Source: Enterococcus haemoperoxidus ATCC BAA-382 (GTDB taxonomy: Bacteria > Bacillota > Bacilli > Lactobacillales > Enterococcaceae). From it: a stretch of 64,000 bases of DNA. The notes beneath the pieces are model-generated. The model did no database searches. It was given only the letters and a program-made list of their open reading frames with translations, and was not told the origin of the DNA. Positions within the stretch are counted from its first letter, which is position 1, and every line of letters begins with the position of its first letter. Location: positions 1,499,464 through 1,563,463 of the forward strand of contig NZ_KE136479.1 in NCBI RefSeq assembly GCF_000407165.1. The letters are read 5' to 3'. Shown in pieces: positions 1-64,000 of this stretch. The position numbers and the translations under genes were made by a program.

Positions 1-50
1 TGATGTAAAAATCGCTATCATTAATTTAATTAAAAGTGAGGTGGATAACG

Positions 51-326
51 ATGAGAAAAGTGCGTATGAATGTACAAGGTAGAGTTCAAGGTGTTGGCTT
101 TCGTTATATGACTAAAATGGTTGCTGATGAACTAGGGGTACATGGCACTGTCAGAAATGAAGATGACGGTTCAGTCTCAATTGAATCTGTAGGAGACGAT
201 CAAGTAATCCAGCAATTTATCCAAAAAATCAAAGATTCTCCCAGTCCAGCTGGGCGAGTGACGTATGTCGATATTCAAGAAGATCCTCTTATAGAAGAAT
301 ATACTAGCTTCAAAGTTACAAATTAA
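51..326 (+). CDS. acyP: Acylphosphatase
   Basis: Small cytosolic enzyme of 91 aa that hydrolyses acyl phosphates. The family signature is present: GRVQGVGFR near residues 10-18, whose Arg binds the phosphate, and an Asn in VRNEDDGSV near residue 36 that positions the water. The length matches the usual ~90 aa. I start at the ATG at 51, preceded by a GTGAGGTG Shine-Dalgarno; an in-frame GTG at 36 lies inside that SD and is rejected. It is followed by a terminator and then yidC, a neighbour pair common in lactobacilli and enterococci. The physiological substrate is not known from sequence. Confidence 0.93.
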   Translation: MRKVRMNVQGRVQGVGFRYMTKMVADELGVHGTVRNEDDGSVSIESVGDDQVIQQFIQKIKDSPSPAGRVTYVDIQEDPLIEEYTSFKVTN

Positions 327-335
327 TTTATATAG

Positions 336-374
336 GAAGAATCTTACTCAGTCTTGAGTCGGATTCTTCTAATT
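336..374 (+). terminator. Intrinsic terminator after acyP
   Basis: Stem GAAGAATC / GATTCTTC with an inner ACTCA/TGAGT extension, followed by a short T-rich tail. It separates acyP from yidC; the weak T-tract may allow some read-through. Confidence 0.6.
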
Positions 375-445
375 TTCATTGAAAAAAAACGCTTTTTCAA
401 GTATAGTTAACATTGTGCAAATTTTTTAGAAAAGGAAAGAATAGA

Positions 446-1375
446 ATGAGAAAATTAAATAAGTGGCTGCTGAGTTCTGGCCTATTCACCCTAGTCCTAT
501 TTTTATCTGGATGTGTAAAAACAGGATCAGATGGTCAACCTACTGGCGAAGGTATCATCTATAATTTATTAGTAAAACCAATGAGCAGTGCCATTACATA
601 CCTTGTTGATAATTTCGATTGGAATTATGGCTGGGCAATCATTTTTATCACGATCATTGTTCGACTGATCATCATGCCATTGGGCTTGAATCAATCGAAA
701 AAAAGCATGATTCAAACAGAAAAAATGCAAGCTATCAAGCCTCAAATTGACGCCGCTCAAGCAAAAGTCAAAGAAGCTACAACGCGTGAAGAACAAATGC
801 AAGCCCAAGCTGAAATGCAACAAGTCTACAAGGAAAATAATATGAGCATGATGGGCGGTATCGGCTGTTTGCCGTTATTGATCCAAATGCCAATTTTCTC
901 TGCCTTATTCTTTGCTGCTCGTTATACAAAAGGAATCGGCGATGCATCGTTTTTCGGTGTCAACCTCGGACAACCCAGCATCATATTTGTTGTTTTAGCT
1001 GGTGTGGCTTATTTACTTCAAGGTTATCTTTCTACTATTGGGATTCCGGAAGAACAAAAGAAAACAATGAAATCAATGTTGATCGTATCACCTCTGATGA
1101 TCGTATTCATGTCAATCAGCTCTCCAGCTGGTGTAACACTCTATTGGGTAGTCGGCGGGATCTTTAGTAGCATCCAAACATTGATCACAAATCAATTCTT
1201 AAAACCAAGAATCAAAGCCCAAGTAGCAGAAGAATTAAAACAAAATCCACCAAAACAAGTTATTACGCCACGTAAAGATGTAACACCTACAGCAGAGAAG
1301 ACTACACAAAAAGCATCCATTACAAAAAATGCTTCTAACAAAGGTAGAAATGCTGGGAAACAAAACAGAAATTAA
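446..1375 (+). CDS. yidC: Membrane protein insertase YidC/OxaA (lipoprotein)
   Basis: YidC/Oxa1 insertase of 309 aa that integrates and folds membrane proteins alone or with SecYEG. The N-terminus is a lipoprotein signal with lipobox LSGC (Cys near residue 23). The 60KD_IMP core follows, with about five membrane segments, including the region around WAIIFITIIVRLIIMPLG with the conserved Arg of Gram-positive YidC, and GCLPLLIQMPIFSALF. The C-terminal tail is basic and rich in Lys, Asn and Thr, as expected for ribosome contact. The start is the ATG at 446 after AAAGGAAAG; an upstream in-frame TTG at 413 lacks an SD. Firmicutes usually carry two copies; a YidC2-type role is inferred from the basic tail. 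Confidence 0.95.
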   Translation: MRKLNKWLLSSGLFTLVLFLSGCVKTGSDGQPTGEGIIYNLLVKPMSSAITYLVDNFDWNYGWAIIFITIIVRLIIMPLGLNQSKKSMIQTEKMQAIKPQIDAAQAKVKEATTREEQMQAQAEMQQVYKENNMSMMGGIGCLPLLIQMPIFSALFFAARYTKGIGDASFFGVNLGQPSIIFVVLAGVAYLLQGYLSTIGIPEEQKKTMKSMLIVSPLMIVFMSISSPAGVTLYWVVGGIFSSIQTLITNQFLKPRIKAQVAEELKQNPPKQVITPRKDVTPTAEKTTQKASITKNASNKGRNAGKQNRN

Positions 1376-1383
1376 CGACTAAA

Positions 1384-1426
1384 AAGAACCAATGCACTGT
1401 GATAGTTGCATTGGTTCTTTTTTAAT
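1384..1426. terminator. Bidirectional terminator between yidC and tetR-type gene
   Basis: AAGAACCAATGCA pairs with TGCATTGGTTCTT, followed by TTTTTT on the plus strand and an A-tract on the other side. It lies between convergent yidC and the minus-strand regulator, whose stop codon it overlaps. Confidence 0.85.
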
Positions 1427-1994
1427 TTTTATTCGCTAAAATCCCGAAGGCAAAAAAATCGACAACTTGAGTAATGCTAATAGCCGTACTTCTTTGCTCC
1501 GTTTTTATATATGGAGATAACGTGTTGAGAAAGTGTGTAGTTGCAATCTCAGCTGTCAGCCCCGTACGCAAAGAAAAATCACTTTCTTCGAAGATCTTTA
1601 GTAATGGTGCTTTATATGACTGATTCCACAGTGAAAATAATTTCAATTGTGTCTCTTTGGTCAACTTGGTTCTGAAATCAAGCATCATCAAATCAAAATC
1701 AAACGGATGTTTTGTTTTCAGACACTCAGCAAATTTTTGTAACTTACTGATCGTTTCAAGCGTTTCATCTTCAACAATTTTAACTAGTTCTTCGTTTACA
1801 TCACTTAACAAACTTTCAATAACACCAACATATACTTCTTCTTTATTCTTAAAATGGTGATATAAATTAGGTTGGGTCACCTCAGCCAGCTGCGCGATTT
1901 GTCTTGTTGAGGTACTTTGATACCCATTATCCATGAATAATCTTGTCGCCACTTGAATGATCTTAGCCCTTGTATTTTTCATTTCTTTATCCAT
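1422..1994 (-). CDS. TetR/AcrR family transcriptional regulator
   Basis: 190 aa. The N-terminal TetR helix-turn-helix is clear: ARIIQVATRLF-like helix 1 (here AKIIQVATRLFMDNGY), then TSTRQIAQLAEVTQPNLYHHFKNKEE at residues ~28-53. The C-terminal ~130 aa form the variable ligand and dimer domain, whose ligand cannot be read from sequence. The SD TAGGTGG precedes ATG 1994. The gene lies 62 bp downstream of the TspO-like gene on the same strand with no terminator that I can see between them, so it is probably the last gene of the DUF2177-DhaL/DegV-DUF1295-TspO operon and its likely regulator (inference). Operator-like dyad candidates exist upstream of that operon. Confidence 0.85.
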   Translation of the reverse strand: MDKEMKNTRAKIIQVATRLFMDNGYQSTSTRQIAQLAEVTQPNLYHHFKNKEEVYVGVIESLLSDVNEELVKIVEDETLETISKLQKFAECLKTKHPFDFDLMMLDFRTKLTKETQLKLFSLWNQSYKAPLLKIFEESDFSLRTGLTAEIATTHFLNTLSPYIKTEQRSTAISITQVVDFFAFGILANKN

Positions 1995-2056
1995 TACTTA
2001 GCCACCTATAGTTGATTTCGTTACTATTTTAACAGATGCAGACAAAGAAACATATA

Positions 2057-2863
2057 CTAGATAACATTCTTTTTTCTTTTAGATAGTAAAACTACTTCGT
2101 ATAGACAAACAATTACGAGAATGACTAAGCATATCATCACTGTCATGACGATGCTAGGATAAGCATTATTCCAACCATCTTGTGCTTGATGCTTGTTCAA
2201 AATACCATAATATGCCCATACCGTTGCTAAACCATATGCACTATCATGGTTACGAATGATCGTTAAACTAATAATCATTACTCCAATAACTAATATGACA
2301 ATCGTCCATAAAACTTGATTATTTTGAAGAAAAGCAATATTTTTATCAACTAAAAATGCTGTTATGTTGGCAATTGTCGCAATTGTGATCCAGCCAAAAT
2401 AAATGCTGAACGGTAACCTTATAAAGATATACTCTTTTTTGGTCAATGGTGTGTTCGCTAAAATACGATTGATATAAATCAGTACAGACAGCAAAGCTAG
2501 CATGATCACAACTGATAAATCAATATAAAGATACTGCCATGCTACTAACCAAATGCTATTCAATATTGAAGAAATGATAAAAGTCATTCTTAACTTTTTA
2601 CTAATTTGCTGATTAATTAAAACAGAATCTTTTCCTGGTTTAAGCCATTGATAAACAACAAAACCAGCCAATAGCAAATAAATTACTGACCAAATTGCAA
2701 ACGTCAAACCAGCTGGGGCAAATAAGTTGGGATAAGTATCAGAAACTTCTTGCGTTGTCATTCCGTTTAGCGGCAACAAAACAGCTGCCGCATTCGTGCC
2801 GATCATTACAATATAGATAATTGTAACGACCCACTTTGACCAAATAGATTGATTTTTATCCAT
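2057..2863 (-). CDS. TspO/MBR-like tryptophan-rich sensory membrane protein
   Basis: 268 aa integral membrane protein with about seven hydrophobic helices. The segment FAPAGLTFAIWSVIYLLL near residues 50-67 resembles the conserved FxPPxxxFxxxWxxLY region of TspO/MBR proteins. Firmicute members of ~260 aa with this arrangement are called tryptophan-rich sensory proteins; TspO proteins bind tetrapyrroles and sterol-like ligands, but the role of this long subgroup is not established. The start is ATG 2863 after AAAGGAGAG; a longer in-frame reading to 2989 would overlap DUF1295 by 113 bp and lacks support. It follows DUF1295 by 13 bp and precedes the TetR gene, so it is read as an operon member. 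Confidence 0.7.
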   Translation of the reverse strand: MDKNQSIWSKWVVTIIYIVMIGTNAAAVLLPLNGMTTQEVSDTYPNLFAPAGLTFAIWSVIYLLLAGFVVYQWLKPGKDSVLINQQISKKLRMTFIISSILNSIWLVAWQYLYIDLSVVIMLALLSVLIYINRILANTPLTKKEYIFIRLPFSIYFGWITIATIANITAFLVDKNIAFLQNNQVLWTIVILVIGVMIISLTIIRNHDSAYGLATVWAYYGILNKHQAQDGWNNAYPSIVMTVMICLVILVIVCLYEVVLLSKRKKNVI

Positions 2864-2876
2864 CTTAATCTCTCCT

Positions 2877-3650
2877 TTATAATCCTTTTTTCCCAATAAA
2901 AGGGGTAAATTTTGGTGTTTTCTTTGCGTAAACAATAAAATCTGGTCGCTCTCTGTATTTCTTCTCAAGCAAAGGGACACCTGATACAAATAAAAGCAAC
3001 AAGGTAATTGTTATTGGACCAATAATACCCCAAATATTTCGTGTGTCATTCAAACTTACAAGAAATATCCCCCACCAACTAAGTGCTTCACCAAAATAGT
3101 TTGGGTGTCTTGTCGTTGACCATAAACCAGTTGTTAACAGCTTTCCATGATTGGCGCTTTCACTTTTAAATTTTGTCAGTTGATGATCGCCAATCGTTTC
3201 ATAGCCAAATCCAATTAACCAAATTAAAACTCCTACTCCATTCCACCAATAAAAAGCATTGGTAGAACTTGTCATCACAAAAAGAATCGGCATTGAAACA
3301 ACTAACAAAAGAACACCTTGTAAAATAAAGACGTTTAAGTAAGCTTTTAATCTTGCAAATCGGTTGCCCCAACGTTTTCTCATGTTCACATAACGATAAT
3401 CTTCCGGTTTTCCGATATTTCGTTTAGCTAAATGGAAAAACAATCGAAGTCCCCAAATTGTTACTAATAAAAGAATTATTGTACTGACCTTTGTTTTTTC
3501 AGGCATAACGAGATACCCTGTAACTGCCACCAGTACAAATCCAATTCCCCAAGCTAAATCAACAATAGAATTATTGTGAAGATATTGCGCTAAAAAGAAT
3601 AACACAGTAAAGTATAAAAATATTACACTACTAACAATTAAAATAGTCAT
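2877..3650 (-). CDS. DUF1295 (steroid 5-alpha-reductase-like) membrane protein
   Basis: 257 aa, about six membrane helices. It matches the DUF1295 / 3-oxo-5-alpha-steroid 4-dehydrogenase-like superfamily: [15 protein letters not shown] near residue 28, an ICMT-like C-terminal core with [19 protein letters not shown] near 172-190, and a final [18 protein letters not shown]. The RHPNYFGE box is the cofactor-binding signature of the isoprenylcysteine methyltransferase/sterol reductase fold. The enzymatic substrate is unknown; a lipid or isoprenoid is likely from the fold. It overlaps the upstream DhaL-DegV gene by 4 bp (translational coupling). Known bacterial neighbourhoods often place DUF1295 with DUF2177, TspO and fatty-acid-modifying genes. 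Confidence 0.85.
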
Positions 3651-5461
3651 ATTAAATCCGCCCCTTCTCCTAATTCAACAGCCACAGCTACACTTCCTTG
3701 ACCAGCACTCATTGCAATAACAGTTGAAATATCCATAATATAACTTGGTTGAAATCCAAGGTGTTTTATTAATTCATTTTTCCATACCAACGCTCTTTTT
3801 TCCGAATTGGCATGAATGACAGCATAACGCTTTATTGTGCTGCTCTTATGCATTTTTTTAAGTTGCTTGATAATTTTCTTTTCATTTCCTTCCAAGCTAA
3901 AAGTAAAAGCACTCAAAGTCCCTTCACCTGCCTCGTTTAAACTAACAATCGGTTTCAAATTAACCTTCTTAGCAATTTTCCCAGCAAATTGAGGTATCCT
4001 GCCAGAGTCAATCATAGGATTTAAATCATCTACGCTAACCAAGATTTTAAGCTGACTTCTTTTATGCCTTGTTCGTTCAACTAATTCAGTAAATCCAATC
4101 CCTGATTGAATCCATTCGTTAGCACACATTACGAGCAATCCTTGCGCTGCAGAATTTTGCTTAGAGTCAATAACCTCAATCCTAGTATTAGGAGAGCTTA
4201 TATGCTTTGCAGCTTCTTTCACGGTATAGAAAGTCCCACTAAGTTTTCCAGCAACCGTAATAACTAAAATTGCTTCATATTTAGTTTCTAAAAATGAAAA
4301 AAGATTTTTAACCGTTTTTAATGTCGGTTGTGAGCTAGTAGCTCGTTCGCTCTGTTTTTTATTCAACTCAAAAAACTGATTGCTTTGAATTGTTATTTTA
4401 TCAATATAGCTAGTATTGCCAATCAATATATTCATAGGCAATACATGAATCTGATTATCTAATACATAGTCAGCAGGTAAATCAGCGATCGAGTCTGTCA
4501 CTAAGGCAATTGGCGCTCTTTTTTGCGTATTTACTCGATATTGCAACAACATATCATCAACCTTTTGTTGAATTGGTTGACCTACCGTGTTTAAATAATC
4601 CAAGACTTGATCTGGCTGATTAGAATGAATATGGATTCTCGCTTTTCCACGATTTATAGAGACAATTAAAGAATCACCATATGCGCTTAATTTTGTCTGG
4701 ATAGCTTCTTTTGTCTGCGTTACCTGATCTATTAATATTTCAGTACAATATCTATATTTTGGTTCTGAAGAGTTTCTATGCAAAGTTTCAGAAATTTCGA
4801 TTTTTACAGACTCATTTAAACGCTCCCTTGGTTTGTCCACAGCTTGTTTATTTATAAAAGCTTTAGTAAAACCTTCTATGAATAAATAGAAGCCTTTCGC
4901 TCCTGCATCGACTACTTGGTTTTTTTGCAGTATCTTTAACTGTCTAGTTGTATTATCTAATGCTTGCTTTGTCTCAATAAGCGCTTGCGGTAAAAGATTT
5001 TCCAAACTATGGATCTGATCCCCTTTATTAAGAGCTTCTGCCCAAGATCTAATAACCGTGATGATCGTTCCTTCTACTGGGTTTTCAATAGCCTGATATG
5101 CTTCACTGATCGCTAACTTTACACTTGTTACAAAACTCTTAACAGAGCTTTTTTCCTCCTGAAGCAATAGATTATTATAAATACCATTAAAATATTGTGC
5201 AAAAATAATCCCAGAATTTCCTCTTGCTCCTAACAAAGAAGCTTCTGCTATATTCTCAAAGACTTCGATGACAGAAGTTGATTCATCATTTGTCTCTTCA
5301 AGTATCGTCTCCATCAACGAGGCTAAATTACTTCCTGTATCTCCATCCGACACAGGAAAAACATTAATTTGATTCAGCTCTTGTTTCTCGTTTATCAATT
5401 GAATAGCTCCTTGTCGAAATGCAAATAGCAACTCTTGATAATCAATCGACTGACTTGTCAT
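3647..5461 (-). CDS. DhaL (DAK2)-FakA-middle-DegV fusion, fatty-acid-kinase-like
   Basis: 604 aa. Residues ~8-200 form a DhaL/DAK2 ATP-binding domain: [15 protein letters not shown] holds the Mg-ligating Asp residues, and [12 protein letters not shown] follows. Residues ~225-310 look like the FakA/YloV middle domain ([28 protein letters not shown]). Residues ~318-600 form a DegV/FakB domain: [12 protein letters not shown], the fatty-acid carboxylate-binding ATSSQPT box, [16 protein letters not shown], and HANSEKRA near the end. In S. aureus FakA and FakB are separate chains that together phosphorylate exogenous fatty acids; here both parts sit in one polypeptide. Inference: a self-contained acyl-kinase dedicated to the lipid operon it sits in. 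It overlaps DUF1295 by 4 bp and follows DUF2177 by 7 bp. Confidence 0.88.
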
Positions 5462-5468
5462 ACGCTAC

Positions 5469-5873
5469 TCACCTCCAATTGAAATGCTGAGCTATAAAGA
5501 CAGTAACACCACAAGTCATTGCAGTAACAAATCCTCCCCAGACTAAATCTATCATTGTAACCAACAAAGGCCAATCTTTAATTGTAGCTAGATTTGTTAA
5601 ATCATATGTTCCATAGCATAGCACTCCTAGAAAAGCACCTGCTGAAATAGCGTAGATCAAACTATCTTTTTCAATTGCTGGATAAATAACAAAAAATAGA
5701 ATACCAATAAGATATAATACATAAAAAACAACTGCTGGAATTATTTTAGTGGGGCCTAACAAACTACCTAACTGATCTTGATAGATTTTTTTAGCAATTA
5801 ATAGTAGCCAGATAAAATCTAGAACTAGAAATATAACCGCTGCACTACTAAATAATTTTATAAACTGATTCAT
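5469..5873 (-). CDS. DUF2177 family membrane protein
   Basis: 134 aa, four membrane helices. It matches DUF2177: FLVLDFIWLLLIAKKIYQDQLG near residues 16-37, AFLGVLCYGTYDLTNLATIKDW near 80-101 and a terminal MIDLVWGGFVTAMT. No catalytic function is known for the family; in proteobacteria it recurs in operons with DUF1295, TspO and cyclopropane-type lipid enzymes. The SD AGGAGG lies 7 bp before ATG 5873. It is the first gene of the five-gene minus-strand operon and has a large dyad immediately upstream that overlaps its probable promoter. Confidence 0.85.
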   Translation of the reverse strand: MNQFIKLFSSAAVIFLVLDFIWLLLIAKKIYQDQLGSLLGPTKIIPAVVFYVLYLIGILFFVIYPAIEKDSLIYAISAGAFLGVLCYGTYDLTNLATIKDWPLLVTMIDLVWGGFVTAMTCGVTVFIAQHFNWR

Positions 5874-5896
5874 TTTAATTCCTCCTAATAAAAAAT

Positions 5897-5934
5897 GGCA
5901 CGATCACCTTATCAATCGATAAGTTTATCGTACC
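5897..5934 (-). promoter_or_regulatory. Large dyad upstream of DUF2177 operon (operator or attenuator)
   Basis: Arms at 5897-5913 and 5918-5934 are inverted repeats with 14 of 17 matches and a 4-nt centre. On the minus strand the dyad contains a possible extended -10 (TGGTACGAT) and is followed by an ATTTTTTATT run and then the SD of DUF2177. It could be a TetR-type operator or a leader terminator; sequence alone does not separate these. Confidence 0.55.
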
Positions 5935-6004
5935 ACGCTCTATTGTTTTATGAAAAAATTTTGCTTGGGAAATTTTTCTAACTCTTCAATTCCAATAGTT
6001 TACG

Positions 6005-6039
6005 GAAAAAAGAGGAGTGCGTTTTGTTCAAGCCTCCTC
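6005..6039 (-). terminator. glyS terminator
   Basis: GAGGAG / CTCCTC stem with a 16-nt loop and TTTTTT on the minus strand, about 15 bp after the glyS stop. It insulates the glycine operon from the DUF2177 operon. Confidence 0.7.
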
Positions 6040-6054
6040 ATCTTTTTTCATATC

Positions 6055-8136
6055 TTATTTTACGATCAATAAATCTAAACTAGCCAATGATAAAGACATT
6101 TTAGCAATACGGTTAAGTTCTTGCAAACGGTTTGCTTTAACTTTTTCATCTTCTACCATAACCATTGTTTCTTCAAAATATTGTTCGATCAATGGTCGTA
6201 AATTGACTAATGCTTGATAATTTTCTGACATAGTATTTTCATCAAACTTCTCTTCAATTTCATTTACTGCTTTGTGTAATGCTTTTTCTGCATTATTTTC
6301 AAATAAAGTCGCATCAACCTGACTATCTTGTTTTAATAGCTCGCGACCTTTTTTAGCTAAGTTAATCACTCGTGTCAATGCTTCCATTGAAGGTTTGAAA
6401 TCATTATCCAGTAAATGTTTTTTCAGGATTGCTGCGGATGAAAACAGTTTGGCTAAGTCCTTTTGTTCAGATGAGATTACAGCATCAATCACATCATGAC
6501 GTACATCTTTTGTCATCAATAATTGGCGTAGGCGCGCTTTCACAAACTCAATGACTTCTTCTTGACCTGTTGTCAATTGGATGCCAAATTTTTGACTATC
6601 CGCATTAACAGCTGCATCGATTTCCATCTGAAGTTGAACTAAGGGGAACTGCCACCCTTTATTTTCAACAATACGAATTACTCCATATGTTTGACGGCGT
6701 AACGCATAGGGATCATTAGAGCCGCTAGGGATCATCCCTACCGCAAAGAATGAAAATACACTATCAAGTTTATCAGCAATTGCTAAAACAGCACCCATTG
6801 CAGAAACAGGAAGTTCTCCTTCACTCGATGTTGGTAAATAATGCTCACGGATTGCCTGAGCTACTGCTGGTTTTTCTCCCTGAAGCAATGCGTATTTTTC
6901 TCCCATGATTCCTTGTAATTCTGGGAATTCACCGACCATATTTGTCACTAAGTCAAATTTGTAAATTTCAGAAGCACGTTTTAAATCAGCCAATTCTGCT
7001 TCTAATAGACCGACTTCTTTACCAATGATTTGTCCAATAACAGCCACGCGTTGCATTTTTTCGTAGATAGTTCCAATTTTTTCATGGAAAGTGACATTTT
7101 TTAATTTATTGACACATTCCTCAATTGACAACTTTTTATCTTCATTATAGAAGAATTCAGCATCTTCTAAACGAGCAATCAACACTTTTTCATTTCCCTT
7201 GATTACATTTTCAATATGAACATTATCCCCATTTCTAACAGAAATAAAGTGAGGTAATAATAATCCTTGATCATTACGAACATCAAAATAGCGTTGATGT
7301 TCTTTCATTGACGTAACTAATACTTCATCTGGAACAGAAAGGTATTTTTCATCAAAAGCACCCACGAAAGCTGTTGGGTATTCAACTAAATTATTAACTT
7401 CTTCCAGCAAATTCTCATCAAGATCCAGCTTCCAGCTATTTTTTTCAGCTAATTGGTTCGCTTGATCAACGATCATTTTTTTTCTTTCATTAGGATCAAC
7501 GATCACAAACTGTGCTTTCAGTTTTTCTTCGTACTCTTTTGAATGATCAAACGTCACATCGTCACCTAAGAAACGATGTCCGCGAGAGCGGTTCCCAGTG
7601 GTTACATCTAGAACAGAGAACGGAATCACTTCATCATCTAGTAAAGCTACGATCCAATGAATTGGACGGATATACTCAAAATCATAATTTGCCCAGTGCA
7701 TTGTCACTGGAAAAGTTAAACTTGTAATAACATCTTTCAATCCTGCTAGCACATCAATCGTTTTTTGTCCTTGATTATGTTTCGTTACATAAACATATTC
7801 TACACCGTTCAATTCTTTAAAAGTGATTGCCTCTGTAGTTAAACCTTGACCTCTAACAAATCCTTCTGCAGCTTTGCTCCAATTTCCTTCGGCATCTTGA
7901 GCAATTTTTTTAGCAGGTCCTTTAACCTCTTCTTGCGTATCTTCTTGTTGTTCTGGCAATCCTGTCACACGTATGGCTAATCGGCGAGGCGTCGAAAAGC
8001 TTTGAACTATTCCATAAGTTAATTTGTTTTCATCTAAAAACTTCACTATTTTATTTTCTAATTGTAAACGACTTGGGCTGACAATATGCGCTGGCATTTC
8101 TTCCAAGCCGATTTCAAGTAATAGGTCTTTTGCCAT
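6055..8136 (-). CDS. glyS: Glycine--tRNA ligase beta subunit
   Basis: 693 aa, normal for the bacterial alpha2beta2 GlyRS beta chain. With GlyQ it charges tRNA-Gly. The N-terminus [15 protein letters not shown] is the canonical start of the family; the [16 protein letters not shown] box near residue 152 and RGHRFLG near 184 follow. The C-terminal ~120 aa form the anticodon-binding/DALR-like helical domain ([33 protein letters not shown]). It starts 1 bp after the glyQ stop, so the two are translated from one message controlled by the upstream T-box. Confidence 0.97.
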
Positions 8137-8137
8137 G

Positions 8138-9046
8138 TTATTTAGCCTCCTTACTAGTTTGATTGTCTTTATTTAAAAGTGGAAATCCTAATTTTTCACG
8201 TTCTGCAACGAATATTTTCGCTACAGCTTTTGCTAGGTTTCTAATGCGAGCTAAATATCCAGCACGCTCTGTTACAGATACTGCACCACGAGCATCCAAC
8301 AAGTTAAATGTATGGCTGCATTTTAAAATATAGTCATAAGCTGGATGTACAAGACTTTCATCAATACAGCGTTTTGCTTCTTTTTCAAATTTATCAAAGT
8401 TTTCTAAAAGCATCTCTTGATCACTGATTTCAAATGAATACTTAGAATGTTCATATTCTGGTTGATTGAAGATTTCACCGTATTTTACGCCTTCAGTCCA
8501 TTCTAAATCATATACACTTTCTACTTCTTGAATGTATGAAGCAAGTCGTTCAAGTCCGTAGGTGATTTCAGAGGTTACAGGATGACAAGCTAATCCGCCC
8601 ACCTGCTGGAAATACGTAAATTGAGTGATTTCCATACCATCAAGCCAGACTTCCCAACCTAATCCCGCGCATCCCATAGAAGGATTTTCCCAATTATCTT
8701 CAACAAAACGAATGTCATGCGCCAACGGATCGATTCCTAACAACTCTAAACTTTCTAAATATAATTCTTGAATATTCTCTGGTGATGGTTTCATAACTAC
8801 TTGAAATTGATGATGTTGATACAGACGGTTTGGATTTTCCCCATAACGACCATCTGCTGGTCTTCTTGAAGGTTCTACATAAGCCGCATTCCAAGGTTCA
8901 GGTCCGATTGCTCGCAAAAATGTATAAGGACTCATTGTCCCTGCTCCTTTTTCCGTATCATAAGCTTGCATTAGCATACAACCCTTTGATGACCAAAATT
9001 TTTGCAAGGTTAAAATCATTTCTTGTACAGTAAGTTTCTTTTCCAT
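8138..9046 (-). CDS. glyQ: Glycine--tRNA ligase alpha subunit
   Basis: 302 aa, the class II catalytic subunit that makes glycyl-adenylate. Visible motifs: [20 protein letters not shown] at the N-terminus, [16 protein letters not shown] near residue 60, [20 protein letters not shown] near 124, and the conserved [18 protein letters not shown] near 253. The SD GAGGATC lies before ATG 9046. The last ~15 residues are a variable charged tail ([10 protein letters not shown]). Expression is under glycine-specific T-box attenuation. Confidence 0.97.
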
Positions 9047-9170
9047 TGTGATCCTCCTAATTTAAATGTATAATCCGTTTTTTTCTGATACAATAAAAAA
9101 CAACCGAGTAACGCTCGATTTTCATCACTGTGCGTTACCTATTACACAATAATTTTTTATAAAAATTGTA

Positions 9171-9388
9171 AGCAAAAAAACAAAAAAGTCCCTATGCCTC
9201 TTAGAGACATAGGGACGAATAATCGCGGTTCCACCCTACTTCCGATAGTAACTATCGGCAGCTTCGTTTTAGTATACTCAAAAGCGCCCTTCAAAAGTTG
9301 CTTGTATCTGGCTCACACTTTCCCAGACTCGCTATAACAGCAGTTCTTCTTACTCTTCTTTTTCAACGTATATATTTAATTACTCTTT
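9171..9388 (-). promoter_or_regulatory. Glycine T-box leader of glyQS
   Basis: Minus-strand leader between the promoter and glyQ. The T-box core AGGGTGGAACCGCG is at 9237-9224. The terminator GTCCCTATG / CATAGGGAC is at 9188-9216 and is followed by a T-rich run (9187-9171). The upstream Stem I region contains GGGCGC near 9284-9289, where GGC (9288-9286) is my candidate specifier codon for glycine; that position is a guess. Uncharged tRNA-Gly stabilises the antiterminator and permits glyQS transcription (established T-box mechanism). Confidence 0.92.
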
Positions 9389-9417
9389 ATGATAATCTTT
9401 GATCACTGAGATGTCAA
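9389..9417 (-). promoter_or_regulatory. Promoter of glyQS
   Basis: On the minus strand TTGACA (9417-9412), 17-bp spacer, TATCAT (9394-9389). It is positioned directly upstream of the T-box leader. Confidence 0.85.
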
Positions 9418-9425
9418 ATTATTTT

Positions 9426-10142
9426 TTAAGATTCAAACAGATTTTGAAAAAAATGCTCTTTTCTTTCAAAAATCATTAACCATTCTTGATATATTTTCGT
9501 TTCTTCTAGTGCGCGTTTGACGATTTTTCCATCAGTGAATTCATAGATTCTAGCATTTGGGAAAAATAATAACACTGGCGAATGAGTAGCAATAACAAAC
9601 TGTGAATCAGCTTTGATTAACTCTTGCATCAAAACCATCAATTGTAATTGTGTACTGAGAGATAATCCAGTCTCTGGCTCATCTAATAGATAAAAACCTT
9701 TTCCAAAAAAGCGGCTTGAGACTAATTCATAAAAAGATTCTCCTCTTGAATAGGTATGAAGTTCGCGCTGGAAAACACCTTCACCTTGGTCGATCATTTC
9801 AATATCCGTCATTAAATTATAATAGGATTCTGCTCGATAAAAATAACTGTCTTTTGGATAATTTGGATACTTTATTGGTCGGCTTGCTTCTACTAGCAAA
9901 GATTGCTCTTCGTAAGAAACAAAACAATTATTTTTTGAACCACCTTCAAGATTCAAATCCATTAAGCCAGCTATGGTCTCTATTATCGTTGATTTCCCAG
10001 AACCATTTTCCCCTATCAAAAATGTAACTGGCTTATCGAAAATAAGTTGATTCAAATCATTTAGAATTGGTAAATTGAACGGAAATCGGGTTAAAGTTGT
10101 TACTTTATCGTATTTCAATCCTTTAAGATACAGTTTTGTCAT
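9426..10142 (-). CDS. AAA/ABC-type ATPase, uncharacterised
   Basis: 238 aa, a single ABC-like ATPase domain without membrane segments. Walker A GENGSGKST is near residue 44, a signature-like YSRGESFYELV near 131, Walker B GFYLLDEPETGLS near 147, and the switch His in ATHSPVLLFF near 187. This arrangement (Rad50/RecF-like head with a short insert) fits small AAA ATPases often annotated only as such; the partner and substrate are unknown. It overlaps the recO 3' end by 20 bp, so it is coupled to recO; the AAAGGA SD lies 8 bp before ATG 10142 inside recO. A DNA-metabolism role is possible from context but not shown. Confidence 0.8.
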   Translation of the reverse strand: MTKLYLKGLKYDKVTTLTRFPFNLPILNDLNQLIFDKPVTFLIGENGSGKSTIIETIAGLMDLNLEGGSKNNCFVSYEEQSLLVEASRPIKYPNYPKDSYFYRAESYYNLMTDIEMIDQGEGVFQRELHTYSRGESFYELVSSRFFGKGFYLLDEPETGLSLSTQLQLMVLMQELIKADSQFVIATHSPVLLFFPNARIYEFTDGKIVKRALEETKIYQEWLMIFERKEHFFQNLFES

Positions 10143-10932
10143 CCTCTTCATCCTTTTTTTCCCGCTTAGGCAACTTCAATGTGTCTTCCCAACTTTTCAT
10201 TTGATCGATAAACTTCTTACTCTTTAAATTAATTCCAACATATTCATCGTACAGTTCGTCAATAGTTTTTCTAATAGCTGTTTTTGTCTCTGATTTAACA
10301 TTGATATCCTGGACTTTATCATAAGAAACTGTTGAGAAAAGTCGAATAAAATGAATTGCTCTAGGATCTGCATGATATCGATGATCATCAAGATGCCAAT
10401 GACGTTCACATAAAACGCCACTATATTTTGATGAATAATCAAATTTTCCACGAGTTTCTTGACAAACACTACAATGCTTCCACTCTGGAGTGATACCGAA
10501 TCGACTTAGTAGTTGAATTTCAAATATATTAGTAATAATTTCAGCATCCTTATTTTCATTCAATAATTTCAAAGCTTGTTGTACAAAGTGATACAGATTA
10601 GGATCGTACGTCCGATCTTCAATGGCTGCATCAACTAAATTCAAAATATAAGTTGCATATGCATTCACAAAAATATCTTCCTGAATAACTCGAAGTGGAT
10701 AAACATCTTTACTTCCATTTAAAAAAGATAACCCTTCTTCTCTAAAATCACCAATATATATAGCTTCTGTAAAAGGCAAAATAGCAGGACCAATTGGATT
10801 ATTTTTGCGATGTGCTCCTTTTACGAAAAACATCAACTTACCAAAGGATTCTGTAAAAATTTTGACTAACTTATCTTTTTCTTTGTAATCTTTGGTAAAT
10901 AAAATAATTCCTTTTGTTTCTCCTAAAGCCAT
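10123..10932 (-). CDS. recO: DNA repair protein RecO
   Basis: 269 aa recombination mediator that works with RecF/RecR to load RecA on gaps. The N-terminal OB fold includes GIILFTKDYKEKDKLVKIFT. The C-terminal helical region contains the zinc-binding set CSVCQETRGKFDYSS...CERH near residues 158-178. The acidic tail (KREKKDEEDDKTVS) overlaps the downstream ATPase. It is separated from era by a strong hairpin, so recO and the ATPase probably form their own unit. Length and motifs are normal. Confidence 0.95.
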   Translation of the reverse strand: MALGETKGIILFTKDYKEKDKLVKIFTESFGKLMFFVKGAHRKNNPIGPAILPFTEAIYIGDFREEGLSFLNGSKDVYPLRVIQEDIFVNAYATYILNLVDAAIEDRTYDPNLYHFVQQALKLLNENKDAEIITNIFEIQLLSRFGITPEWKHCSVCQETRGKFDYSSKYSGVLCERHWHLDDHRYHADPRAIHFIRLFSTVSYDKVQDINVKSETKTAIRKTIDELYDEYVGINLKSKKFIDQMKSWEDTLKLPKREKKDEEDDKTVS

Positions 10933-10980
10933 ACTTTCGCCTCCTTTGTATTCTAGTCTATTTTAGCAGAGATACAAGTA

Positions 10981-11017
10981 AAAGAACAATCCTGTAATAA
11001 TACAGAATTGTTCTTTC
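10981..11017 (-). terminator. Terminator after era
   Basis: On the minus strand AAAGAACAATTCTGT pairs with ACAGGATTGTTCTTT around a short AT loop, ending in a TTTTA run. It lies 10 bp after the era stop. Confidence 0.7.
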
Positions 11018-11025
11018 ATTTCTCA

Positions 11026-11928
11026 TTAATAATCGTCTTTGCGATACCCGAAATCTTGTAAATGAACTTTTTTATCACGCCAGTCTTTTTGCACTTTTAC
11101 CCAAAGTTCTAAGTAAACTTTGTCATCTAGTAAATGTTCAATATCTTGTCTGGCTTTTGTTCCGATCTGTTTAAGCATTTTTCCGCCTTTACCAATAATG
11201 ATTCCTTTTTGGCTATCACGTTCAACGATAATCGTTGCTTGAATACGTACTTTATCATTCTCATCGCGTTTCATCGAATCAACTACAACTGCTACTGAAT
11301 GAGGAATTTCATCTCTTGTAAGCAATAATACTTTTTCACGAACTAATTCAGAAACAATAAAATATTCAGGGTGATCTGTTACTTGGTCATCTGGAAAATA
11401 CTGTGGGCCTTCTGGCATTTGATCTACTAAAACATCCATCAAACGATCCACATTATTTCCTTCTGTTGCTGAAATCGGTACAACTTCTGCAAATTCCATT
11501 TGGTTCGAATAATCTTCAATGATTCCCAAAAGTTGATCCGGATGAACCGTATCGATTTTGTTAATCACAAGATAAACGGGGCTAGTCATTGTCTTGAGGC
11601 GCTCAATGATGAAATCATCCCCTTTACCTCTTTTTTGATCCGCGCTAATCATAAATAACGTTGCATCAACTTCACGTAAAGCACTATAAGCTGTTTCAAC
11701 CATGAAATCACCTAAGCGATGTTTTGGTTTGTGAATACCTGGTGTATCAATAAAAACAATTTGCGCTTCCGGAACTGTATAAATTCCTTGTATCTTATTT
11801 CTAGTTGTTTGAGCTTTATCACTCATAATCGCTATTTTTTGTCCGACAATTCGGTTCAATAAAGTAGATTTACCAACATTAGGTCTGCCTACAATTGCTA
11901 CAAATCCGGATTTATGTGCTTCAGTCAT
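11026..11928 (-). CDS. era: GTPase Era
   Basis: 300 aa, essential GTPase for 16S rRNA and 30S maturation. G1 is GRPNVGKST near residue 15, G2 region [11 protein letters not shown]3 [10 protein letters not shown] near 61, G4 NKID near 124 and G5 ISATEG near 154. The C-terminal KH domain carries [19 protein letters not shown] near 240-258. ATG 11928 has a GAGAG-type SD. It ends the conserved phoH-pgpH-ybeY-dgk-era cluster, whose products link ribosome maturation (YbeY, Era), c-di-AMP turnover and lipid recycling. Confidence 0.97.
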
Positions 11929-11940
11929 TGTTTCTCTCCT

Positions 11941-12348
11941 CTATAAAATATCTTGTAGTATCTGCCATATTTTTGGAACAAACAACAGCACTGCAATAAC
12001 CACAGCAAATCCTGCTGTTAAAAGAACTGCGCCTGCGGCCATGTCTTTGATTTTTTTACCAATTGGATGAAAATGGAAATCGGTTACCATATCAACCACA
12101 TTTTCAAACGCTGTATTAATAATTTCCATCACTAAAACAAGAAAAATCGCGAGTAACAACCACAACCATTCTGAGATAGCTAACTGAAAAACGAAACCAG
12201 CAATAATTGCTGCAACGCCCATCAAAAGATGCGTTCGCATGTTTCGCTCTTCCTTAAATACTGTTTTAATCCCTTGAAGAGCGAACTCTAAAGAAGCTAT
12301 AAAATGTTTATTTTTCTCTGTCCGCTTATCTTTTGAGTCCATAGGCAT
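11941..12348 (-). CDS. dgkA: Diacylglycerol/undecaprenol kinase, DgkA family
   Basis: 135 aa with three membrane helices. The family signature [14 protein letters not shown] is near residue 83 and [10 protein letters not shown] near 108. Gram-positive members mainly phosphorylate undecaprenol, recycling the cell-wall lipid carrier (family knowledge). It starts inside the last codons of ybeY (23-bp overlap); ATG 12342 is an alternative start six bases on. The membrane location is clear. Confidence 0.93.
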
Positions 12349-12802
12349 CTAAAATCTCTTTCTGTAAACCAAACATTTCTTTCTCATCATCAGCTTCCAT
12401 ATGATCATACCCATTTAAATGTAAAAAACCATGTACCGCCAAAAAGCCTAATTCACGTTCAAAAGAATGACCATATTCTGCAGCTTGTTCCGCTGCTCGT
12501 TCGGTTGATATCATAATATCACCAAGATTTCTTGGAAAAGCTTCTGCTGCATCTTCAAAAATAATAGGCAGTTCATCTTCACCTTCTTCTTCCAATGCAA
12601 AACTAATAACATCTGTGGGAACATCTTTCCCACGATAATCTCTATTTATTACCTGAATACCTGAATTATCCATAAATGACACGGACATTTCAGTATCTTC
12701 AGATATTTTCAGAAAATCAGCTGCAAACTGCAACAGATTTTCTACTTCTTCTAGATTTTCTTTTGATAGATTCATTGTTTCATCAATGAATGAAATATCC
12801 AT
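12326..12802 (-). CDS. ybeY: Endoribonuclease YbeY (16S rRNA maturation)
   Basis: 158 aa UPF0054 metalloprotein. The three-His zinc motif [11 protein letters not shown] is near residue 125. It takes part in 16S 3'-end processing and 70S quality control. ATG 12802 overlaps the pgpH stop (TAATG), giving translational coupling. The acidic linker [20 protein letters not shown] near residues 71-90 is longer than in many relatives. Confidence 0.95.
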
Positions 12803-15000
12803 TAGTCATCTCTCTTTTCTTGTTCTTCTTTCATTTCTTCTGCTTCTGATTTCATTTTTGGATACTTGATCCTTGAATGGAAAGTACTACATAAACCATT
12901 TACCAGAGATTTTTCAACAATCCGAATTTCTTTCATTGTTAAACCACAATCATCCAACTGTCCATCTGAAATCCGATCTTGAATAACATTATGAACAAAC
13001 GCTTGAATTTTATCATTTGTCGGATGATCCATTGCCCGAACAGCAGCTTCACAAGTATCCGCAATACTAACGATCCCTGCTTCTCTGGTTTGAGGTTTAG
13101 GACCCGGATAACGGAAATCTGCTTCAGAAATATCTGGATTTCGTTCTTTCGCTTTAATATAGAAAAACTTCATTAGAGTCGTTCCATGATGTTGATGACA
13201 AATATCAATCACCATTTCAGGCATATGATAGTCTTCTAAAATTTTTGCACCATCAATAACATGACCGAAAATAATTTGTTTACTATCTTCTGGTAACAAG
13301 AAATTATGTGGATTTTCTGCACCAGCTGGTAAGTTTTCTACAAAGAAGTTCGCATGCTTGATTTTTCCAATATCATGATAATAACAAGCAACTCGCGTCA
13401 ATAATGAACGTCCGCCAATTTCAGCAACCGCATTCGCACTTAAACTAGCGACCATCATACTGTGATGGTAAGTCCCAGGTGCTTCTTCAAGTAATTGCTT
13501 CAATAACGGATGATTTGGATTACTTAATTCATTTAAAACAATCACACTGTCATCTGTTACAAGTAATTCAATATATGGATGAAGGCCCATTGTCGCAAGA
13601 AAAGACAATACAGTTCCAGCTAAAGCACAAATCATCATCGTCCACGATTTACCATCAAAAAAGCTCATACCTTGATAGACCATTAAAATAAAGTCCACAC
13701 AAACAGGAAAAATAATGACCCAAAATACTGCAACTAATCCTTGTTCGCCAATGCGTGTCCTTTTGACTACAGTTGCCAACAGTCCAGAAAACATATAACT
13801 CACTATGATAATCGTCAATGAGTTTGTTCCTATAGAATTATAAAATACAAAAAGTGAAAAAATCACTTGGAAAACAGCTGCCAAAACACCGGCTCTTCGA
13901 CTTACAAAATAATTTAATACAAGAGGAGTAAACGCTGCTGGGAAAAACAATGAGATATACATCATTTGTTCTGTTTGGAAAATCTGGAAAAATTTCATCA
14001 AGAGAACGCTTAAAGACATTGCGCCTACATAAAATAAGATAAAATGTCTACGTTTGCCTTCCTCTGTCACTTGTTTAGTAAAAAATAATAAAACAAAAAC
14101 CTGCAAGACAATCGCTAAAGCTAGTGCTGCCATTGGGAATAACGAAGTACTTTGATTAGTCAACCCTAACAGTTCAAGCTTTTCCATCGCTTTACTATCG
14201 ATTTGAGTCCCTTCACGAACAATAATTTCCCCCTGATAAATCATAGCTGGAGGAACTGCATCCATTGCATTTTGACGCATTTCTTTAGTCTTTTTATCAT
14301 TAGCAAAATCATTCGCTACAATACCTTCATTTACAATATAACGAATTTCTTGTTGCATTGTACTGGTAACATCAAGAAATTGAATCTTCTCAATTGCATT
14401 TTGTCGTATGCTATCCAAATCAGCTTCACGTACATGATCTTTCATCTTTTCATCTACGATTTTTAAACTTTCAGTTTTTACTTGTTGAATCTGATTAGCA
14501 TCTAATGAAAATATATTTTGATAAAATACAGTAGGAAATTTTTGGTAAAAAGCGACTTCATCTTGATCTAATGATTCGAATTGCGCTTTTAAGTTGGCTA
14601 CTCTTTCTTCGATTGTTGGTTTGGGAATCGTTTCATCTTTTTTAGCCTTCGCTTTTCTCTCTTCATACTCTTTTTCTGTTTTTTCGTTTGCTGTAATGAT
14701 CAGTTTAAATAATTTTTCAATTCGCTTATGCTGAATATCTGCTGTTTCTTCCTGATAAATATATTCAGGAGTAACTGCTTCAGCAGCTAATTTTTTCTTT
14801 TGTGCTGTTTCATACGTATTTTCAACATTTTTATTCGCACGAATTGTATTTTCAGCTAGTTGACCTTCTTTTATTTCTACTTTTTTCTGATGGACACTAC
14901 CGAACATAATGATAAATAAAAAGCATGAAAAAATAAGTAAAAGTATTGGTATATAAGCTTTTCCAAGTTTATCACGTAATTTTAATAACGAGTATTTCAA
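12802..15000 (-). CDS. pgpH: Cyclic-di-AMP phosphodiesterase PgpH (7TM-HD)
   Basis: 732 aa. An N-terminal helix (~18-38) is followed by a ~240-residue extracellular 7TMR-HDED domain, a seven-helix membrane block (~280-470) and a cytosolic HD domain. HD ligands are visible in [19 protein letters not shown] and ICHQHHGTT. PgpH-class proteins hydrolyse c-di-AMP to pApA and so affect osmotic and cell-wall homeostasis. The start is a TTG at 15000 with AGGAG 12 bp upstream. The acidic/basic tail [14 protein letters not shown] ends on the ybeY start. Confidence 0.94.
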
Positions 15001-15033
15001 CGGAATTTTTCACTCCTTTCCGCAGGTTTAAAA

Positions 15034-16002
15034 CTATTTTTGACTCTCTTTTTCATATGCTCTAATGATTTGAGCAACAACTGGATGTCTAACAACATCT
15101 CCAGCATCAAAATGAACAAATGAAATTTTATCGATCGACTTTAAGGTTCTTTCGGCATGAATCAAACCACTAGCGACGCCTTTAGGCAAATCGATTTGGC
15201 TTGTATCGCCATTGACGATCATACGAGAGTTAAAACCAAGTCTTGTTAAAAACATTTTCATTTGAGCAACGGTCGTATTTTGTGCTTCATCTAAAATAAC
15301 AAAAGCATCATCTAATGTCCGACCTCTCATATAAGCTAACGGTGCAATTTCGATTACACCTCTCTCCATTAAGCGATTTGTGTGGTCCATACCAAAAACT
15401 TGGTATAACGCATCGTATACTGGGCGGAGATATGGATCAACTTTTTCTTTTAAATCACCTGGTAAAAAACCCAAACTTTCACCCGCTTCAACGGCAGGGC
15501 GCGTTAAAATAATTTTTTGGACTTCACCTTTTTTTAATGCTGATACAGCCATGACAACTGCTAAAAACGTTTTACCTGTTCCAGCAGGGCCGACGCCAAA
15601 AATAATATCACGTTTTCTAATCGCATCAATGTATTTTTTTTGTCCAATATTCTTGACTCTTATTGCTCTGCCATGGTGGTCTTTTAAAATTTCTTCTTCA
15701 TACATTGTAACAAACTTATCTAATTCTCCGTTTTTCGCCATTTTTAAAGCTGAAACAACATCTGGCGTACTGACTTTGATTCCACGTTGAATCAAAACTT
15801 GCAAAGTTTTGATAACAGAAGCAACCAATTGCACTTCGGCTTCTTCTCCTAGTAATTGAATCATTTCTCCACGTGTGTTGATTGTCACAGCTGTATTTTC
15901 TTCTAAATACTTTATATGTTTATCATGGGTTCCTAAAAGCATACTCACATCATCAGAATCATTTAACTTTAATTCCAAAGATATTGACTGATTTTCTGTC
16001 AA
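15034..16002 (-). CDS. phoH: PhoH-like ATPase
   Basis: 322 aa RNA-helicase-like P-loop ATPase. A KH-like N-terminus is followed by Walker A GPAGTGKT near residue 138 and Walker B AFVILDEAQNTT near 233, then the LTRLGFNSRMIVNGD region. Family members belong to RNA metabolism and sit next to ybeY almost everywhere in Firmicutes. The start is TTG 16002, with AAGGAGAT 11 bp upstream; the in-frame alternative is not better. An extended -10 promoter lies about 40 bp upstream. Confidence 0.94.
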   Translation of the reverse strand: MTENQSISLELKLNDSDDVSMLLGTHDKHIKYLEENTAVTINTRGEMIQLLGEEAEVQLVASVIKTLQVLIQRGIKVSTPDVVSALKMAKNGELDKFVTMYEEEILKDHHGRAIRVKNIGQKKYIDAIRKRDIIFGVGPAGTGKTFLAVVMAVSALKKGEVQKIILTRPAVEAGESLGFLPGDLKEKVDPYLRPVYDALYQVFGMDHTNRLMERGVIEIAPLAYMRGRTLDDAFVILDEAQNTTVAQMKMFLTRLGFNSRMIVNGDTSQIDLPKGVASGLIHAERTLKSIDKISFVHFDAGDVVRHPVVAQIIRAYEKESQK

Positions 16003-16038
16003 AAAATACCCATCTCCTTTATTTTTTCATTCTCTACA

Positions 16039-16047
16039 ATCATACCA
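16039..16047 (-). promoter_or_regulatory. Extended -10 promoter of phoH cluster
   Basis: Minus strand TGGTATGAT (16047-16039): a TGn extension plus TATGAT. No good -35 is visible at 17 bp, as is common for extended -10 promoters. Confidence 0.55.
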
Positions 16048-16141
16048 TAATATTTATTTATAAAAAAGAAGTAGGTTAAGATTAAAAACCTTAGAAATGA
16101 TTCTTTTGATATGATTGCATCATTATTGTTTATTCCAACTC

Positions 16142-16182
16142 AAAAAAGCTGCTTAAAACTAGAAACGTTTTAAGCAGCTCTC
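16142..16182 (-). terminator. Terminator of WxL protein gene
   Basis: On the minus strand GCTGCTTAAAAC pairs with GTTTTAAGCAGC, followed by TTTTTT. It lies about 45 bp after the WxL gene stop and insulates phoH from it. Confidence 0.85.
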
Positions 16183-16227
16183 TACTCTTCATGTAATTCT
16201 GATTAGTAATCATTCACTTAATTCTTC

Positions 16228-18735
16228 TTATGGAGCATCTTCCAAAGTAAATTCTAGTGTCGCTTGATAATCACCATTTCTGGCAACAGCTGATTTCGAT
16301 TGATCTAATTCTAATAGCATACCTGTATCCTTTGACCAACTCTTTGTTGTTTCATTAGGTAAATCTGTAGAACTTTTTAAAATAGGATAGTTTTCTCCGT
16401 TTATAAAAACAGGCTCACTTGTGGTTGTATCTTTAAAAATTAGAATACCTTTTAATATGTGTTTTTGACCATCTTGTTCTAAAGAAAAATCGTCTTTAAT
16501 CCGCATCGAAAGTTGCCAGTCTGCTCGCACAGTATTATTTCTTTGATCGTCGACTGTTATATCCCATTGATTGTTTTTTCTAGGAATTATTTGTGTTTTC
16601 TTTGATTGTATAGGTACATTATCAAATTCTAACAGTTTAGGGACAGTAACTGACAAATTCCCACTAGGTATATAATTTACTTTTACTGAAATTGTTTCAG
16701 ATACACTTCCACTAGTCACTTTAATTTTATAGCTCTTCTCCTCGACTTTAGCACTATCCCAAGTGTCTAACAATTCAACAGTATAATCCTCTTCTATACT
16801 CTTCCCGTCAATCTGGACATTTTTCACCCATTTTTTTATCTTTGCAACACTTGGCTGATTATCCCCTATATAATTTGTTTGATCAATAGCAGTCGCACTT
16901 AATACTGAAAAGAATGTAGTATTCAGTTTCCCATATACAGTATCATTATCACCTAATCCTGGATACTTCGTATTAAGATCAGTTTTTGATTTAAACTTCA
17001 CTTTGAAAGACTTTGATCCAGGAGCACTACTATCATAATCCTCAATAGTCGCATCATACTGGGTTGAGTCAATGGCTTCTATTTTGGTATCCCCATCATA
17101 CACATAGACCTTGTTATCAAACAACTTAGCTGTTGGTGCCACCGTATTTACTGGCTGATTTTCCCAAGTAACATCATCAGCAACTAACTTATACTTCGCT
17201 TTTCTATAATAATATTTAACTGTTTGAGCGGAACTTTTAAAAATACCTTTAACTGGATTAGTCGTAACTTTTTTTCCGTCTAATGTAGCATAATCTAAAA
17301 CATAACCATCTGAGTAAGTTTTTAGCGGTGCAGACCAAGAACGGCCTAAACTAGTAGCTGGGATGTCCACTGTACCATCATTCGTCTGATCTTTATAATA
17401 TTCTACTGCCACTGACTTTGGTTCTCCAGTGTTCTCAGTAATTGCTCCGCTATCATCAATTGCTCCTGGTTCTACCCAGGGAGCTTTTATTTCTGCCCAA
17501 CTTTTTTTTTCTTTAGGTAGCTTTATCCGCAAGCTCAGAGTCAATAATTCAGCTGAGCTTCCAGTTTTCCGTTCAACGTAAATATCTTTCCACTCTGTAT
17601 TGTCTGAAGTCCCAGTCTGAAATACTCCTCCAATTCCAGTAATTTGTTTTCCTTTATATACACGTGCTTCAATTAGTTCAGCGTTAGCTCCATTTCCAGG
17701 TAAACGGTACGACATACCAAATCTGAATAATGTATTCGGTTTTATCATTACATTTTGTGCGATTACAATACCGAAATCTGATTTCCTGTTTGCGTTTGTC
17801 CCATCGTAATCAAAACGTAATGTTTTGGTATTCTCATCATACTTAGGACTGATTAATTCCCCTAAATCTACTTGATTGGTAGGATCATTTACAGTATATA
17901 CGCTGGCTATAATACTATTTGTATAGGCCCATTCGTTAATCTTATTATTCAGCTCAAAGGGTATAGCCTTCCACTTTTGCATAGTACCAGAAATTTGAGG
18001 TGTTGGACCAATTGGAGTTACTCCACCTGGAAATCCCCACATCCCAATGAACATAGACCATCCTGGAATATTAGTTGTATTATTTCCATAATAAAAGTAC
18101 GGATTGTTAAGGAAATTTTCGCTACTCTTCAGGTTACTATACATTCTTACATGATAATCAGTTGTCGTATCAGAAGTAATAGTCATTACGTCAGATATAT
18201 GCTCATACAACACTCCCCCTTTACTAGCTGCCGTTTCCTTGTCTGTTCCACTATAAGCCGGTGGCTCAACATAACCTGTTGGTACAGAAACCACTCTAAA
18301 ACGAAAGGCTAAATTATCCTCTTTTCCACCTTTTTCCTTAATTAATTTCACTAGAGATTCCGGCAATACAATTTGCCCATTCGAATCCGTTTTTCGAATA
18401 TTTTCATTATTAAATGTTGTCCATGTACCATTGTTCATCTTCTTCTGCAATATAACACCAACGTCTGCCAGTGGTTTTCCATAATTATCTGTTTCAGTTA
18501 AAGTTATTGCAATCTCATTTCCAGTTGTACTCCTATTTCCTATGTTTTGTTCTTTTTGTTGTTTATCATCGGTTATGTATTGAATATTATTACTTTTTAC
18601 AATAGATGTTTCCTTATTTTCAGGTTCTTTCTGCGCTACTATTCTTGTCATTTTCGCATTTAAAACCATAGTCAACATTAATAAAAATATACTCGACACG
18701 ATAATTTTGACAAACATTTTTCTTTTGCTTTTCAT
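16228..18735 (-). CDS. Large WxL-domain surface protein with Cna-B-like and MucBP-like domains
   Basis: 835 aa. Residues 1-30 are a basic region plus hydrophobic signal segment. An N-terminal Cna-B/prealbumin-like fold follows (ITLTETDNYGKPLADVGV ... TDSNGQIVLPE, about 75-130). A ~250-residue middle region rich in aromatics could be a carbohydrate-binding lectin-like fold (unproven). A MucBP-like unit runs from VAVEYYKDQTNDGTV to AQTVKYYYRKA. The last ~150 residues form a WxL domain: DWQLS holds the first W-x-L, and the final YQATLEFTLEDAP matches the usual YxxxLxWxLxxAP, but with F replacing W. WxL domains bind peptidoglycan non-covalently. The start ATG 18735 has GGAGGAAG; TTG 18747 lies in that SD. 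It has its own promoter and terminator and no WxL-cluster partners beside it. Confidence 0.85.
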   Translation of the reverse strand: MKSKRKMFVKIIVSSIFLLMLTMVLNAKMTRIVAQKEPENKETSIVKSNNIQYITDDKQQKEQNIGNRSTTGNEIAITLTETDNYGKPLADVGVILQKKMNNGTWTTFNNENIRKTDSNGQIVLPESLVKLIKEKGGKEDNLAFRFRVVSVPTGYVEPPAYSGTDKETAASKGGVLYEHISDVMTITSDTTTDYHVRMYSNLKSSENFLNNPYFYYGNNTTNIPGWSMFIGMWGFPGGVTPIGPTPQISGTMQKWKAIPFELNNKINEWAYTNSIIASVYTVNDPTNQVDLGELISPKYDENTKTLRFDYDGTNANRKSDFGIVIAQNVMIKPNTLFRFGMSYRLPGNGANAELIEARVYKGKQITGIGGVFQTGTSDNTEWKDIYVERKTGSSAELLTLSLRIKLPKEKKSWAEIKAPWVEPGAIDDSGAITENTGEPKSVAVEYYKDQTNDGTVDIPATSLGRSWSAPLKTYSDGYVLDYATLDGKKVTTNPVKGIFKSSAQTVKYYYRKAKYKLVADDVTWENQPVNTVAPTAKLFDNKVYVYDGDTKIEAIDSTQYDATIEDYDSSAPGSKSFKVKFKSKTDLNTKYPGLGDNDTVYGKLNTTFFSVLSATAIDQTNYIGDNQPSVAKIKKWVKNVQIDGKSIEEDYTVELLDTWDSAKVEEKSYKIKVTSGSVSETISVKVNYIPSGNLSVTVPKLLEFDNVPIQSKKTQIIPRKNNQWDITVDDQRNNTVRADWQLSMRIKDDFSLEQDGQKHILKGILIFKDTTTSEPVFINGENYPILKSSTDLPNETTKSWSKDTGMLLELDQSKSAVARNGDYQATLEFTLEDAP

Positions 18736-18792
18736 TTCTTCCTCCAAATTTAAATAAAAATTTAACGAAATAATTGTAACATGTTTTTCATT

Positions 18793-18801
18793 ATTATACC
18801 A
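18793..18801 (-). promoter_or_regulatory. Extended -10 promoter of WxL gene
   Basis: Minus strand TGGTATAAT (18801-18793), about 58 bp before the ATG. The -35 region is AT-rich without a clear hexamer. Confidence 0.6.
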
Positions 18802-18862
18802 TATTTATTTCACTTTAATTTAAAAAATATTTCGAAAAGCCGAATTAGAAACCTACTCAGAT

Positions 18863-18901
18863 AATAAAAAAAACAGCAGATTTTATCTGCTGTTTTTTTT
18901 A
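18863..18901 (-). terminator. Bidirectional-type terminator after yqeY
   Basis: Perfect hairpin CAGCAGAT / ATCTGCTG at 18874-18892, flanked by A- and T-tracts, directly at the yqeY stop codon. Confidence 0.9.
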
Positions 18902-19351
18902 TTATCTGTCTTGTAATAACTCTTTTACAATTGCATTGACTTGATTTCCGTCTGCTTTGCCTTTGACTTCAGGCATCACAGCACTCATAACTTTACCAAA
19001 TTCTTTTGGCGAAGTCGCACCAGTCTGATTAATTGCCATTTGAACTACCTGACGAATCTCTTCTTCTGAAAGTTGCTTTGGCATATATTTTTCAACAATT
19101 GTGATTTCGATTTTCACTTTGTCAGCAAGATCGTCACGTCCCGCTTTTTCAAACTCTGATAAAGAGTCTCTGCGTTGTTTCATCTCACGAGACAAAACTG
19201 TTAACTCTTCTTCTCCGTCCAAATCACGGCTAGTTTTAATCTGCTCATTTTGAATGGCTGCTTTCAGCATACGAAGTACAGATAACGTATCTTTATCTTT
19301 TGACTTCATAGCTGTTTTGATATCGTCATTCAATGTTGTTAGTAATGACAT
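18902..19351 (-). CDS. yqeY: GatB/YqeY domain protein
   Basis: 149 aa, a free-standing YqeY domain related to the tRNA-binding tail of GatB amidotransferase. Helical throughout: LRMLKAAIQNEQIKTSRDL near residue 25, VEKYMPKQLSEEEI near 87, and GKVMSAVMPEVKGKADGN near 118. The exact role is unsettled; it may bind tRNA or help tRNA-dependent amidation. It lies 25 bp downstream of rpsU and shares its promoter, a pairing seen across Firmicutes. Confidence 0.95.
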   Translation of the reverse strand: MSLLTTLNDDIKTAMKSKDKDTLSVLRMLKAAIQNEQIKTSRDLDGEEELTVLSREMKQRRDSLSEFEKAGRDDLADKVKIEITIVEKYMPKQLSEEEIRQVVQMAINQTGATSPKEFGKVMSAVMPEVKGKADGNQVNAIVKELLQDR

Positions 19352-19376
19352 ACAACCAACTCCAATTCATCGAAAA

Positions 19377-19553
19377 CTAGAATTTTTTACGTTTTCTAGC
19401 TGCTTCAGATTTTTTCTTACGCTTTACACTTGGTTTTTCGTAGAATTCACGTTTACGAGATTCTTGTAAAGTACCCGCTTTTGAAACGGAACGTTTGAAG
19501 CGACGAAGAGCATCGTCAAGAGATTCGTTTTTACGAACGACAGTTTTTGACAT
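19377..19553 (-). CDS. rpsU: 30S ribosomal protein S21
   Basis: 58 aa, read by hand on the minus strand from ATG 19553 to TAG 19379-19377. It begins [19 protein letters not shown] and ends in the typical basic tail [12 protein letters not shown]21 helps mRNA base-pair with the 16S 3' end. The SD GGAGGGAGGGAA is strong. It lies upstream of yqeY with a -35/-10 promoter about 90 bp before the start. Shadow reading frames cover the same bases but are not genes. Confidence 0.97.
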
Positions 19554-19640
19554 GTTAATTCCCTCCCTCCGAGCTTAAAAAGTAACCGTTTTTTATATTT
19601 ATGAATTGTTTGCACAAAAATAAAATACCGTTCTTTTTAC

Positions 19641-19669
19641 ATTATATCGAATCGTTATTTTAACGTCAA
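19641..19669 (-). promoter_or_regulatory. Promoter of rpsU-yqeY
   Basis: Minus strand TTGACG (19669-19664), 17-bp spacer, TATAAT (19646-19641). This is near-consensus, fitting a strong ribosomal-protein promoter. Confidence 0.9.
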
Positions 19670-19761
19670 CCTTTGTATTGAAAAAATACATAAAAAAGTG
19701 CCAAAATGAGTAAAGTTTTACACACATATGAAATATTCAGATCTTTTTCAGAAAAAAATGA

Positions 19762-20187
19762 TCAGAGACACTCTTCACAGCGACCAAAAATCTCAAATCG
19801 ATGGCCTTCTATTTCACATCCACTTAATTGTTCTTTAAAAAAGTCCATCGGGCACATATGAATTTCTTTTGTCTTTCCACAAACTGTACAAATAAAATGA
19901 TGGTGATGTCCTACTTCTTGACAACAATGAAAACGAAACTTCTTTTCTCCGTTCAAGTCAGTTGTTTCTAGCAAATTAAATGTTTCAAAATCATGTAAGT
20001 TCCGATAGATAGTATCGTAGCTGACTCCCTTATATTCTTCGTTCATAAATTCATAAACTTCTTTAGCTGAAATATAGCGATTTCTTCTAATTAGATATGT
20101 GATCATTGCTTCTCTTTTTTTTGTATATTTCAAGCCATGCTCTTTCATCACTGCAAGCGACTGCTCTACTTTAGAATTTGATTGCAT
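19762..20187 (-). CDS. zur: Zinc uptake regulator Zur (Fur family)
   Basis: 141 aa. The winged helix spans ~10-85 (KYTKKREAMITYL, SYDTIYRNLHDFE). The metal region has HCCQEVGHHHHFICTVCG, EIHMCPMDFF and the final CEECL; the two CxxC pairs hold the structural zinc. By my recollection the run ETTDLNGEKKFRFHC...HHHHFIC..CGKTKEI.MCPMD...GHRFEIFGRC follows B. subtilis Zur much more closely than Fur or PerR. A Zur-box-like 15-mer lies 25 bp upstream of the ATG, supporting autoregulation. Zn-loaded Zur would repress zinc uptake genes, none of which lie in this window. Fur-family paralogue confusion is the main risk. Confidence 0.85.
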   Translation of the reverse strand: MQSNSKVEQSLAVMKEHGLKYTKKREAMITYLIRRNRYISAKEVYEFMNEEYKGVSYDTIYRNLHDFETFNLLETTDLNGEKKFRFHCCQEVGHHHHFICTVCGKTKEIHMCPMDFFKEQLSGCEIEGHRFEIFGRCEECL

Positions 20188-20211
20188 TTTTTGCTGACCT
20201 CCCGTTTTAAA

Positions 20212-20226
20212 TCAGAATCATTACGA
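20212..20226. promoter_or_regulatory. Zur-box-like operator
   Basis: TCAGAATCATTACGA matches the Firmicute Zur consensus TCGTAATnATTACGA at 12-13 of 15 positions and is flanked by AAA on its left. It lies between divergent zur and ppsR. Confidence 0.65.
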
Positions 20227-20244
20227 ATAAGATTCATGAAGGTA

Positions 20245-20253
20245 TGGTATAAT
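20245..20253 (+). promoter_or_regulatory. Extended -10 promoter of ppsR
   Basis: TGGTATAAT at 20245-20253, 34 bp before the ATG; no convincing -35. Confidence 0.65.
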
Positions 20254-20287
20254 AAATTTATAAAAAAAGCAAGAGAGGAATCATACT

Positions 20288-21145
20288 ATGACAACAAATG
20301 AACAAAAAAAATGCGTGACAATCTTTGTTATTTCTGATTCAGCAGGTGAAACTGCTTCGAAATTAGCAGCAGCTTCTATGGCTCAGTATCCCACTGTTGA
20401 TTTTTCACTATTCAGGAGAACTTTCGCAAAAGAAGAAGACAAGCTAAGAAAAGCATTGGAAGATGCAAAACGTGAGAACGCCATGGTTCTACATACGATA
20501 GTTAACGACCACCTCGTAAAAATTGCCAATGATTTTTTTGAAGAACACAATTTATATCACTTCGATATATTAACACCACCTGTGGCAGAAATCGAACGCC
20601 TTACTGGCATTGCACCTACCAGAGAACCTGGAGCTTTGCATCATTTGAATGAAAATTATTTTAAACGAATCGAAGCCATGGAATTTGCCGTAAAATATGA
20701 TGATGGCAAAGATCCTAGAGGTTTTTTGGAAGCAGATGTGTTGTTATTAGGCGTTTCTAGAACCTCAAAAACTCCACTTAGTTTATTTTTAGCAAATAAA
20801 AATTTGAAAGTAGCAAACTTGCCGCTGATTCCTGAGGCTCATTTACCAAAACAATTATGGGAAACAAACCCTAAAAAAATTGTGGGATTAACAAATGATC
20901 CAGACATCTTAAATGGTATTCGTAAAGAACGGATGAGAACTTATGGATTGCCTGCTGATACTTCCTATTCGGATATTGAAAAAATCAGAAAAGAGTTAAG
21001 CTTTGCAAATGACTTATATGAAAAACTAGGCTGTGTGGTTATCAATGTCGCGTCCTTATCTATAGAAGAAACGGCTTCAATGATTTTAAATGCTTTGAAT
21101 TTGGAAGACCATAGTTATTATGCAACCGAAAGTCCAGAAGCTTAA
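20288..21145 (+). CDS. ppsR: Pyruvate phosphate dikinase / PEP synthase regulatory protein (DUF299)
   Basis: 285 aa bifunctional kinase/pyrophosphorylase that inactivates PPDK or PEP synthase by ADP-dependent Thr phosphorylation and reactivates it by Pi-dependent removal. N-terminal FVISDSAGETASKLA and a central P-loop-like GVSRTSKTPLSLFLANK near residue 153 are the family hallmarks; the fold ends with INVASLSIEETASMIL. The SD GAGAGGAA precedes ATG 20288. It is monocistronic and divergent from zur. The target enzyme gene is not in this window. Confidence 0.93.
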   Translation: MTTNEQKKCVTIFVISDSAGETASKLAAASMAQYPTVDFSLFRRTFAKEEDKLRKALEDAKRENAMVLHTIVNDHLVKIANDFFEEHNLYHFDILTPPVAEIERLTGIAPTREPGALHHLNENYFKRIEAMEFAVKYDDGKDPRGFLEADVLLLGVSRTSKTPLSLFLANKNLKVANLPLIPEAHLPKQLWETNPKKIVGLTNDPDILNGIRKERMRTYGLPADTSYSDIEKIRKELSFANDLYEKLGCVVINVASLSIEETASMILNALNLEDHSYYATESPEA

Positions 21146-21157
21146 ACAAAAAAAACG

Positions 21158-21198
21158 AAGAGTCGTGAGGTTTATATTCCACACTACTCTTCATTTTT
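21158..21198. terminator. Bidirectional terminator between ppsR and thrB
   Basis: GAAGAGT...ACTCTTC stem with inner GTG/CAC pairs, a T-run on the plus strand and A's on the other side. It lies between convergent genes. Confidence 0.75.
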
Positions 21199-22062
21199 TT
21201 AAAACACTTGTATTCCTTCTTGGTCTATTGATAACACATTGATAGCAGCTGAAAGAGGTAACTTTTCTAATTCATGAACCATTTGATTCGTTTTTTCCTC
21301 AGGAGATAAAATCAAAACTGTTGGACCTGCTCCACTTAAAAATGCGCCGTAAGCTCCAACTTTATGACTAAGAGATCTGATTTGATCCAAATGAGGAACT
21401 AATTTTTTACGATAAGCTTCATGCCACCGATCTTTTTCCATCATTAATCCTGCTAATGGTAAATTACCATTCAAAATTGCCGCAATCATTACATTCGCAA
21501 TCGAACTCGCTTGTACTGCTTCTTTATAAGGAATGAAAGTCGGAAGTACACTGCGGCTTTCAGAGGTTAACAAATGCGCTTCTGGGATGTAAGCAATGAC
21601 ATCACACATTGGAAAATGGTGTTTCACTGAGTGAACTTCTCCATCAACATAACTTGCAACGACAAAATCTCCACAGATAGCAGGAGCAACGTTATCCGGA
21701 TGCCCTTCCATCTCTGTTGCTATCTGCACTTTTTCTTTTTGAGATAGATTCAGATTGCCTAAACGATTGGCAAGCTCAATCCCACCCACGATCACACTAG
21801 AACTACTACCTAACCCTCTAGCTAAAGGGATATCTGAGGTCATTTTCAACACTTTTGGTGAAAGGTTCGGCGCAACTTTTAATGCTGTTTGAATCAATAA
21901 ATTCGTTGCATCGTTTGGGATATCAGAACCTAGCGAATGCATAATTTTCCAATCTTGAGCATTTTCCAAGACTTCAATATTCAGATAGTGTGATAAGGCA
22001 ATACCACAGGAGTCAAACCCCGGACCTAGATTTGCACTGGTTGCGGGAATTCTTATTTTCAT
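21199..22062 (-). CDS. thrB: Homoserine kinase
   Basis: 287 aa GHMP kinase, O-phosphorylating homoserine in threonine synthesis. [18 protein letters not shown] at the N-terminus, the ATP loop [14 protein letters not shown] near residue 80 and [14 protein letters not shown] near 237 are the three GHMP motifs. It overlaps the thrC stop by 4 bp. It is the last gene of hom-thrC-thrB. Confidence 0.97.
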
Positions 22063-23117
22063 AGTTCTGACACTCCATTACGTAAATGCATGCGCATTTC
22101 TTCTAAATCACTCATTTTAGATATTTCTACATCTGTTGCGTTGATTGCTGTATCAGGATCTTTAAGGCCATTCCCAGTGAAAACAGCTACTACCGTCTCA
22201 CCTGGTTTGATTTTCCCACTTTTCACATGTTGGATCACACCAGCTAGAGAAGCAGCCGATCCTGGTTCAACAAATACACCATCTTGTGCAGCAACTTTAC
22301 GATAAGCATTCAGAATTTCTTCATCAGTCACAGAATCGATATGTCCTTTTGATTCATCACGTGCAGCTTCTGCTAATTTCCAACTTGCAGGGTTACCGAT
22401 ACGAATCGCTGTTGCAATGGTTTCAGGTTGTTCAATCACTTCTCCTTTGACGATTGCAGCCGCACCTTCTGCTTCAAAACCATGCATTCTTGGTAAATCT
22501 GTGCCTTTTTTGTCATGCCATTCTTTAAAGCCTTTCCAATAAGCTGAAATGTTCCCAGCGTTACCCACTGGAATTGCTAAGACATCAGGTGCTTGACCTA
22601 ATTGTTCACAGACTTCAAAAGCAGCTGTCTTTTGGCCTTCTAAACGATAAGGATTTACAGAATTTACTAAAGCTACAGCTTCTGTTTTAGCAATATCACG
22701 TACGGCTTTTAGTGCCTCATCAAAATTTCCCGGAATCGAAATGATATCTGCTCCATAAATGATTGCTTGAGCTAGTTTGCCCATTGCTATTTTCCCGTCT
22801 GGAATAACAACATACGCTTTAACACCAGCTCTTGTAGCATAAGCAGCTGCAGCCGCACTCGTATTCCCAGTTGAGGCACAAACGATTGCTTTGGCTCCTT
22901 CTTCAACAGCCTTAGCAACAGCCATGACCATTCCTCGATCTTTAAATGAACCAGTTGGATTCAATCCTTCATATTTCCCATATAAATTGATTCCTAGCTC
23001 TTTTGATAAACGATGCAATGGAATCAACGGAGTATTTCCTTCAGCTAGTGAAATCATAGGCGTTTTATCTGTGATTGGTAAATAGTCTTTGTATTGTTTT
23101 AGTAATCCTTCGTACAT
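22059..23117 (-). CDS. thrC: Threonine synthase
   Basis: 352 aa PLP enzyme converting O-phosphohomoserine to threonine. The PLP lysine sits in [14 protein letters not shown] near residue 59, the phosphate loop is [14 protein letters not shown] near 183, and [14 protein letters not shown] near 80 contacts substrate. The short (~350 aa) Bacillus-type form, without the N-terminal extension of E. coli ThrC. It sits 3 bp downstream of hom and overlaps thrB. Confidence 0.97.
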
Positions 23118-23120
23118 TGT

Positions 23121-24410
23121 TTAATCCTCCAATACTTTAAATGTGTTTAATAGTTCGAATTCTTCAGTAGATTCGATTTCTTTGGTCACTTGCTTCATTT
23201 GCTCTTTTGTAATTGTATGTGTAATCGCAACGATTCTAGCTCTAGTACCATCAGATTTTTGCTGAACTAATTGATCAAAACTAACATTTGCTTCCGTCAT
23301 TACCTGTGTTAATTTTAAAATTTGACCGCGACGATCTGGTACTTCAATTGAAAAATAATACTTTCCTGAAATCGTTGCATCTGCAGCTAATTTTGTATCA
23401 TGTTGATAGGAGTTAAACATATGACCAGTTGTTCCCAAACGGATATTTTTGGCAATCGTGATGATATCACTGACAACGCTTGTTGCAGTAGGTTTTGCTC
23501 CTGCACCTGGACCATAATACATTGATTCACCTACACCAGAACTTTCAATAAAAACAGCATTAAATTCATTACGAACAGAAGCAATTGGATGCGATTTTGC
23601 CACAAGCATCGGGCCTACTTCAACAGCGATACTTCCCTCTTGATTTTCAGAAGAACCAATCAACTTCACTTCATAACCTAATTGAGCGGCCATTTCAACG
23701 TCATCTAAAGATAAACCACGAATACCACGCGTATCAACTTGATCTAGTCTAATATTCATTCCAAAAGCAAACTGGCTTAAAATCACCATTTTATATGCTG
23801 CATCGATACCATCCACATCATTTGTTGGATCAGACTCGGCAAAACCTAATTCTTGAGCTTCTTTTAATGCTTGCTCGTAAGATTTCTTCTCAGATACCAT
23901 TTGTGTCAGCATATAGTTCGTCGTTCCATTTACGATGCCTAACACTTTTTGGATATTGTCAGCTGCTAAACTATTAGCAATCGTCCGCAAAATCGGGATA
24001 CCACCTGCAACACTTGCCTCATAATAAAGGTCGCAATGATTTTTTTGCGCTAACGCAACAAGTTCACTACCGTGTTGTGCTAAAAGATCTTTGTTTGCAG
24101 TTACGATATGTTTACCATTTTCTAGTGCTTTGGTAATGAAGGTTTTTGCTGGTTCTATTTTTCCGATTAATTCTACAATAATCTTGATTTCATCATCATT
24201 GATAATATCTTCAATATTTGTCGTGAGCTGAATATCAAATTTCTCAGCCAGACGCCTTTTTTCTTCTTCGTCTCGGACTAATGCTTTTGAAATAGCGATT
24301 TCCATCCCCGTAACTTGCGAAATCTTTTCTCGATGTTCTTGTAAAATTGTTGGTACACCAGATCCGACTGTTCCCAATCCAAGTAAACCAACTTTCAGTT
24401 TTTCCTTCAT
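23121..24410 (-). CDS. hom: Homoserine dehydrogenase
   Basis: 429 aa monofunctional enzyme reducing aspartate semialdehyde to homoserine. The nucleotide loop is GLLGLGTVGSGV near residue 8; the catalytic lid contains NGTTNYMLT and GFAESDPTNDVDGIDAAYK near 190-208; and a C-terminal ACT domain (~350-429: YFSIEVPDRRGQILKLTQVM) provides threonine feedback (family knowledge). The SD GGAGGAAG lies before ATG 24410. I see no T-box or attenuator in the 133-bp upstream gap. Confidence 0.97.
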   Translation of the reverse strand: MKEKLKVGLLGLGTVGSGVPTILQEHREKISQVTGMEIAISKALVRDEEEKRRLAEKFDIQLTTNIEDIINDDEIKIIVELIGKIEPAKTFITKALENGKHIVTANKDLLAQHGSELVALAQKNHCDLYYEASVAGGIPILRTIANSLAADNIQKVLGIVNGTTNYMLTQMVSEKKSYEQALKEAQELGFAESDPTNDVDGIDAAYKMVILSQFAFGMNIRLDQVDTRGIRGLSLDDVEMAAQLGYEVKLIGSSENQEGSIAVEVGPMLVAKSHPIASVRNEFNAVFIESSGVGESMYYGPGAGAKPTATSVVSDIITIAKNIRLGTTGHMFNSYQHDTKLAADATISGKYYFSIEVPDRRGQILKLTQVMTEANVSFDQLVQQKSDGTRARIVAITHTITKEQMKQVTKEIESTEEFELLNTFKVLED

Positions 24411-24489
24411 TCTTCTTCCTCCAACTATAAAATTAGAAACGTTTCATTTTTTTCTAATAAAACATGTTTCTAGTATACCCAACTGACGT

Positions 24490-24540
24490 AAAAAAAACTA
24501 CCCTTTTCTTTGAATTTCCCAAGGGAATCCTAGAAAAGGT
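24490..24540 (-). terminator. Terminator after the ArsR-family gene
   Basis: Minus strand ACCTTTTCT...AGAAAAGGGT with inner GGATTCCC / GGGAAATTC pairing, followed by TTTTTTTT. It ends the ArsR unit just before the hom promoter region. Confidence 0.75.
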
Positions 24541-24543
24541 GAG

Positions 24544-24849
24544 CTATTGGTGTTTGATGTGTTCAAATGTTTGGTTAAGAATATCAATTACATGATGATC
24601 ATCTAACGTATAATAAATGGTTTTACCTTCACGTCTGGATCTTACTACGTGGCTATCTCGTAATAGTTTTAATTGATGAGAAACGGCCGATTGTTCCATC
24701 GATAGCTGTTCTCCGATCGCCGTAACATTCAATTCTCCTTTTTTTAACAAAAGTAAAATTCGCAACCTTGTTGGATCACTCAACACTTTATATAATTGAC
24801 TTACTTTTTGAATCTCTTCTATTTCTTTCATCGCTGAGCTTCCTTTCAT
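24544..24849 (-). CDS. ArsR/SmtB family metal sensor, CzrA-like
   Basis: 101 aa from ATG 24849 (95 aa if ATG 24831 is used). The winged helix is LYKVLSDPTRLRILLLL ... MEQSAVSHQLKLLRDSHVV. The C-terminal alpha-5 site is complete: TLDDHHVIDIL then FEHIKH supplies Asp, His, His, His in the CzrA DxH...HxxH pattern, so Zn/Co/Ni sensing at alpha-5 is expected. The first ATG is close to the predicted transcription start; the AAAGGA before 24831 makes that the main alternative. No transporter gene is adjacent, so the target is elsewhere. Confidence 0.87.
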   Translation of the reverse strand: MKGSSAMKEIEEIQKVSQLYKVLSDPTRLRILLLLKKGELNVTAIGEQLSMEQSAVSHQLKLLRDSHVVRSRREGKTIYYTLDDHHVIDILNQTFEHIKHQ

Positions 24850-24860
24850 CTTTTCCTCTT

Positions 24861-24869
24861 GCTTATTAT
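24861..24869 (-). promoter_or_regulatory. Extended -10 promoter of ArsR-family gene
   Basis: Minus strand TGTTATAAT just upstream of the gene (about 24869-24861). CCTCTT and AAGAGG arms (24854-24890) bracket it, as an operator might. Confidence 0.5.
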
Positions 24870-24921
24870 AACAAACTTTTTTCAAAAGAGGATAGATTTT
24901 TCCTTTCATTCATTAAAGGTT

Positions 24922-24963
24922 AAAAAAACGGGGTTGGGTCATAATCTTGTGAGTCCCAACCCT
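24922..24963 (-). terminator. Terminator of proC
   Basis: GGGTTGGG / CCCAACCC hairpin (24930-24963) followed on the minus strand by TTTTTTT, 19 bp after the proC stop. Confidence 0.9.
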
Positions 24964-24981
24964 GTCTTTCGTATTCATTTT

Positions 24982-25758
24982 TTAACTATTCGCTTGTTTA
25001 ACTGCGTCGATCACCGCATATCTAAAGCCATTTTTCTCTAATGCTGTGACACCTTTAATCGTACTACCACCAGGTGATGTTACACCGTCTTTTAATTCTC
25101 CTGGGTGTTTTTTTGTTTCGAGCGCTAACTTAGCAGAACCTAACATCATTTGAGCTATAATTTCATATGAAAGAGAACGAGGCATACCTTCTAGAACAGC
25201 CCCATCTGCTAATGCTTCCATAAATATATCAACAAATGCCGGGCTGCATCCAGCAACTGTTCCAAAAGTTCCTAAGATATTCTCATTGACTTCTTCAACT
25301 TTTCCTAACGATTCCAGTATACGAGTTGCCTCAGCTTTCACTTTAGCAGGCATATTTTCAGCAAAAACCGTACCGATCATCCCTGCGTTGACACTAACAG
25401 GTGTGTTTGGAATGGCGTGTACAACATGGACTTGTTCACCCAACACGGCTTGAGCTTCTTTGACAGTATGACCTGTCGCAACTGAAATCAAAATTGTATC
25501 TTTCGTCATACTCGGTGCTGCTTGTTTTAAAATATCTAATACGATTTTAGCCCCTGTCGCTATAAAAATCACTTGACATTCTTTCAAAGTCTCATAGTCT
25601 TTGATCAATTGAAATCCAAGTTTTTCTTGTAACGTTTCAGCTGTACCACTTGAACCGCCCTTTACAAATAAATTTTCCGGTGCTACCATTTTAGCTTTTA
25701 GCAGACCTTCAATCATAGCACTTCCCATGTGACCTGCGCCAATAAATCCAATGTTCAT
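24982..25758 (-). CDS. proC: Pyrroline-5-carboxylate reductase
   Basis: 258 aa, last step of proline synthesis (P5C to proline, NADPH). Rossmann loop IGFIGAGHMGSAMIEGL at the N-terminus; the family signature around GVTSPGGSTIKGVTALE near 225-241 binds substrate at the C-terminal dimer helix. The start is ATG 25758 with AAGGAG at the right distance; the in-frame GTG 25767 lies within that SD. It is monocistronic. Confidence 0.96.
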   Translation of the reverse strand: MNIGFIGAGHMGSAMIEGLLKAKMVAPENLFVKGGSSGTAETLQEKLGFQLIKDYETLKECQVIFIATGAKIVLDILKQAAPSMTKDTILISVATGHTVKEAQAVLGEQVHVVHAIPNTPVSVNAGMIGTVFAENMPAKVKAEATRILESLGKVEEVNENILGTFGTVAGCSPAFVDIFMEALADGAVLEGMPRSLSYEIIAQMMLGSAKLALETKKHPGELKDGVTSPGGSTIKGVTALEKNGFRYAVIDAVKQANS

Positions 25759-25836
25759 CTCTACCACTCCTTATACTATTACAATGAAAGGACTGAAACA
25801 AAACTTTTTTCCAGTCTTTTTTCAGCCCCAATCATT

Positions 25837-27561
25837 TTATTCTGTTAACGCATTAACTGCTTGTTCAAAATTCTTGATTTTTTGATCAGCTTCTTTTTGA
25901 GAAGCAGCTTTCGTTGCCAAATAAAATTTAATCTTGGGTTCAGTTCCAGATGGACGAATCGCAATCCAACTACCATCTTCCAAGAAATATTTTAGCACAT
26001 CAGATGGAGGTGTCGTTAATACTTCGACTTTTCCATCAGCGAAAGTTCTTGTTAATTCTTTGAAATCTTCCGTTTGTTTCATCTTGATATCAGCAAATGA
26101 AGTTGGCGCTTCCTCACGGAATTTTTTCATTAGAGCTTTGATCTTTTCGCTGCCTTCGATCCCACTTAAGGTTACTGAAATTGTTTTTTCTTCAAAATAA
26201 CCATACTCTTTAAAAATGTCTTGCAAACCATCATAAAGTGTCTTGCCTTGTTTTTTATAGAAAGCTGCAACTTCCGCTAGTAAAACGAGTGCTTGAATTG
26301 CATCTTTATCACGAACGAAGGATTTCACTAAATAACCATAGCTCTCTTCAAAACCAAACATAAAGGTTTGTGAATAATCTTCTTCATATTGTTCGATTTT
26401 TTCTGCGATAAACTTAAATCCAGTTAAAACATCTACCATTTTTGTATTGTATTTTGCTGTGATCGCAGTAGCTAGTTCACTAGACACGATCGATTTCAAG
26501 ACAACAGCATTTTCCGGTAATGTTCCAGCTTGTTTATGTGCTTCTAAAATATATTGGATCATGATCGAGCCTAATTGGTTACCTGTTAACACTTGATAAG
26601 TTCCATTAGGTAATCGAACTGCTGCACCTAAGCGGTCAGCATCAGGATCTGTTGCAATCAATAAATCGGCATCTTCTTTTTCTCCTAAGCGAATTGCATA
26701 TTCAAAAGCAGAATGTTCTTCTGGATTAGGAGATTTGACTGTTGTAAAATCTGGATCAGCAATTGCTTGTTCTGGAACTAGCATGAATTTTTCAAAGCCT
26801 GCTTGTTTCAATGCTTTTTCACCAAGCATTTTTCCTGTACCATGCAATGGTGTGTATACAAGTTTCAACTCTTTGCCCATTTCATTGATTAATCCTTGGT
26901 TGATCGTAACTGTCTTAACTTCTTTTAAGTAGGCCGCATCGACTTCTTCACCAATGATTGTGATCAAATCGCTCTCTTTGGCTTGATCATCTGCTAAAAC
27001 TTCTACTTTTAATGGGTTCTCGACTTCACGAACGTATTTAGTGAGAGCATCAGCATCAGCTGGCGGCATTTGTCCACCATCTGCCCCGTAAACTTTATAT
27101 CCATTATAAGCTGCTGGATTGTGAGATGCAGTGATCATAATCCCTGAAAATGCGTTCAAATAGCGAACAGCAAAAGATAACTCGGGCGTTGGCCTTAAAC
27201 TTTCAAAAACAAATGCAGGAATATCATGTTGCGCTAAGGTTTTGGCTGCTTCCATTGCAAATTCTGGTGACATGTGTCGAGAATCATAAGCGATTGCAAC
27301 GCCACGGCGCTTAGTCTCAATTCCTTCAGCATCCATGAAACGAGCTAACCCTTCCGTTGCTTGACGAATCGTAAAAATATTCATTCGATTGATGCCGGCA
27401 CCTAAAATCCCACGCATACCTGCTGTTCCAAATTCTAATGGCGCATAAAAAGCATCCTCACATTTTTCTGGATCTGCTTTTAAATCTTTCAATTCTTTTT
27501 TTAAGTTTTCTGGTATATTTTCTTCATTTACCCATTGTTCATAGACTTGTTCCCAAGACAT
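25837..27561 (-). CDS. pgcA: Phosphoglucomutase/phosphomannomutase (alpha-D-phosphohexomutase)
   Basis: 574 aa, size typical of Gram-positive PgcA. It interconverts glucose-6-P and glucose-1-P for UDP-glucose, glycolipid and teichoic-acid precursors. FGTAGMRGILGAG near residue 45 is the entry motif, the phosphoserine loop is TASHNPAAYNGYK near 144, the metal loop is ATDPDADRLG near 305, and the sugar loop is GFEESYGYL. The phosphate-binding RPSGTEPKIKFY is near 535. ATG 27561 follows AGAGG; the longer frame to 27612 has no SD. Confidence 0.93.
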   Translation of the reverse strand: MSWEQVYEQWVNEENIPENLKKELKDLKADPEKCEDAFYAPLEFGTAGMRGILGAGINRMNIFTIRQATEGLARFMDAEGIETKRRGVAIAYDSRHMSPEFAMEAAKTLAQHDIPAFVFESLRPTPELSFAVRYLNAFSGIMITASHNPAAYNGYKVYGADGGQMPPADADALTKYVREVENPLKVEVLADDQAKESDLITIIGEEVDAAYLKEVKTVTINQGLINEMGKELKLVYTPLHGTGKMLGEKALKQAGFEKFMLVPEQAIADPDFTTVKSPNPEEHSAFEYAIRLGEKEDADLLIATDPDADRLGAAVRLPNGTYQVLTGNQLGSIMIQYILEAHKQAGTLPENAVVLKSIVSSELATAITAKYNTKMVDVLTGFKFIAEKIEQYEEDYSQTFMFGFEESYGYLVKSFVRDKDAIQALVLLAEVAAFYKKQGKTLYDGLQDIFKEYGYFEEKTISVTLSGIEGSEKIKALMKKFREEAPTSFADIKMKQTEDFKELTRTFADGKVEVLTTPPSDVLKYFLEDGSWIAIRPSGTEPKIKFYLATKAASQKEADQKIKNFEQAVNALTE

Positions 27562-27676
27562 GTCAGCACCTCTTTTATCTTTTGTTTTCTTATCCACTAG
27601 TAAGTATATCATTCTACAAGCTTTGAGGAAAGTAATGCCTGCCTGAAATGGCTTGTATGTTATTTGATTGAACTAA

Positions 27677-28402
27677 TTATTTTAACAACCCTCGCATTCG
27701 CAATAGTTGATCTGTGATCATTTGTGGTTTCGCTGCAAAGTAATCAGAAAATTTCTGACTCCAGCGTTTTGTTTCTCTCGCTTCACCAAACGCTTCCATG
27801 GTCTGATTGTATTGTTCAATCAAGGTATATGCGTAAGGCTGATATTTGTCATAATGAATAACGGCAGGTTCAGGCAAACGGGGTTTGACTTTCATCTCAA
27901 CGATTGGTTTGCCAATACTCAAACCAAACAGTGGAAATGTCTTCTCAGGCAAATCTAGTAATTGACTGATTTCTTTTCCATGTTTGCGGATGCTTCCAAC
28001 AACAACTGAACCCAATCCTAAACTTTCTGCAGCAATCACAGCATTTTCAAGCGCTAAAGCGGCGTCTGTTGTAGCTAAAATAATTGGTTCGATACTTTCA
28101 TCGATCGAATATGAACTTTCATGCGCTGAGCTAACCATTTTTGTACGATAAAGGTCTCCAACGAATAGTAAAAAAACAGAGCCTTTCATCATATGTGCAT
28201 TGCCGGGATTCCACTTAACCAATTGTTCTCGAATCTTCTCATCTTGGATGACGATAATGCTGTAAAATTGTCCATTCATCCAACTTGGCGCTTGGCGAGC
28301 CGCATCTAATATCGCTTGAAGTTCTTCTTTTGATAATCTATGATTCTCGTCAAAATCACGATGACTGCGGCGAGTTTGTAAGATCTCGATTGTTTTATTC
28401 AT
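27677..28402 (-). CDS. Nitroreductase family, NfsA/NfrA-type NAD(P)H-flavin oxidoreductase
   Basis: 241 aa FMN enzyme. N-terminal TRRSHRDFDENHRLSKEEL binds FMN phosphate through the Arg pair; APSWMNGQFYSIIVI near residue 38 and LENAVIAAESLGLGSVVVGS near 117 complete the FMN pocket. The C-terminal ~60 aa (RLPEPAVIHYDKY ... YNQTMEAF) match the NfsA/NfrA branch (~240 aa) rather than the shorter NfnB type. The natural substrate is unknown. It is 29 bp downstream of the MocR gene on the same strand, so co-transcription is possible. Confidence 0.87.
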   Translation of the reverse strand: MNKTIEILQTRRSHRDFDENHRLSKEELQAILDAARQAPSWMNGQFYSIIVIQDEKIREQLVKWNPGNAHMMKGSVFLLFVGDLYRTKMVSSAHESSYSIDESIEPIILATTDAALALENAVIAAESLGLGSVVVGSIRKHGKEISQLLDLPEKTFPLFGLSIGKPIVEMKVKPRLPEPAVIHYDKYQPYAYTLIEQYNQTMEAFGEARETKRWSQKFSDYFAAKPQMITDQLLRMRGLLK

Positions 28403-28431
28403 ATTGATTTCCTCCTTTTATCTTCATTTTA

Positions 28432-29874
28432 TCATAGTGTTGACGAATCCAAAGTTATTTTTTTGGTGACTTTGAGTAATTTTGTTTCAAATAGCAACAA
28501 TTTTTCTTCATTCACTCTAGTAAAATTGATTCGTATGCTGTCTTGTTTTTCACCAAAAAAGAAACTCGGTGCAATCAGCAAGCCTTCTTGTAAAAAATAC
28601 GCCCAATCTTTTTGCTGTAATTTCCCATGTTTCCATTTTGCCCATATATAAAAACCACCTTTAGGCATACTTACTTCCCATTCATCCATTTTATTCAAAA
28701 CATCAAACACTGCTTTCCCTCTTTGCTCTACATTTTGCCTCAAATGAGAAACTTTATCTGAAAAGTCTTTGTCTGTTAATGCCAAATTAGCTAAGAGTTG
28801 AGGGAAAATGCTTAAAGAAAAATCCATCATTTTTCTTGCTTCTGCTAATTGCTGATTCACTGACGTTGGCGCACTCAACCAGCCGATTTTAGTTGTTGAA
28901 CCAAGTATTTTGGAAAGAGAACCGATATATAGAACATTTTCGGGATCTAGTTTTTTTAACGGCTGGATTTGGTCTGAAGAAACAAAATTTAATTTAGCAA
29001 AAACATCGTCTTCTAAAATCGGAATTTGGTAATTTTGGCATAGTTTAACTAAGGCTTTTCGGCGATCCATCGACATTGTTGTCCCTGTGGGATTTTGAAA
29101 TGATGGATTCACCATGACCATTTTGACGCGGTGTTGACGAATCACTTTTTCAAGAGAATCAAGACAAATGCCATCTTGATCTGTTTTCACACCATAGAGA
29201 CGGATGCCGGCTGCTTGGAAAATTGGAAGTGCGTAAAGAAAAGATGGATCTTCAATAGCAACACTATCCCCAGAATGCAATAATACTTGTAAAATCAAAA
29301 ATAAAGCTTGTTGTGCACCCGATGTAATTAGTAGACTTTCTGAAGCAAGAGAAAAGCCATACTCTTTTTCAGTTTCGCGGCTGATGGATTGTCTTAACGG
29401 CAGATAACCTAAGTCGTCTTGCTGTTCTTCTTCCAAAAAATGTTTCCATGTCAATAGCGGAAATGAGAAACTTGGAATTAGATCTAACGGCAATTCTCCC
29501 GTGTATAAATCTAAGACGTCCGCATCAGAGTGCTTGATCAGCCATTCGATTTGTTCCGTGAATGGATCGATTTTAGCGAAAGCATTTTGTTCTAGGTAAC
29601 GACGCCAATCTGTTCTTGGTGTTGTGCTGATTCCCCACTTTCCTTCGTTGACGATAGTTCCGCTTCCTTGTTTCCTAATGATCCAACCTAAAGCAACAAG
29701 CTCATCTAAAGCATGTACCACTGTAGATCTATTTACTTGAAAATAATTTGCTAGTTTTCTTTCTGAGGGTAATCGTTCACCTGGGAGAAGATCGCCATTT
29801 TTTATGTAAGAGAGAATTAATTCAATGATACTTACGTATATTGGAACACCTTTTTCTTTATTTAGTGACCACAT
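28432..29874 (-). CDS. MocR/PdxR-family GntR regulator with aminotransferase domain
   Basis: 480 aa. Residues ~5-75 form a GntR winged helix (LLPGERLPSERKLANYFQVNRSTVVHAL). Residues ~110-480 form a fold-type I PLP aminotransferase-like domain: GYLPLRQSI, ITSGAQQALFLIL, NPSFQNPTG, EDDVFAKL, and the PLP lysine in YIGSLSKILGS. It is divergently placed next to pdxK and an ECF S component, so it most likely senses PLP and controls B6 salvage, as PdxR does. PdxR proteins usually activate PLP synthase (pdxST) genes; none is here, so this looks like the salvage-controlling variety (inference). Confidence 0.88.
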   Translation of the reverse strand: MWSLNKEKGVPIYVSIIELILSYIKNGDLLPGERLPSERKLANYFQVNRSTVVHALDELVALGWIIRKQGSGTIVNEGKWGISTTPRTDWRRYLEQNAFAKIDPFTEQIEWLIKHSDADVLDLYTGELPLDLIPSFSFPLLTWKHFLEEEQQDDLGYLPLRQSISRETEKEYGFSLASESLLITSGAQQALFLILQVLLHSGDSVAIEDPSFLYALPIFQAAGIRLYGVKTDQDGICLDSLEKVIRQHRVKMVMVNPSFQNPTGTTMSMDRRKALVKLCQNYQIPILEDDVFAKLNFVSSDQIQPLKKLDPENVLYIGSLSKILGSTTKIGWLSAPTSVNQQLAEARKMMDFSLSIFPQLLANLALTDKDFSDKVSHLRQNVEQRGKAVFDVLNKMDEWEVSMPKGGFYIWAKWKHGKLQQKDWAYFLQEGLLIAPSFFFGEKQDSIRINFTRVNEEKLLLFETKLLKVTKKITLDSSTL

Positions 29875-29965
29875 TTTTTTGCCTCCAATTTGTTGTTAAG
29901 TAACTATTGTTTGTGGATAAGATGTTATTCTTTTTTGATTAATGAAGATTATTATGAGCTCAATC

Positions 29966-30008
29966 TCTTGTACTGCTCATCATCAGTTCACTTCGTTCTC
30001 CGTGATTC
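29966..30008. repeat. 43-bp direct repeat, copy 1
   Basis: Begins TCTTGTACTGCTCATCATC and ends TTCTCCGTGATTC. It matches 30039-30081 at 42 of 43 positions with a 73-bp period. It lies in the 310-bp MocR-pdxK intergenic region. Function unknown. Confidence 0.95.
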
Positions 30009-30038
30009 AATACGAAGGAGCAACTCTCCCTTTGGTCG

Positions 30039-30081
30039 TCTTGTACTGCTCATCATCGGTTCACTTCGTTCTCCGTGATTC
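30039..30081. repeat. 43-bp direct repeat, copy 2
   Basis: Same element as 29966-30008 with one A-to-G difference. It ends 41 bp before the predicted pdxK -35. A separate inverted pair (CAGCAATTGG / CCAATTGGCTG) lies just downstream at about 30082-30119. Confidence 0.95.
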
Positions 30082-30122
30082 GCAGCAATTGGATGACCTG
30101 AAAATAACCCAATTGGCTGTTT

Positions 30123-30151
30123 TTGTCAACTTATGTTTGTTTTACAATACT
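30123..30151 (+). promoter_or_regulatory. Candidate pdxK promoter
   Basis: TTGTCA (30123-30128), 17-bp spacer, AATACT (30146-30151). The -10 is weak, fitting an activator-dependent promoter. Confidence 0.5.
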
Positions 30152-30184
30152 TGTATCAAAATATTTCTGAATAGAGGTTGGACA

Positions 30185-31009
30185 ATGATCAAAAAAGTAT
30201 TAACAGTAGCTGGTTCTGATTCTAGCGGTGGTGCAGGTATTCAAGCGGATTTAAAAACGTTTGAAGAATATGGAACATTTGGTTTTTCAGCTTTGACTAG
30301 TATTGTGACGATGGATCCTGATGAAGGCTGGAGTCATTTGGTTACCCCAATTGATCCAGAGTTAGTAGATAAACAATTAAAGACAATATTTGCAGGTGGT
30401 GTTCTTGATGCCATGAAAACTGGGATGCTTGGTACAGTTGAAGCAATTGAGATTACTCGACATTACATCGATAAATTTGCAATGGAAAATATTGTGATCG
30501 ACCCTGTTATGGCATGCAAAGGAACTAGCGAGTTATTACAACCAGAAAATGTAGCTACCATGACTCGTTTACTTTTACCTAAAGCAACGATCACTACACC
30601 TAATCTAGTTGAAGCTGGAATTTTATCTGGATTGGGCGATTTAACTTCAATTGATCAAATGAAAGAAGCGGCAAAAAAAATCCTTGACTTAGGCCCTAAA
30701 AATGTTGTGATAAAAGGTGGACATCGTTTGAAATCTGATAAAGCAATTGATCTTTTTTATGATGGAAATGATTTTACCATCTTTGAAAATGAACTTTTCC
30801 GAACAGATTATAACCATGGAGCTGGCTGTACATTTGCTGCAGCTGTAACTGCTGGTCTTGCAAAAGGTTATTCAGTTGCTGATGCTGTATCTTTGGCTAA
30901 AAAATTTGTAGCTGCCGCTATCAAAAATGGGCAAAAAATCAATCCTTTTCTTGGACACGTTTGGCATGGCGCATATAATCAAGCGCAAAATAGAATGACA
31001 AAAAATTAA
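30185..31009 (+). CDS. pdxK: Pyridoxine/pyridoxal kinase (ThiD-like PdxK)
   Basis: 274 aa ribokinase-fold kinase of the HMP-P/pyridoxal kinase family. The substrate site is TVAGSDSSGGAGIQADLKTF at the N-terminus, the ATP site VIKGGHRL near residue 176, and the anion hole NHGAGCTFAAAVTAGLAKG near 210, where GAGC replaces the usual GTGC. The ECF partner and the MocR neighbour favour B6 over thiamine precursor. I start at ATG 30185 after AGAGG; an in-frame ATG at 29942 would translate through the repeats and is rejected. Confidence 0.88.
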   Translation: MIKKVLTVAGSDSSGGAGIQADLKTFEEYGTFGFSALTSIVTMDPDEGWSHLVTPIDPELVDKQLKTIFAGGVLDAMKTGMLGTVEAIEITRHYIDKFAMENIVIDPVMACKGTSELLQPENVATMTRLLLPKATITTPNLVEAGILSGLGDLTSIDQMKEAAKKILDLGPKNVVIKGGHRLKSDKAIDLFYDGNDFTIFENELFRTDYNHGAGCTFAAAVTAGLAKGYSVADAVSLAKKFVAAAIKNGQKINPFLGHVWHGAYNQAQNRMTKN

Positions 31010-31020
31010 GGAGTGAAAGA

Positions 31021-31569
31021 ATGAATCAAAAAAGTTCAACAACTTCTATCGTACTTGTCGGCTTATTTGCTGCCTTGACTATTCTTGGAACGATGATTAA
31101 AATTCCTATGCCGACTGGTGCGTTTGTTCATTTAGGTAATTCTGTCTCATTGCTAGCAGTACTTTTAATTGGATACAAAAAAGGAGCTTTAGCTGGTGGG
31201 TTAGGGTTTGCTATATTTGATGTCTTAAATGGATTTGCAGCTGAAGCACCTTACTTTATTTTAGAAAGTTTTATTGTTGGTGGTGCAGCTACTTTGATGA
31301 TTTTATTTTTCCATAAAAATATTGATACTATTTGGAAAATCATTGCGGTTGCAGCTGTAACTGGAATTGCCAAAATTATTATGACGCAACTAAAAAACAC
31401 TGTAATGGGCCTTCTTGCAGGTGCAGATTTTAATGTAGCTTTTGCAAGTGCCTTATCTAAATTACCAGCAACCTTCATTAATGTTGCTACGACCATCGTT
31501 ATTGTGACACTCGCTTATTTCCCTTTAAAGAAAGCAATGAACGTCATTTTTACAAGGCAATCATTTTAA
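31021..31569 (+). CDS. ECF transporter substrate-binding S component, probably for vitamin B6
   Basis: 182 aa, about six membrane helices. It starts with SIVLVGLFAALTILGTMIKIPMP, the usual S-component opening, with LGNSVSLLAVLL and GALAGGLGFAIFDVLNGFA near 38-80. S components bind the vitamin and use the shared EcfAA'T module encoded elsewhere. It sits 11 bp downstream of pdxK with an SD in the gap. Substrate assignment (pyridoxine/pyridoxal, PdxU-type) rests on gene context only. Confidence 0.82.
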   Translation: MNQKSSTTSIVLVGLFAALTILGTMIKIPMPTGAFVHLGNSVSLLAVLLIGYKKGALAGGLGFAIFDVLNGFAAEAPYFILESFIVGGAATLMILFFHKNIDTIWKIIAVAAVTGIAKIIMTQLKNTVMGLLAGADFNVAFASALSKLPATFINVATTIVIVTLAYFPLKKAMNVIFTRQSF

Positions 31570-31582
31570 TTATTTACAAAAA

Positions 31583-31627
31583 GACTCCGCTTTTCTTGGA
31601 AATTTTCCAAAAATAAGCGGAGTTTCA
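31583..31627. terminator. Terminator after B6 salvage operon
   Basis: ACTCCGCTT ... AAGCGGAGT stem with a loop carrying TTGGAAA/TTTCCAA pairs, and a TTTCATTT tail. It lies between convergent units. Confidence 0.75.
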
Positions 31628-31628
31628 T

Positions 31629-32603
31629 TTATTCATTTTTACTGAAAATACTTTCTAATATCCCAAAGATGATCCCTGCTACAGGAAAAATAATCCAATT
31701 TGATCCCCAATTTCCTAACAAAAAACCTTGGCATAGAAAAACTGCAACAATAATTGGCCAATAAATTTTTTCAATTGTTTGGAACCAAACTGGTCTTTTA
31801 CTATCTCTTTCAGCTTTTGCTCTGGGTCCTAGTTCTCCTTCATCTGAAATAAAATAGGTTTGTTCAAGCATCTTGGTGAAACTTCCCATGATCACACCAC
31901 CAAAAATGAAGAAGAAAACTCCAAATGAAGCAAGAATTAATAGACAAGCCATACCAAAAAATACTTCCCCATATATCGTTCCAAAAAAGACCACAGGTAT
32001 GATAGATAAGATGCACAATACGACCCCAGCCACCATGCAAAAAATAAACGAACGCTGAAAAGCATCCTTTCTTTTTTTGATCTCATTCTTTACTTGAATT
32101 GAAATAAAGCGATCATCCAATTTTTTGTTAGTATTAGATAGGCTCGTTCCAGCGATAATAAATAGCGGCACGCCCACTGCAGCTCCTAAGAAAACAAATA
32201 ATAAGCCTAGTCCTTCAGCGACACCTTCGCCATACAATGCCATACTGACAAAAAGTGCAGCTACTCCTAAAATGATAACCATTACGCCTAAACCAATCAG
32301 TGTAGCCGCTCTGTGGCAAACTTTAAGAAAATCGAATGATTCTTCGATCGTAATTTCGTCTAACTCATATCCTTTTTCCTCAATGAATTCTTGCTTAATA
32401 TTCATTTCTTCTAGCAATTCATCGATCGAGCCAAATTCTGAAATTACACCTCCAATTGCTTCGTTTTCAGACTTCCCTTGACTTTTTAAATCTTCATATC
32501 GATCTTCCGCACTTGCTAATAAGTCTTCTTTTAATTGTTTTGTTTGATTTGTTTCAGCTATCCCTAAAAATAAGCTATCAATATAATCCTGGATTGTTTT
32601 CAT
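31629..32603 (-). CDS. HAAS-domain (DUF1700-like) membrane protein
   Basis: 324 aa. Residues 1-75 are a soluble helical HAAS/permease-prefix domain (MKTIQDYIDSLFLGI ... EAIGGVISEFGSIDELLEEM). About six or seven membrane helices follow (~105-320). HAAS proteins are commonly encoded beside PadR regulators, and the pair is thought to control envelope-stress or drug-response outputs; the mechanism is not settled. Its ATG overlaps the PadR stop, so it is the second gene of that operon. Confidence 0.8.
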   Translation of the reverse strand: MKTIQDYIDSLFLGIAETNQTKQLKEDLLASAEDRYEDLKSQGKSENEAIGGVISEFGSIDELLEEMNIKQEFIEEKGYELDEITIEESFDFLKVCHRAATLIGLGVMVIILGVAALFVSMALYGEGVAEGLGLLFVFLGAAVGVPLFIIAGTSLSNTNKKLDDRFISIQVKNEIKKRKDAFQRSFIFCMVAGVVLCILSIIPVVFFGTIYGEVFFGMACLLILASFGVFFFIFGGVIMGSFTKMLEQTYFISDEGELGPRAKAERDSKRPVWFQTIEKIYWPIIVAVFLCQGFLLGNWGSNWIIFPVAGIIFGILESIFSKNE

Positions 32604-32932
32604 TATTTTTCCTCCTTGATAAAGCGTTCAACGACTTTTTTAGTTAATACCCACTCTGCAATTTTTTCTTCTAAATATTCTTTCCCTGACAATGTTATTT
32701 TATAATATGTTCTTTTTTTACCATGTGTAATTTGTCCAGGAAACGATTCAATAAATCCGTTTTTTTCTAAACGGTTAAACGCAGAATACAATGTTGTTTC
32801 CTTGATTGAATAATTATTTTCTGAAATTTCCGTGATTCTTTTAGAGATCGCATATCCGTATGAATCACCTTCCTGCAATACAGATAAAATAAATGTATCA
32901 TTATACCCTCTGATTGCATCACTGCCAATCAT
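32603..32932 (-). CDS. PadR family transcriptional regulator
   Basis: 109 aa. PadR winged helix: FILSVLQEGDSYGYAISKRI near residue 14, TLYSAFNRLEKNGFIESF near 47, and KRTYYKITLSGKEYLEEKI near 72. It lacks the long C-terminal helices of PadR subfamily 1, so it belongs to the small (~110 aa) subfamily 2. GGAGGTG lies before ATG 32932. Three related operator-like repeats cover its promoter, suggesting autoregulation. Confidence 0.92.
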   Translation of the reverse strand: MIGSDAIRGYNDTFILSVLQEGDSYGYAISKRITEISENNYSIKETTLYSAFNRLEKNGFIESFPGQITHGKKRTYYKITLSGKEYLEEKIAEWVLTKKVVERFIKEEK

Positions 32933-32954
32933 TGAATCACCTCCAATTACTCTA

Positions 32955-33012
32955 CCTGACGTACTACGTCTGTCGTTGTAATTATCATAGCACGATTACT
33001 ACGACAGGTAAA
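32955..33012 (-). promoter_or_regulatory. PadR promoter with three operator-like repeats
   Basis: Minus-strand -35 TTTACC (33012-33007), 17-bp spacer, -10 TATGAT (32989-32984). Elements of type CTGwCGTwsTA occur at 32955-32968 (+), 32970-32982 (+) and 32993-33008 (-). A perfect 13-bp palindrome GACGTACTACGTC is at 32958-32970. Confidence 0.75.
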
Positions 33013-33021
33013 GTAAAAATA

Positions 33022-33056
33022 ATCAAAATAAAAAAGAAGCGCAAAATACGCTCCTT
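33022..33056 (-). terminator. Terminator of guaC
   Basis: Minus strand AAGGAGCG / CGCTTCTT stem (one G-U pair) then a T-run. It lies 15 bp after the guaC stop. Confidence 0.8.
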
Positions 33057-33070
33057 TTTTAATTCTTTAA

Positions 33071-34048
33071 TTAAATAGTATCACCATTAAAAATAGAATT
33101 TTTTACAATTACATAATCTACTTTACGAATGGCTTCAAGATCACGACCACCAGCATAAGAAATGGATGATTGTAAATCTTGTTGCATTTCTACTAGCGTA
33201 TCCGCTAAACTTCCTTTATGTTGAATCCAAATCTTTTTGCCCTCAACATTCTTCTTCTCACCTTTTTGGAATTCAGAAGCACTGCCGAAATATTCTTTAT
33301 AAACAACGCCATTTTCGACTTTTGTTTCACCTGGAGATTCTTCATGACCCGCAAATAGTGAGCCGATCATCACCATTGTTGCACCAAAACGAACTGATTT
33401 CGCAACGTCTCCCGGTGTACGAATCCCACCGTCAGCGATAATAGGTTTTCTAGCAGCTTTTGCACACCAACGTAGTGCAGCCAATTGCCAGCCGCCTGTT
33501 CCAAATCCAGTTTTGATTTTCGTTATACAAACTTTACCAGGACCAATTCCAACTTTTGTCGCATCCGCTCCAGCATTTTCTAATTCCCGAACTGCTTCAG
33601 GCGTTCCAACATTTCCAGCGATAACAAATGTGTCAGGTAAATGTTTTTTTAAATGTTGAATCATGTTGATCACGGCATTAGAGTGTCCATGTGCAATGTC
33701 AATTGTTACGTAATCGGGAACCAAATTCCGCTCCGCTAATTCCTCTACAAAACCATATTCAGCTTCTTTTACACCAACACTAATTGATGTAATCAAGCCT
33801 TTAGCGTTCATTTTTTCAATAAATGGAATTCGAGCATTTTCATCAAAACGATGCATGATATAAAAGTAATCATTTTTTGCTAGAAACTCCGCAATTTCTT
33901 CATCAATAATCGTCTGCATATTAGCAGGTACGACTGGCATTTTAAAGGTATGCTTCCCTAATTTCACAACTGTATCACATTCAGAACGACTATTCACGAT
34001 ACATTTGTTTGGAATCAACTGGACATCTTCGTAATCAAAAACTTTCAT
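33071..34048 (-). CDS. guaC: GMP reductase
   Basis: 325 aa, NADPH-dependent conversion of GMP to IMP plus ammonia. The active-site loop [17 protein letters not shown] near residues 167-183 carries the catalytic Cys; [18 protein letters not shown] follows, with [14 protein letters not shown] near 230. It has the IMPDH/GMPR barrel without CBS domains, as expected for GMPR. The start is ATG 34048, 9 bp after AGGAGGCAA; the longer frame to 34084 has no SD. Own promoter with PurBox elements. It closes a guanine-salvage route with GuaD upstream. Confidence 0.95.
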
Positions 34049-34092
34049 ACTGTATTGCCTCCTAGTAAGTTCAATTAAAAACACGCAAAAAC

Positions 34093-34216
34093 ACGAACAT
34101 TAAACTAATAATAGTTCGCATTTTCAAGCACCTATGCTAATTTACACTATCTATTTATAAATGTCAAAGGTAAATGACGAAAAATATATAATACATTTAC
34201 CTATTGTTCGTGTTTT
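34093..34216 (-). promoter_or_regulatory. guaC promoter with PurBox elements
   Basis: Minus-strand -35 TTGACA (34167-34162), 17-bp spacer, -10 TAAATT (34144-34139). A PurBox-like ACACGAACAATAG (34201-34216 region) is centred ~75 bp upstream of the predicted start of transcription, as in lactococcal PurR-activated promoters. An inverted pair GCGAAC / GTTCGT lies in the leader at 34093-34119. Confidence 0.75.
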
Positions 34217-34242
34217 GAGCGGATAATTATTTTCCAAATTTT

Positions 34243-35613
34243 TTATACAGCATTTATCTCCTTATGTTCAACACTTTGTTCTTCGACTTTTTCTGCAGGT
34301 AAGATACGGTTTAAAAGTATTGCAGCTATTGAGGCAGTTGCTACAGATGAACCAAAGAAATATTGTAGAAGTTGTGGCAAGGATTGAATAAAGTCCTTTG
34401 GTATCAACGTTAACGCAAGGGTTAAAATCATCGGGATCGCAATGACGTACATTTCCTTTTCGCTAATCTCAACTTCTTTGATCACTTTGATTCCACTGAT
34501 TGAAATAATTCCACATACAATAACAAAAACGCCACCAATTACAGGTGAAGGAATTGACGAAATTAAGGTTGATAACTTACCAGACAAACCAAAAACAACG
34601 AACCAAGCGCCAGCTGCCACAAATACTTTTTTACTTGCAACTCCTGTAATCGAGATGATTCCTGCATTTGTTGAGTAGCCAGTAACAGGTGTTGTCCCAA
34701 GCAATGATGAAATAAGACACCCGATTCCCTCGCCCACAACTCCTCTATTGATATTTTCATCCGTAAGCGGTGCTTCGCAAACATTGCTAACTGCAAACCA
34801 AGTCCCTGTTGTTTCAGCCATCAGTACAACATAAATAATCACCATTGTTATAATAGAGGACAAATCAAACGAAAAATGAAAATCTACGAATGGTAATTGC
34901 GGAATGCTTATTAGTGATGCATTCCCAACTTGAGATAAATCAAGAATCCCCATCGATTGAGCTGCTAAACTTCCAATAACTAAGGCTAAAATAACAGAAG
35001 AAACTCTAAAAATTCGACCTTTCCCTGGAAAACGTGATCCAATCATCGCAAACAAAACAAGCGATGTTGCCGCAATTACTGCTAGCAAAATATTTTGACC
35101 TAAATCTCCTGTAGCTTTAAAAACATTGTCATTTAAGGCGACTGGCATTAATGATAAACCCACAATAAAAATAATTGTGCCGCCAACAATTGGTGGCACA
35201 AAGGCTTTGATCAAACGATTAAAAATGCCTGTTACCCCTAAAATAATCACTAAAACGGCACCAATCAAACTAGCACCTAAAACCGTACCCCAACCATTAC
35301 CACTTTGACTATTCGCAAAGTAAATACCTGCAACAGCCCCAATCGGAATAAACGATGGACCTTGTGCAACAGGGAGTTTCATACAAAAGTAGGATTGAAT
35401 AATTGTCGCTATTCCTGCTGCAATAAAAGTAGATTGGATCAACGCTGAAGATTCTTTTGTCGACAGTCCAATAATGGATGCGATAATAAATGGCACCACA
35501 TAGACATCCATCGCTAAAACATGTTGAATTCCTAAAAGAGCTGATTGCCCGATTGATAGATCATCATTTGGTCCTACCGTTAATTTTGATTTATTTATTT
35601 GAGTTTCAGTCAT
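34243..35613 (-). CDS. NCS2-family purine/nucleobase permease
   Basis: 456 aa with about 12-14 membrane segments. NAT/NCS2 signs: ALLGIQHVLAMDVYVVPF at the N-terminus (the QH motif), QGPSFIPIGAVAGIYF near residue 83, and TTPVTGYSTNAGIISITGVASK near 306. The MAETTGTWFAVS segment resembles the substrate site of this family. It imports a nucleobase by proton symport; guanine or xanthine is likely because it is cotranscribed with guanine deaminase. ATG 35613 comes one base after the guaD stop, after AAGAGG. Confidence 0.87.
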   Translation of the reverse strand: MTETQINKSKLTVGPNDDLSIGQSALLGIQHVLAMDVYVVPFIIASIIGLSTKESSALIQSTFIAAGIATIIQSYFCMKLPVAQGPSFIPIGAVAGIYFANSQSGNGWGTVLGASLIGAVLVIILGVTGIFNRLIKAFVPPIVGGTIIFIVGLSLMPVALNDNVFKATGDLGQNILLAVIAATSLVLFAMIGSRFPGKGRIFRVSSVILALVIGSLAAQSMGILDLSQVGNASLISIPQLPFVDFHFSFDLSSIITMVIIYVVLMAETTGTWFAVSNVCEAPLTDENINRGVVGEGIGCLISSLLGTTPVTGYSTNAGIISITGVASKKVFVAAGAWFVVFGLSGKLSTLISSIPSPVIGGVFVIVCGIISISGIKVIKEVEISEKEMYVIAIPMILTLALTLIPKDFIQSLPQLLQYFFGSSVATASIAAILLNRILPAEKVEEQSVEHKEINAV

Positions 35614-35614
35614 T

Positions 35615-36991
35615 TTAAACTTGCACCTCTTGTTCTTTCGTATTATTATCATGAACTTTTCTTCCTTGAACCCAAACTTCAGTGATATCCTCAGGTCGTA
35701 ACAGGTAGAGAATTTTTTGAAAAATTTCCATCAAGGGTTCTGACTCAGAAAAAATTGGTAACTTTTTACTATCAACAATTTGAACATCCCAAGCATAATC
35801 GACCGCTAATTTTCCAATTGGTAAGCTCAATGATTCTCCACCGCCAGCCGTTGCTAGATAAAATGCTTCGTTTAAGGTAATACTTGACCCTGAAATCCCA
35901 CGTTTTTCACTACAGCAATCTTTATCAACACCATCTGCTAGCATTCGCGATGATATAACTGCTTGTCTGATATTATCAAATAAACTTGGGGAAAAACCAC
36001 CAGAAATATCGCTACCTAAACCCGTTTCTACTTGATATTCATTCAATAATTTGGCAATTGGTGTCACCGCATTCCCGAAATAGGCATTAGAAATTGGACA
36101 ATGAGCTACTGCTGTTCCTTTTTCAGCAAACAATTCCATATCTTCATCTGACAGAAAACCACAATGCGCCATAATAGCTTTTTCTGTAAGTAATCCAAAA
36201 TCATTTAACGCAAAAGCATCATTTTTGCCAAAACGCTCTTGAACAAATTCGTGTGCCCAATCACTTTCACTACAGTGGGATTGGATATGAACATCATACT
36301 TAGCAGCCAAAGCACCTAATCCTTTTAAAGAATCATCTGTACAACTTGGAATAAAACGAGGTGTTACAACTGGATAAACGCCTTGAGGTGTTTCCTTGTT
36401 TAATTTTAGTACTTCTTGAATAAATAATTCTGTTTCTGCGAGTGCTTCATCCGTTGTAGCATCTCGATAATAATCAGGATTTTGCTCTTGATCGTCCATT
36501 ACGACTTTACCAACTAAACCTCTTTGACCTTTTTCACTACAGATTTCTGCTAAGCGCAGACTAGACTGACGATGAACTGTTGCAAAATACAGTGCTGTCG
36601 TTGTTCCGTTTTTTATTAATTGTGAAACTAAGTCTGAATACACATTCTCCGCAAAATGCTCATCAGAAAATTTAGCTTCCAGCGGAAAAGTATACGTATT
36701 AAGCCATTCATATAATGGGAGATCAAGTGCTGTCCCAGCTTGTGCCCATTGAGGTGCATGAACATGAAGATCAATAAAACCTGGAAGAATATATTGTCCT
36801 TGAGGTAATTCTTGAAGTTTATTTTTTTCCGAATATTCTTGAATAATAGCTTCATAATTTTTTTCTTCTGGAGAAATAATAGCACCGATCTTCCCTGTTT
36901 CTGTAATGCCAAATAGTGAATTCTCTAAAACTTTTACATTTTTTGAATCAATACTTGAAAATGCTGTTCCTTTAACGACAAATTTAAACAA
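35615..36991 (-). CDS. guaD: Guanine deaminase
   Basis: 458 aa amidohydrolase that converts guanine to xanthine. Zn ligands: GFIDLHVHAPQW near residue 72, QSHCSESDWAHE near 226, MAHCGFLSDEDM near 265, and GSDISGGFSP near 316, all diagnostic of GuaD among amidohydrolases. The SD GAGAGGAG sits 8 bp before a TTG at 36991, which I take as the start; in-frame ATGs further upstream lack an SD. It leads the guaD-permease transcript; a PurBox-like site lies upstream. Confidence 0.92.
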   Translation of the reverse strand: MFKFVVKGTAFSSIDSKNVKVLENSLFGITETGKIGAIISPEEKNYEAIIQEYSEKNKLQELPQGQYILPGFIDLHVHAPQWAQAGTALDLPLYEWLNTYTFPLEAKFSDEHFAENVYSDLVSQLIKNGTTTALYFATVHRQSSLRLAEICSEKGQRGLVGKVVMDDQEQNPDYYRDATTDEALAETELFIQEVLKLNKETPQGVYPVVTPRFIPSCTDDSLKGLGALAAKYDVHIQSHCSESDWAHEFVQERFGKNDAFALNDFGLLTEKAIMAHCGFLSDEDMELFAEKGTAVAHCPISNAYFGNAVTPIAKLLNEYQVETGLGSDISGGFSPSLFDNIRQAVISSRMLADGVDKDCCSEKRGISGSSITLNEAFYLATAGGGESLSLPIGKLAVDYAWDVQIVDSKKLPIFSESEPLMEIFQKILYLLRPEDITEVWVQGRKVHDNNTKEQEVQV

Positions 36992-37066
36992 TATAAACGC
37001 TCCTCTCATAACGATACAAGCATCATTATATATAATAATTCGCATTTATTCCACATTTTCTCTTTT

Positions 37067-37537
37067 CTAGTTCTTAAAAACTCTCCTAAAAACAGCAAAA
37101 AACGAACAATAGTGAATTTCAAGCAAAAAAAGTAAAACAAAACATACAGCGTCTTGTTTTACAAGCATAAAATCTGTTTCATCATTTTGTTTGTTTTTTT
37201 CTTCCAACCGATCGATTTTATCATGAAGATCAGCAGTCGTCTTTTGTAATTCATCATGCATATTATCATGTTTTTTATGTAATGTTGATAGGCTATGGTG
37301 GATAAGCGTACCACTTCCTGCTGCCAAAGAGGCGCCTAAGGTACCCAAGACATTCGTATAATTCCCTAAAATCAACTGAACACTAGCGGATGGATGTAGA
37401 TTTTTCAACAGAGGAATCCACATAGTTAAAACAGCAAAAACAACTAAATAGAAAAAAAGAAATATATAGATAAAAACGGACACTTTACTAGATAATAATG
37501 CTGGAATTTGTTCTAAAGACCGCTTCTCTCGTTGCAT
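37067..37537 (-). CDS. Hypothetical membrane protein, C-terminus probably frameshifted
   Basis: 156 aa as read. Two hydrophobic segments (~18-45 and ~52-78) are followed by a charged coiled-coil-like stretch (HKKHDNMHDELQK ... DKIDRLEEKNKQND). I recognise no family. The last ~31 codons run through an intrinsic terminator (37132-37162) and a PurBox-like site (37101-37112), which is unexpected for coding DNA. In a neighbouring frame the reading stops at TAA 37161-37159, at the base of the terminator; a one-base change near the 7-A run (EEKNK codons) would produce this. Its predicted promoter overlaps an ACTATCT/AGATAGT dyad near 37576-37599. Confidence 0.6.
   Translation of the reverse strand: MQREKRSLEQIPALLSSKVSVFIYIFLFFYLVVFAVLTMWIPLLKNLHPSASVQLILGNYTNVLGTLGASLAAGSGTLIHHSLSTLHKKHDNMHDELQKTTADLHDKIDRLEEKNKQNDETDFMLVKQDAVCFVLLFLLEIHYCSFFAVFRRVFKN
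37101..37112 (-). promoter_or_regulatory. PurBox-like site upstream of guaD
   Basis: AACGAACAATAG on the plus strand, about 85-90 bp upstream of the likely guaD transcription start (TATAAT at 37030-37025). It resembles the guaC site at 34201-34216. Confidence 0.55.
37124..37162 (-). terminator. Terminator overlapping the end of the hypothetical membrane protein
   Basis: Minus strand GTAAAACAA / TTGTTTTAC stem followed by TTTTTTT. It lies inside the annotated C-terminal codons. Confidence 0.8.
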
Positions 37538-37679
37538 TTCTTGTCGACTCCTTTTCTGGCTATCACTTTTAAGTAACTATCTTTATTATGATAGATAGTA
37601 AAACAAAAGTAAATTATCGACTCCTTCATTATTTTTTGACCTAATCTATAACAATCAGTTAAAAGAACAGCACTGCCTT

Positions 37680-37707
37680 TTGATTCTAGCTAAAATTGAG
37701 TTATACT
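37680..37707 (+). promoter_or_regulatory. Promoter of MBL hydrolase operon
   Basis: TTGATT (37680-37685), 16-bp spacer, TATACT (37702-37707), about 37 bp before the start codon. Confidence 0.7.
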
Positions 37708-37743
37708 TAAAGATGAACCATACTTACTAGGAGGCAAATGACT

Positions 37744-38370
37744 ATGCTGAAAATCGAACGAATCCAAACTGGTGTTATCCAAGAAAATTGTTACTTAATT
37801 TATAATGAAACAAACTTATTAATCATCGATCCAGGTGCTGAAGCAGAAAAAATAGCCGCTTTGATTGAAAAAACAGGTAAAAAACCGATTGCTATTTTAC
37901 TGACACATACACATTATGATCATATCGGCGCAGTTGAAGAGCTTCGCCATCAATACAACATTCCTGTCTATGTTAGTCCATTAGAACAAGAATGGCTGTC
38001 AAACCCAGTCCTCAACTTATCTGGATTAGGTCGTCATAATGATATTGCTGATATTATTGTTCAACCTGCTGAGGAAGAATTTGAACTGACCGATTATGAT
38101 TTGGGTGGAATGAAGTTTTCTGTTGTTCCAACACCTGGCCATTCGATTGGCAGTGTAAGTTTTGTCTTCGATGACTTCGTTGTCACAGGAGACGCATTAT
38201 TTAAAGGAAGTATCGGTAGAACTGACTTACACACAGGAGATATGCAACAGTTACTTCACAGTATCAACACCTATCTTTTCACATTGCCTGATGAATTTCC
38301 AGCCTACCCTGGACATGGTGATGCTACAACGATCGAACATGAGAAAAAAACAAATCCATTTTTCAACTAA
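37744..38370 (+). CDS. Metallo-beta-lactamase-fold hydrolase (YqgX/glyoxalase II-like)
   Basis: 208 aa, cytosolic. The metal motif is LTHTHYDHIGAVE near residue 55, with later ligands in PTPGHSIGSVSFV near 130, DALFKGSIGRTD near 151 and the final PAYPGHGDATT. The size and the GRTD box match the YqgX/GloB-like hydroxyacylglutathione hydrolase-type subgroup whose substrate in Firmicutes is uncertain. AGGAGG lies 3 bp before ATG 37738 but 9 bp before ATG 37744, so I take the second. A histidine phosphatase follows 48 bp downstream. Confidence 0.88.
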   Translation: MLKIERIQTGVIQENCYLIYNETNLLIIDPGAEAEKIAALIEKTGKKPIAILLTHTHYDHIGAVEELRHQYNIPVYVSPLEQEWLSNPVLNLSGLGRHNDIADIIVQPAEEEFELTDYDLGGMKFSVVPTPGHSIGSVSFVFDDFVVTGDALFKGSIGRTDLHTGDMQQLLHSINTYLFTLPDEFPAYPGHGDATTIEHEKKTNPFFN

Positions 38371-38418
38371 AGAAGAAACAAAACCTTATTATATAGCTAT
38401 TAAAGGAGGAATTAAGGT

Positions 38419-39120
38419 ATGAATGAACCGACAACGCTATACATTATCCGTCATGGGAAAACCATGTTCAATACAATAGGTAGAACTCAGGGATGGTCAG
38501 ATACGCCGTTGACGAAAGAGGGAGAAAAGACAATTCATTATTTAGGCCTTGGTTTGCAAGAGACTAATTTTAAAGAGGCATACTCCAGTGACAGCGGACG
38601 TGCGATGCAGACCGCACGCATTATTTTACAAGAACATCCAAATGGGGCTGATATTCCTTATGCTACAGATAGTCGTATTCGCGAATGGTGTTTTGGCTCT
38701 TTAGATGGTGGGTATGATGGCGAGCTTTGGGGTGTGGTCCCTAGGATTTTAGCTTTTAAAAATTATGATGACATGATGACCAATAGAATCAGTTATAAAG
38801 ATTTGGCTGACGCTATCATCGCTGCTGACACAGCAAATTGGGCCGAACCTTATGAAAAAATTCGTGAACGAGTTTGGAGCGGGTTTGAAGATATTGCTCA
38901 CTATCGAGAAAAAAATGGTGGCGGTAATGTGATGATTGTCTCTCATGGATTGACGATTTCATTTTTAATGTCATTGATCGATAATAGCTTGCCTATGCAA
39001 ATTGGCCTTGAAAATGGCAGTGTGACTAAACTTATCTATGAGAATGGTAAATTTACGATTGACACCGTCAATGATACCCACTATATTGAGAATGGTCGTG
39101 AGATTGCATCAAATAATTAA
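38419..39120 (+). CDS. Histidine phosphatase family protein (phosphoglycerate mutase-like)
   Basis: 233 aa. The catalytic RHG motif is LYIIRHGKTMFN near residue 8, the second His lies in MIVSHGLTISFLM near 171, and SDSGRAMQTARII and EWCFGSLDG supply the other phosphate ligands. It resembles broad phosphatases of the branch that is not metabolic GpmA (GpmA is ~230-250 aa with a different N-terminus). The substrate is unknown. The SD AAAGGAGG is strong. It is likely co-transcribed with the MBL hydrolase. Confidence 0.9.
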   Translation: MNEPTTLYIIRHGKTMFNTIGRTQGWSDTPLTKEGEKTIHYLGLGLQETNFKEAYSSDSGRAMQTARIILQEHPNGADIPYATDSRIREWCFGSLDGGYDGELWGVVPRILAFKNYDDMMTNRISYKDLADAIIAADTANWAEPYEKIRERVWSGFEDIAHYREKNGGGNVMIVSHGLTISFLMSLIDNSLPMQIGLENGSVTKLIYENGKFTIDTVNDTHYIENGREIASNN

Positions 39121-39128
39121 ACGTTCAA

Positions 39129-39180
39129 AAATAAGAGTATGGGAGAACAAAAGTTTTGTTTTCTCTCATACTCTTATTTC
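39129..39180. terminator. Bidirectional terminator, histidine phosphatase / murR
   Basis: AAATAAGAGTATG ... CATACTCTTATTT with an inner GAGA/TCTC extension: a long, near-perfect stem between convergent genes. Confidence 0.8.
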
Positions 39181-39206
39181 TATCGCTTATTTAATGACTT
39201 TTTTTC

Positions 39207-40064
39207 TTAATTTAAATCCTTCTTTACGATTTCAACTGCTTCCTTAGAATCTTGGATTTTTTCTAAAGTCTCATTATAGTTTTTGGCCGCATAGGCAAAA
39301 AATAAAACATCAACTACATAAAGTTGAGCTGTTAGTGAAACAGTTGCAGCACTTCTTAATGGGGCTTCTCCTCCAATTGGCGTCAATAACAAAATAGAAC
39401 TTTTTTGTGCCAAAGCTGAATCAGAATTAGCAGTCAAACCGATTACTGTCAATCCTTTTTCAATCGCAAGATCTGCGAGTGCATTCGTTTCCTGATTTGT
39501 ACCTGAATGTGAGATTCCGATAAAAATTCCTTTTAGTCTATTTGTCCCGATTGCAGATGCAAACAAATGATGATCCATTGTAAAAAATACACTTAACCCT
39601 AGACGAGTAAATTTTTGATAAATATCTTGTGCAACTAATGATGATGCACCTAAACCGTAAACAAAGATAATTTCTGCCGTCTCCAGTTCTTTAACTGCCT
39701 GATCAATTGCTTGGTCTTCTAAATGTTCATTCGTCCGTTCTAGAACATGGATCAGACGGTGCTGTAGTTTTTCTTTGATTGCAGCTGTTGTTTCACCGTT
39801 TTCGACCTCTGTATACATTTGTGTATCAACAGTTCCCAGATTAGCCGAAAGTAACAATTTTAAATCAGTGAAACCACTAACCTCAATTGATCGGCAGAAA
39901 CGAATAATTGCTGCTGGACTGGAACCAGATTTCTTAGCAAGTTCTTTAGCACTCAAATTAATCACTGCACTAGTATTTTCTAAAATGTATTCTGCCACTT
40001 TTTGCTCAGAACCAGGCAAGTGTTTAAGATGATCCTGAATCGTTAAAATTATATTTTGCTGCAT
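39207..40064 (-). CDS. murR: MurR/RpiR family regulator of MurNAc use
   Basis: 285 aa. N-terminal RpiR helix-turn-helix (NLSAKELAKKSGSSPAAIIRFCRSIEVSGF, ~35-65). A SIS sugar-phosphate-binding domain follows (~105-265: IIFVYGLGASSLVAQDIY, GIFIGISHSGTNQETNAL). By context the ligand is MurNAc-6P. It lies next to murP-murQ-mupG. A perfect 11-bp inverted repeat brackets its promoter. Confidence 0.88.
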   Translation of the reverse strand: MQQNIILTIQDHLKHLPGSEQKVAEYILENTSAVINLSAKELAKKSGSSPAAIIRFCRSIEVSGFTDLKLLLSANLGTVDTQMYTEVENGETTAAIKEKLQHRLIHVLERTNEHLEDQAIDQAVKELETAEIIFVYGLGASSLVAQDIYQKFTRLGLSVFFTMDHHLFASAIGTNRLKGIFIGISHSGTNQETNALADLAIEKGLTVIGLTANSDSALAQKSSILLLTPIGGEAPLRSAATVSLTAQLYVVDVLFFAYAAKNYNETLEKIQDSKEAVEIVKKDLN

Positions 40065-40100
40065 TCCCTACACATCCTTTTTTCTGCCGAAGTCAAACAT

Positions 40101-40175
40101 ATTTAGCGAATGTTTCAACAGCTTACTATATTATTATAACGAAAATGAAACAGAAAAGAAATGTATTCGCTAAAT
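40101..40175 (-). promoter_or_regulatory. murR promoter region with ATTTAGCGAAT inverted repeat
   Basis: Arms ATTTAGCGAAT (40101-40111) and ATTCGCTAAAT (40165-40175) are perfect inverted repeats 64 bp apart, about six helical turns. A TATAAT -10 lies between them on the minus strand. Confidence 0.7.
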
Positions 40176-40199
40176 AATGAATTCTTTTTTCTCATAAAA

Positions 40200-40245
40200 A
40201 AACTGACTTCAATTAGCTTAGCACTCTACTAAGAAATCAGTTTTT
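40200..40245 (-). terminator. Terminator after murP
   Basis: Minus strand AACTGATTTC ... GAAGTCAGTT stem followed by TTTTTT; separates the mup operon from murR. Confidence 0.7.
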
Positions 40246-40272
40246 TAATCATTACTAGCTGAAATTACTTTT

Positions 40273-41718
40273 TTATTTTTCTTGAAGATCTTTTGGAATT
40301 CCAAAGAAAAATGTTGCAACAAAACCTCCAGCATACGCTGCTAATAAGCCTAACACATAAGCTAGCCATTGATTGTTCGCAATTAACGGAATCAAAGCCA
40401 CGCCACTTGGTCCAATTGCAATCGAGCCAACATTACCAAAAGCACCAATCACAGCGCCACCAATACCACCGCCAATACACGCTGTAACAAAAGGACGCCC
40501 AAGTGGTAATGTTACCCCATAAATAAGAGGTTCACCAATTCCTAAAATCCCCACAGGCAATGCACCTTTGATCATTTCGACAAGTTTAGTAGCGTTTTTA
40601 CAGCGAATCCATAGCGCCAATGCTGCACCTACTTGTCCTGCGCCAGCCATTGCTAGAATCGGTAATAATAACGTCATACCCGTTTGAGTGATCATTTCAA
40701 TGTGGATCGGTGTCAATATTTGATGAAGTCCAAACATGACCATTGGCAAGAAAGTAGCGCCTAAAGTAAACCCAGCTAACATTCCGCCTTTTTCCAATAC
40801 AATATTGATTACCCCAACAAGACTATTTGAAATAAATCCTGCAACTGGCATGATTAAGAATATTGTAATCAAGCCAATCACAAGTAAAGAAACAGTCGGT
40901 GTTATAATAATATCAATTGAATCTGGAATTACTTTATGCAATTGTTTTTCTATTAAAGAAAGTAACCAAACTGCAAAGATGACTCCAATAATACCGCCTT
41001 GACCAGCTGATAAAGTACCGCCAGTCAAAATATTAGGTAATGGTGCCTCTGGGTTCATTCCAGTCAGCATTGTCACCGCACCAATTACACCACCAAGAGC
41101 TGGCGTTGCACCGAATTCACTGGCACTATTGATCCCTGTATATAACGCTAGATAAGCAAAAATTCCATTTTTAATAATGTTTAGAACATCGATATATTGT
41201 TGCCAAGAATCACCGATTGTTCCCGCAACTAGTAGATTGGACATAACGGCAGCAATCCCACCAATAATCCCAGCACCAACAAAGGCTGGAATCATTGGAA
41301 CAAAAATATTAGAAATCGATTTCAAAACTGCTTTAAAACCAGAGTTATTTTTATTTTTTTCCTTTTGTGCAGCTTTGACTTGTGCAGCTTTTTCTTCAAC
41401 TAATTGCTTTCCTGAAAGCTCAGTTTGTTTTTCATCTGGGTTAGGAAATGCTTCTCCCAGCTTGACACCCGCCATATCAACCATTTCTTGTGCCACCTTA
41501 TTGACAGTTCCAGGTCCGATCACGACTTGCAAGGTATCGTCTTCTACAACCCCCATTACACCATCAATTTTTTTTAATTCTTCTAATTTTACTTTATCAT
41601 AATCACGAATATCCATACGAACACGTGTCATACAATGGCGTAACTTTTCTACATTTCCCTGACCGCCTACTTCTTCATAAATTTCCCTAGCCAAACGTTT
41701 GATTTTATCTTCTGCCAT
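40273..41718 (-). CDS. murP: PTS EIIBC for N-acetylmuramic acid (MurP)
   Basis: 481 aa. EIIB is at the N-terminus (~1-85) with phospho-Cys in [12 protein letters not shown] near residue 29. A linker of ~25 charged residues precedes a Glc-superfamily EIIC (~115-475) with about ten membrane segments and [16 protein letters not shown] near 400. No EIIA domain is fused; the EIIA gene at 43870 can supply it. It imports MurNAc (or the disaccharide) as the 6-phosphate. It sits last in the mupG-murQ-murP unit. Confidence 0.9.
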
Positions 41719-41741
41719 GATGTTTTCCTCCTTTAAACTTT

Positions 41742-42629
41742 TTAAATTGTATTTTTTATGAAATTATTACCTTGTCTTAATTTTTCCGCCGCTTCTTCTT
41801 TTGTGGCATTTGTCAGCAACATAACAATAGCGAGTTTTACATTTTCATCGGCTTTTACAAAATAGGCTGTAGCTGTCTCATAATCACAGTTCGTTGCTTC
41901 CATAATAATTCGTTTTGATCGTTCCACTAGCTTCTCATTTGTTGGTTTTACATCTACCATCAAATTATTGTATACCTTACCGATTCCAATCATTGAAATA
42001 GTTGATAACATGTTTAAAATCATTTTTTGTGCTGTCCCTGATTTCAAGCGTGTTGACCCCGTCAAAAATTCTGGTCCTGCATCAACTTCGATCGGTATCT
42101 TAGCATATTGACTGATTTCAGCTTCTTTATTACATGAAATCGAAGCAGTCGCAGCACCAATTGAGTTAGCGTAAGACAAACCACCAATCACATAAGGCGT
42201 TCGCCCACTTGCAGCAATTCCGATCACAACATCTTTATTTGTTAGTGCAATGTCCACTAAATCTTGCTGCCCTAAATCTTTTGAGTCTTCTGCTCCTTCA
42301 ACAGCTACAGTCATTGCTTTTTGGCCTCCAGCAATTAACCCCTGAACCATAGTAGGATCAACTCCGAAAGTTGGGACACACTCTGCAGCATCTAGCACAC
42401 CTAAACGACCGCTTGTTCCAGCGCCCATATAGATTAGTCTACCGCCTTCGTTAAATGATTTGATGATTGCTTTTATAGCTAGTTCGATTTCAGGAAGTGC
42501 TTCTCTAACTGCTAAAGCGACTTTCTGGTCTTCTTGATTCATTTTATCTAATGCTTCTTTTATCGTTAGTTGATCTAGGTTCATAGTTTCTTGATTTCTA
42601 CGTTCTGTAGTTAATTTTTCTAAATTCAT
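41742..42629 (-). CDS. murQ: N-acetylmuramic acid 6-phosphate etherase
   Basis: 295 aa SIS-domain enzyme that cleaves the lactyl ether of MurNAc-6P to GlcNAc-6P plus D-lactate. The active-site set is [26 protein letters not shown] near 63-88, [17 protein letters not shown] near 101, and [11 protein letters not shown] near 137. [18 protein letters not shown] near 190 completes the family pattern. It starts 1 bp after mupG. Confidence 0.97.
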
Positions 42630-42630
42630 T

Positions 42631-43701
42631 TTATAAAGTTCCCTTCTCTATCAAATTAAACACTCTGCCTGCTTTTATTAACTTTAGTAAGGAGATGTCG
42701 TCTGTCACGATTTGTGCTGCAATATTGATTTTTTTGTTTGCTGGCAAATCGTTTTTTGTTATTTGTATTTCGCCCATGTATCTTCCATAAAGATGATTAT
42801 CAATCGTTACACTCCCTGTTTTACGTTCCAGTAAGACTTCAGGTTCGACCGTTACTATTTTATTGAATCGTGCATCTGCACTACGTATTACATCACGAGC
42901 ATCATCTTGTCTATTCTTATGTTCTCCTAAAATTTTCGAATAATAATTACTTCCAATATCAGCCACTTCTAACTGAAGAATTTGATCACGACTATATGCT
43001 TCAAATTGACGTATCGTACGTTTGGAAATTTTAGGGTCCCCAACATAAATACCGTCGACTTGATAATTCTCGTTCAAGTCTAATGCCGCTGAAAAGGGAT
43101 TGTCATACCGATGTTTTTCAAGTGTTGGTAGACCTTCCTGTAACGGTCCTCTCAATTGCTGATTTCCTGGAACAAAAGCGAATATTCGAAACCCAGATTG
43201 CTTCAACCACTGATTCTTCTCGTTGAAAAATTGACTAGATAAACCAGTTTCAGGTCTAGGATAATAATTATGCCAAGCTTCAAAATTTGTAAAATCTGCG
43301 TTAAATGTCTGTAATTCTTCCACATCCTCTGCTGAAATGGTACTAGCATTCAGACCGATCGTTAAATACTGAGAAGCTTCAGCGATTGCTTGATTTGAAA
43401 TAGCATAATCCATACGTAAACCAGTAACGCCCAAAGTTAAAATCTCATCTAAACGTTCAAAAGAAAAACCTGCGCGTTTTAAAGCTTCGCCTGAAATATC
43501 TACCATTAATTTCATATCCAACTTTTGGGCAATTTGACCTAGTTCTTTCAATCTTTTTGCATATAATGTCGCATCATCTTCTGGAATATGTAACGAAGTA
43601 AAGATGCCTTTAAAACCAATGTTACTCATTTCTTGAATATATGTACGTGTTTCATCCGTTATCTCTTCACTCAAAAAAATCGAAATACCATACATTTTCA
43701 T
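42631..43701 (-). CDS. mupG: 6-phospho-N-acetylmuramidase MupG (DUF871)
   Basis: 356 aa cytosolic glycosidase. DUF871 barrel: [18 protein letters not shown] at the N-terminus, [15 protein letters not shown] near 29, [16 protein letters not shown] near 95, and [16 protein letters not shown] near 143. S. aureus MupG cleaves MurNAc-6P-GlcNAc taken up by MurP; the neighbours murQ and murP here fit that route. AGGAG sits 3 bp before ATG 43701 and 9 bp before ATG 43695, which may be the true start. Own promoter. Confidence 0.93.
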
Positions 43702-43724
43702 TTGCTCCTTCCTAATACGCTTTC

Positions 43725-43754
43725 ATTATAATTCAAATGAAATATAATTTCAAC
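43725..43754 (-). promoter_or_regulatory. mupG promoter with TGAAA/TTTCA half-sites
   Basis: Minus-strand -35 TTGAAA (43754-43749), 18-bp spacer, -10 TATAAT (43730-43725). TTTCA/TGAAA half-sites recur at 43721, 43738, 43749, 43781, 43791 and 43796, forming several dyads across the promoter; MurR is the obvious candidate binder. Confidence 0.7.
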
Positions 43755-43802
43755 CATTAATTTTAATTTACATATATAATGAAACTTTTTTTCATGAAAG
43801 GT

Positions 43803-43845
43803 AAAAAAAAGAGCGCTGAGATAAAACCAACACATTTATCTCGGC
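43803..43845 (-). terminator. Terminator after EIIA gene
   Basis: GCTGAGATAAA / TTTATCTCGGC stem, then TTTTTTTT on the minus strand. It separates the EIIA gene from the mupG promoter. Confidence 0.85.
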
Positions 43846-43869
43846 ACCTAATCTTAGTATATTTTTACA

Positions 43870-44361
43870 TTATGCTTTAGCAGTACCAACTTCATCCCCA
43901 GTGTTAACTTGTCCAATTCGACTAAGATCAAAGCTTTTTACCGCGTCCATATTGGTAATCACAACAACCATATCAGTTGCTTTCCCTGCAGACTTAATTG
44001 CCTCTAAATCAACATTTGCAACCAATGTCCCTTGCGATACTTTAGCCCCTTCACTAACTTTTATATCAAATGGTTCGCCATTAAGTTCCACAGTATCGAT
44101 TCCCATATGAAGTAAAATTTCAAGTCCATTTGCCATTTTCATCCCAATAGCATGTTTCGTTTGAAAAACACTTAAAATTTCTCCCGCAATCGGTGCATAA
44201 ATCTCTCCTGATTCTGGAATAACAGCAAAGCCGTCTCCCATCATTTTTTGTGAAAAAACAGGATCATTGACTTCACTAATTGGAATTAGCTTACCTGTTG
44301 TTATTGCATATAACGTTTCATTTAATTGAACTGGTTCTTTCTTTTTCAAAAATCCAAACAT
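43870..44361 (-). CDS. PTS glucose-type EIIA component
   Basis: 163 aa soluble EIIA-Glc fold. Phosphorylated His lies in EILLHMGIDTVEL near residue 90; the second active-site His is in QTKHAIGMKM near 75. GAKVSQGTLVANVDLEAI and VVITNMD follow. A short N-terminal tail (MFGFLKKKEPVQ) is Crr-like. Placed directly upstream of the mup operon, it most likely phosphorylates MurP, which has no EIIA of its own; service to other EIIBC proteins is possible. Confidence 0.9.
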   Translation of the reverse strand: MFGFLKKKEPVQLNETLYAITTGKLIPISEVNDPVFSQKMMGDGFAVIPESGEIYAPIAGEILSVFQTKHAIGMKMANGLEILLHMGIDTVELNGEPFDIKVSEGAKVSQGTLVANVDLEAIKSAGKATDMVVVITNMDAVKSFDLSRIGQVNTGDEVGTAKA

Positions 44362-44394
44362 TTGTTTTCTCCTCCACTTTTCATGAATAGTAAT

Positions 44395-44423
44395 AGTATA
44401 GAAAATTCTCTGAATAATTACAA
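44395..44423 (-). promoter_or_regulatory. Promoter of EIIA gene
   Basis: Minus strand TTGTAA (44423-44418), 17-bp spacer, TATACT (44400-44395). Confidence 0.75.
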
Positions 44424-44472
44424 CAATGAATGTGTTTGATTCGAAATTTTTCTAATCCTACACAAAAGTTAG

Positions 44473-44501
44473 TTGGTTTTTCCAATTTTAAAAGGTATAC
44501 T
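44473..44501 (+). promoter_or_regulatory. Promoter of uppP
   Basis: TTGGTT (44473-44478), 17-bp spacer, TATACT (44496-44501), 40 bp before the ATG. Confidence 0.75.
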
Positions 44502-44541
44502 ATTAGTGATTTAATATTTTATACTGGAAAGGATTGAATCT

Positions 44542-45372
44542 ATGCTTTTATCAAATTTATGGAAAGCAATTATTCTAGGTATTATCGAAGGAGTAACGGA
44601 GTGGCTGCCGATCAGTAGTACTGGCCATTTAATTTTAGTGGATGAATTCATTAAAATGAATCTCAGTAAAGACTTTATGGAAATGTTCAACGTTGTCATT
44701 CAGCTTGGTGCAATTATGGCTGTCGTCGTTCTTTATTTTCACAAGCTAAACCCTTTTTCGCCGCAAAAAAATGAGACAGAGAAGAAAGATACTTGGATTC
44801 TTTGGTCAAAGGTTGTTGTGGCCTGTGCACCTGCTGCAATAATTGGTATTCCTTTGGACGATTGGCTCGAAGCAAAATTTCATAATTTCTTTACAGTTGC
44901 ATTGATGCTGATTATTTATGGGGTAGCTTTTGTTGTAATTGAAAAAAGAAATCGTGACCGTAAACCAAAGTGTACTGATCTAAGAGACTTCACGTATAAA
45001 GCCGCAGCAATTGTCGGTTTTTTCCAAGTATTATCGCTGATCCCTGGTACATCACGCTCAGGTGCGACGATTCTTGGGGCAATCATTATTGGCGCATCGC
45101 GATTTGTTGCGACAGAATTTTCATTTTTCCTTGGAATTCCTGTTATGTTCGGCGCAAGCTTTTTGAAGATTGCAAAGTTTGTTATGAAAGGAAATTCATT
45201 TGGATTCACCGAAACATTCATTTTATTAACTGGATCGATTGTAGCTTTTGTTGTGTCAATCGTAGTAATCAAGTTCTTATTGAACTACCTTAAACGTAAC
45301 GATTTTACCGCTTTTGGATGGTATCGAATTGTACTAGGTGTTCTGTTAATCAGTTATTGGTTATTTTCATAA
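44542..45372 (+). CDS. uppP: Undecaprenyl-diphosphatase (BacA/UppP)
   Basis: 276 aa membrane phosphatase that recycles undecaprenyl-PP to the lipid carrier; overproduction gives bacitracin resistance in this family. [19 protein letters not shown] near residue 15 and [20 protein letters not shown] near 170 are the two catalytic loops. Eight membrane segments. The SD GAAAGGA is normal. It carries its own promoter and terminator and is divergent from the EIIA gene. Confidence 0.97.
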
Positions 45373-45380
45373 TTATTTTG

Positions 45381-45410
45381 GAACCGATTTTTGAATCGGT
45401 TCTTTTTTTG
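45381..45410 (+). terminator. uppP terminator
   Basis: GAACCGATT / AATCGGTTC stem with a 4-nt loop and seven T's. Confidence 0.95.
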
Positions 45411-45486
45411 TTTGTATAACTATCTTTAAACGTCAAAAATAGACTTTACTAAGTAAATAGACACGATACTTTTTTTTATTTTCTGA

Positions 45487-45501
45487 TGATAATGATTATC
45501 A
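45487..45501 (+). promoter_or_regulatory. Perfect Fur box upstream of the metal ATPase
   Basis: TGATAATGATTATCA is a perfect 7-1-7 palindrome identical to the Firmicute Fur consensus. It lies about 150 bp before the P1B-type ATPase. Confidence 0.8.
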
Positions 45502-45564
45502 CTATTAATTAGAATAACTATCTTTATAAAATAATAAAGAACCCTACATAACAACAAACAAGTG

Positions 45565-45589
45565 AATGAGAATCACTATCGTTCTCATT
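45565..45589 (+). promoter_or_regulatory. Second dyad upstream of the metal ATPase
   Basis: AATGAGAA ... TTCTCATT, 8-bp perfect arms with a 9-bp centre. It resembles a degenerate Fur or PerR site (GAGAAT-type hexamers). Confidence 0.55.
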
Positions 45590-45651
45590 TAGACATTTCT
45601 ATTATCATTTACAAATTAAGTATGCTATGCTCTTTATAAGGAGTGATAATC

Positions 45652-47565
45652 GTGAAATTGACAGAAGAGAAAAAATCTATTCTTTCGACAATTCTATGTT
45701 TGATATTTATGATCTTAGGTTTCATTTTTGAAAAAAACGGACTAACCTTTTATCCAATCATTTTTATTTTAGCTATTTTTTTTGGTGGATTTAAGCAAAC
45801 GAAAGACGGGTTAATTGAGACATTGGAAAATAAACATCTAAACGTCGATTTACTAATGGCTTTAGCTGCAGTCGGCGCATGCATCATCGGTAATTGGTTT
45901 GAAGGGGCTATGCTGACATTTATCTTCTGTCTTAGTGGTGCTTTGGAAGAATATACAACAAATAAAAGCAAAAACGAAATCGCTAGTTTGATGAATATGC
46001 AACCAGAAACTGCCCTTTTACTTAATGAGCAAGGGAAAACAATAGAAACAGCTGTCAATGAATTGCAGATTGGGGATTTGATATTGGTTCCTAAAGGAGC
46101 AAGTGTTCCGATAGACGGTACTCTATCAGCTGGCGTTTCAACTATCGATGAAGCTGCAATCACAGGAGAATCAGTTCCAGTTGAAAAAACAAAAAATGAT
46201 CCTTTATTTGGTGGAACGATTAATTTAGGGGATGCAATCACGATGATAGTTACCACCAACAGTGAGAATACTCTTTTCTCTAAAATTATCCGTCTTGTAG
46301 ATGAAGCACAAAATACACCATCAAAAACAGCTAGTTTCATTGAGAAATTAGAAAATCGCTACGTAAAAATCGTTTTAATTGCTATCCCTTTGATGATTTT
46401 AATTCCCTATTTACTTTTTAGTTGGTCATGGAATGAGAGTTTTTATAGAGGCATGGTCTTACTAGTTGTTGCTTCACCATGTGCACTAGTAGCTTCCGCT
46501 ACACCAGCTACTTTAGCTGCTATTTCCAACGGAGCGAGAAATGGTGTCTTATTTAAAGGTGGCGTTTATTTAGAAAACTTAGCCTCATTAAAGGCAATCG
46601 CTTTTGATAAAACAGGAACATTAACACATGGTGCACCTGTTGTTACAGATGCAGTATTTTTAACTAATAAGCAAAAAGCAATCAATAGCCTTGTTGCAAT
46701 GGAGATGCACTCCACCCACCCTTTAGCTCAAGCAATCATTAATCGCTTTAATAACGAAACTACTGTCAGCTACAACCAAATAGACGTTAAAAATATTATC
46801 GGCTTTGGTATGGAAACAATAATTGATACTAGCATTTGGCGTGTTGGAAAAAAATCATTTAATGATCAGATCAAGCTCAACAAAGATATACAAAATAAAA
46901 CTGAGCAATTGCAAAATAATGGAAAAACAGTGATTTACCTCTTTGAAAATCAAGAATTAGTAGCTTATTTTGGATTGCTAGACATCCCTAAGCAAGAAGC
47001 AAAAAGTGTAATTCACTACTTTAAAGAAAATGGGATCCTTACAACAATGATTACGGGCGATCATGACAAAACAGCTGAAACTATTGCAATTGAACTCGAA
47101 ATTGATCAAGTTTATGCAAATTGTTTACCGGAAGATAAAACCCTTCTGATCAAAGAACAAAAAGAAAAATACGGCATAAATGCAATGGTTGGTGATGGTA
47201 TCAATGACGCTCCAGCTTTAGCAAACGCAGCGATTGGTGTTGCCATGGGGGAAGGAACTGATATTGCGATGGATGTAGCTGATATGGTACTTATGCAAAA
47301 CGACTTGGAAAAATTGCAAATGAGTCATCAACTTTCAAAAAAATTAAAACGGATTGTTACTCAAAATATTGTCTTTTCATCTGGAATTATCCTTTTATTG
47401 GTCTTATCGAACTTTTTCCAAATTATTAATTTACCTCTGGGAGTTATAGGACATGAAGGTAGTACAATTCTTGTTATTTTAAATGGATTAAGGATGTTAA
47501 AAACAATTCCTCTAGAGAAACCTTCTAAAATAAAGTATCCATCACAAACAGCAAAGCTTGTTTAA
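45652..47565 (+). CDS. P1B-4-type heavy-metal (probable Fe2+/Co2+) exporting ATPase
   Basis: 637 aa. No N-terminal metal-binding domain. The actuator TGES is in AAITGESVPVEK near residue 170; the ion motif is SPC in VASPCALVASATPA near 280; phosphorylation loop DKTGTLTHG near 323; nucleotide His-Pro HSTHPLAQA near 358; hinge VGDGINDAPALANA near 515; and HEGST in TM8 near 604. SPC with HEG(G/S)T defines the P1B-4 class (CoaT, PfeT, FrvA), whose Gram-positive members export ferrous iron. The start is GTG 45652 with AAGGAG 8 bp away. A Fur box upstream links it to iron. Confidence 0.88.
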   Translation: MKLTEEKKSILSTILCLIFMILGFIFEKNGLTFYPIIFILAIFFGGFKQTKDGLIETLENKHLNVDLLMALAAVGACIIGNWFEGAMLTFIFCLSGALEEYTTNKSKNEIASLMNMQPETALLLNEQGKTIETAVNELQIGDLILVPKGASVPIDGTLSAGVSTIDEAAITGESVPVEKTKNDPLFGGTINLGDAITMIVTTNSENTLFSKIIRLVDEAQNTPSKTASFIEKLENRYVKIVLIAIPLMILIPYLLFSWSWNESFYRGMVLLVVASPCALVASATPATLAAISNGARNGVLFKGGVYLENLASLKAIAFDKTGTLTHGAPVVTDAVFLTNKQKAINSLVAMEMHSTHPLAQAIINRFNNETTVSYNQIDVKNIIGFGMETIIDTSIWRVGKKSFNDQIKLNKDIQNKTEQLQNNGKTVIYLFENQELVAYFGLLDIPKQEAKSVIHYFKENGILTTMITGDHDKTAETIAIELEIDQVYANCLPEDKTLLIKEQKEKYGINAMVGDGINDAPALANAAIGVAMGEGTDIAMDVADMVLMQNDLEKLQMSHQLSKKLKRIVTQNIVFSSGIILLLVLSNFFQIINLPLGVIGHEGSTILVILNGLRMLKTIPLEKPSKIKYPSQTAKLV

Positions 47566-47573
47566 TTGAGAAA

Positions 47574-47619
47574 TAGAGCGCACATCAAAACTAGAAAAAC
47601 AGTTTTGTTTCGCGCTCTA
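47574..47619 (+). terminator. Hairpin after metal ATPase gene
   Basis: TAGAGCGC ... GCGCTCTA with inner AAAACT/AGTTTT pairing; no long T-run. A second GC-rich hairpin (about 47632-47681) precedes the convergent HD gene. Confidence 0.5.
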
Positions 47620-47688
47620 AATCCGAATAAACGGCGAGAAAAAAGCAGCTCCTTCGGAAATAAACGCTTTTGTCTCGGCCTCATTTAA

Positions 47689-48327
47689 CTAATCCCACTC
47701 CTCAAAAAATTCTTCTAAAAAATCTTCCAAGAATTTTTGACGTTTCGCGCCAATTTCTTTAGCATATTTCGTATTTAAACGATCGTTTAGTAAAAGTATT
47801 TTTTCATAGAAATGATTGATGATGGTACTTTCTTCACGATACTCACTTTTTGATTGTAGCGTTCTAGGTTTTATATTAGGATCATAAATTGGATTGCCTT
47901 TATACCCTCCATAATAAATCGTTCGTGTAATACCGATTGCTCCCATAGCATCTAAGCGATCAGCATCTTGGACAATTTGGCCTTCGCTCGTAAGCCTTTC
48001 CGTTGTTCCATTAAGCTGTTGACTGAACGAAAGATTTTTGATTATATGAATGATTTTATCGATTTGAAAAGTAGAAATATTAATTCCATTTAGAAAATCG
48101 TTTAACTGTTGATATGCTCGTTCCGAATCAGAAACAAGTTTTTCATCTATAGTATCATGAAGATACGCTGCAGCTGTAACAATAAAATGATCGCATGTTT
48201 CAGTTTCTGCAATTTTATTTGCTAAACGTACTACCCTATTTATATGATCCATGCCATGACCAGATTTGTCTTTTTCCATTATTGACTGTGTGAAATCTTT
48301 GATTGCTTTCATTTTTTGATGCTCCAT
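47689..48327 (-). CDS. HD-domain phosphohydrolase (YpgQ-like)
   Basis: 212 aa. HD superfamily: GHGMDHINRVVRLANKIA near residue 25, AAYLHDTIDEKL near 54, and QDADRLDAMGAIGI near 119, giving the H...HD...D metal set. Size and the YGGYKGNPIYDP loop match the YpgQ-type pyrophosphohydrolase subfamily. Nucleotide pyrophosphatase activity is suggested by the family only. ATG 48327 follows GGAGGGG; the longer frame is rejected. Confidence 0.85.
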   Translation of the reverse strand: MEHQKMKAIKDFTQSIMEKDKSGHGMDHINRVVRLANKIAETETCDHFIVTAAAYLHDTIDEKLVSDSERAYQQLNDFLNGINISTFQIDKIIHIIKNLSFSQQLNGTTERLTSEGQIVQDADRLDAMGAIGITRTIYYGGYKGNPIYDPNIKPRTLQSKSEYREESTIINHFYEKILLLNDRLNTKYAKEIGAKRQKFLEDFLEEFFEEWD

Positions 48328-48398
48328 AAAACCCCTCCAATTCAGCGAACAACAATGCGGTTGGGACAAGCTTACTCATTTATTTAATAAAAAAATCA

Positions 48399-49022
48399 TT
48401 AACTATTTTTTATTACTAATCCACCAATTACATCAACAACTGATTCACAAGCATTTAAGAATTCTTCTAATTGATCGTAGACATTCTTCCAACGAATAAC
48501 CTCAATCGGATTTTTCTCAAGCGTAAATAAATTTTTCAAAGCATCACTGTATAGTTTATCAGCTTTCCCTTCGATATCACTTACTTCATCAATCATTGCA
48601 TGTAATGTTTTTGAATTCTTGAATTTTGCAAATTCTTTTGTTGCGGTCAAAACACCAGCAGTAGCTTCTACTCCGTATGTGATAAAAACCATGGCGTTAT
48701 CATTCAGTTCTTTTACAACTAAACTACTTAATAAATAAGCAATACTATTGATCGTATCTAATACGTCATCTAATCGTTGAGTAATTTCAACAATGTCTTC
48801 CCGATCAATTGGCGTGATAAAAGAAATATATAATTCACTCATAATTTTTTGAACGATTTTATCTCCTTCACGTTCCAATACGTGAATCTTCTCTGCTTCG
48901 TTCTCCAATTTTTCAAGTGAATAATCAATTGCAATCATTTCTAAAATTTCTGCTGCTTGATGTGCATTTTTTGCTAAATGCTCCAATTCACCAAAATAAT
49001 CAAATTGCTTTTTTCTAGCCAT
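48399..49022 (-). CDS. DUF47/PhoU-like accessory protein of phosphate transport
   Basis: 207 aa all-helical PhoU-like fold of the DUF47 family: EKIHVLEREGDKIVQKIM near residue 43 and TPIDREDIVEITQRLDDVLD near 70. The acidic ExxxD motifs can bind metal clusters. It is 12 bp downstream of the Pit transporter and by family knowledge modulates it. Confidence 0.93.
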   Translation of the reverse strand: MARKKQFDYFGELEHLAKNAHQAAEILEMIAIDYSLEKLENEAEKIHVLEREGDKIVQKIMSELYISFITPIDREDIVEITQRLDDVLDTINSIAYLLSSLVVKELNDNAMVFITYGVEATAGVLTATKEFAKFKNSKTLHAMIDEVSDIEGKADKLYSDALKNLFTLEKNPIEVIRWKNVYDQLEEFLNACESVVDVIGGLVIKNS

Positions 49023-49034
49023 TTTATTCTCTCC

Positions 49035-50048
49035 TTAAAATACTGCTATAAATAGTTTTGCCATTACAAAGGCAATGATTCCACAACCTGGAAATGTTAA
49101 AATCCAAGCAATCAACATGTCTTTTACAATACGCCAATCAACGCTAGAAACACGTTTTGAAGCGCCTACACCCATAATTGCAGTTGTTTTTGTATGTGTA
49201 GTTGAAACAGGAATACCAAAAATAGAAGCGGCAAATAAGCAAATTGCTGTGCTCAAATCAGCAGCAAAACCTTGATACCGTTCTAACTTTACCATATCCA
49301 TGCCGACCGATTTGATGATTCTCATACCACCTACAGACGTTCCAAATCCCATTGTTACAGAGCAAAGAGCCATGACCCAAATAGGAATTATAAATCCCGA
49401 TCCTGATTTTTCTGCTAAATTATTATAATAAAGTCCCAACATAAATACGCCCATAAATTTTTGACCATCCTGAGCACCGTGTAAAAAAGCATTCGCAGCA
49501 GCACCAAATGCTTGTCCGTATGTAAAAACTTTATTCGCGGTTCTTCTGGCTACATTTTTGAAAAGGATTACAATTAGCTTTGTAACAAGAAAACCACCGC
49601 CAAATCCCATGACAGTAGACACCACTAGACCGACAAGGACTTTTGTCCACTCTGTACCATTGACTGCTCCAAGTCCACCTAGAGCCATTGCAGATCCTGT
49701 CAGACCAGCGATTAGCGCATGACTTTCACTTGTTGGAATCCCAAAATACCAAGCAGCTACAGACCAAACCACAATTGAAAACAACGCTGCTGCTAACGCA
49801 ACTTGCGATGCATTTCCTTGTGCATCAAAACTAACGATGTTACTGATCGTTTCAGCTACTTGAGCATTGAAAAAAGTCATTACTAACGCACCCAAAAAGT
49901 TCATCACAACTGCCATCCAAATCGCAACATTTGGTTTTAAAACACGAGTTGAGACAGCGGTTGCAATTGCATTTGGCGCATCTGTCCAACCATTGACAAA
50001 AATAACACCCATTACAAGAGTAACTGTTACAATTAAAGCAATATTCAC
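49035..50048 (-). CDS. pit: PiT-family inorganic phosphate transporter
   Basis: 337 aa, about ten membrane helices. PiT signatures: MGVIFVNGWTDAPNAIATAVSTR at the N-terminus and CLFAASIFGIPVSTTHTKTTAIMGVG near 270, with the repeated GIPTSESHALIAGL in the middle. Proton- or metal-phosphate symport. The start is GTG 50048 with a weak GGTGGTG SD. Upstream of DUF47 in one operon. Confidence 0.94.
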   Translation of the reverse strand: MNIALIVTVTLVMGVIFVNGWTDAPNAIATAVSTRVLKPNVAIWMAVVMNFLGALVMTFFNAQVAETISNIVSFDAQGNASQVALAAALFSIVVWSVAAWYFGIPTSESHALIAGLTGSAMALGGLGAVNGTEWTKVLVGLVVSTVMGFGGGFLVTKLIVILFKNVARRTANKVFTYGQAFGAAANAFLHGAQDGQKFMGVFMLGLYYNNLAEKSGSGFIIPIWVMALCSVTMGFGTSVGGMRIIKSVGMDMVKLERYQGFAADLSTAICLFAASIFGIPVSTTHTKTTAIMGVGASKRVSSVDWRIVKDMLIAWILTFPGCGIIAFVMAKLFIAVF

Positions 50049-50198
50049 ATTGACACCACCATTTCATTTTTCCCCTGTTATGATAGCATATTTTTTATAA
50101 AAAGTATCTATTTTTCCTATTTACCTTATCTACAAATTCATTTTTACATGATGAAATCAATAATTTCACTGTTAAGGAAAAAAACTTGTCATCTTTTA

Positions 50199-50227
50199 TT
50201 GCAATGCCTGTTTGGATTAGGTATAAT
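50199..50227 (+). promoter_or_regulatory. Promoter of rpsT
   Basis: TTGCAA (50199-50204), 17-bp spacer, TATAAT (50222-50227). Confidence 0.85.
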
Positions 50228-50291
50228 GATTAGTGTTGAATTACATATGGATTTTCCTGTGTAAGACCTTAATTTATCGGAGGTGAAAGAA

Positions 50292-50546
50292 ATGCCAAAT
50301 ATTGAATCTGCAATTAAACGTGTACGTACTAACGCTAATAAGAATGTTCAAAATTCATCTCAAAAAAATGCAATGCGTACAGCTATCAAGAAATTTGAAG
50401 ATGCTGTAGCTGCTGGCGCTGACAATGTTGATGCGTTATATACAGAAGCTATTAAAGCTGTTGATATGGCTGAAACAAAAGGATTAATCCATAAAAACAA
50501 AGCTGGCCGTGACAAGTCTCGTCTAAGCAAAAAATTAGCAAAATAA
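50292..50546 (+). CDS. rpsT: 30S ribosomal protein S20
   Basis: 84 aa, basic and helical: [16 protein letters not shown] at the N-terminus, [18 protein letters not shown] in the middle and [18 protein letters not shown] at the end, all typical of S20 (16S binding, 30S assembly). GGAGGTG lies before ATG 50292. An in-frame GTG a little upstream lies in the SD and is rejected. Confidence 0.97.
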
Positions 50547-50555
50547 TGATTTTGT

Positions 50556-50586
50556 AGAAGCTGACCATGTGTTGGCTTCTTTTTTA
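50556..50586 (+). terminator. rpsT terminator
   Basis: AGAAGC ... GCTTCT stem with inner pairs and six T's. Confidence 0.85.
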
Positions 50587-50588
50587 TT

Positions 50589-50627
50589 AAAAAAAACGGG
50601 ATTAAAATCGAAACGATTTTAATCCCG
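50589..50627 (-). terminator. Terminator of holA/small ORF unit
   Basis: Fourteen-bp perfect stem (CGGGATTAAAATCG arm, 3-nt loop) and a run of T's on the minus strand. Confidence 0.95.
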
Positions 50628-50634
50628 TACTCAT

Positions 50635-50709
50635 TCATTTTAGCTGGTCCATTTCAATTTTTTCACAACGAACGCCATTGAAAGTAACTTCAACTATTTT
50701 TTGGATCAT
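50635..50709 (-). CDS. Candidate 24-residue small protein downstream of holA
   Basis: ATG 50709 to TGA 50635: MIQKIVEVTFNGVRCEKIEM plus four more residues. AAGGAA lies 8-9 bp upstream, it starts 13 bp after the holA stop, and the operon terminator follows at once. No family is recognised. It might be a real peptide or only 3' UTR; nothing else supports translation. Confidence 0.35.
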   Translation of the reverse strand: MIQKIVEVTFNGVRCEKIEMDQLK

Positions 50710-50722
50710 TCGCAAAAATTCC

Positions 50723-51754
50723 TTATCTGTTCACTTGTTCAGATAGTTTGAGAATAAATAATTCAAAAAGTAGCTCCTTGTCCATCTTACCTGTTTTCAT
50801 TTTAAAATCATTCTCTACTAATTCATCATAAATTGCTTCCAAACGATCCAGCTCAAATCGTCTAACTTGTTGCAAAGCTAGTTTTACACGATACGGATGA
50901 ATCTTCAATGTTTCAGCAATATTTGCTTGCTGATAGCCTAATTTGGCAAGGATTTTTGTTTGTAAAAATAAACGAATTTGATTTAACAAAATCGCATTCA
51001 ATTTAATCGTTTCTTCACCTTGGAGTAGTAGGTCTTCATATAATTGAATTGCTTTTTCACCATTGCCAGATAAAACATCATTAGTCAAATCAAATACATT
51101 ATGTTCTAATGATTTCGGTACAAGTTCTTTGACCGCATTTAGTGAGATAATTTTGTTGTCAGAAGAATACAAAAATAGTTTTTGTAGTTCCCCCATCACT
51201 TTTGATAAATTCAAATCCGTTAATTGTAACAATAAATCAAATGCTTCTGGGCGAATCTCATACCCTTCACTTTGAATCGTCTGTTCCACATATTGTCTTA
51301 CTTCACGTTCCCCCATTGGATTAACATCAATGACTTCAGCTTGTTTTTTTATAGCTTTGGTTACCTTTTTTCGTTCATCTAATTTTTCAACATTTGCAAT
51401 AAATACTAAAATTGTCGTCGGTGATGGTTGCTCTAAATAATTTAATAAACTATCAATATCATGGTCCAATCCATTCGTTTTTCTTTCTGCCGTTAGAAAA
51501 TAAGGATTTTCTATAAAAACTAACCGATAATCCCCAAAAAAAGGAATTGTTTCTGCTTCTTCCATTGCTACAGATAGTGGCGTTTCTTCCATATCAAAAG
51601 AAGAATAATTAAATTGATCATCTTCTGTTTTTATCAATTGACTCATCAATTCTGTTTTAAATAGTTCGCCTAAATATCCTTCTGTTCCTTGAATTAAATA
51701 AACAGAAGCAAAGTGTTGCTGCCTCAATTGTTTTAATGCCTCTTGTAAGTTCAT
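50723..51754 (-). CDS. holA: DNA polymerase III subunit delta
   Basis: 343 aa clamp-loader subunit that opens the beta ring. SVYLIQGTEGYLGELFKTEL at residues ~14-33 replaces a P-loop, and FFGDYRLVFIENPYFLT near 70 belongs to the AAA-like domain. The C-terminal helical collar (LNAILLNQIRLFLQTKIL) follows. ATG 51754 has GAGGG; the longer frame to 51787 does not. It is 49 bp downstream of comEC on the same strand, a conserved Firmicute order. Confidence 0.93.
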   Translation of the reverse strand: MNLQEALKQLRQQHFASVYLIQGTEGYLGELFKTELMSQLIKTEDDQFNYSSFDMEETPLSVAMEEAETIPFFGDYRLVFIENPYFLTAERKTNGLDHDIDSLLNYLEQPSPTTILVFIANVEKLDERKKVTKAIKKQAEVIDVNPMGEREVRQYVEQTIQSEGYEIRPEAFDLLLQLTDLNLSKVMGELQKLFLYSSDNKIISLNAVKELVPKSLEHNVFDLTNDVLSGNGEKAIQLYEDLLLQGEETIKLNAILLNQIRLFLQTKILAKLGYQQANIAETLKIHPYRVKLALQQVRRFELDRLEAIYDELVENDFKMKTGKMDKELLFELFILKLSEQVNR

Positions 51755-51803
51755 AAATTCCCTCATTTCTCTTTTCCATCCTATCATGGCACTTCAAGAA
51801 ATG

Positions 51804-54146
51804 CTAGTCTTCTTCCATGATTATTTTAGCTCGAGACATTTTTGAAAATGGTGTCCATTCATAATAAATCATTCCATTTTTATCTGTTTGAAATTGAGTT
51901 ACCCCATCTTGTTTTAAGGTAGTTACTGTTTCTTCATGTGGATGATTGAATCGATTATTACGCCCACAAGAAATGATACCATCTGTCGGAGCAATCGTTT
52001 GAATAAATAAAGAATCAGATGACGTTTTGCTCCCATGATGACCTACTTTTAATACATCTACTTTCAATGTTGGAAATTGTTTTATCATTTGTTGTTCCCC
52101 TTCTTTTTCCAAATCACCTGTAAATAAAAAGCTACGGCCGGATACCTTCGTATAAACCACCATTGAATCTTTATTTTCACCCGTTCCTGGAACAATTGGA
52201 GCAAGTATTTTTAAAGAAATCGAACGACTGATCGATGCGCCAGCTAAGATTGGATAGCTTCTTGTTCCCTTGAGTTTTAATCGCTCTAGTATCTGTCGAA
52301 AAGCAGGTTTGTTTTCTGTCCCTACAGGGAAATAAAGTGAACGAATCGGAATTTTTTCATTGAGTGCAAGCAAATCACCGCAGTGATCCATATCTCCATG
52401 ACTAATCAAAACTTTGTCAAGATACTTTACCCCTTTACTTTTCAAATAAGGAATCACCGAATAATCAGCATTCGCTGTTTGCTTTGTTTTAACAGCCCAT
52501 TTTTCTTTTTCAAAATTAACCTTTCCACCCGTATCAATCAAAATATTTTCTTGATGAAATGGCGTTTGAATAAAGATACTGTCTCCTTGTCCAACATCGA
52601 TAAAAGCAATCGTCCCCTTAGGAGAAAAATACTTATTGTTCATCAACAACAATAGCCCTGCTCCTATTAAATAGGCTTTTTTTGAACGTATATATATCAA
52701 GTGAAGGAAGAAGAAAAGGAAAATACAAATCAACAGAAAAAGCACTGGTGAAAATGCTCCCGTAATCAATGTAAGCGTGCTGTAACGACTTAGCCATTCA
52801 AAAACAGATTGTTGAATCACAAAATACAATTCTAAACCATCAATCCATAACTTGATTTTGCAGACAAATGAACTTAACAAACTAATGGTTAACATCGGCA
52901 AGATTGCTTTTTCAAAAATTGGTAATAATAAAAAGGTAAAAAGACTACTTGTTAACTGCCATTCAAAAAATGTTAGCCCTATCAAAGGAATCATCGTAAT
53001 GTTTAACAACAGAGAAAAACAATACATCTGAATATAATGATTCTTTATTCTTGCTACAATAGGATGCACATATAAAATAAAAAAAGATAAACCGTAACTT
53101 AACTGGCCACCTGCAGAAAATAATAAATACGGTTGAAAAATCAAGCTGACCATTAATGACACACTCCAACAATCTAACCCAGATAAACACCATTTAAATT
53201 TGCGATTTGTAAGTGAAATCATACTTTGCATCAACGCACGAACAACACTGATGGAAAAGCCAGTTAATCCTGCGTAAGCAATTGAAAACAATAGCTGCAT
53301 CCAAAATAGCCTTTCGCTGGTGATCCCACATCGTAAAAATAAATACCTAAAGCATCCAACAAAAAATGTCACATGCATTCCAGATAAACTAAATAAATGA
53401 AGAATACCTAAATTTGCTAACATGCCTTCTTTTTGAGAAAACTCACTAGATTTAAACCCAAAAATCAACGTTTTAAGATGCATTGCTGTTTCTTTCAAAA
53501 ATGTATCGTCACAGTAATCAATAGCTTTTTTTCTGTAACGACTTAACCAGGCTAAACCATCATAAAGTTTTGAACTTTCAGTTTCAATTTTATAGATACT
53601 ACTAATCGATAATGTTTGATATATTCCATTTTCTTTTAAATACTTTCGATAATCAAACCCATTGAGATTGGTTTGTGCTAATGGTGTTTCAAATTCACCT
53701 GATAGTTTAATTTTTATTGGTCGAGTCTCTTTTTGCCAGCTTAGTTTTTCCTGTTCAGATGTAAGTCGATAAAAGGCCACTACTTTACGTTTTTCTTTTT
53801 TTAGTGTAAAGAAACTTCCCTCTAATTGAAGACGATCACCATCGATTTTAAATTTATCAGGTAATACAGATAAGTGTCCTTTCATTTCAGTTGCTTCTGG
53901 AAGCTTTTCTTGTTGTTCTTTATCTATGGTTTTAAAGCAAGAAATCGTCAGAATGAATATACACAAAAAACTAATGCTGATAATCGCCTTGTTTCCCGTC
54001 CAAAGAACTCGACTAATAAAATAAAACCAAATAGTACCTGTTAGAATGCTTGGTTCTAAAACTAAAAAAACTGTTCCTATAGCTAATAATACTGGAAAAA
54101 TCCAGTAATTATTGATCTGTTTGAGGTGCTTCTTCCACTGAAGCAG
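51804..54146 (-). CDS. comEC: Competence DNA channel ComEC, apparent CTG start
   Basis: 780 aa if started at CTG 54146. The in-frame segment upstream of the first TTG (53966) encodes two typical ComEC N-terminal helices (NYWIFPVLLAIGTVFLVLEP and KAIISISFLCIFILTISCF), so a start at 53966 would truncate the DUF4131 domain. Between the preceding in-frame stop (TAG) and 53966 there is no ATG, GTG or TTG; CTG 54146 has AGGGG 9 bp away. The Competence domain spans ~210-480 (LFSLSGMHVTFFVG) and the C-terminal MBL-like domain has ISHGDMDHCGDLL and GHHGSKTSSD. It transports one DNA strand into the cytosol. It overlaps comEB. Confidence 0.88.
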   Translation of the reverse strand: MLQWKKHLKQINNYWIFPVLLAIGTVFLVLEPSILTGTIWFYFISRVLWTGNKAIISISFLCIFILTISCFKTIDKEQQEKLPEATEMKGHLSVLPDKFKIDGDRLQLEGSFFTLKKEKRKVVAFYRLTSEQEKLSWQKETRPIKIKLSGEFETPLAQTNLNGFDYRKYLKENGIYQTLSISSIYKIETESSKLYDGLAWLSRYRKKAIDYCDDTFLKETAMHLKTLIFGFKSSEFSQKEGMLANLGILHLFSLSGMHVTFFVGCFRYLFLRCGITSERLFWMQLLFSIAYAGLTGFSISVVRALMQSMISLTNRKFKWCLSGLDCWSVSLMVSLIFQPYLLFSAGGQLSYGLSFFILYVHPIVARIKNHYIQMYCFSLLLNITMIPLIGLTFFEWQLTSSLFTFLLLPIFEKAILPMLTISLLSSFVCKIKLWIDGLELYFVIQQSVFEWLSRYSTLTLITGAFSPVLFLLICIFLFFFLHLIYIRSKKAYLIGAGLLLLMNNKYFSPKGTIAFIDVGQGDSIFIQTPFHQENILIDTGGKVNFEKEKWAVKTKQTANADYSVIPYLKSKGVKYLDKVLISHGDMDHCGDLLALNEKIPIRSLYFPVGTENKPAFRQILERLKLKGTRSYPILAGASISRSISLKILAPIVPGTGENKDSMVVYTKVSGRSFLFTGDLEKEGEQQMIKQFPTLKVDVLKVGHHGSKTSSDSLFIQTIAPTDGIISCGRNNRFNHPHEETVTTLKQDGVTQFQTDKNGMIYYEWTPFSKMSRAKIIMEED

Positions 54147-54618
54147 TCTCTTCTTCCCCTAATTGTAATTCAGCAAAGTATTTCTTTGATAGTGTGACTT
54201 GATCTACAGTTGCGCCAACTTGCTTGATCAAAGCCATAGCATATTCGTTATTCCGATAATCTTTTAGATAATGTATTTTTTTGATTCCTGCTTGTAAGAT
54301 CATCTTAGTGCATTGCAAACATGGAAAATGGGTCACATAAATTTCAGCACCTTCCGTCGGAATACCAAACTTAGCACACTGTAAGATGGCATTCATTTCA
54401 GCATGGATCGTTCGAACACAGTGACCGTCGACCATATAACAACCGTCATCAATACAATGAACATCTCCGCTAACTGATCCATTATAACCACCAGCAATGA
54501 TGCGTTTGTCTCTAACTACCGTTGCACCAACTTCTAGACGAGTACAAGTACTTCTTAATGATAATAATACACTTTGTGCCATAAAATATTGATCCCAAGG
54601 AATTCGTTCTAATGTCAT
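54109..54618 (-). CDS. comEB: ComE operon protein 2, dCMP deaminase-like
   Basis: 169 aa zinc deaminase. RTIHAEMNAILQCAK near residue 70 and THFPCLQCTKMIL near 95 supply the Zn ligands; STCTRLEVGATVVRDKRI is the family opening. dCMP to dUMP activity is assigned by family; in B. subtilis comEB is not required for transformation. ATG 54618 has AAGGAGCA; a longer frame to 54675 has no SD. Its 3' end overlaps the proposed comEC start by 38 bp. Confidence 0.92.
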   Translation of the reverse strand: MTLERIPWDQYFMAQSVLLSLRSTCTRLEVGATVVRDKRIIAGGYNGSVSGDVHCIDDGCYMVDGHCVRTIHAEMNAILQCAKFGIPTEGAEIYVTHFPCLQCTKMILQAGIKKIHYLKDYRNNEYAMALIKQVGATVDQVTLSKKYFAELQLGEEETASVEEAPQTDQ

Positions 54619-54786
54619 ATTCTGCTCCTTTTTTTGTAAGTATTTATTGTAAAAACTGTTTTTGCTGATTTTCAAATTATTAATAGGATATACAAATAGT
54701 AAATTATAGAAAAAGTCTCGTCAAGAACCTGCATAAGATATTTGTAAAATAGTTAGACTTCCATCCCTTTAGCTCAAGTAATATGT

Positions 54787-55410
54787 TTACGTAGTAATTG
54801 ACTCTTTTAATTTATCAAAAGTTTTTTCACCAAAACCTGAAATATTCTTTAAATCTTCAATGCTTTTAAACCCATCGTTTTCTTCCCTATAACGAATGAT
54901 TTCTTGTGCTTTCTTTTGACCAACGCCTGGTAAAGATTGTAATTCAGTCTCACTGGCTTGATTAAGATTGATTTTGCTTGTATCTTTACTTTGGCTTTCT
55001 TGTGATGCACTACTTTTCTCAGGCACCTCTACTTCTTCACCTATCTTAGGAACATAAATGATCATCTGATCTACAATTCGCTCAGAAAAGTTGACTTGTT
55101 TTGTATCTGCCGTATCGCTTACCCCTCCAGCAAGCATCACAGCGTCCCAGACACGCATATTCGCATTTCCTTCATACATTCCTGGTTTTACCACAGCACC
55201 CTTTATATCCACGTATATTTGCTGAGAGTACGAATCTGTCTCGTTTGACTGAGACGAACTGAATAAAGGTACAGCCAACTCATCATCAGGCTGCTTATTA
55301 GAAGTGGCATTCACTAAAAAAAAGACAATAATACTACAAGCCATGCTAAGCAAAATTATACCGCCGAATATATACTGCTTGTATTTCTTTAACAACATAC
55401 GATAATCCAT
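54787..55410 (-). CDS. comEA: Competence DNA receptor ComEA
   Basis: 207 aa. One N-terminal membrane anchor (~14-34), an SLBB domain (~66-125: IYVDIKGAVVKPGMYEG, AVMLAGGVSDTADTKQVN), a Ser/Lys-rich linker, and a C-terminal HhH pair (~147-205: INLNQASETELQSLPGVGQKKAQEII, GFKSIEDLKNISGFGEKTFDKL) that binds dsDNA outside the membrane. It leads comEA-comEB-comEC-holA; 168 bp separate it from comEB, with no obvious terminator there. Confidence 0.95.
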   Translation of the reverse strand: MDYRMLLKKYKQYIFGGIILLSMACSIIVFFLVNATSNKQPDDELAVPLFSSSQSNETDSYSQQIYVDIKGAVVKPGMYEGNANMRVWDAVMLAGGVSDTADTKQVNFSERIVDQMIIYVPKIGEEVEVPEKSSASQESQSKDTSKINLNQASETELQSLPGVGQKKAQEIIRYREENDGFKSIEDLKNISGFGEKTFDKLKESITT

Positions 55411-55482
55411 GATTTTCCCCCTTCTAAATAAAGGTACGCATTCTTTTTATTTTTTCATGATAGAAAATAAAAAAGTTCATCG

Positions 55483-55488
55483 TATAAT
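55483..55488 (+). promoter_or_regulatory. Candidate -10 of sigma-factor gene
   Basis: TATAAT 21 bp before ATG 55509; -35 not convincing. Confidence 0.4.
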
Positions 55489-55508
55489 AGAGTAAGAAGG
55501 TGATAAAG

Positions 55509-56033
55509 ATGGAGAAGGAAATTATTTTGTTATTACAAAAGAAAGATTTTTTGGGGTTAGAAAAGTTCATTGATTTTCTTGGTACAGATATCGTTAAATG
55601 TATCCGGGCAATCTTAAATCATCCAGAGGAAATAACCTTTCGAAAAGAAACAGAAAATGAGGTTTTTTATCGTATTTGGCAGAAAATTTCTAGTTATGAT
55701 ACAGATAAGAGTAGTTTGAAGACGTGGAGTTTAACGATTACACGTAATATTTGTTTGGATAAAAAACGCTCGATCATTCGTGAACAAAATATTATTCCAA
55801 TGGCGCAACTACCTGAGCATGCTTCAGAAGATAAATATTTTGAAAAAGAAAACTTCTTGGATTTGTTGAACTATTTAACTGAAGAAGATCAATTGATTTT
55901 CCTAAAATACTACTATTATCAAGATGCACCAAGTGACATAGCAAAAGAATTAAAGATGGATGTTTCACAGGTTTATAATCATCTATCCAGAGGACGGAAA
56001 AAAATTAAACAACAATTCGATTTGAATGTATAA
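55509..56033 (+). CDS. Orphan sigma-70 family (ECF-like) factor
   Basis: 174 aa. Region 2 spans ~25-90 (EVFYRIWQKISSYDTDKSSLKTWSLTITRN is typical of region 2.2-2.4) and region 4 spans ~118-168 (LTEEDQLIFLKYYYYQDAPSDIAKELKMDVSQVYNHLSRGRKKI). No region 3 or extracytoplasmic domain. No anti-sigma factor of a known class is adjacent; the next gene on the strand is a bPH-domain membrane protein. ATG 55509 has AAGAAGGTG; GTG 55500 is inside that SD. A role in competence or envelope stress is possible from position next to comEA but is inference. Confidence 0.85.
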   Translation: MEKEIILLLQKKDFLGLEKFIDFLGTDIVKCIRAILNHPEEITFRKETENEVFYRIWQKISSYDTDKSSLKTWSLTITRNICLDKKRSIIREQNIIPMAQLPEHASEDKYFEKENFLDLLNYLTEEDQLIFLKYYYYQDAPSDIAKELKMDVSQVYNHLSRGRKKIKQQFDLNV

Positions 56034-56059
56034 AAGAGCCTGTTACGCTCTTATATATC

Positions 56060-56087
56060 TTGTTTTGCGGGCTACACTTTTTAAACT
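56060..56087 (+). promoter_or_regulatory. Candidate promoter between sigma and bPH genes
   Basis: TTGTTT (56060-56065), 16-bp spacer, TAAACT (56082-56087). A small hairpin (AAGAGC / GCTCTT, ~56034-56052) precedes it without a T-run. Confidence 0.4.
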
Positions 56088-56102
56088 AAGGAGGAATTCC
56101 AA

Positions 56103-56924
56103 ATGGCAAATCCATTCAAAGCAGTGATTAATCAACTTAATAACGAAATAGACAAAAATTCAAAAAACGAATTGAATCAACAACAGAAACAGAATCTATT
56201 CAATCAAACAAAAATGTATATATTTTTACAAGACTTTATCGAAAAAGTGAAGCCGTACTTAGAAGAAGGAGAAGAAATCCATGCCTATCTCCCTATGACA
56301 AATGACGGTCAAAATGCTTCTGCTGTTGGTCTTGGTCTTTTGGGTATGTATCACCCTGAATCAGAAGAAGCAAAAGCTTATGTTAAAAATTTCAATGATC
56401 TTAGGGGAAATCGGATTCTGATTTTCACCAATCAACGAATGATTTTTACAACAATCATAGAATTTTTAGATCAAAAAACATTTTTTAGTTATCCTTATAC
56501 AACAATCAAGGCAATCACATTAAAAGAAAATAAAATGAACTATTTTGATTGGGATGACTCTTTTCCACCTAAACGAGTAGCACTTTACACGTATACTTTT
56601 GATTTTGAATCGGAAAATCATATTTTTTCAGAATTATTAGGGCAACGAGATGCTGATATTTTAAAGAGGCAATTATCAGAAATCCCAGCATTGCAAGATA
56701 TTCTTGTTACGAGAAACATTTACCGAAAACATAAATTTGATCGAGTCGTAAATAATCCTGTATTGGCTTATAAAATTATGTATTCTTTACCTCTTGCAGT
56801 TGCTGTGATTTTTCTTATCCTCTTAGCTTTGGGAGGCTTCTTTCACATCGGACCAACGAAATCATTGTTTGATTTTACTACAGAACCTGCTTTGCAAATG
56901 ATTTCCATGTGGCTTTTATACTAA
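56103..56924 (+). CDS. Membrane protein with bacterial PH-like domain, function unknown
   Basis: 273 aa. The N-terminal ~95 aa are soluble and helical. NRILIFTNQRMIFTTIIEFL near residues 100-119 and YPYTTIKAITLKENK near 130 are typical bPH-domain strands. One C-terminal membrane helix (YSLPLAVAVIFLILLALGGFF, ~222-242) is followed by a short outside tail. I do not recognise a named family. AAGGAGGAA precedes ATG 56103. Its place 70 bp behind an orphan sigma factor makes a regulatory link worth testing. Confidence 0.65.
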   Translation: MANPFKAVINQLNNEIDKNSKNELNQQQKQNLFNQTKMYIFLQDFIEKVKPYLEEGEEIHAYLPMTNDGQNASAVGLGLLGMYHPESEEAKAYVKNFNDLRGNRILIFTNQRMIFTTIIEFLDQKTFFSYPYTTIKAITLKENKMNYFDWDDSFPPKRVALYTYTFDFESENHIFSELLGQRDADILKRQLSEIPALQDILVTRNIYRKHKFDRVVNNPVLAYKIMYSLPLAVAVIFLILLALGGFFHIGPTKSLFDFTTEPALQMISMWLLY

Positions 56925-56931
56925 AATACGT

Positions 56932-56970
56932 AAAAGAACAACGAAGTAAAAAAGTCTTCGTTGTTCTTTT
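56932..56970. terminator. Bidirectional terminator, bPH gene / ylbL
   Basis: AAAAGAACAACGAAG pairs perfectly with its complement around a 9-nt loop, with T-runs after it. Convergent genes on both sides. Confidence 0.9.
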
Positions 56971-56972
56971 GC

Positions 56973-59083
<2,111 letters not shown>

Positions 59084-59143
59084 CTTTTTAACGCTCCTTT
59101 ACATAATCGTCCAATATACGTTAATAGTATATCAAATATACAG

Positions 59144-59189
59144 AAAAAAAGATGAAAAATGTTTGAAGTTCGTTCACATTTTCCATCTT
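59144..59189 (-). terminator. Terminator after ylbG
   Basis: Minus strand AAGATGGAAAATGT pairs with ACATTTTTCATCTT (one mismatch), then TTTTTT. It separates ylbF-ylbG from rsmD. Confidence 0.9.
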
Positions 59190-59194
59190 AATTT

Positions 59195-59545
59195 TTACAC
59201 ATTTTCAGCTAAACGAATTTGAGTACTTAATTCCTCAACTTCAAAGCCTTCTTCTTTTTCATACTGGTAAGCAGCTTTTGTACCGATTTTTTCAGCAAAA
59301 TTCATTTCTACATCAGGACGATATGATCGTTCCACTTTACGGACAAAATGCAACCCATTGATTTTAGCTTCTGAACTTTCAATATCTTCTTCATTCATAT
59401 AGATAACAACGTATTTCATCCGACGAGATACATAGTGAATCAGTCCGAAACGCTTCAATGTTTTCAATTGCTTTAAGCTGTATACCCATACAACCAAACA
59501 GCGTCGTTTTTGTATTACAAATTCTTTTTCTTCATTAACTTGCAT
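59195..59545 (-). CDS. ylbG: DUF2129 protein YlbG
   Basis: 116 aa. DUF2129 core RRCLVVWVYSLKQLKTLKRFGLIHYVSRRMKYVVIYM (~14-50, visible as CLVVWVYSLKQLKTLK) then FVRKVERSYRPD. Function unknown; it follows ylbF in most Firmicutes. GGAGGTAA precedes ATG 59545, which lies inside the 3' end of ylbF (11-bp overlap). A tail (EEGFEVEELSTQIRLAE) extends beyond the usual ~90 aa. Confidence 0.9.
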   Translation of the reverse strand: MQVNEEKEFVIQKRRCLVVWVYSLKQLKTLKRFGLIHYVSRRMKYVVIYMNEEDIESSEAKINGLHFVRKVERSYRPDVEMNFAEKIGTKAAYQYEKEEGFEVEELSTQIRLAENV

Positions 59546-59966
59546 GACAATTACCTCCACAACCTGAATGGCTCCCTTTTTCAAAGAAAGGATTTCCGGC
59601 ATCTACTTTAATATCATTTGAAATTGTTTTAGCTACCGCCATACCTACCAAATCTAAAATCGTTTGAATCTCTGTTTCAGAAAAACGGAATTCAGCGACT
59701 TCATCACTTACATCCAATGCTCTTTTGGCCTGACGAACTGCTCGTTGTTTAGTACGAAAGTCTGGTGCATGATTCCCATATGCTTCGATCCGTTCAAAGG
59801 CATCTTTTGCATCCAAAAATGCTTTTTGTTTGTCTCGTACATCTTTTGATGCATACATTGTTTGACGATTTATTTTATAAGATTCAATGCTGTCACTTGT
59901 TAAAATCGCTTGAACAAGTTTTTCTGTTTGATCTTCTATTTCAAAAAGTTTTTCTGTCACTATCAT
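59535..59966 (-). CDS. ylbF: YlbF/RicF-family regulator
   Basis: 143 aa helical DUF964 protein. VQAILTSDSIESYKIN near residue 18 and FLDAKDAFERIEAYG near 50 fit YlbF. It ends in SGCGGNCHAS; B. subtilis RicF carries Cys residues here that help bind an Fe-S cluster in the Ric complex (RicA-RicF-RicT) that guides RNase Y. Two Cys are present. Role in RNA processing inferred from the family. Confidence 0.87.
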   Translation of the reverse strand: MIVTEKLFEIEDQTEKLVQAILTSDSIESYKINRQTMYASKDVRDKQKAFLDAKDAFERIEAYGNHAPDFRTKQRAVRQAKRALDVSDEVAEFRFSETEIQTILDLVGMAVAKTISNDIKVDAGNPFFEKGSHSGCGGNCHAS

Positions 59967-59968
59967 AC

Positions 59969-61090
59969 TTATTCACTTTCCTCTGTTTGAGATATTTCTT
60001 TTTCTGTCTCTTGTAATAAGACTAACATACTTGCTTTAGAGAAAGCAACGCCAATATTTTCATTTTCTTGGTGTGCAAAGCGAGAATGATATAATGAATC
60101 AGAAAACCACGAAAGCACTGTGAATGTTGGATCATAGATTGGCTCAGTATACATACCTGTCGCTTTTTTCTTATCTAATTGACCAGCTTTCAACAATTTT
60201 TGATATTCATCATTCGTCAATGTGAAAATAGCTTCTGCAGTCATTTGTTCTTTGCTAAACTGCCAACTTTCTGCTCGTTCCGGTGAAAGGATATTTTTTT
60301 GATTTTTGTTTAAGGTCTCAAAGAGTTTCTGAGCATTCTTTTGACTGTCTGTGTTCGTATAATAGATAGGTAAACCTTCTTTAAGCTTTAACAAATTGAT
60401 TATTCGGATAACCTGATTACTTTTAACCGCATCAAAACCATTCAACTGTTCATTTATAGGAAGTGGAGTGGCTTCGCCTTCAAGAAGTTGATAGGGCATT
60501 AGCGTCAATAATGATTTTTTGTCTAAGTACGTCACAGCTGAAAGTTTACCAGTACCATGATTAAAAAATAAAATAGCAAATGTCTTATTGTCAAAAGCAA
60601 TTAAAGGACGATAATTCATATCTTCTTCCATTAATTCGACATTATAGCTACTCTCTTTATATGTAAATGCAAAATTTGAATAAATAGTCATCAATTCTGA
60701 AACATCTGATAATTTCATTCCAATTGAAAAGGGTGTTGTTGCTTTTGAATCATTAAAAGCTTTGATTGCAGAAATTTTTTCTTCTTGGATATTCACTTCT
60801 AAATAATCAGCATCTTCTTCACCATAAATCCAAAGTTCATAACCCATTCCTGTCTTGTGTTTTTCAAGTGGCTCACCAAACTCAGCAATAAAATCAGTGA
60901 TCTTTTCACCTATATAAGCAGCATAACCAGAAGTTGAAATTTCTTCATAAGGTAAAGCAGTGTGGGAGACGATTGGTCTCCCTTTATCTGCTTCTTGCTG
61001 CATTTTATCAGCAGGGAAAAAGACAGGTTGTAAATAACCACCTATCAGGACTACAAAGAAAACGCCTAAGAAAGCTAAAAATCGTTTCAT
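59969..61090 (-). CDS. CAP-associated domain protein (YlbC-like) with degenerate CAP domain
   Basis: 373 aa. Membrane anchor/signal ~3-22, CAP-associated N-domain ~55-200 (IGEKITDFIAEFGEPLEKHK, GMGYELWIYGEED), and a C-terminal CAP-like fold ~215-365: VIRIINLLKLKEGLPIYYTN, ... SLYHSRFAHQENENIGVAF. The usual CAP His/Glu tetrad is mostly missing, so activity is doubtful. B. subtilis YlbC has the same architecture and the same ylb neighbourhood. ATG 61090 follows GGGGGAA; GTG 61102 is in that SD. Confidence 0.8.
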   Translation of the reverse strand: MKRFLAFLGVFFVVLIGGYLQPVFFPADKMQQEADKGRPIVSHTALPYEEISTSGYAAYIGEKITDFIAEFGEPLEKHKTGMGYELWIYGEEDADYLEVNIQEEKISAIKAFNDSKATTPFSIGMKLSDVSELMTIYSNFAFTYKESSYNVELMEEDMNYRPLIAFDNKTFAILFFNHGTGKLSAVTYLDKKSLLTLMPYQLLEGEATPLPINEQLNGFDAVKSNQVIRIINLLKLKEGLPIYYTNTDSQKNAQKLFETLNKNQKNILSPERAESWQFSKEQMTAEAIFTLTNDEYQKLLKAGQLDKKKATGMYTEPIYDPTFTVLSWFSDSLYHSRFAHQENENIGVAFSKASMLVLLQETEKEISQTEESE

Positions 61091-61109
61091 CTTTTCCCCC
61101 ACTTTTCTT

Positions 61110-64000
61110 TTAATTTTCTTTTACTTCAATTAATAGATCACCTGAACTGATCGGTTCCTCTTCAAAAACATAGATATGTTCAACTATACCATCAAAACGT
61201 GCTTCGATCGTTGTTTCCATCTTCATCGCTTCCGTTACAAGTAAGGCATCCCCTTTTTTAACTTTATCTCCTTTGCTTACTAAAACTTGGAGGACAGAGC
61301 CAGACATTGTTGCTCCGATTTGCTCTTTATTGGTTGGTTCAGCCTTACGTTTTGCTTGAACAGAAGATTTGATAGAAGTATCTTTGATAACGACTTCACG
61401 ACGTTGTCCGTTCAAATTGAAAAATAGTACTCTGTTTCCTTCAATATCGGGATCACCGATTTCATCTAGACGAATAATCAGAGTTTTCCCTTTTTCGATT
61501 TGAACTTCTACAGATTCTCCTTGACGAATCCCTTGGAAAAATGTTGGCGTATCCAACAAAGTAACATCACCAAAATTTTGATAAGAGGTACGATAATCCA
61601 AGAATACTTGAGGATACATTAAATAGCTCAATATCTCTTCTAGTTTTGGTTCATAGCCGATTTTTTCAGCCAATTCTGCTTTTACTTTATCAAATTTTAT
61701 AGGTGCTGCTAAACTTCCTGGTCTTTCTGTAAAGGCCGGACGTCCTTTCAAAATAATTTTTTGTAAATCCTTAGGAAATCCGCCTACTGGTTGACCTAGA
61801 TCTCCTTGGAAAAACGTCACTACTGATTCTGGAAAACTTAATTCTTCTCCATTATCATAGATATCTTGTTCAGTTAAATTATTTTGAACCATAAACAGTG
61901 CCATATCACCAACAACTTTTGAAGAGGGTGTCACTTTTACGATATCACCAAACATCAAGTTGACGGTATGATACATTTTTTTAATATCATCCCATTGATG
62001 GCCTAGTCCAACAGCTTTAGCCTGTTGTTGTAGATTAGAATACTGTCCACCTGGCATTTCATGCATATAGACTTCTGTTTGTGGTGCATTCAAACCATTT
62101 TCAAATGGTTGATAATACATACGAACATCTTCCCAATAATGGTTAATCTTTTGCGTATTGTCGATGTTAACATCTGGTGTACGGTCTCCATTGACTAAAG
62201 CATAATATAAACTGCTCATGCTCGGCTGACTTGTTGCACCACTCATTGCACTTGTTGCTACGTCTACGATATCTACACCAGCTTTAGTCGCAGCTGAATA
62301 GGTGATAATACCATTACCACTTGTATCATGAGTATGCAGATGAATCGGTAAATCCGTTGTATCTTTTAGCTCACTAATTAAACGATACGCAGCTTGTGGT
62401 TTTAATAAACCAGCCATATCTTTGATTGCAATAATATGGGCACCCATTTTTTCAAGTTCTTTTGCCATATTTTTGTAATATTCAACATTATATTTTGCTC
62501 TCGTTGGATCATTGATATCACCTGTATAACAAATAGCAGCTTCTGCAATTTTCCCTGTGTCTCTAACTGTTTGAATACTTTTTTCCATTTGTGGTAGCCA
62601 ATTCAAACTATCAAAAATACGGAAAACGTCAATACCTTGTTTTGCTGACTCTTTAATAAATTCTTCAATAACATTATCTGGATAATTTTGATAGCCAACA
62701 GCATTCGATCCTCTAAACAGCATTTGTAATAACGTATTAGGCATTAGCTTACGAATTTTACGTAATCTTTGCCATGGATCTTCATTCAAAAAACGATAAG
62801 CAACGTCAAAGGTTGCCCCGCCCCACATTTCACTAGAAAATAGCTCAGGTAATCCTTCACCAGTCAATCGTGCGATTTCTTTGAAATCTTGTGTTCTCAC
62901 GCGAGTTGCTAATAAACTTTGATGTGCATCACGGAAAGTCGTATCAGTTAATAAAACATTTTCTTGTTTTTTAACCCAATCGATTACGCCTTTTGCACCG
63001 TCTTTATCTAAAATATTTTTAGCAGTCACATAATCACTACGTAACTCTAAATCAGTTGGAACACGTGGTGCATCAAAGTATTTTTTCGTTGATTTTTCAA
63101 TTCCAGGAAACCCATTGACCGTTACTTCGCCAATATATTTCATGGTCTTATTACCACGGTCTCTTAATTTCGGAAATTCAAATAATTGTGGCGTACTATC
63201 AATAAATGTCGTTTTGGCTTCACCAGACTGAAATTCAGGATGAGCAATTACTTTGTGTAAAAATGGAATATTAGTTTTAACACCACGAATTCTAAATTCT
63301 CTTAAACAACGCTCCATCTTTTGAATTGCTTTTTCAAAAGTGAAACCATGTGTACAAACTTTTACTAAAAGAGAGTCAAAGTATGGTGTCACTACAGCAC
63401 CTGAATACGCATTCCCTACATCCAACCTAACACCAAAACCACCTGGTGAACGGTACGTATCGATTTTGCCAGTATCCGGCATGAAGTGATTCAGCGGATC
63501 TTCGGTTGTGATCCGGCATTGGATAGCAGCTCCATTTAAAGTGATTTGTTCTTGTTGTGGGATCTTCATATCTTTATGTAGATCAAGCCCTTGAGCGATT
63601 TGCAATTGAGAGACTACAATATCAATATCTGTAATCATTTCTGTAATTGTATGCTCTACTTGAACACGAGGATTTACCTCGATAAAATAAAAATGATCGC
63701 CTTCAACAAGAAACTCAACAGTCCCTGCATTGACATAATTAACATGTTTCATCAGTTGAACCGCAGCATCACAGATTTCTTTACGTTTTTCTTCGTTCAT
63801 TGACACACATGGCGCAACTTCTACAACTTTTTGATGACGACGTTGAACTGAACAATCACGTTCAAATAAATGAACCACATTTCCATGAGTATCCCCTAAG
63901 ATTTGAACCTCAATGTGTTTTGGATTTGAGATATATTTTTCTACATAGACCTCATCTGAACCAAAAGCGGCTTTTGCCTCACTTTTAGCTCGATCATAGC
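61110..64000 (-). CDS. pyc: Pyruvate carboxylase, 5' end outside the window
   Basis: About 963 residues visible; ~180 N-terminal residues (biotin carboxylase start) lie beyond position 64000. It makes oxaloacetate from pyruvate, ATP and bicarbonate. Visible: KYISNPKHIEVQILGD and HLFERDCSVQRRHQK of the biotin carboxylase; a carboxyltransferase with LLTDTTFRDAHQSLLATRVR, SEMWGGATFDVAYRFL and IKDMAGLLKP; and a biotinyl domain with VTEAMKMETTIEA at the C-terminus. The frame stays open to the edge, so the ATG at 63878 is not the start. Confidence 0.96.
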   Translation of the reverse strand, partial: YDRAKSEAKAAFGSDEVYVEKYISNPKHIEVQILGDTHGNVVHLFERDCSVQRRHQKVVEVAPCVSMNEEKRKEICDAAVQLMKHVNYVNAGTVEFLVEGDHFYFIEVNPRVQVEHTITEMITDIDIVVSQLQIAQGLDLHKDMKIPQQEQITLNGAAIQCRITTEDPLNHFMPDTGKIDTYRSPGGFGVRLDVGNAYSGAVVTPYFDSLLVKVCTHGFTFEKAIQKMERCLREFRIRGVKTNIPFLHKVIAHPEFQSGEAKTTFIDSTPQLFEFPKLRDRGNKTMKYIGEVTVNGFPGIEKSTKKYFDAPRVPTDLELRSDYVTAKNILDKDGAKGVIDWVKKQENVLLTDTTFRDAHQSLLATRVRTQDFKEIARLTGEGLPELFSSEMWGGATFDVAYRFLNEDPWQRLRKIRKLMPNTLLQMLFRGSNAVGYQNYPDNVIEEFIKESAKQGIDVFRIFDSLNWLPQMEKSIQTVRDTGKIAEAAICYTGDINDPTRAKYNVEYYKNMAKELEKMGAHIIAIKDMAGLLKPQAAYRLISELKDTTDLPIHLHTHDTSGNGIITYSAATKAGVDIVDVATSAMSGATSQPSMSSLYYALVNGDRTPDVNIDNTQKINHYWEDVRMYYQPFENGLNAPQTEVYMHEMPGGQYSNLQQQAKAVGLGHQWDDIKKMYHTVNLMFGDIVKVTPSSKVVGDMALFMVQNNLTEQDIYDNGEELSFPESVVTFFQGDLGQPVGGFPKDLQKIILKGRPAFTERPGSLAAPIKFDKVKAELAEKIGYEPKLEEILSYLMYPQVFLDYRTSYQNFGDVTLLDTPTFFQGIRQGESVEVQIEKGKTLIIRLDEIGDPDIEGNRVLFFNLNGQRREVVIKDTSIKSSVQAKRKAEPTNKEQIGATMSGSVLQVLVSKGDKVKKGDALLVTEAMKMETTIEARFDGIVEHIYVFEEEPISSGDLLIEVKEN

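Follow-up and report, generated by a model that had tools for sequence, protein, structure and literature searches.

Upstream of a five-gene operon of Enterococcus haemoperoxidus, built around a one-chain fusion of FakA and FakB, lies a palindrome that is repeated exactly in front of an ABC pump of the HrtBA type, presumably a heme efflux system. The palindrome common to the operon and to a probable heme pump is a new observation. The operon may well be a heme-responsive membrane-lipid module, and heme is quite likely its signal. The genes span 1422-5873 on the minus strand of the window, as the whole 64,000-nucleotide stretch of DNA analysed is called here, and are transcribed in the order DUF2177, fusion, DUF1295, TspO-like, TetR. 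Successive junctions have a gap of 7 bp, an overlap of 4 bp, and gaps of 13 and 62 bp; judged from spacing only, the genes are presumably co-transcribed. Promoter-like (21 vs 19.8 by chance) and terminator-like (3 vs 2.1) patterns are not in excess. The features are the following.

5927..5965, minus strand: putative promoter, a promoter-like block whose TGGTACGAT has the form of an extended -10; the palindrome comes directly after
5908..5923: palindrome CTTATCAATCGATAAG, putative TetR operator, 35 bp upstream of the DUF2177 start
5469..5873, minus strand: DUF2177, four-helix membrane protein of 134 aa (Pfam, 1.3e-42)
3647..5461, minus strand: one-chain FakA-FakB fusion of 604 aa (Pfam Dak2, FakA-like_M and DegV)
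4526..5461, minus strand: kinase and linker part of the fusion, residues 1-312
3650..4516, minus strand: DegV/FakB-like part of the fusion, residues 316-604
2877..3650, minus strand: DUF1295, membrane protein of 257 aa, predicted member of the steroid-reductase superfamily (Pfam, 6.7e-78)
2057..2863, minus strand: TspO-like membrane protein of 268 aa, bridged to proteins above the Pfam TspO_MBR cut-off
1422..1994, minus strand: TetR regulator, FhtR-like, 190 aa (TetR_N, 1e-14)

The original prediction had described five same-strand genes with this overlap and these gaps, and FakA and FakB joined in a single chain. The ORF coordinates agree with the former, and the latter is confirmed by the Pfam domains DegV (3.4e-58), Dak2 (7.9e-34) and FakA-like_M (1.1e-19), all held in a single 604-aa frame. 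The fusion shares with FakA/FakB of S. aureus and E. faecalis the Dak2 ATP domain, the linker Cys-His-His, the DegV fold and nine active-site residues. It differs because the ATP and linker domains of FakA are followed, in the same chain, by a DegV/FakB domain in place of the FakA C-terminal domain, and because fusions group as one clade, separate from FakA. The FakA_C domain that docks FakB was not found in the fusion by Pfam or NCBIfam, the C part being DegV, and the NCBIfam model FakA_VfrB covers residues 16-315 only, with 181 of 975 bits, far under the cut-off. For these two reasons the protein is not filed as FakA, yet it is predicted to be FakA-like in its working. An ordinary FakA is found alongside the fusion in all 23 fusion genomes examined, and four further DegV proteins are encoded in the E. 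haemoperoxidus genome. The fusion is thus an extra gene, and does not replace the Fak system of the cell.

The equivalents of FakA Asn32, Asp38, Asp40, Thr41, Asn82, Asp185, Cys240, His282 and His284, residues whose roles are taken from the accessible part of the literature, are identical in 48/48 fusion and 22/22 FakA rows; the Mg/ATP residues of Dak2 and the Cys-His-His of the linker are hence found in every fusion row. The structure model (pLDDT 89.2, pTM 0.86) matches best in the PDB the FakA-FakB2 complex 7w7h, FakB 4x9x and FakA_N 8vip, and the DegV fold is recognizable from the TM of 0.90 to 4x9x. On residues and domains, the fusion is reasonably likely to be an acyl kinase. Residues Ser/Thr376, Ser408 and Arg488 are kept in 29/29 fusions, and correspond to FakB Ser/Thr61, Ser93 and Arg173, which are assumed to line the lipid pocket. 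In contrast, position 521, corresponding to the wedge Arg205, is Arg in 0/29 fusions vs 29/30 free FakB, and position 585, corresponding to the C-terminal His, is His in 3/29 fusions vs 30/30 free FakB. Since its FakB half lacks two residues near-invariant in free FakB, the fusion may have an unusual substrate, possibly other than ordinary fatty acids, which counts against the heme-responsive module.

The fusion could be regarded as a self-contained FakAB for exogenous fatty acids, with a chain preference of its own, in which DUF1295 and DUF2177 adjust the chain, and heme and light are irrelevant. The conservation of all FakA active-site residues and the match of the DegV fold to fatty-acid-loaded FakB structures fit this hypothesis, as does the presence in E. 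faecalis-type relatives of several FakB of different preferences, described in the accessible part of PMC12288450. The hypothesis is nonetheless unlikely: all genomes checked already encode FakA and several DegV proteins, the operator links the operon to an HrtBA-type pump and not to lipid genes, and the His at 585 and the Arg at 521 are lost.

The DUF2177 model (pLDDT 94.3) features helices at residues 2-35, 44-69, 72-97 and 103-130 and has no convincing match in the PDB; any chemistry assigned to it is doubtful. DUF1295 also exceeds the Pfam cut-off of Steroid_dh (1.3e-6), and its PEMT match is below the cut-off. Its profile matches 7bw1 (7e-4), 4quv (0.0014) and 7c83 (0.0038) in the PDB, a similarity that extends to NADPH-dependent members of the superfamily. 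DUF1295 is plausibly a reductase of the steroid 5-alpha-reductase / sterol reductase superfamily, and its precise chemistry is assigned tentatively. The TspO-like protein matches no Pfam family at 0.001 and has only chance-level matches at 10, and its profile found nothing in the PDB. It aligns at 6e-42 to 1e-60 with eight proteins of about 240-265 aa, selected as scoring above the Pfam TspO_MBR cut-off, and the name TspO-like stands on this indirect bridge. Proteins of the TspO superfamily are taken to bind porphyrins.

The likeness of DUF1295 to steroid and sterol reductases is in keeping also with a fusion that is not a fatty-acid kinase, and holds in its altered pocket some other lipid acid or alcohol (isoprenoid, oxidised or hydroxy acid), reduced by DUF1295 and phosphorylated by the kinase. 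This would fit the loss of the FakB His and wedge Arg with retention of Ser/Thr376, Ser408 and Arg488, and the location of DUF2177, fusion and DUF1295 genes, hereafter the triad, next to the isoprenoid genes crtN/crtM in three loci. Such a substrate is quite unlikely, however, as no crtM-type gene was found in the E. haemoperoxidus genome itself, and the fold and three pocket residues still match fatty-acid FakB.

Conservation of the operon was monitored in 87 fusion loci, corresponding to 32 identified by the family search (all places other than the window), 40 of 62 additional genomes found at the order level, all 4 new ones at the class and all 10 new ones at the phylum level, and 1 of 6 plasmid records. 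On the same strand and within 1.5 kb, DUF1295 was found in 81, DUF2177 in 76, and both in 71 of them. In a matched control set, made by 20 of the 23 FakA-bearing fusion genomes (G000, G1064 and G1137 were left out), fusion loci feature DUF1295 in 20/20 and DUF2177 in 16/20 cases, and ordinary FakA loci feature neither (0/20 for both). The linkage, set against this control, marks the triad as an old module. A TspO-like gene and a TetR orthologue are found in 18/87 and 14/87 loci, respectively, and are mostly confined to Enterococcus. Of the conserved set that had been envisaged, the association of DUF2177 and DUF1295 with the fusion survived the co-occurrence search, and the TspO-like and TetR part is mainly an Enterococcus trait. 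The conserved kinase residues and fold, the recurrence of the triad and the reductase superfamily of DUF1295 support a heme-responsive lipid module. Absence of TspO-like genes from the triad loci of most genera argues against it, and so do the broken copies of Enterococcus (split in L066, degenerate in L076), which indicate that the module is dispensable.

The exact 16-mer palindrome is found just twice in the whole genome (3.58 Mb), against an expectation of 0.016 strand-counts; the second copy is located, on another contig, before the gene for the HrtB-like permease of the pump. Only exact matches stand out: once up to 2 mismatches are allowed, the counts per strand are 7 for the pattern and 5 for its reversed control. 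The block at 5927..5965 is kept in most of 14 aligned relatives, and is clearly diverged in L063. Across the 1.24 Mb of the 87 fusion loci, the exact core is confined to the region upstream of the triad, where 17 loci have it. In an E. faecalis record, two exact 14-bp cores are found in the gap between a related TetR gene and an HrtBA-type pump. This TetR is presumably the heme sensor FhtR, and the names of the FhtR-hrtBA heme-efflux switch are applied here, by assumption, to the E. faecalis TetR and pump. The two hallmarks of such a switch, the operator TTATCRATYGATAA, taken to be that of FhtR, and the linkage of regulator and pump, are seen in the exact palindromes at operon and pump.

The window TetR shares 36.8% identity with the TetR encoded next to the E. 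faecalis pump, and the recognition segment TQPNLYHHFKN is identical in the two. In the alignment, its Tyr127 falls on E. faecalis Tyr132, the presumed heme ligand of FhtR, and is kept in 22/24 TetR rows; the remaining two rows are unrelated TetRs (23 and 30 bits). The HrtB-like permease aligns end to end (4.8e-21) with 7w78_B, supposedly the heme exporter HrtB of C. diphtheriae. Permeases of this kind are found within 9/87 fusion loci, in two different architectures, and in 0/20 FakA loci. The core, the related TetR with its aligned tyrosine and the pump type are thus the same as in E. faecalis; here, the TetR gene belongs to the lipid operon itself, and the pump, with the identical palindrome before it, is encoded on another contig. 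The operator data, the tyrosine conservation and the permease matches all favour a heme-responsive module, and the operator shared with the pump, the strongest functional clue, suggests a role in heme or porphyrin stress. Not all copies of the module are controlled by this switch, as the exact operator is absent at 70/87 fusion loci, and was not found within one mismatch at the E. raffinosus triad. Two of the 14 loci with a TetR orthologue are without the exact core, which speaks against the heme connection.

Genes related to photo-oxidative damage flank the fusion in 18 distinct loci of the 87 (photolyase in 9, crtN/crtM in 3, SOD-like in 3, NOS in 2, peroxiredoxin in 2, Msr in 1). Photolyase is found beside the triad in two lineages only. 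These neighbours had caught the eye before they were counted, and in the matched genomes they were seen at 4/20 fusion vs 0/20 FakA loci, a difference that is not significant; both points count against the heme-responsive module. In Listeria innocua photolyase is directly upstream of the triad. The Listeria photolyase-DUF2177-DegV-DUF1295 genes, which by gene order are presumably lmo0588-lmo0591, include the triad in the same order as the window, but differ for the upstream photolyase, and the FhtR-like TetR and the operator were not seen in the loci fetched. In the accessible part of a sigB study, lmo0591 is named among membrane proteins (PMC2248587).

A parallel is found in Proteobacteria, where three of the 59 DUF2177-bearing plasmid records were checked. 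The three stretches feature DUF1295 in 1/3, DUF1365 in 3/3 and cfa in 2/3 cases; the Ensifer cluster (L133) includes a sigma factor, ChrR, DUF1295, cfa, DUF2177, DUF1365 and a FAD oxidoreductase. RpoE-ChrR singlet-oxygen / furan fatty acid clusters are similar to the window operon for DUF1295, DUF2177 and photo-oxidative stress control, but lack the kinase fusion, feature cfa, DUF1365 and FAD oxidoreductase genes, and have another regulator. The parallel with the ChrR/furan-fatty-acid set that had been proposed is borne out by Ensifer. TspO had been counted in the same set, and no TspO-annotated gene was found in the three plasmid stretches. Overall, single chain, DUF link and ChrR parallel hold, and the proteobacterial TspO found no support in these three stretches. 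In Chlamydomonas, DUF2177 and DUF1295 genes undergo SAK1-dependent induction by singlet oxygen, according to the accessible part of PMC4067076. Photo-oxidative neighbours, Ensifer cluster and Chlamydomonas induction fit a heme-responsive module, and the response of the operon is probably also photo-oxidative.

The Ensifer cluster, the Listeria photolyase and the Chlamydomonas induction may be taken in favour of the view first put forward, in which a Gram-positive version of the proteobacterial light/stress lipid set produces or recovers fatty acids of the furan type or with other modifications, and is driven directly by light or singlet oxygen, not by heme. This view is improbable. Cfa, DUF1365 and ChrR queries gave no match in 16 fusion loci scanned, so that relatives of the Cfa-type UfaM/UfaD and of the DUF1365 protein UfaO were found neither there nor in the window operon, and the switch in Enterococcus is the heme-pump switch. 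Furan synthesis in R. sphaeroides needs UfaM, UfaD and UfaO, and DUF1295 and DUF2177 are not named for it in the accessible part of PMC7380195.

If the operon is a heme-responsive module, the TetR, a relative of FhtR, would repress both the operon and the distant HrtBA-type pump via the common palindrome, and would be released from it by heme or porphyrin. The TspO-like protein would handle membrane porphyrin while the pump exports it. The DegV half of the fusion would bind a free acyl chain, and the FakA-type half would phosphorylate it in cis, the covalent tether doing the work of the docking C-domain of FakA and of the basic wedge of FakB; the acyl-phosphate product could re-enter phospholipid synthesis. 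DUF1295 would reduce a double bond in this lipid or in a precursor of it, and DUF2177 might be the membrane partner presenting or passing the lipid. Heme, with oxygen or light, damages membrane lipids. This would account for the neighbours of the triad in other lineages (photolyase, C30-carotenoid, peroxiredoxin, Msr or SOD genes), and for the membership of DUF1295 and DUF2177 in proteobacterial singlet-oxygen regulons.

A bolder and somewhat unlikely extension is that heme-exposed Gram-positives have a repair line dedicated to acyl chains damaged in the membrane, in which DUF2177 hands over the chain, the one-chain acyl kinase with its altered carboxylate pocket takes it, DUF1295 reduces it and the product is delivered to phospholipids, one heme sensor switching both this set and the heme exporter. 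Firmicutes would thereby have their own equivalent of the lipid response of Proteobacteria to singlet oxygen, built on a kinase in place of a lipid synthase.

The one-chain FakAB lends itself well to studying how FakA gains access to a lipid bound in FakB. If the heme-responsive reading is true, DUF2177 and DUF1295, widespread membrane families of unknown function, would gain a testable role, through an assayable partner, the acyl kinase, and a signal, heme. Fatty-acid activation would be tied to heme toxicity in Gram-positive bacteria, and the lipid response to singlet oxygen in Proteobacteria and Chlamydomonas would have a parallel there.

The Enterococcus genome holding the window consists of 3.58 Mb in two contigs, and its nearest named relatives carrying the fusion are E. 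ureasiticus, E. termitis, E. rivorum, E. crotali and a DIV0212c isolate. The five-gene set is flanked by glyS and yidC, and its genes are all on the minus strand.

The five-gene set, in gene order
5469-5873, minus strand: DUF2177, first gene
3647-5461, minus strand: fusion (Dak2, middle domain and DegV)
2877-3650, minus strand: DUF1295, third gene
2057-2863, minus strand: TspO-like gene, fourth gene
1422-1994, minus strand: TetR gene, fifth gene

Successive spacings are 7, -4, 13 and 62 bp. The original prediction of five same-strand genes with a 4-bp overlap and 7-62 bp gaps is borne out at 1422-5873, as is the union of a FakA-type ATP domain with a FakB/DegV domain in one protein: a domain search assigned residues 1-312 to the FakA Dak2 and middle domains, and residues 316-604 to a DegV domain. 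In ordinary FakA a third, C-terminal domain is described as binding FakB (PMC9136124). The fusion lacks this domain and carries the DegV domain in its position; no sequence match was found between the two (best E 0.12). Nine FakA residues, reported in the literature as Mg/ATP holders or members of a Cys-His-His group, are identical in 48/48 fusion and 22/22 FakA rows. The structure is confidently predicted (pLDDT 89.2, pTM 0.86), and structure comparison matched it to the S. suis FakA-FakB2 complex, to FakB proteins (TM 0.84-0.91, normalised on target length, in the rows checked) and to the FakA N domain. The predicted acyl-kinase activity is reasonably likely.

Some residues of the lipid pocket are kept. 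In the comparison with 30 free FakB proteins, Ser/Thr at 376, Ser408 and Arg488, corresponding by position to FakB Thr61, Ser93 and Arg173, are each found in 29/29 fusions. In contrast, Arg at 521 is found in 0/29 fusions and 29/30 free FakB, and His at 585 in 3/29 and 30/30, respectively. Position 521 aligns onto the basic wedge of S. aureus FakB1, which has Arg205 at its centre and is described as docking FakA_C and also binding membranes. Loss of this Arg makes sense because kinase and DegV parts are one chain, and suggests that, unlike free FakB, the fusion does not draw its lipid from the bilayer. The FakB His aligned with 585 is a carboxylate contact, and mainly because of its loss an ordinary fatty acid seems a doubtful substrate.

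Kinase parts (48 fusions, 22 FakA) and DegV parts (29 fusions, 31 free FakB, one of them a bad row) each form two clades (SH-aLRT 100 and 99, respectively). Since both trees split fusions from their free counterparts, the sequences point to a single fusion event. The event is old, because fusions extend across several families of the order to other Bacilli, more distant phylum members and Acetoanaerobium (Clostridia). Distribution is patchy: counting the window genome each time, the fusion occurs in 19/22 genomes of the genus, 31/105 of the family and 85/395 of the order sample, and, by profile search at a stricter cut-off (1e-130), in 9/398 of the class and 12/398 of the phylum samples. All 23 fusion genomes tested have ordinary FakA, and 13/13 have at least two DegV proteins besides the fusion; the window genome hosts one FakA and four free DegV proteins. 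The fusion is an extra kinase gene alongside ordinary FakA. The module, i.e. DUF2177, fusion and DUF1295, is being lost in some species: the fusion is broken into two frames (L066) or has an in-frame stop (L093), DUF1295 is in two pieces (L117), or all three genes are degenerate (L076).

Neighbour conservation, implied by the original prediction, was found at the 87 fusion loci sampled. Within 1.5 kb and on the same strand, DUF1295 is present in 81/87, DUF2177 in 76/87, and both in 71/87. In 20 matched genomes DUF1295 is present at 20/20 and DUF2177 at 16/20 fusion loci, and either gene at 0/20 ordinary FakA loci. Gene order and surroundings vary among families; therefore the group is conserved, not the chromosome region. 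The TspO-like gene is found in 18/87 loci (one, L122, a weak 104-aa match), nearly all in the Enterococcus glyS-yidC interval, and also in L098 and L169. In the latter, a distant genome, MsrA and MsrB lie near the TspO-like gene, and an enoyl-CoA hydratase gene separates it from DUF1295. By sequence, DUF1295 is a member of the steroid/sterol reductase superfamily. DUF2177 has four helices with invariant polar residues inside them; profile and structure comparison found no solved relative. A DUF1475 gene, in several cases adjoined by DUF3159, lies near the fusion in nine of the 87 loci (L096, L097, L119, L121, L124, L125, L160, L164, L165), spanning Lactobacillales and distant genomes. L164, from a distant genome, also has a tocopherol-cyclase-family gene (5408-6367, Pfam 2.4e-20) divergent from the fusion. 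Literature searches restricted to open-licence PMC papers turned up no account of the fusion, of the triad or of a link between the triad and hrtBA.

DUF2177 is preceded by a promoter-like block and by the palindrome CTTATCAATCGATAAG, a putative TetR operator, both conserved in the alignment of relatives. The exact 14-bp core of the palindrome is found at the triad in 17/87 loci, with no further copy in the 1.24 Mb of all the loci; the 17 include 12 of the 14 loci with a TetR orthologue, and five triads without one beside them. The exact 16-mer occurs at only two places in the whole window genome (0.016 strand-counts expected from the window's dinucleotides). The second copy lies 15 bp before an ABC permease gene accompanied by its ATPase. 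The permease aligns full-length with 7w78_B (4.8e-21), labelled in the search output only as 'putative ABC transport system integral membrane protein'; we take this entry to be HrtBA, the C. diphtheriae heme exporter. HrtB-like permeases are found in 9/87 fusion loci and in 0/20 ordinary FakA control loci. They are either in clusters with photolyase, three of them also with crtN/crtM, or in pumps preceding DUF2177 (L100, L103, L126).

Near-identical triads in three genera of the family (L064, L070-L073, L075), with fusions about 43% identical to that of the window, have a DUF2871 gene and duplicated HrtBA-type ABC genes on their flanks, and in three cases are accompanied by crtN/crtM. This cluster looks transferred; a 379-438 aa ORF adjoining three of the triads is transposase-like by eye. 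In L242 a formate/nitrite-transporter-like gene (1-217) starts close to HrtBA-type genes; the same family is found after the triad in Listeria.

An E. faecalis record offers a likeness: a TetR gene, 36.8% identical to that of the window, precedes a pump of the same type, and the 137-bp interval contains two exact copies of the core. We take this pair to be FhtR and HrtBA. FhtR is a repressor released by heme, with Tyr132 as heme ligand. Tyr127 of the window TetR aligns with residue 132, and the position is Tyr in 22/24 of the TetR rows compared; the other two rows are unrelated proteins. E. gilvus and E. raffinosus have the pump followed by a window-type TetR, with a one-mismatch core before the pump. 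In E. raffinosus NZ_CP104765 (L266, L269) triad and TetR-pump genes are both on a 1.1 Mb second replicon. Against a heme switch stand the E. raffinosus triad, which has no core within one mismatch, and the 70/87 triad loci lacking the exact core. Heme control of the operon appears probable.

Genes linked to photo-oxidative stress accompany the fusion in other lineages: photolyase in 9/87 loci (two lineages, Listeria and the carotenoid clusters), crtN/crtM in 3, a SOD-like gene, named by eye, in 3, NO synthase in 2, peroxiredoxin in 2, and MsrA/B in 1. They make up 18 distinct loci, for families chosen after being seen there; in the matched set the difference (fusion 4/20, FakA 0/20) is not significant. 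In L129 and L130 the NO synthase oxygenase gene is two genes downstream of DUF1295. From gene order, the Listeria DUF1295 gene is presumably lmo0591. Two sigB-related studies mention lmo0591 (PMC2248587, PMC6737072). In Proteobacteria (Ensifer), DUF1295 and DUF2177 share a cluster with ChrR, cfa and DUF1365. In Chlamydomonas, induction of DUF2177, DUF1295, DUF1365 and two CFA genes by singlet oxygen is described as SAK1-dependent (PMC4067076).

As operon and pump share a switch, the simplest account is that the operon would be part of the heme response along with the heme pump. Once lodged in membranes, heme and porphyrins oxidise lipids, particularly in light; a heme sensor controlling a lipid-handling module together with a TspO-like protein would fit such damage. 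The joint mechanism, a putative heme-responsive membrane-lipid module, may be given an even chance.
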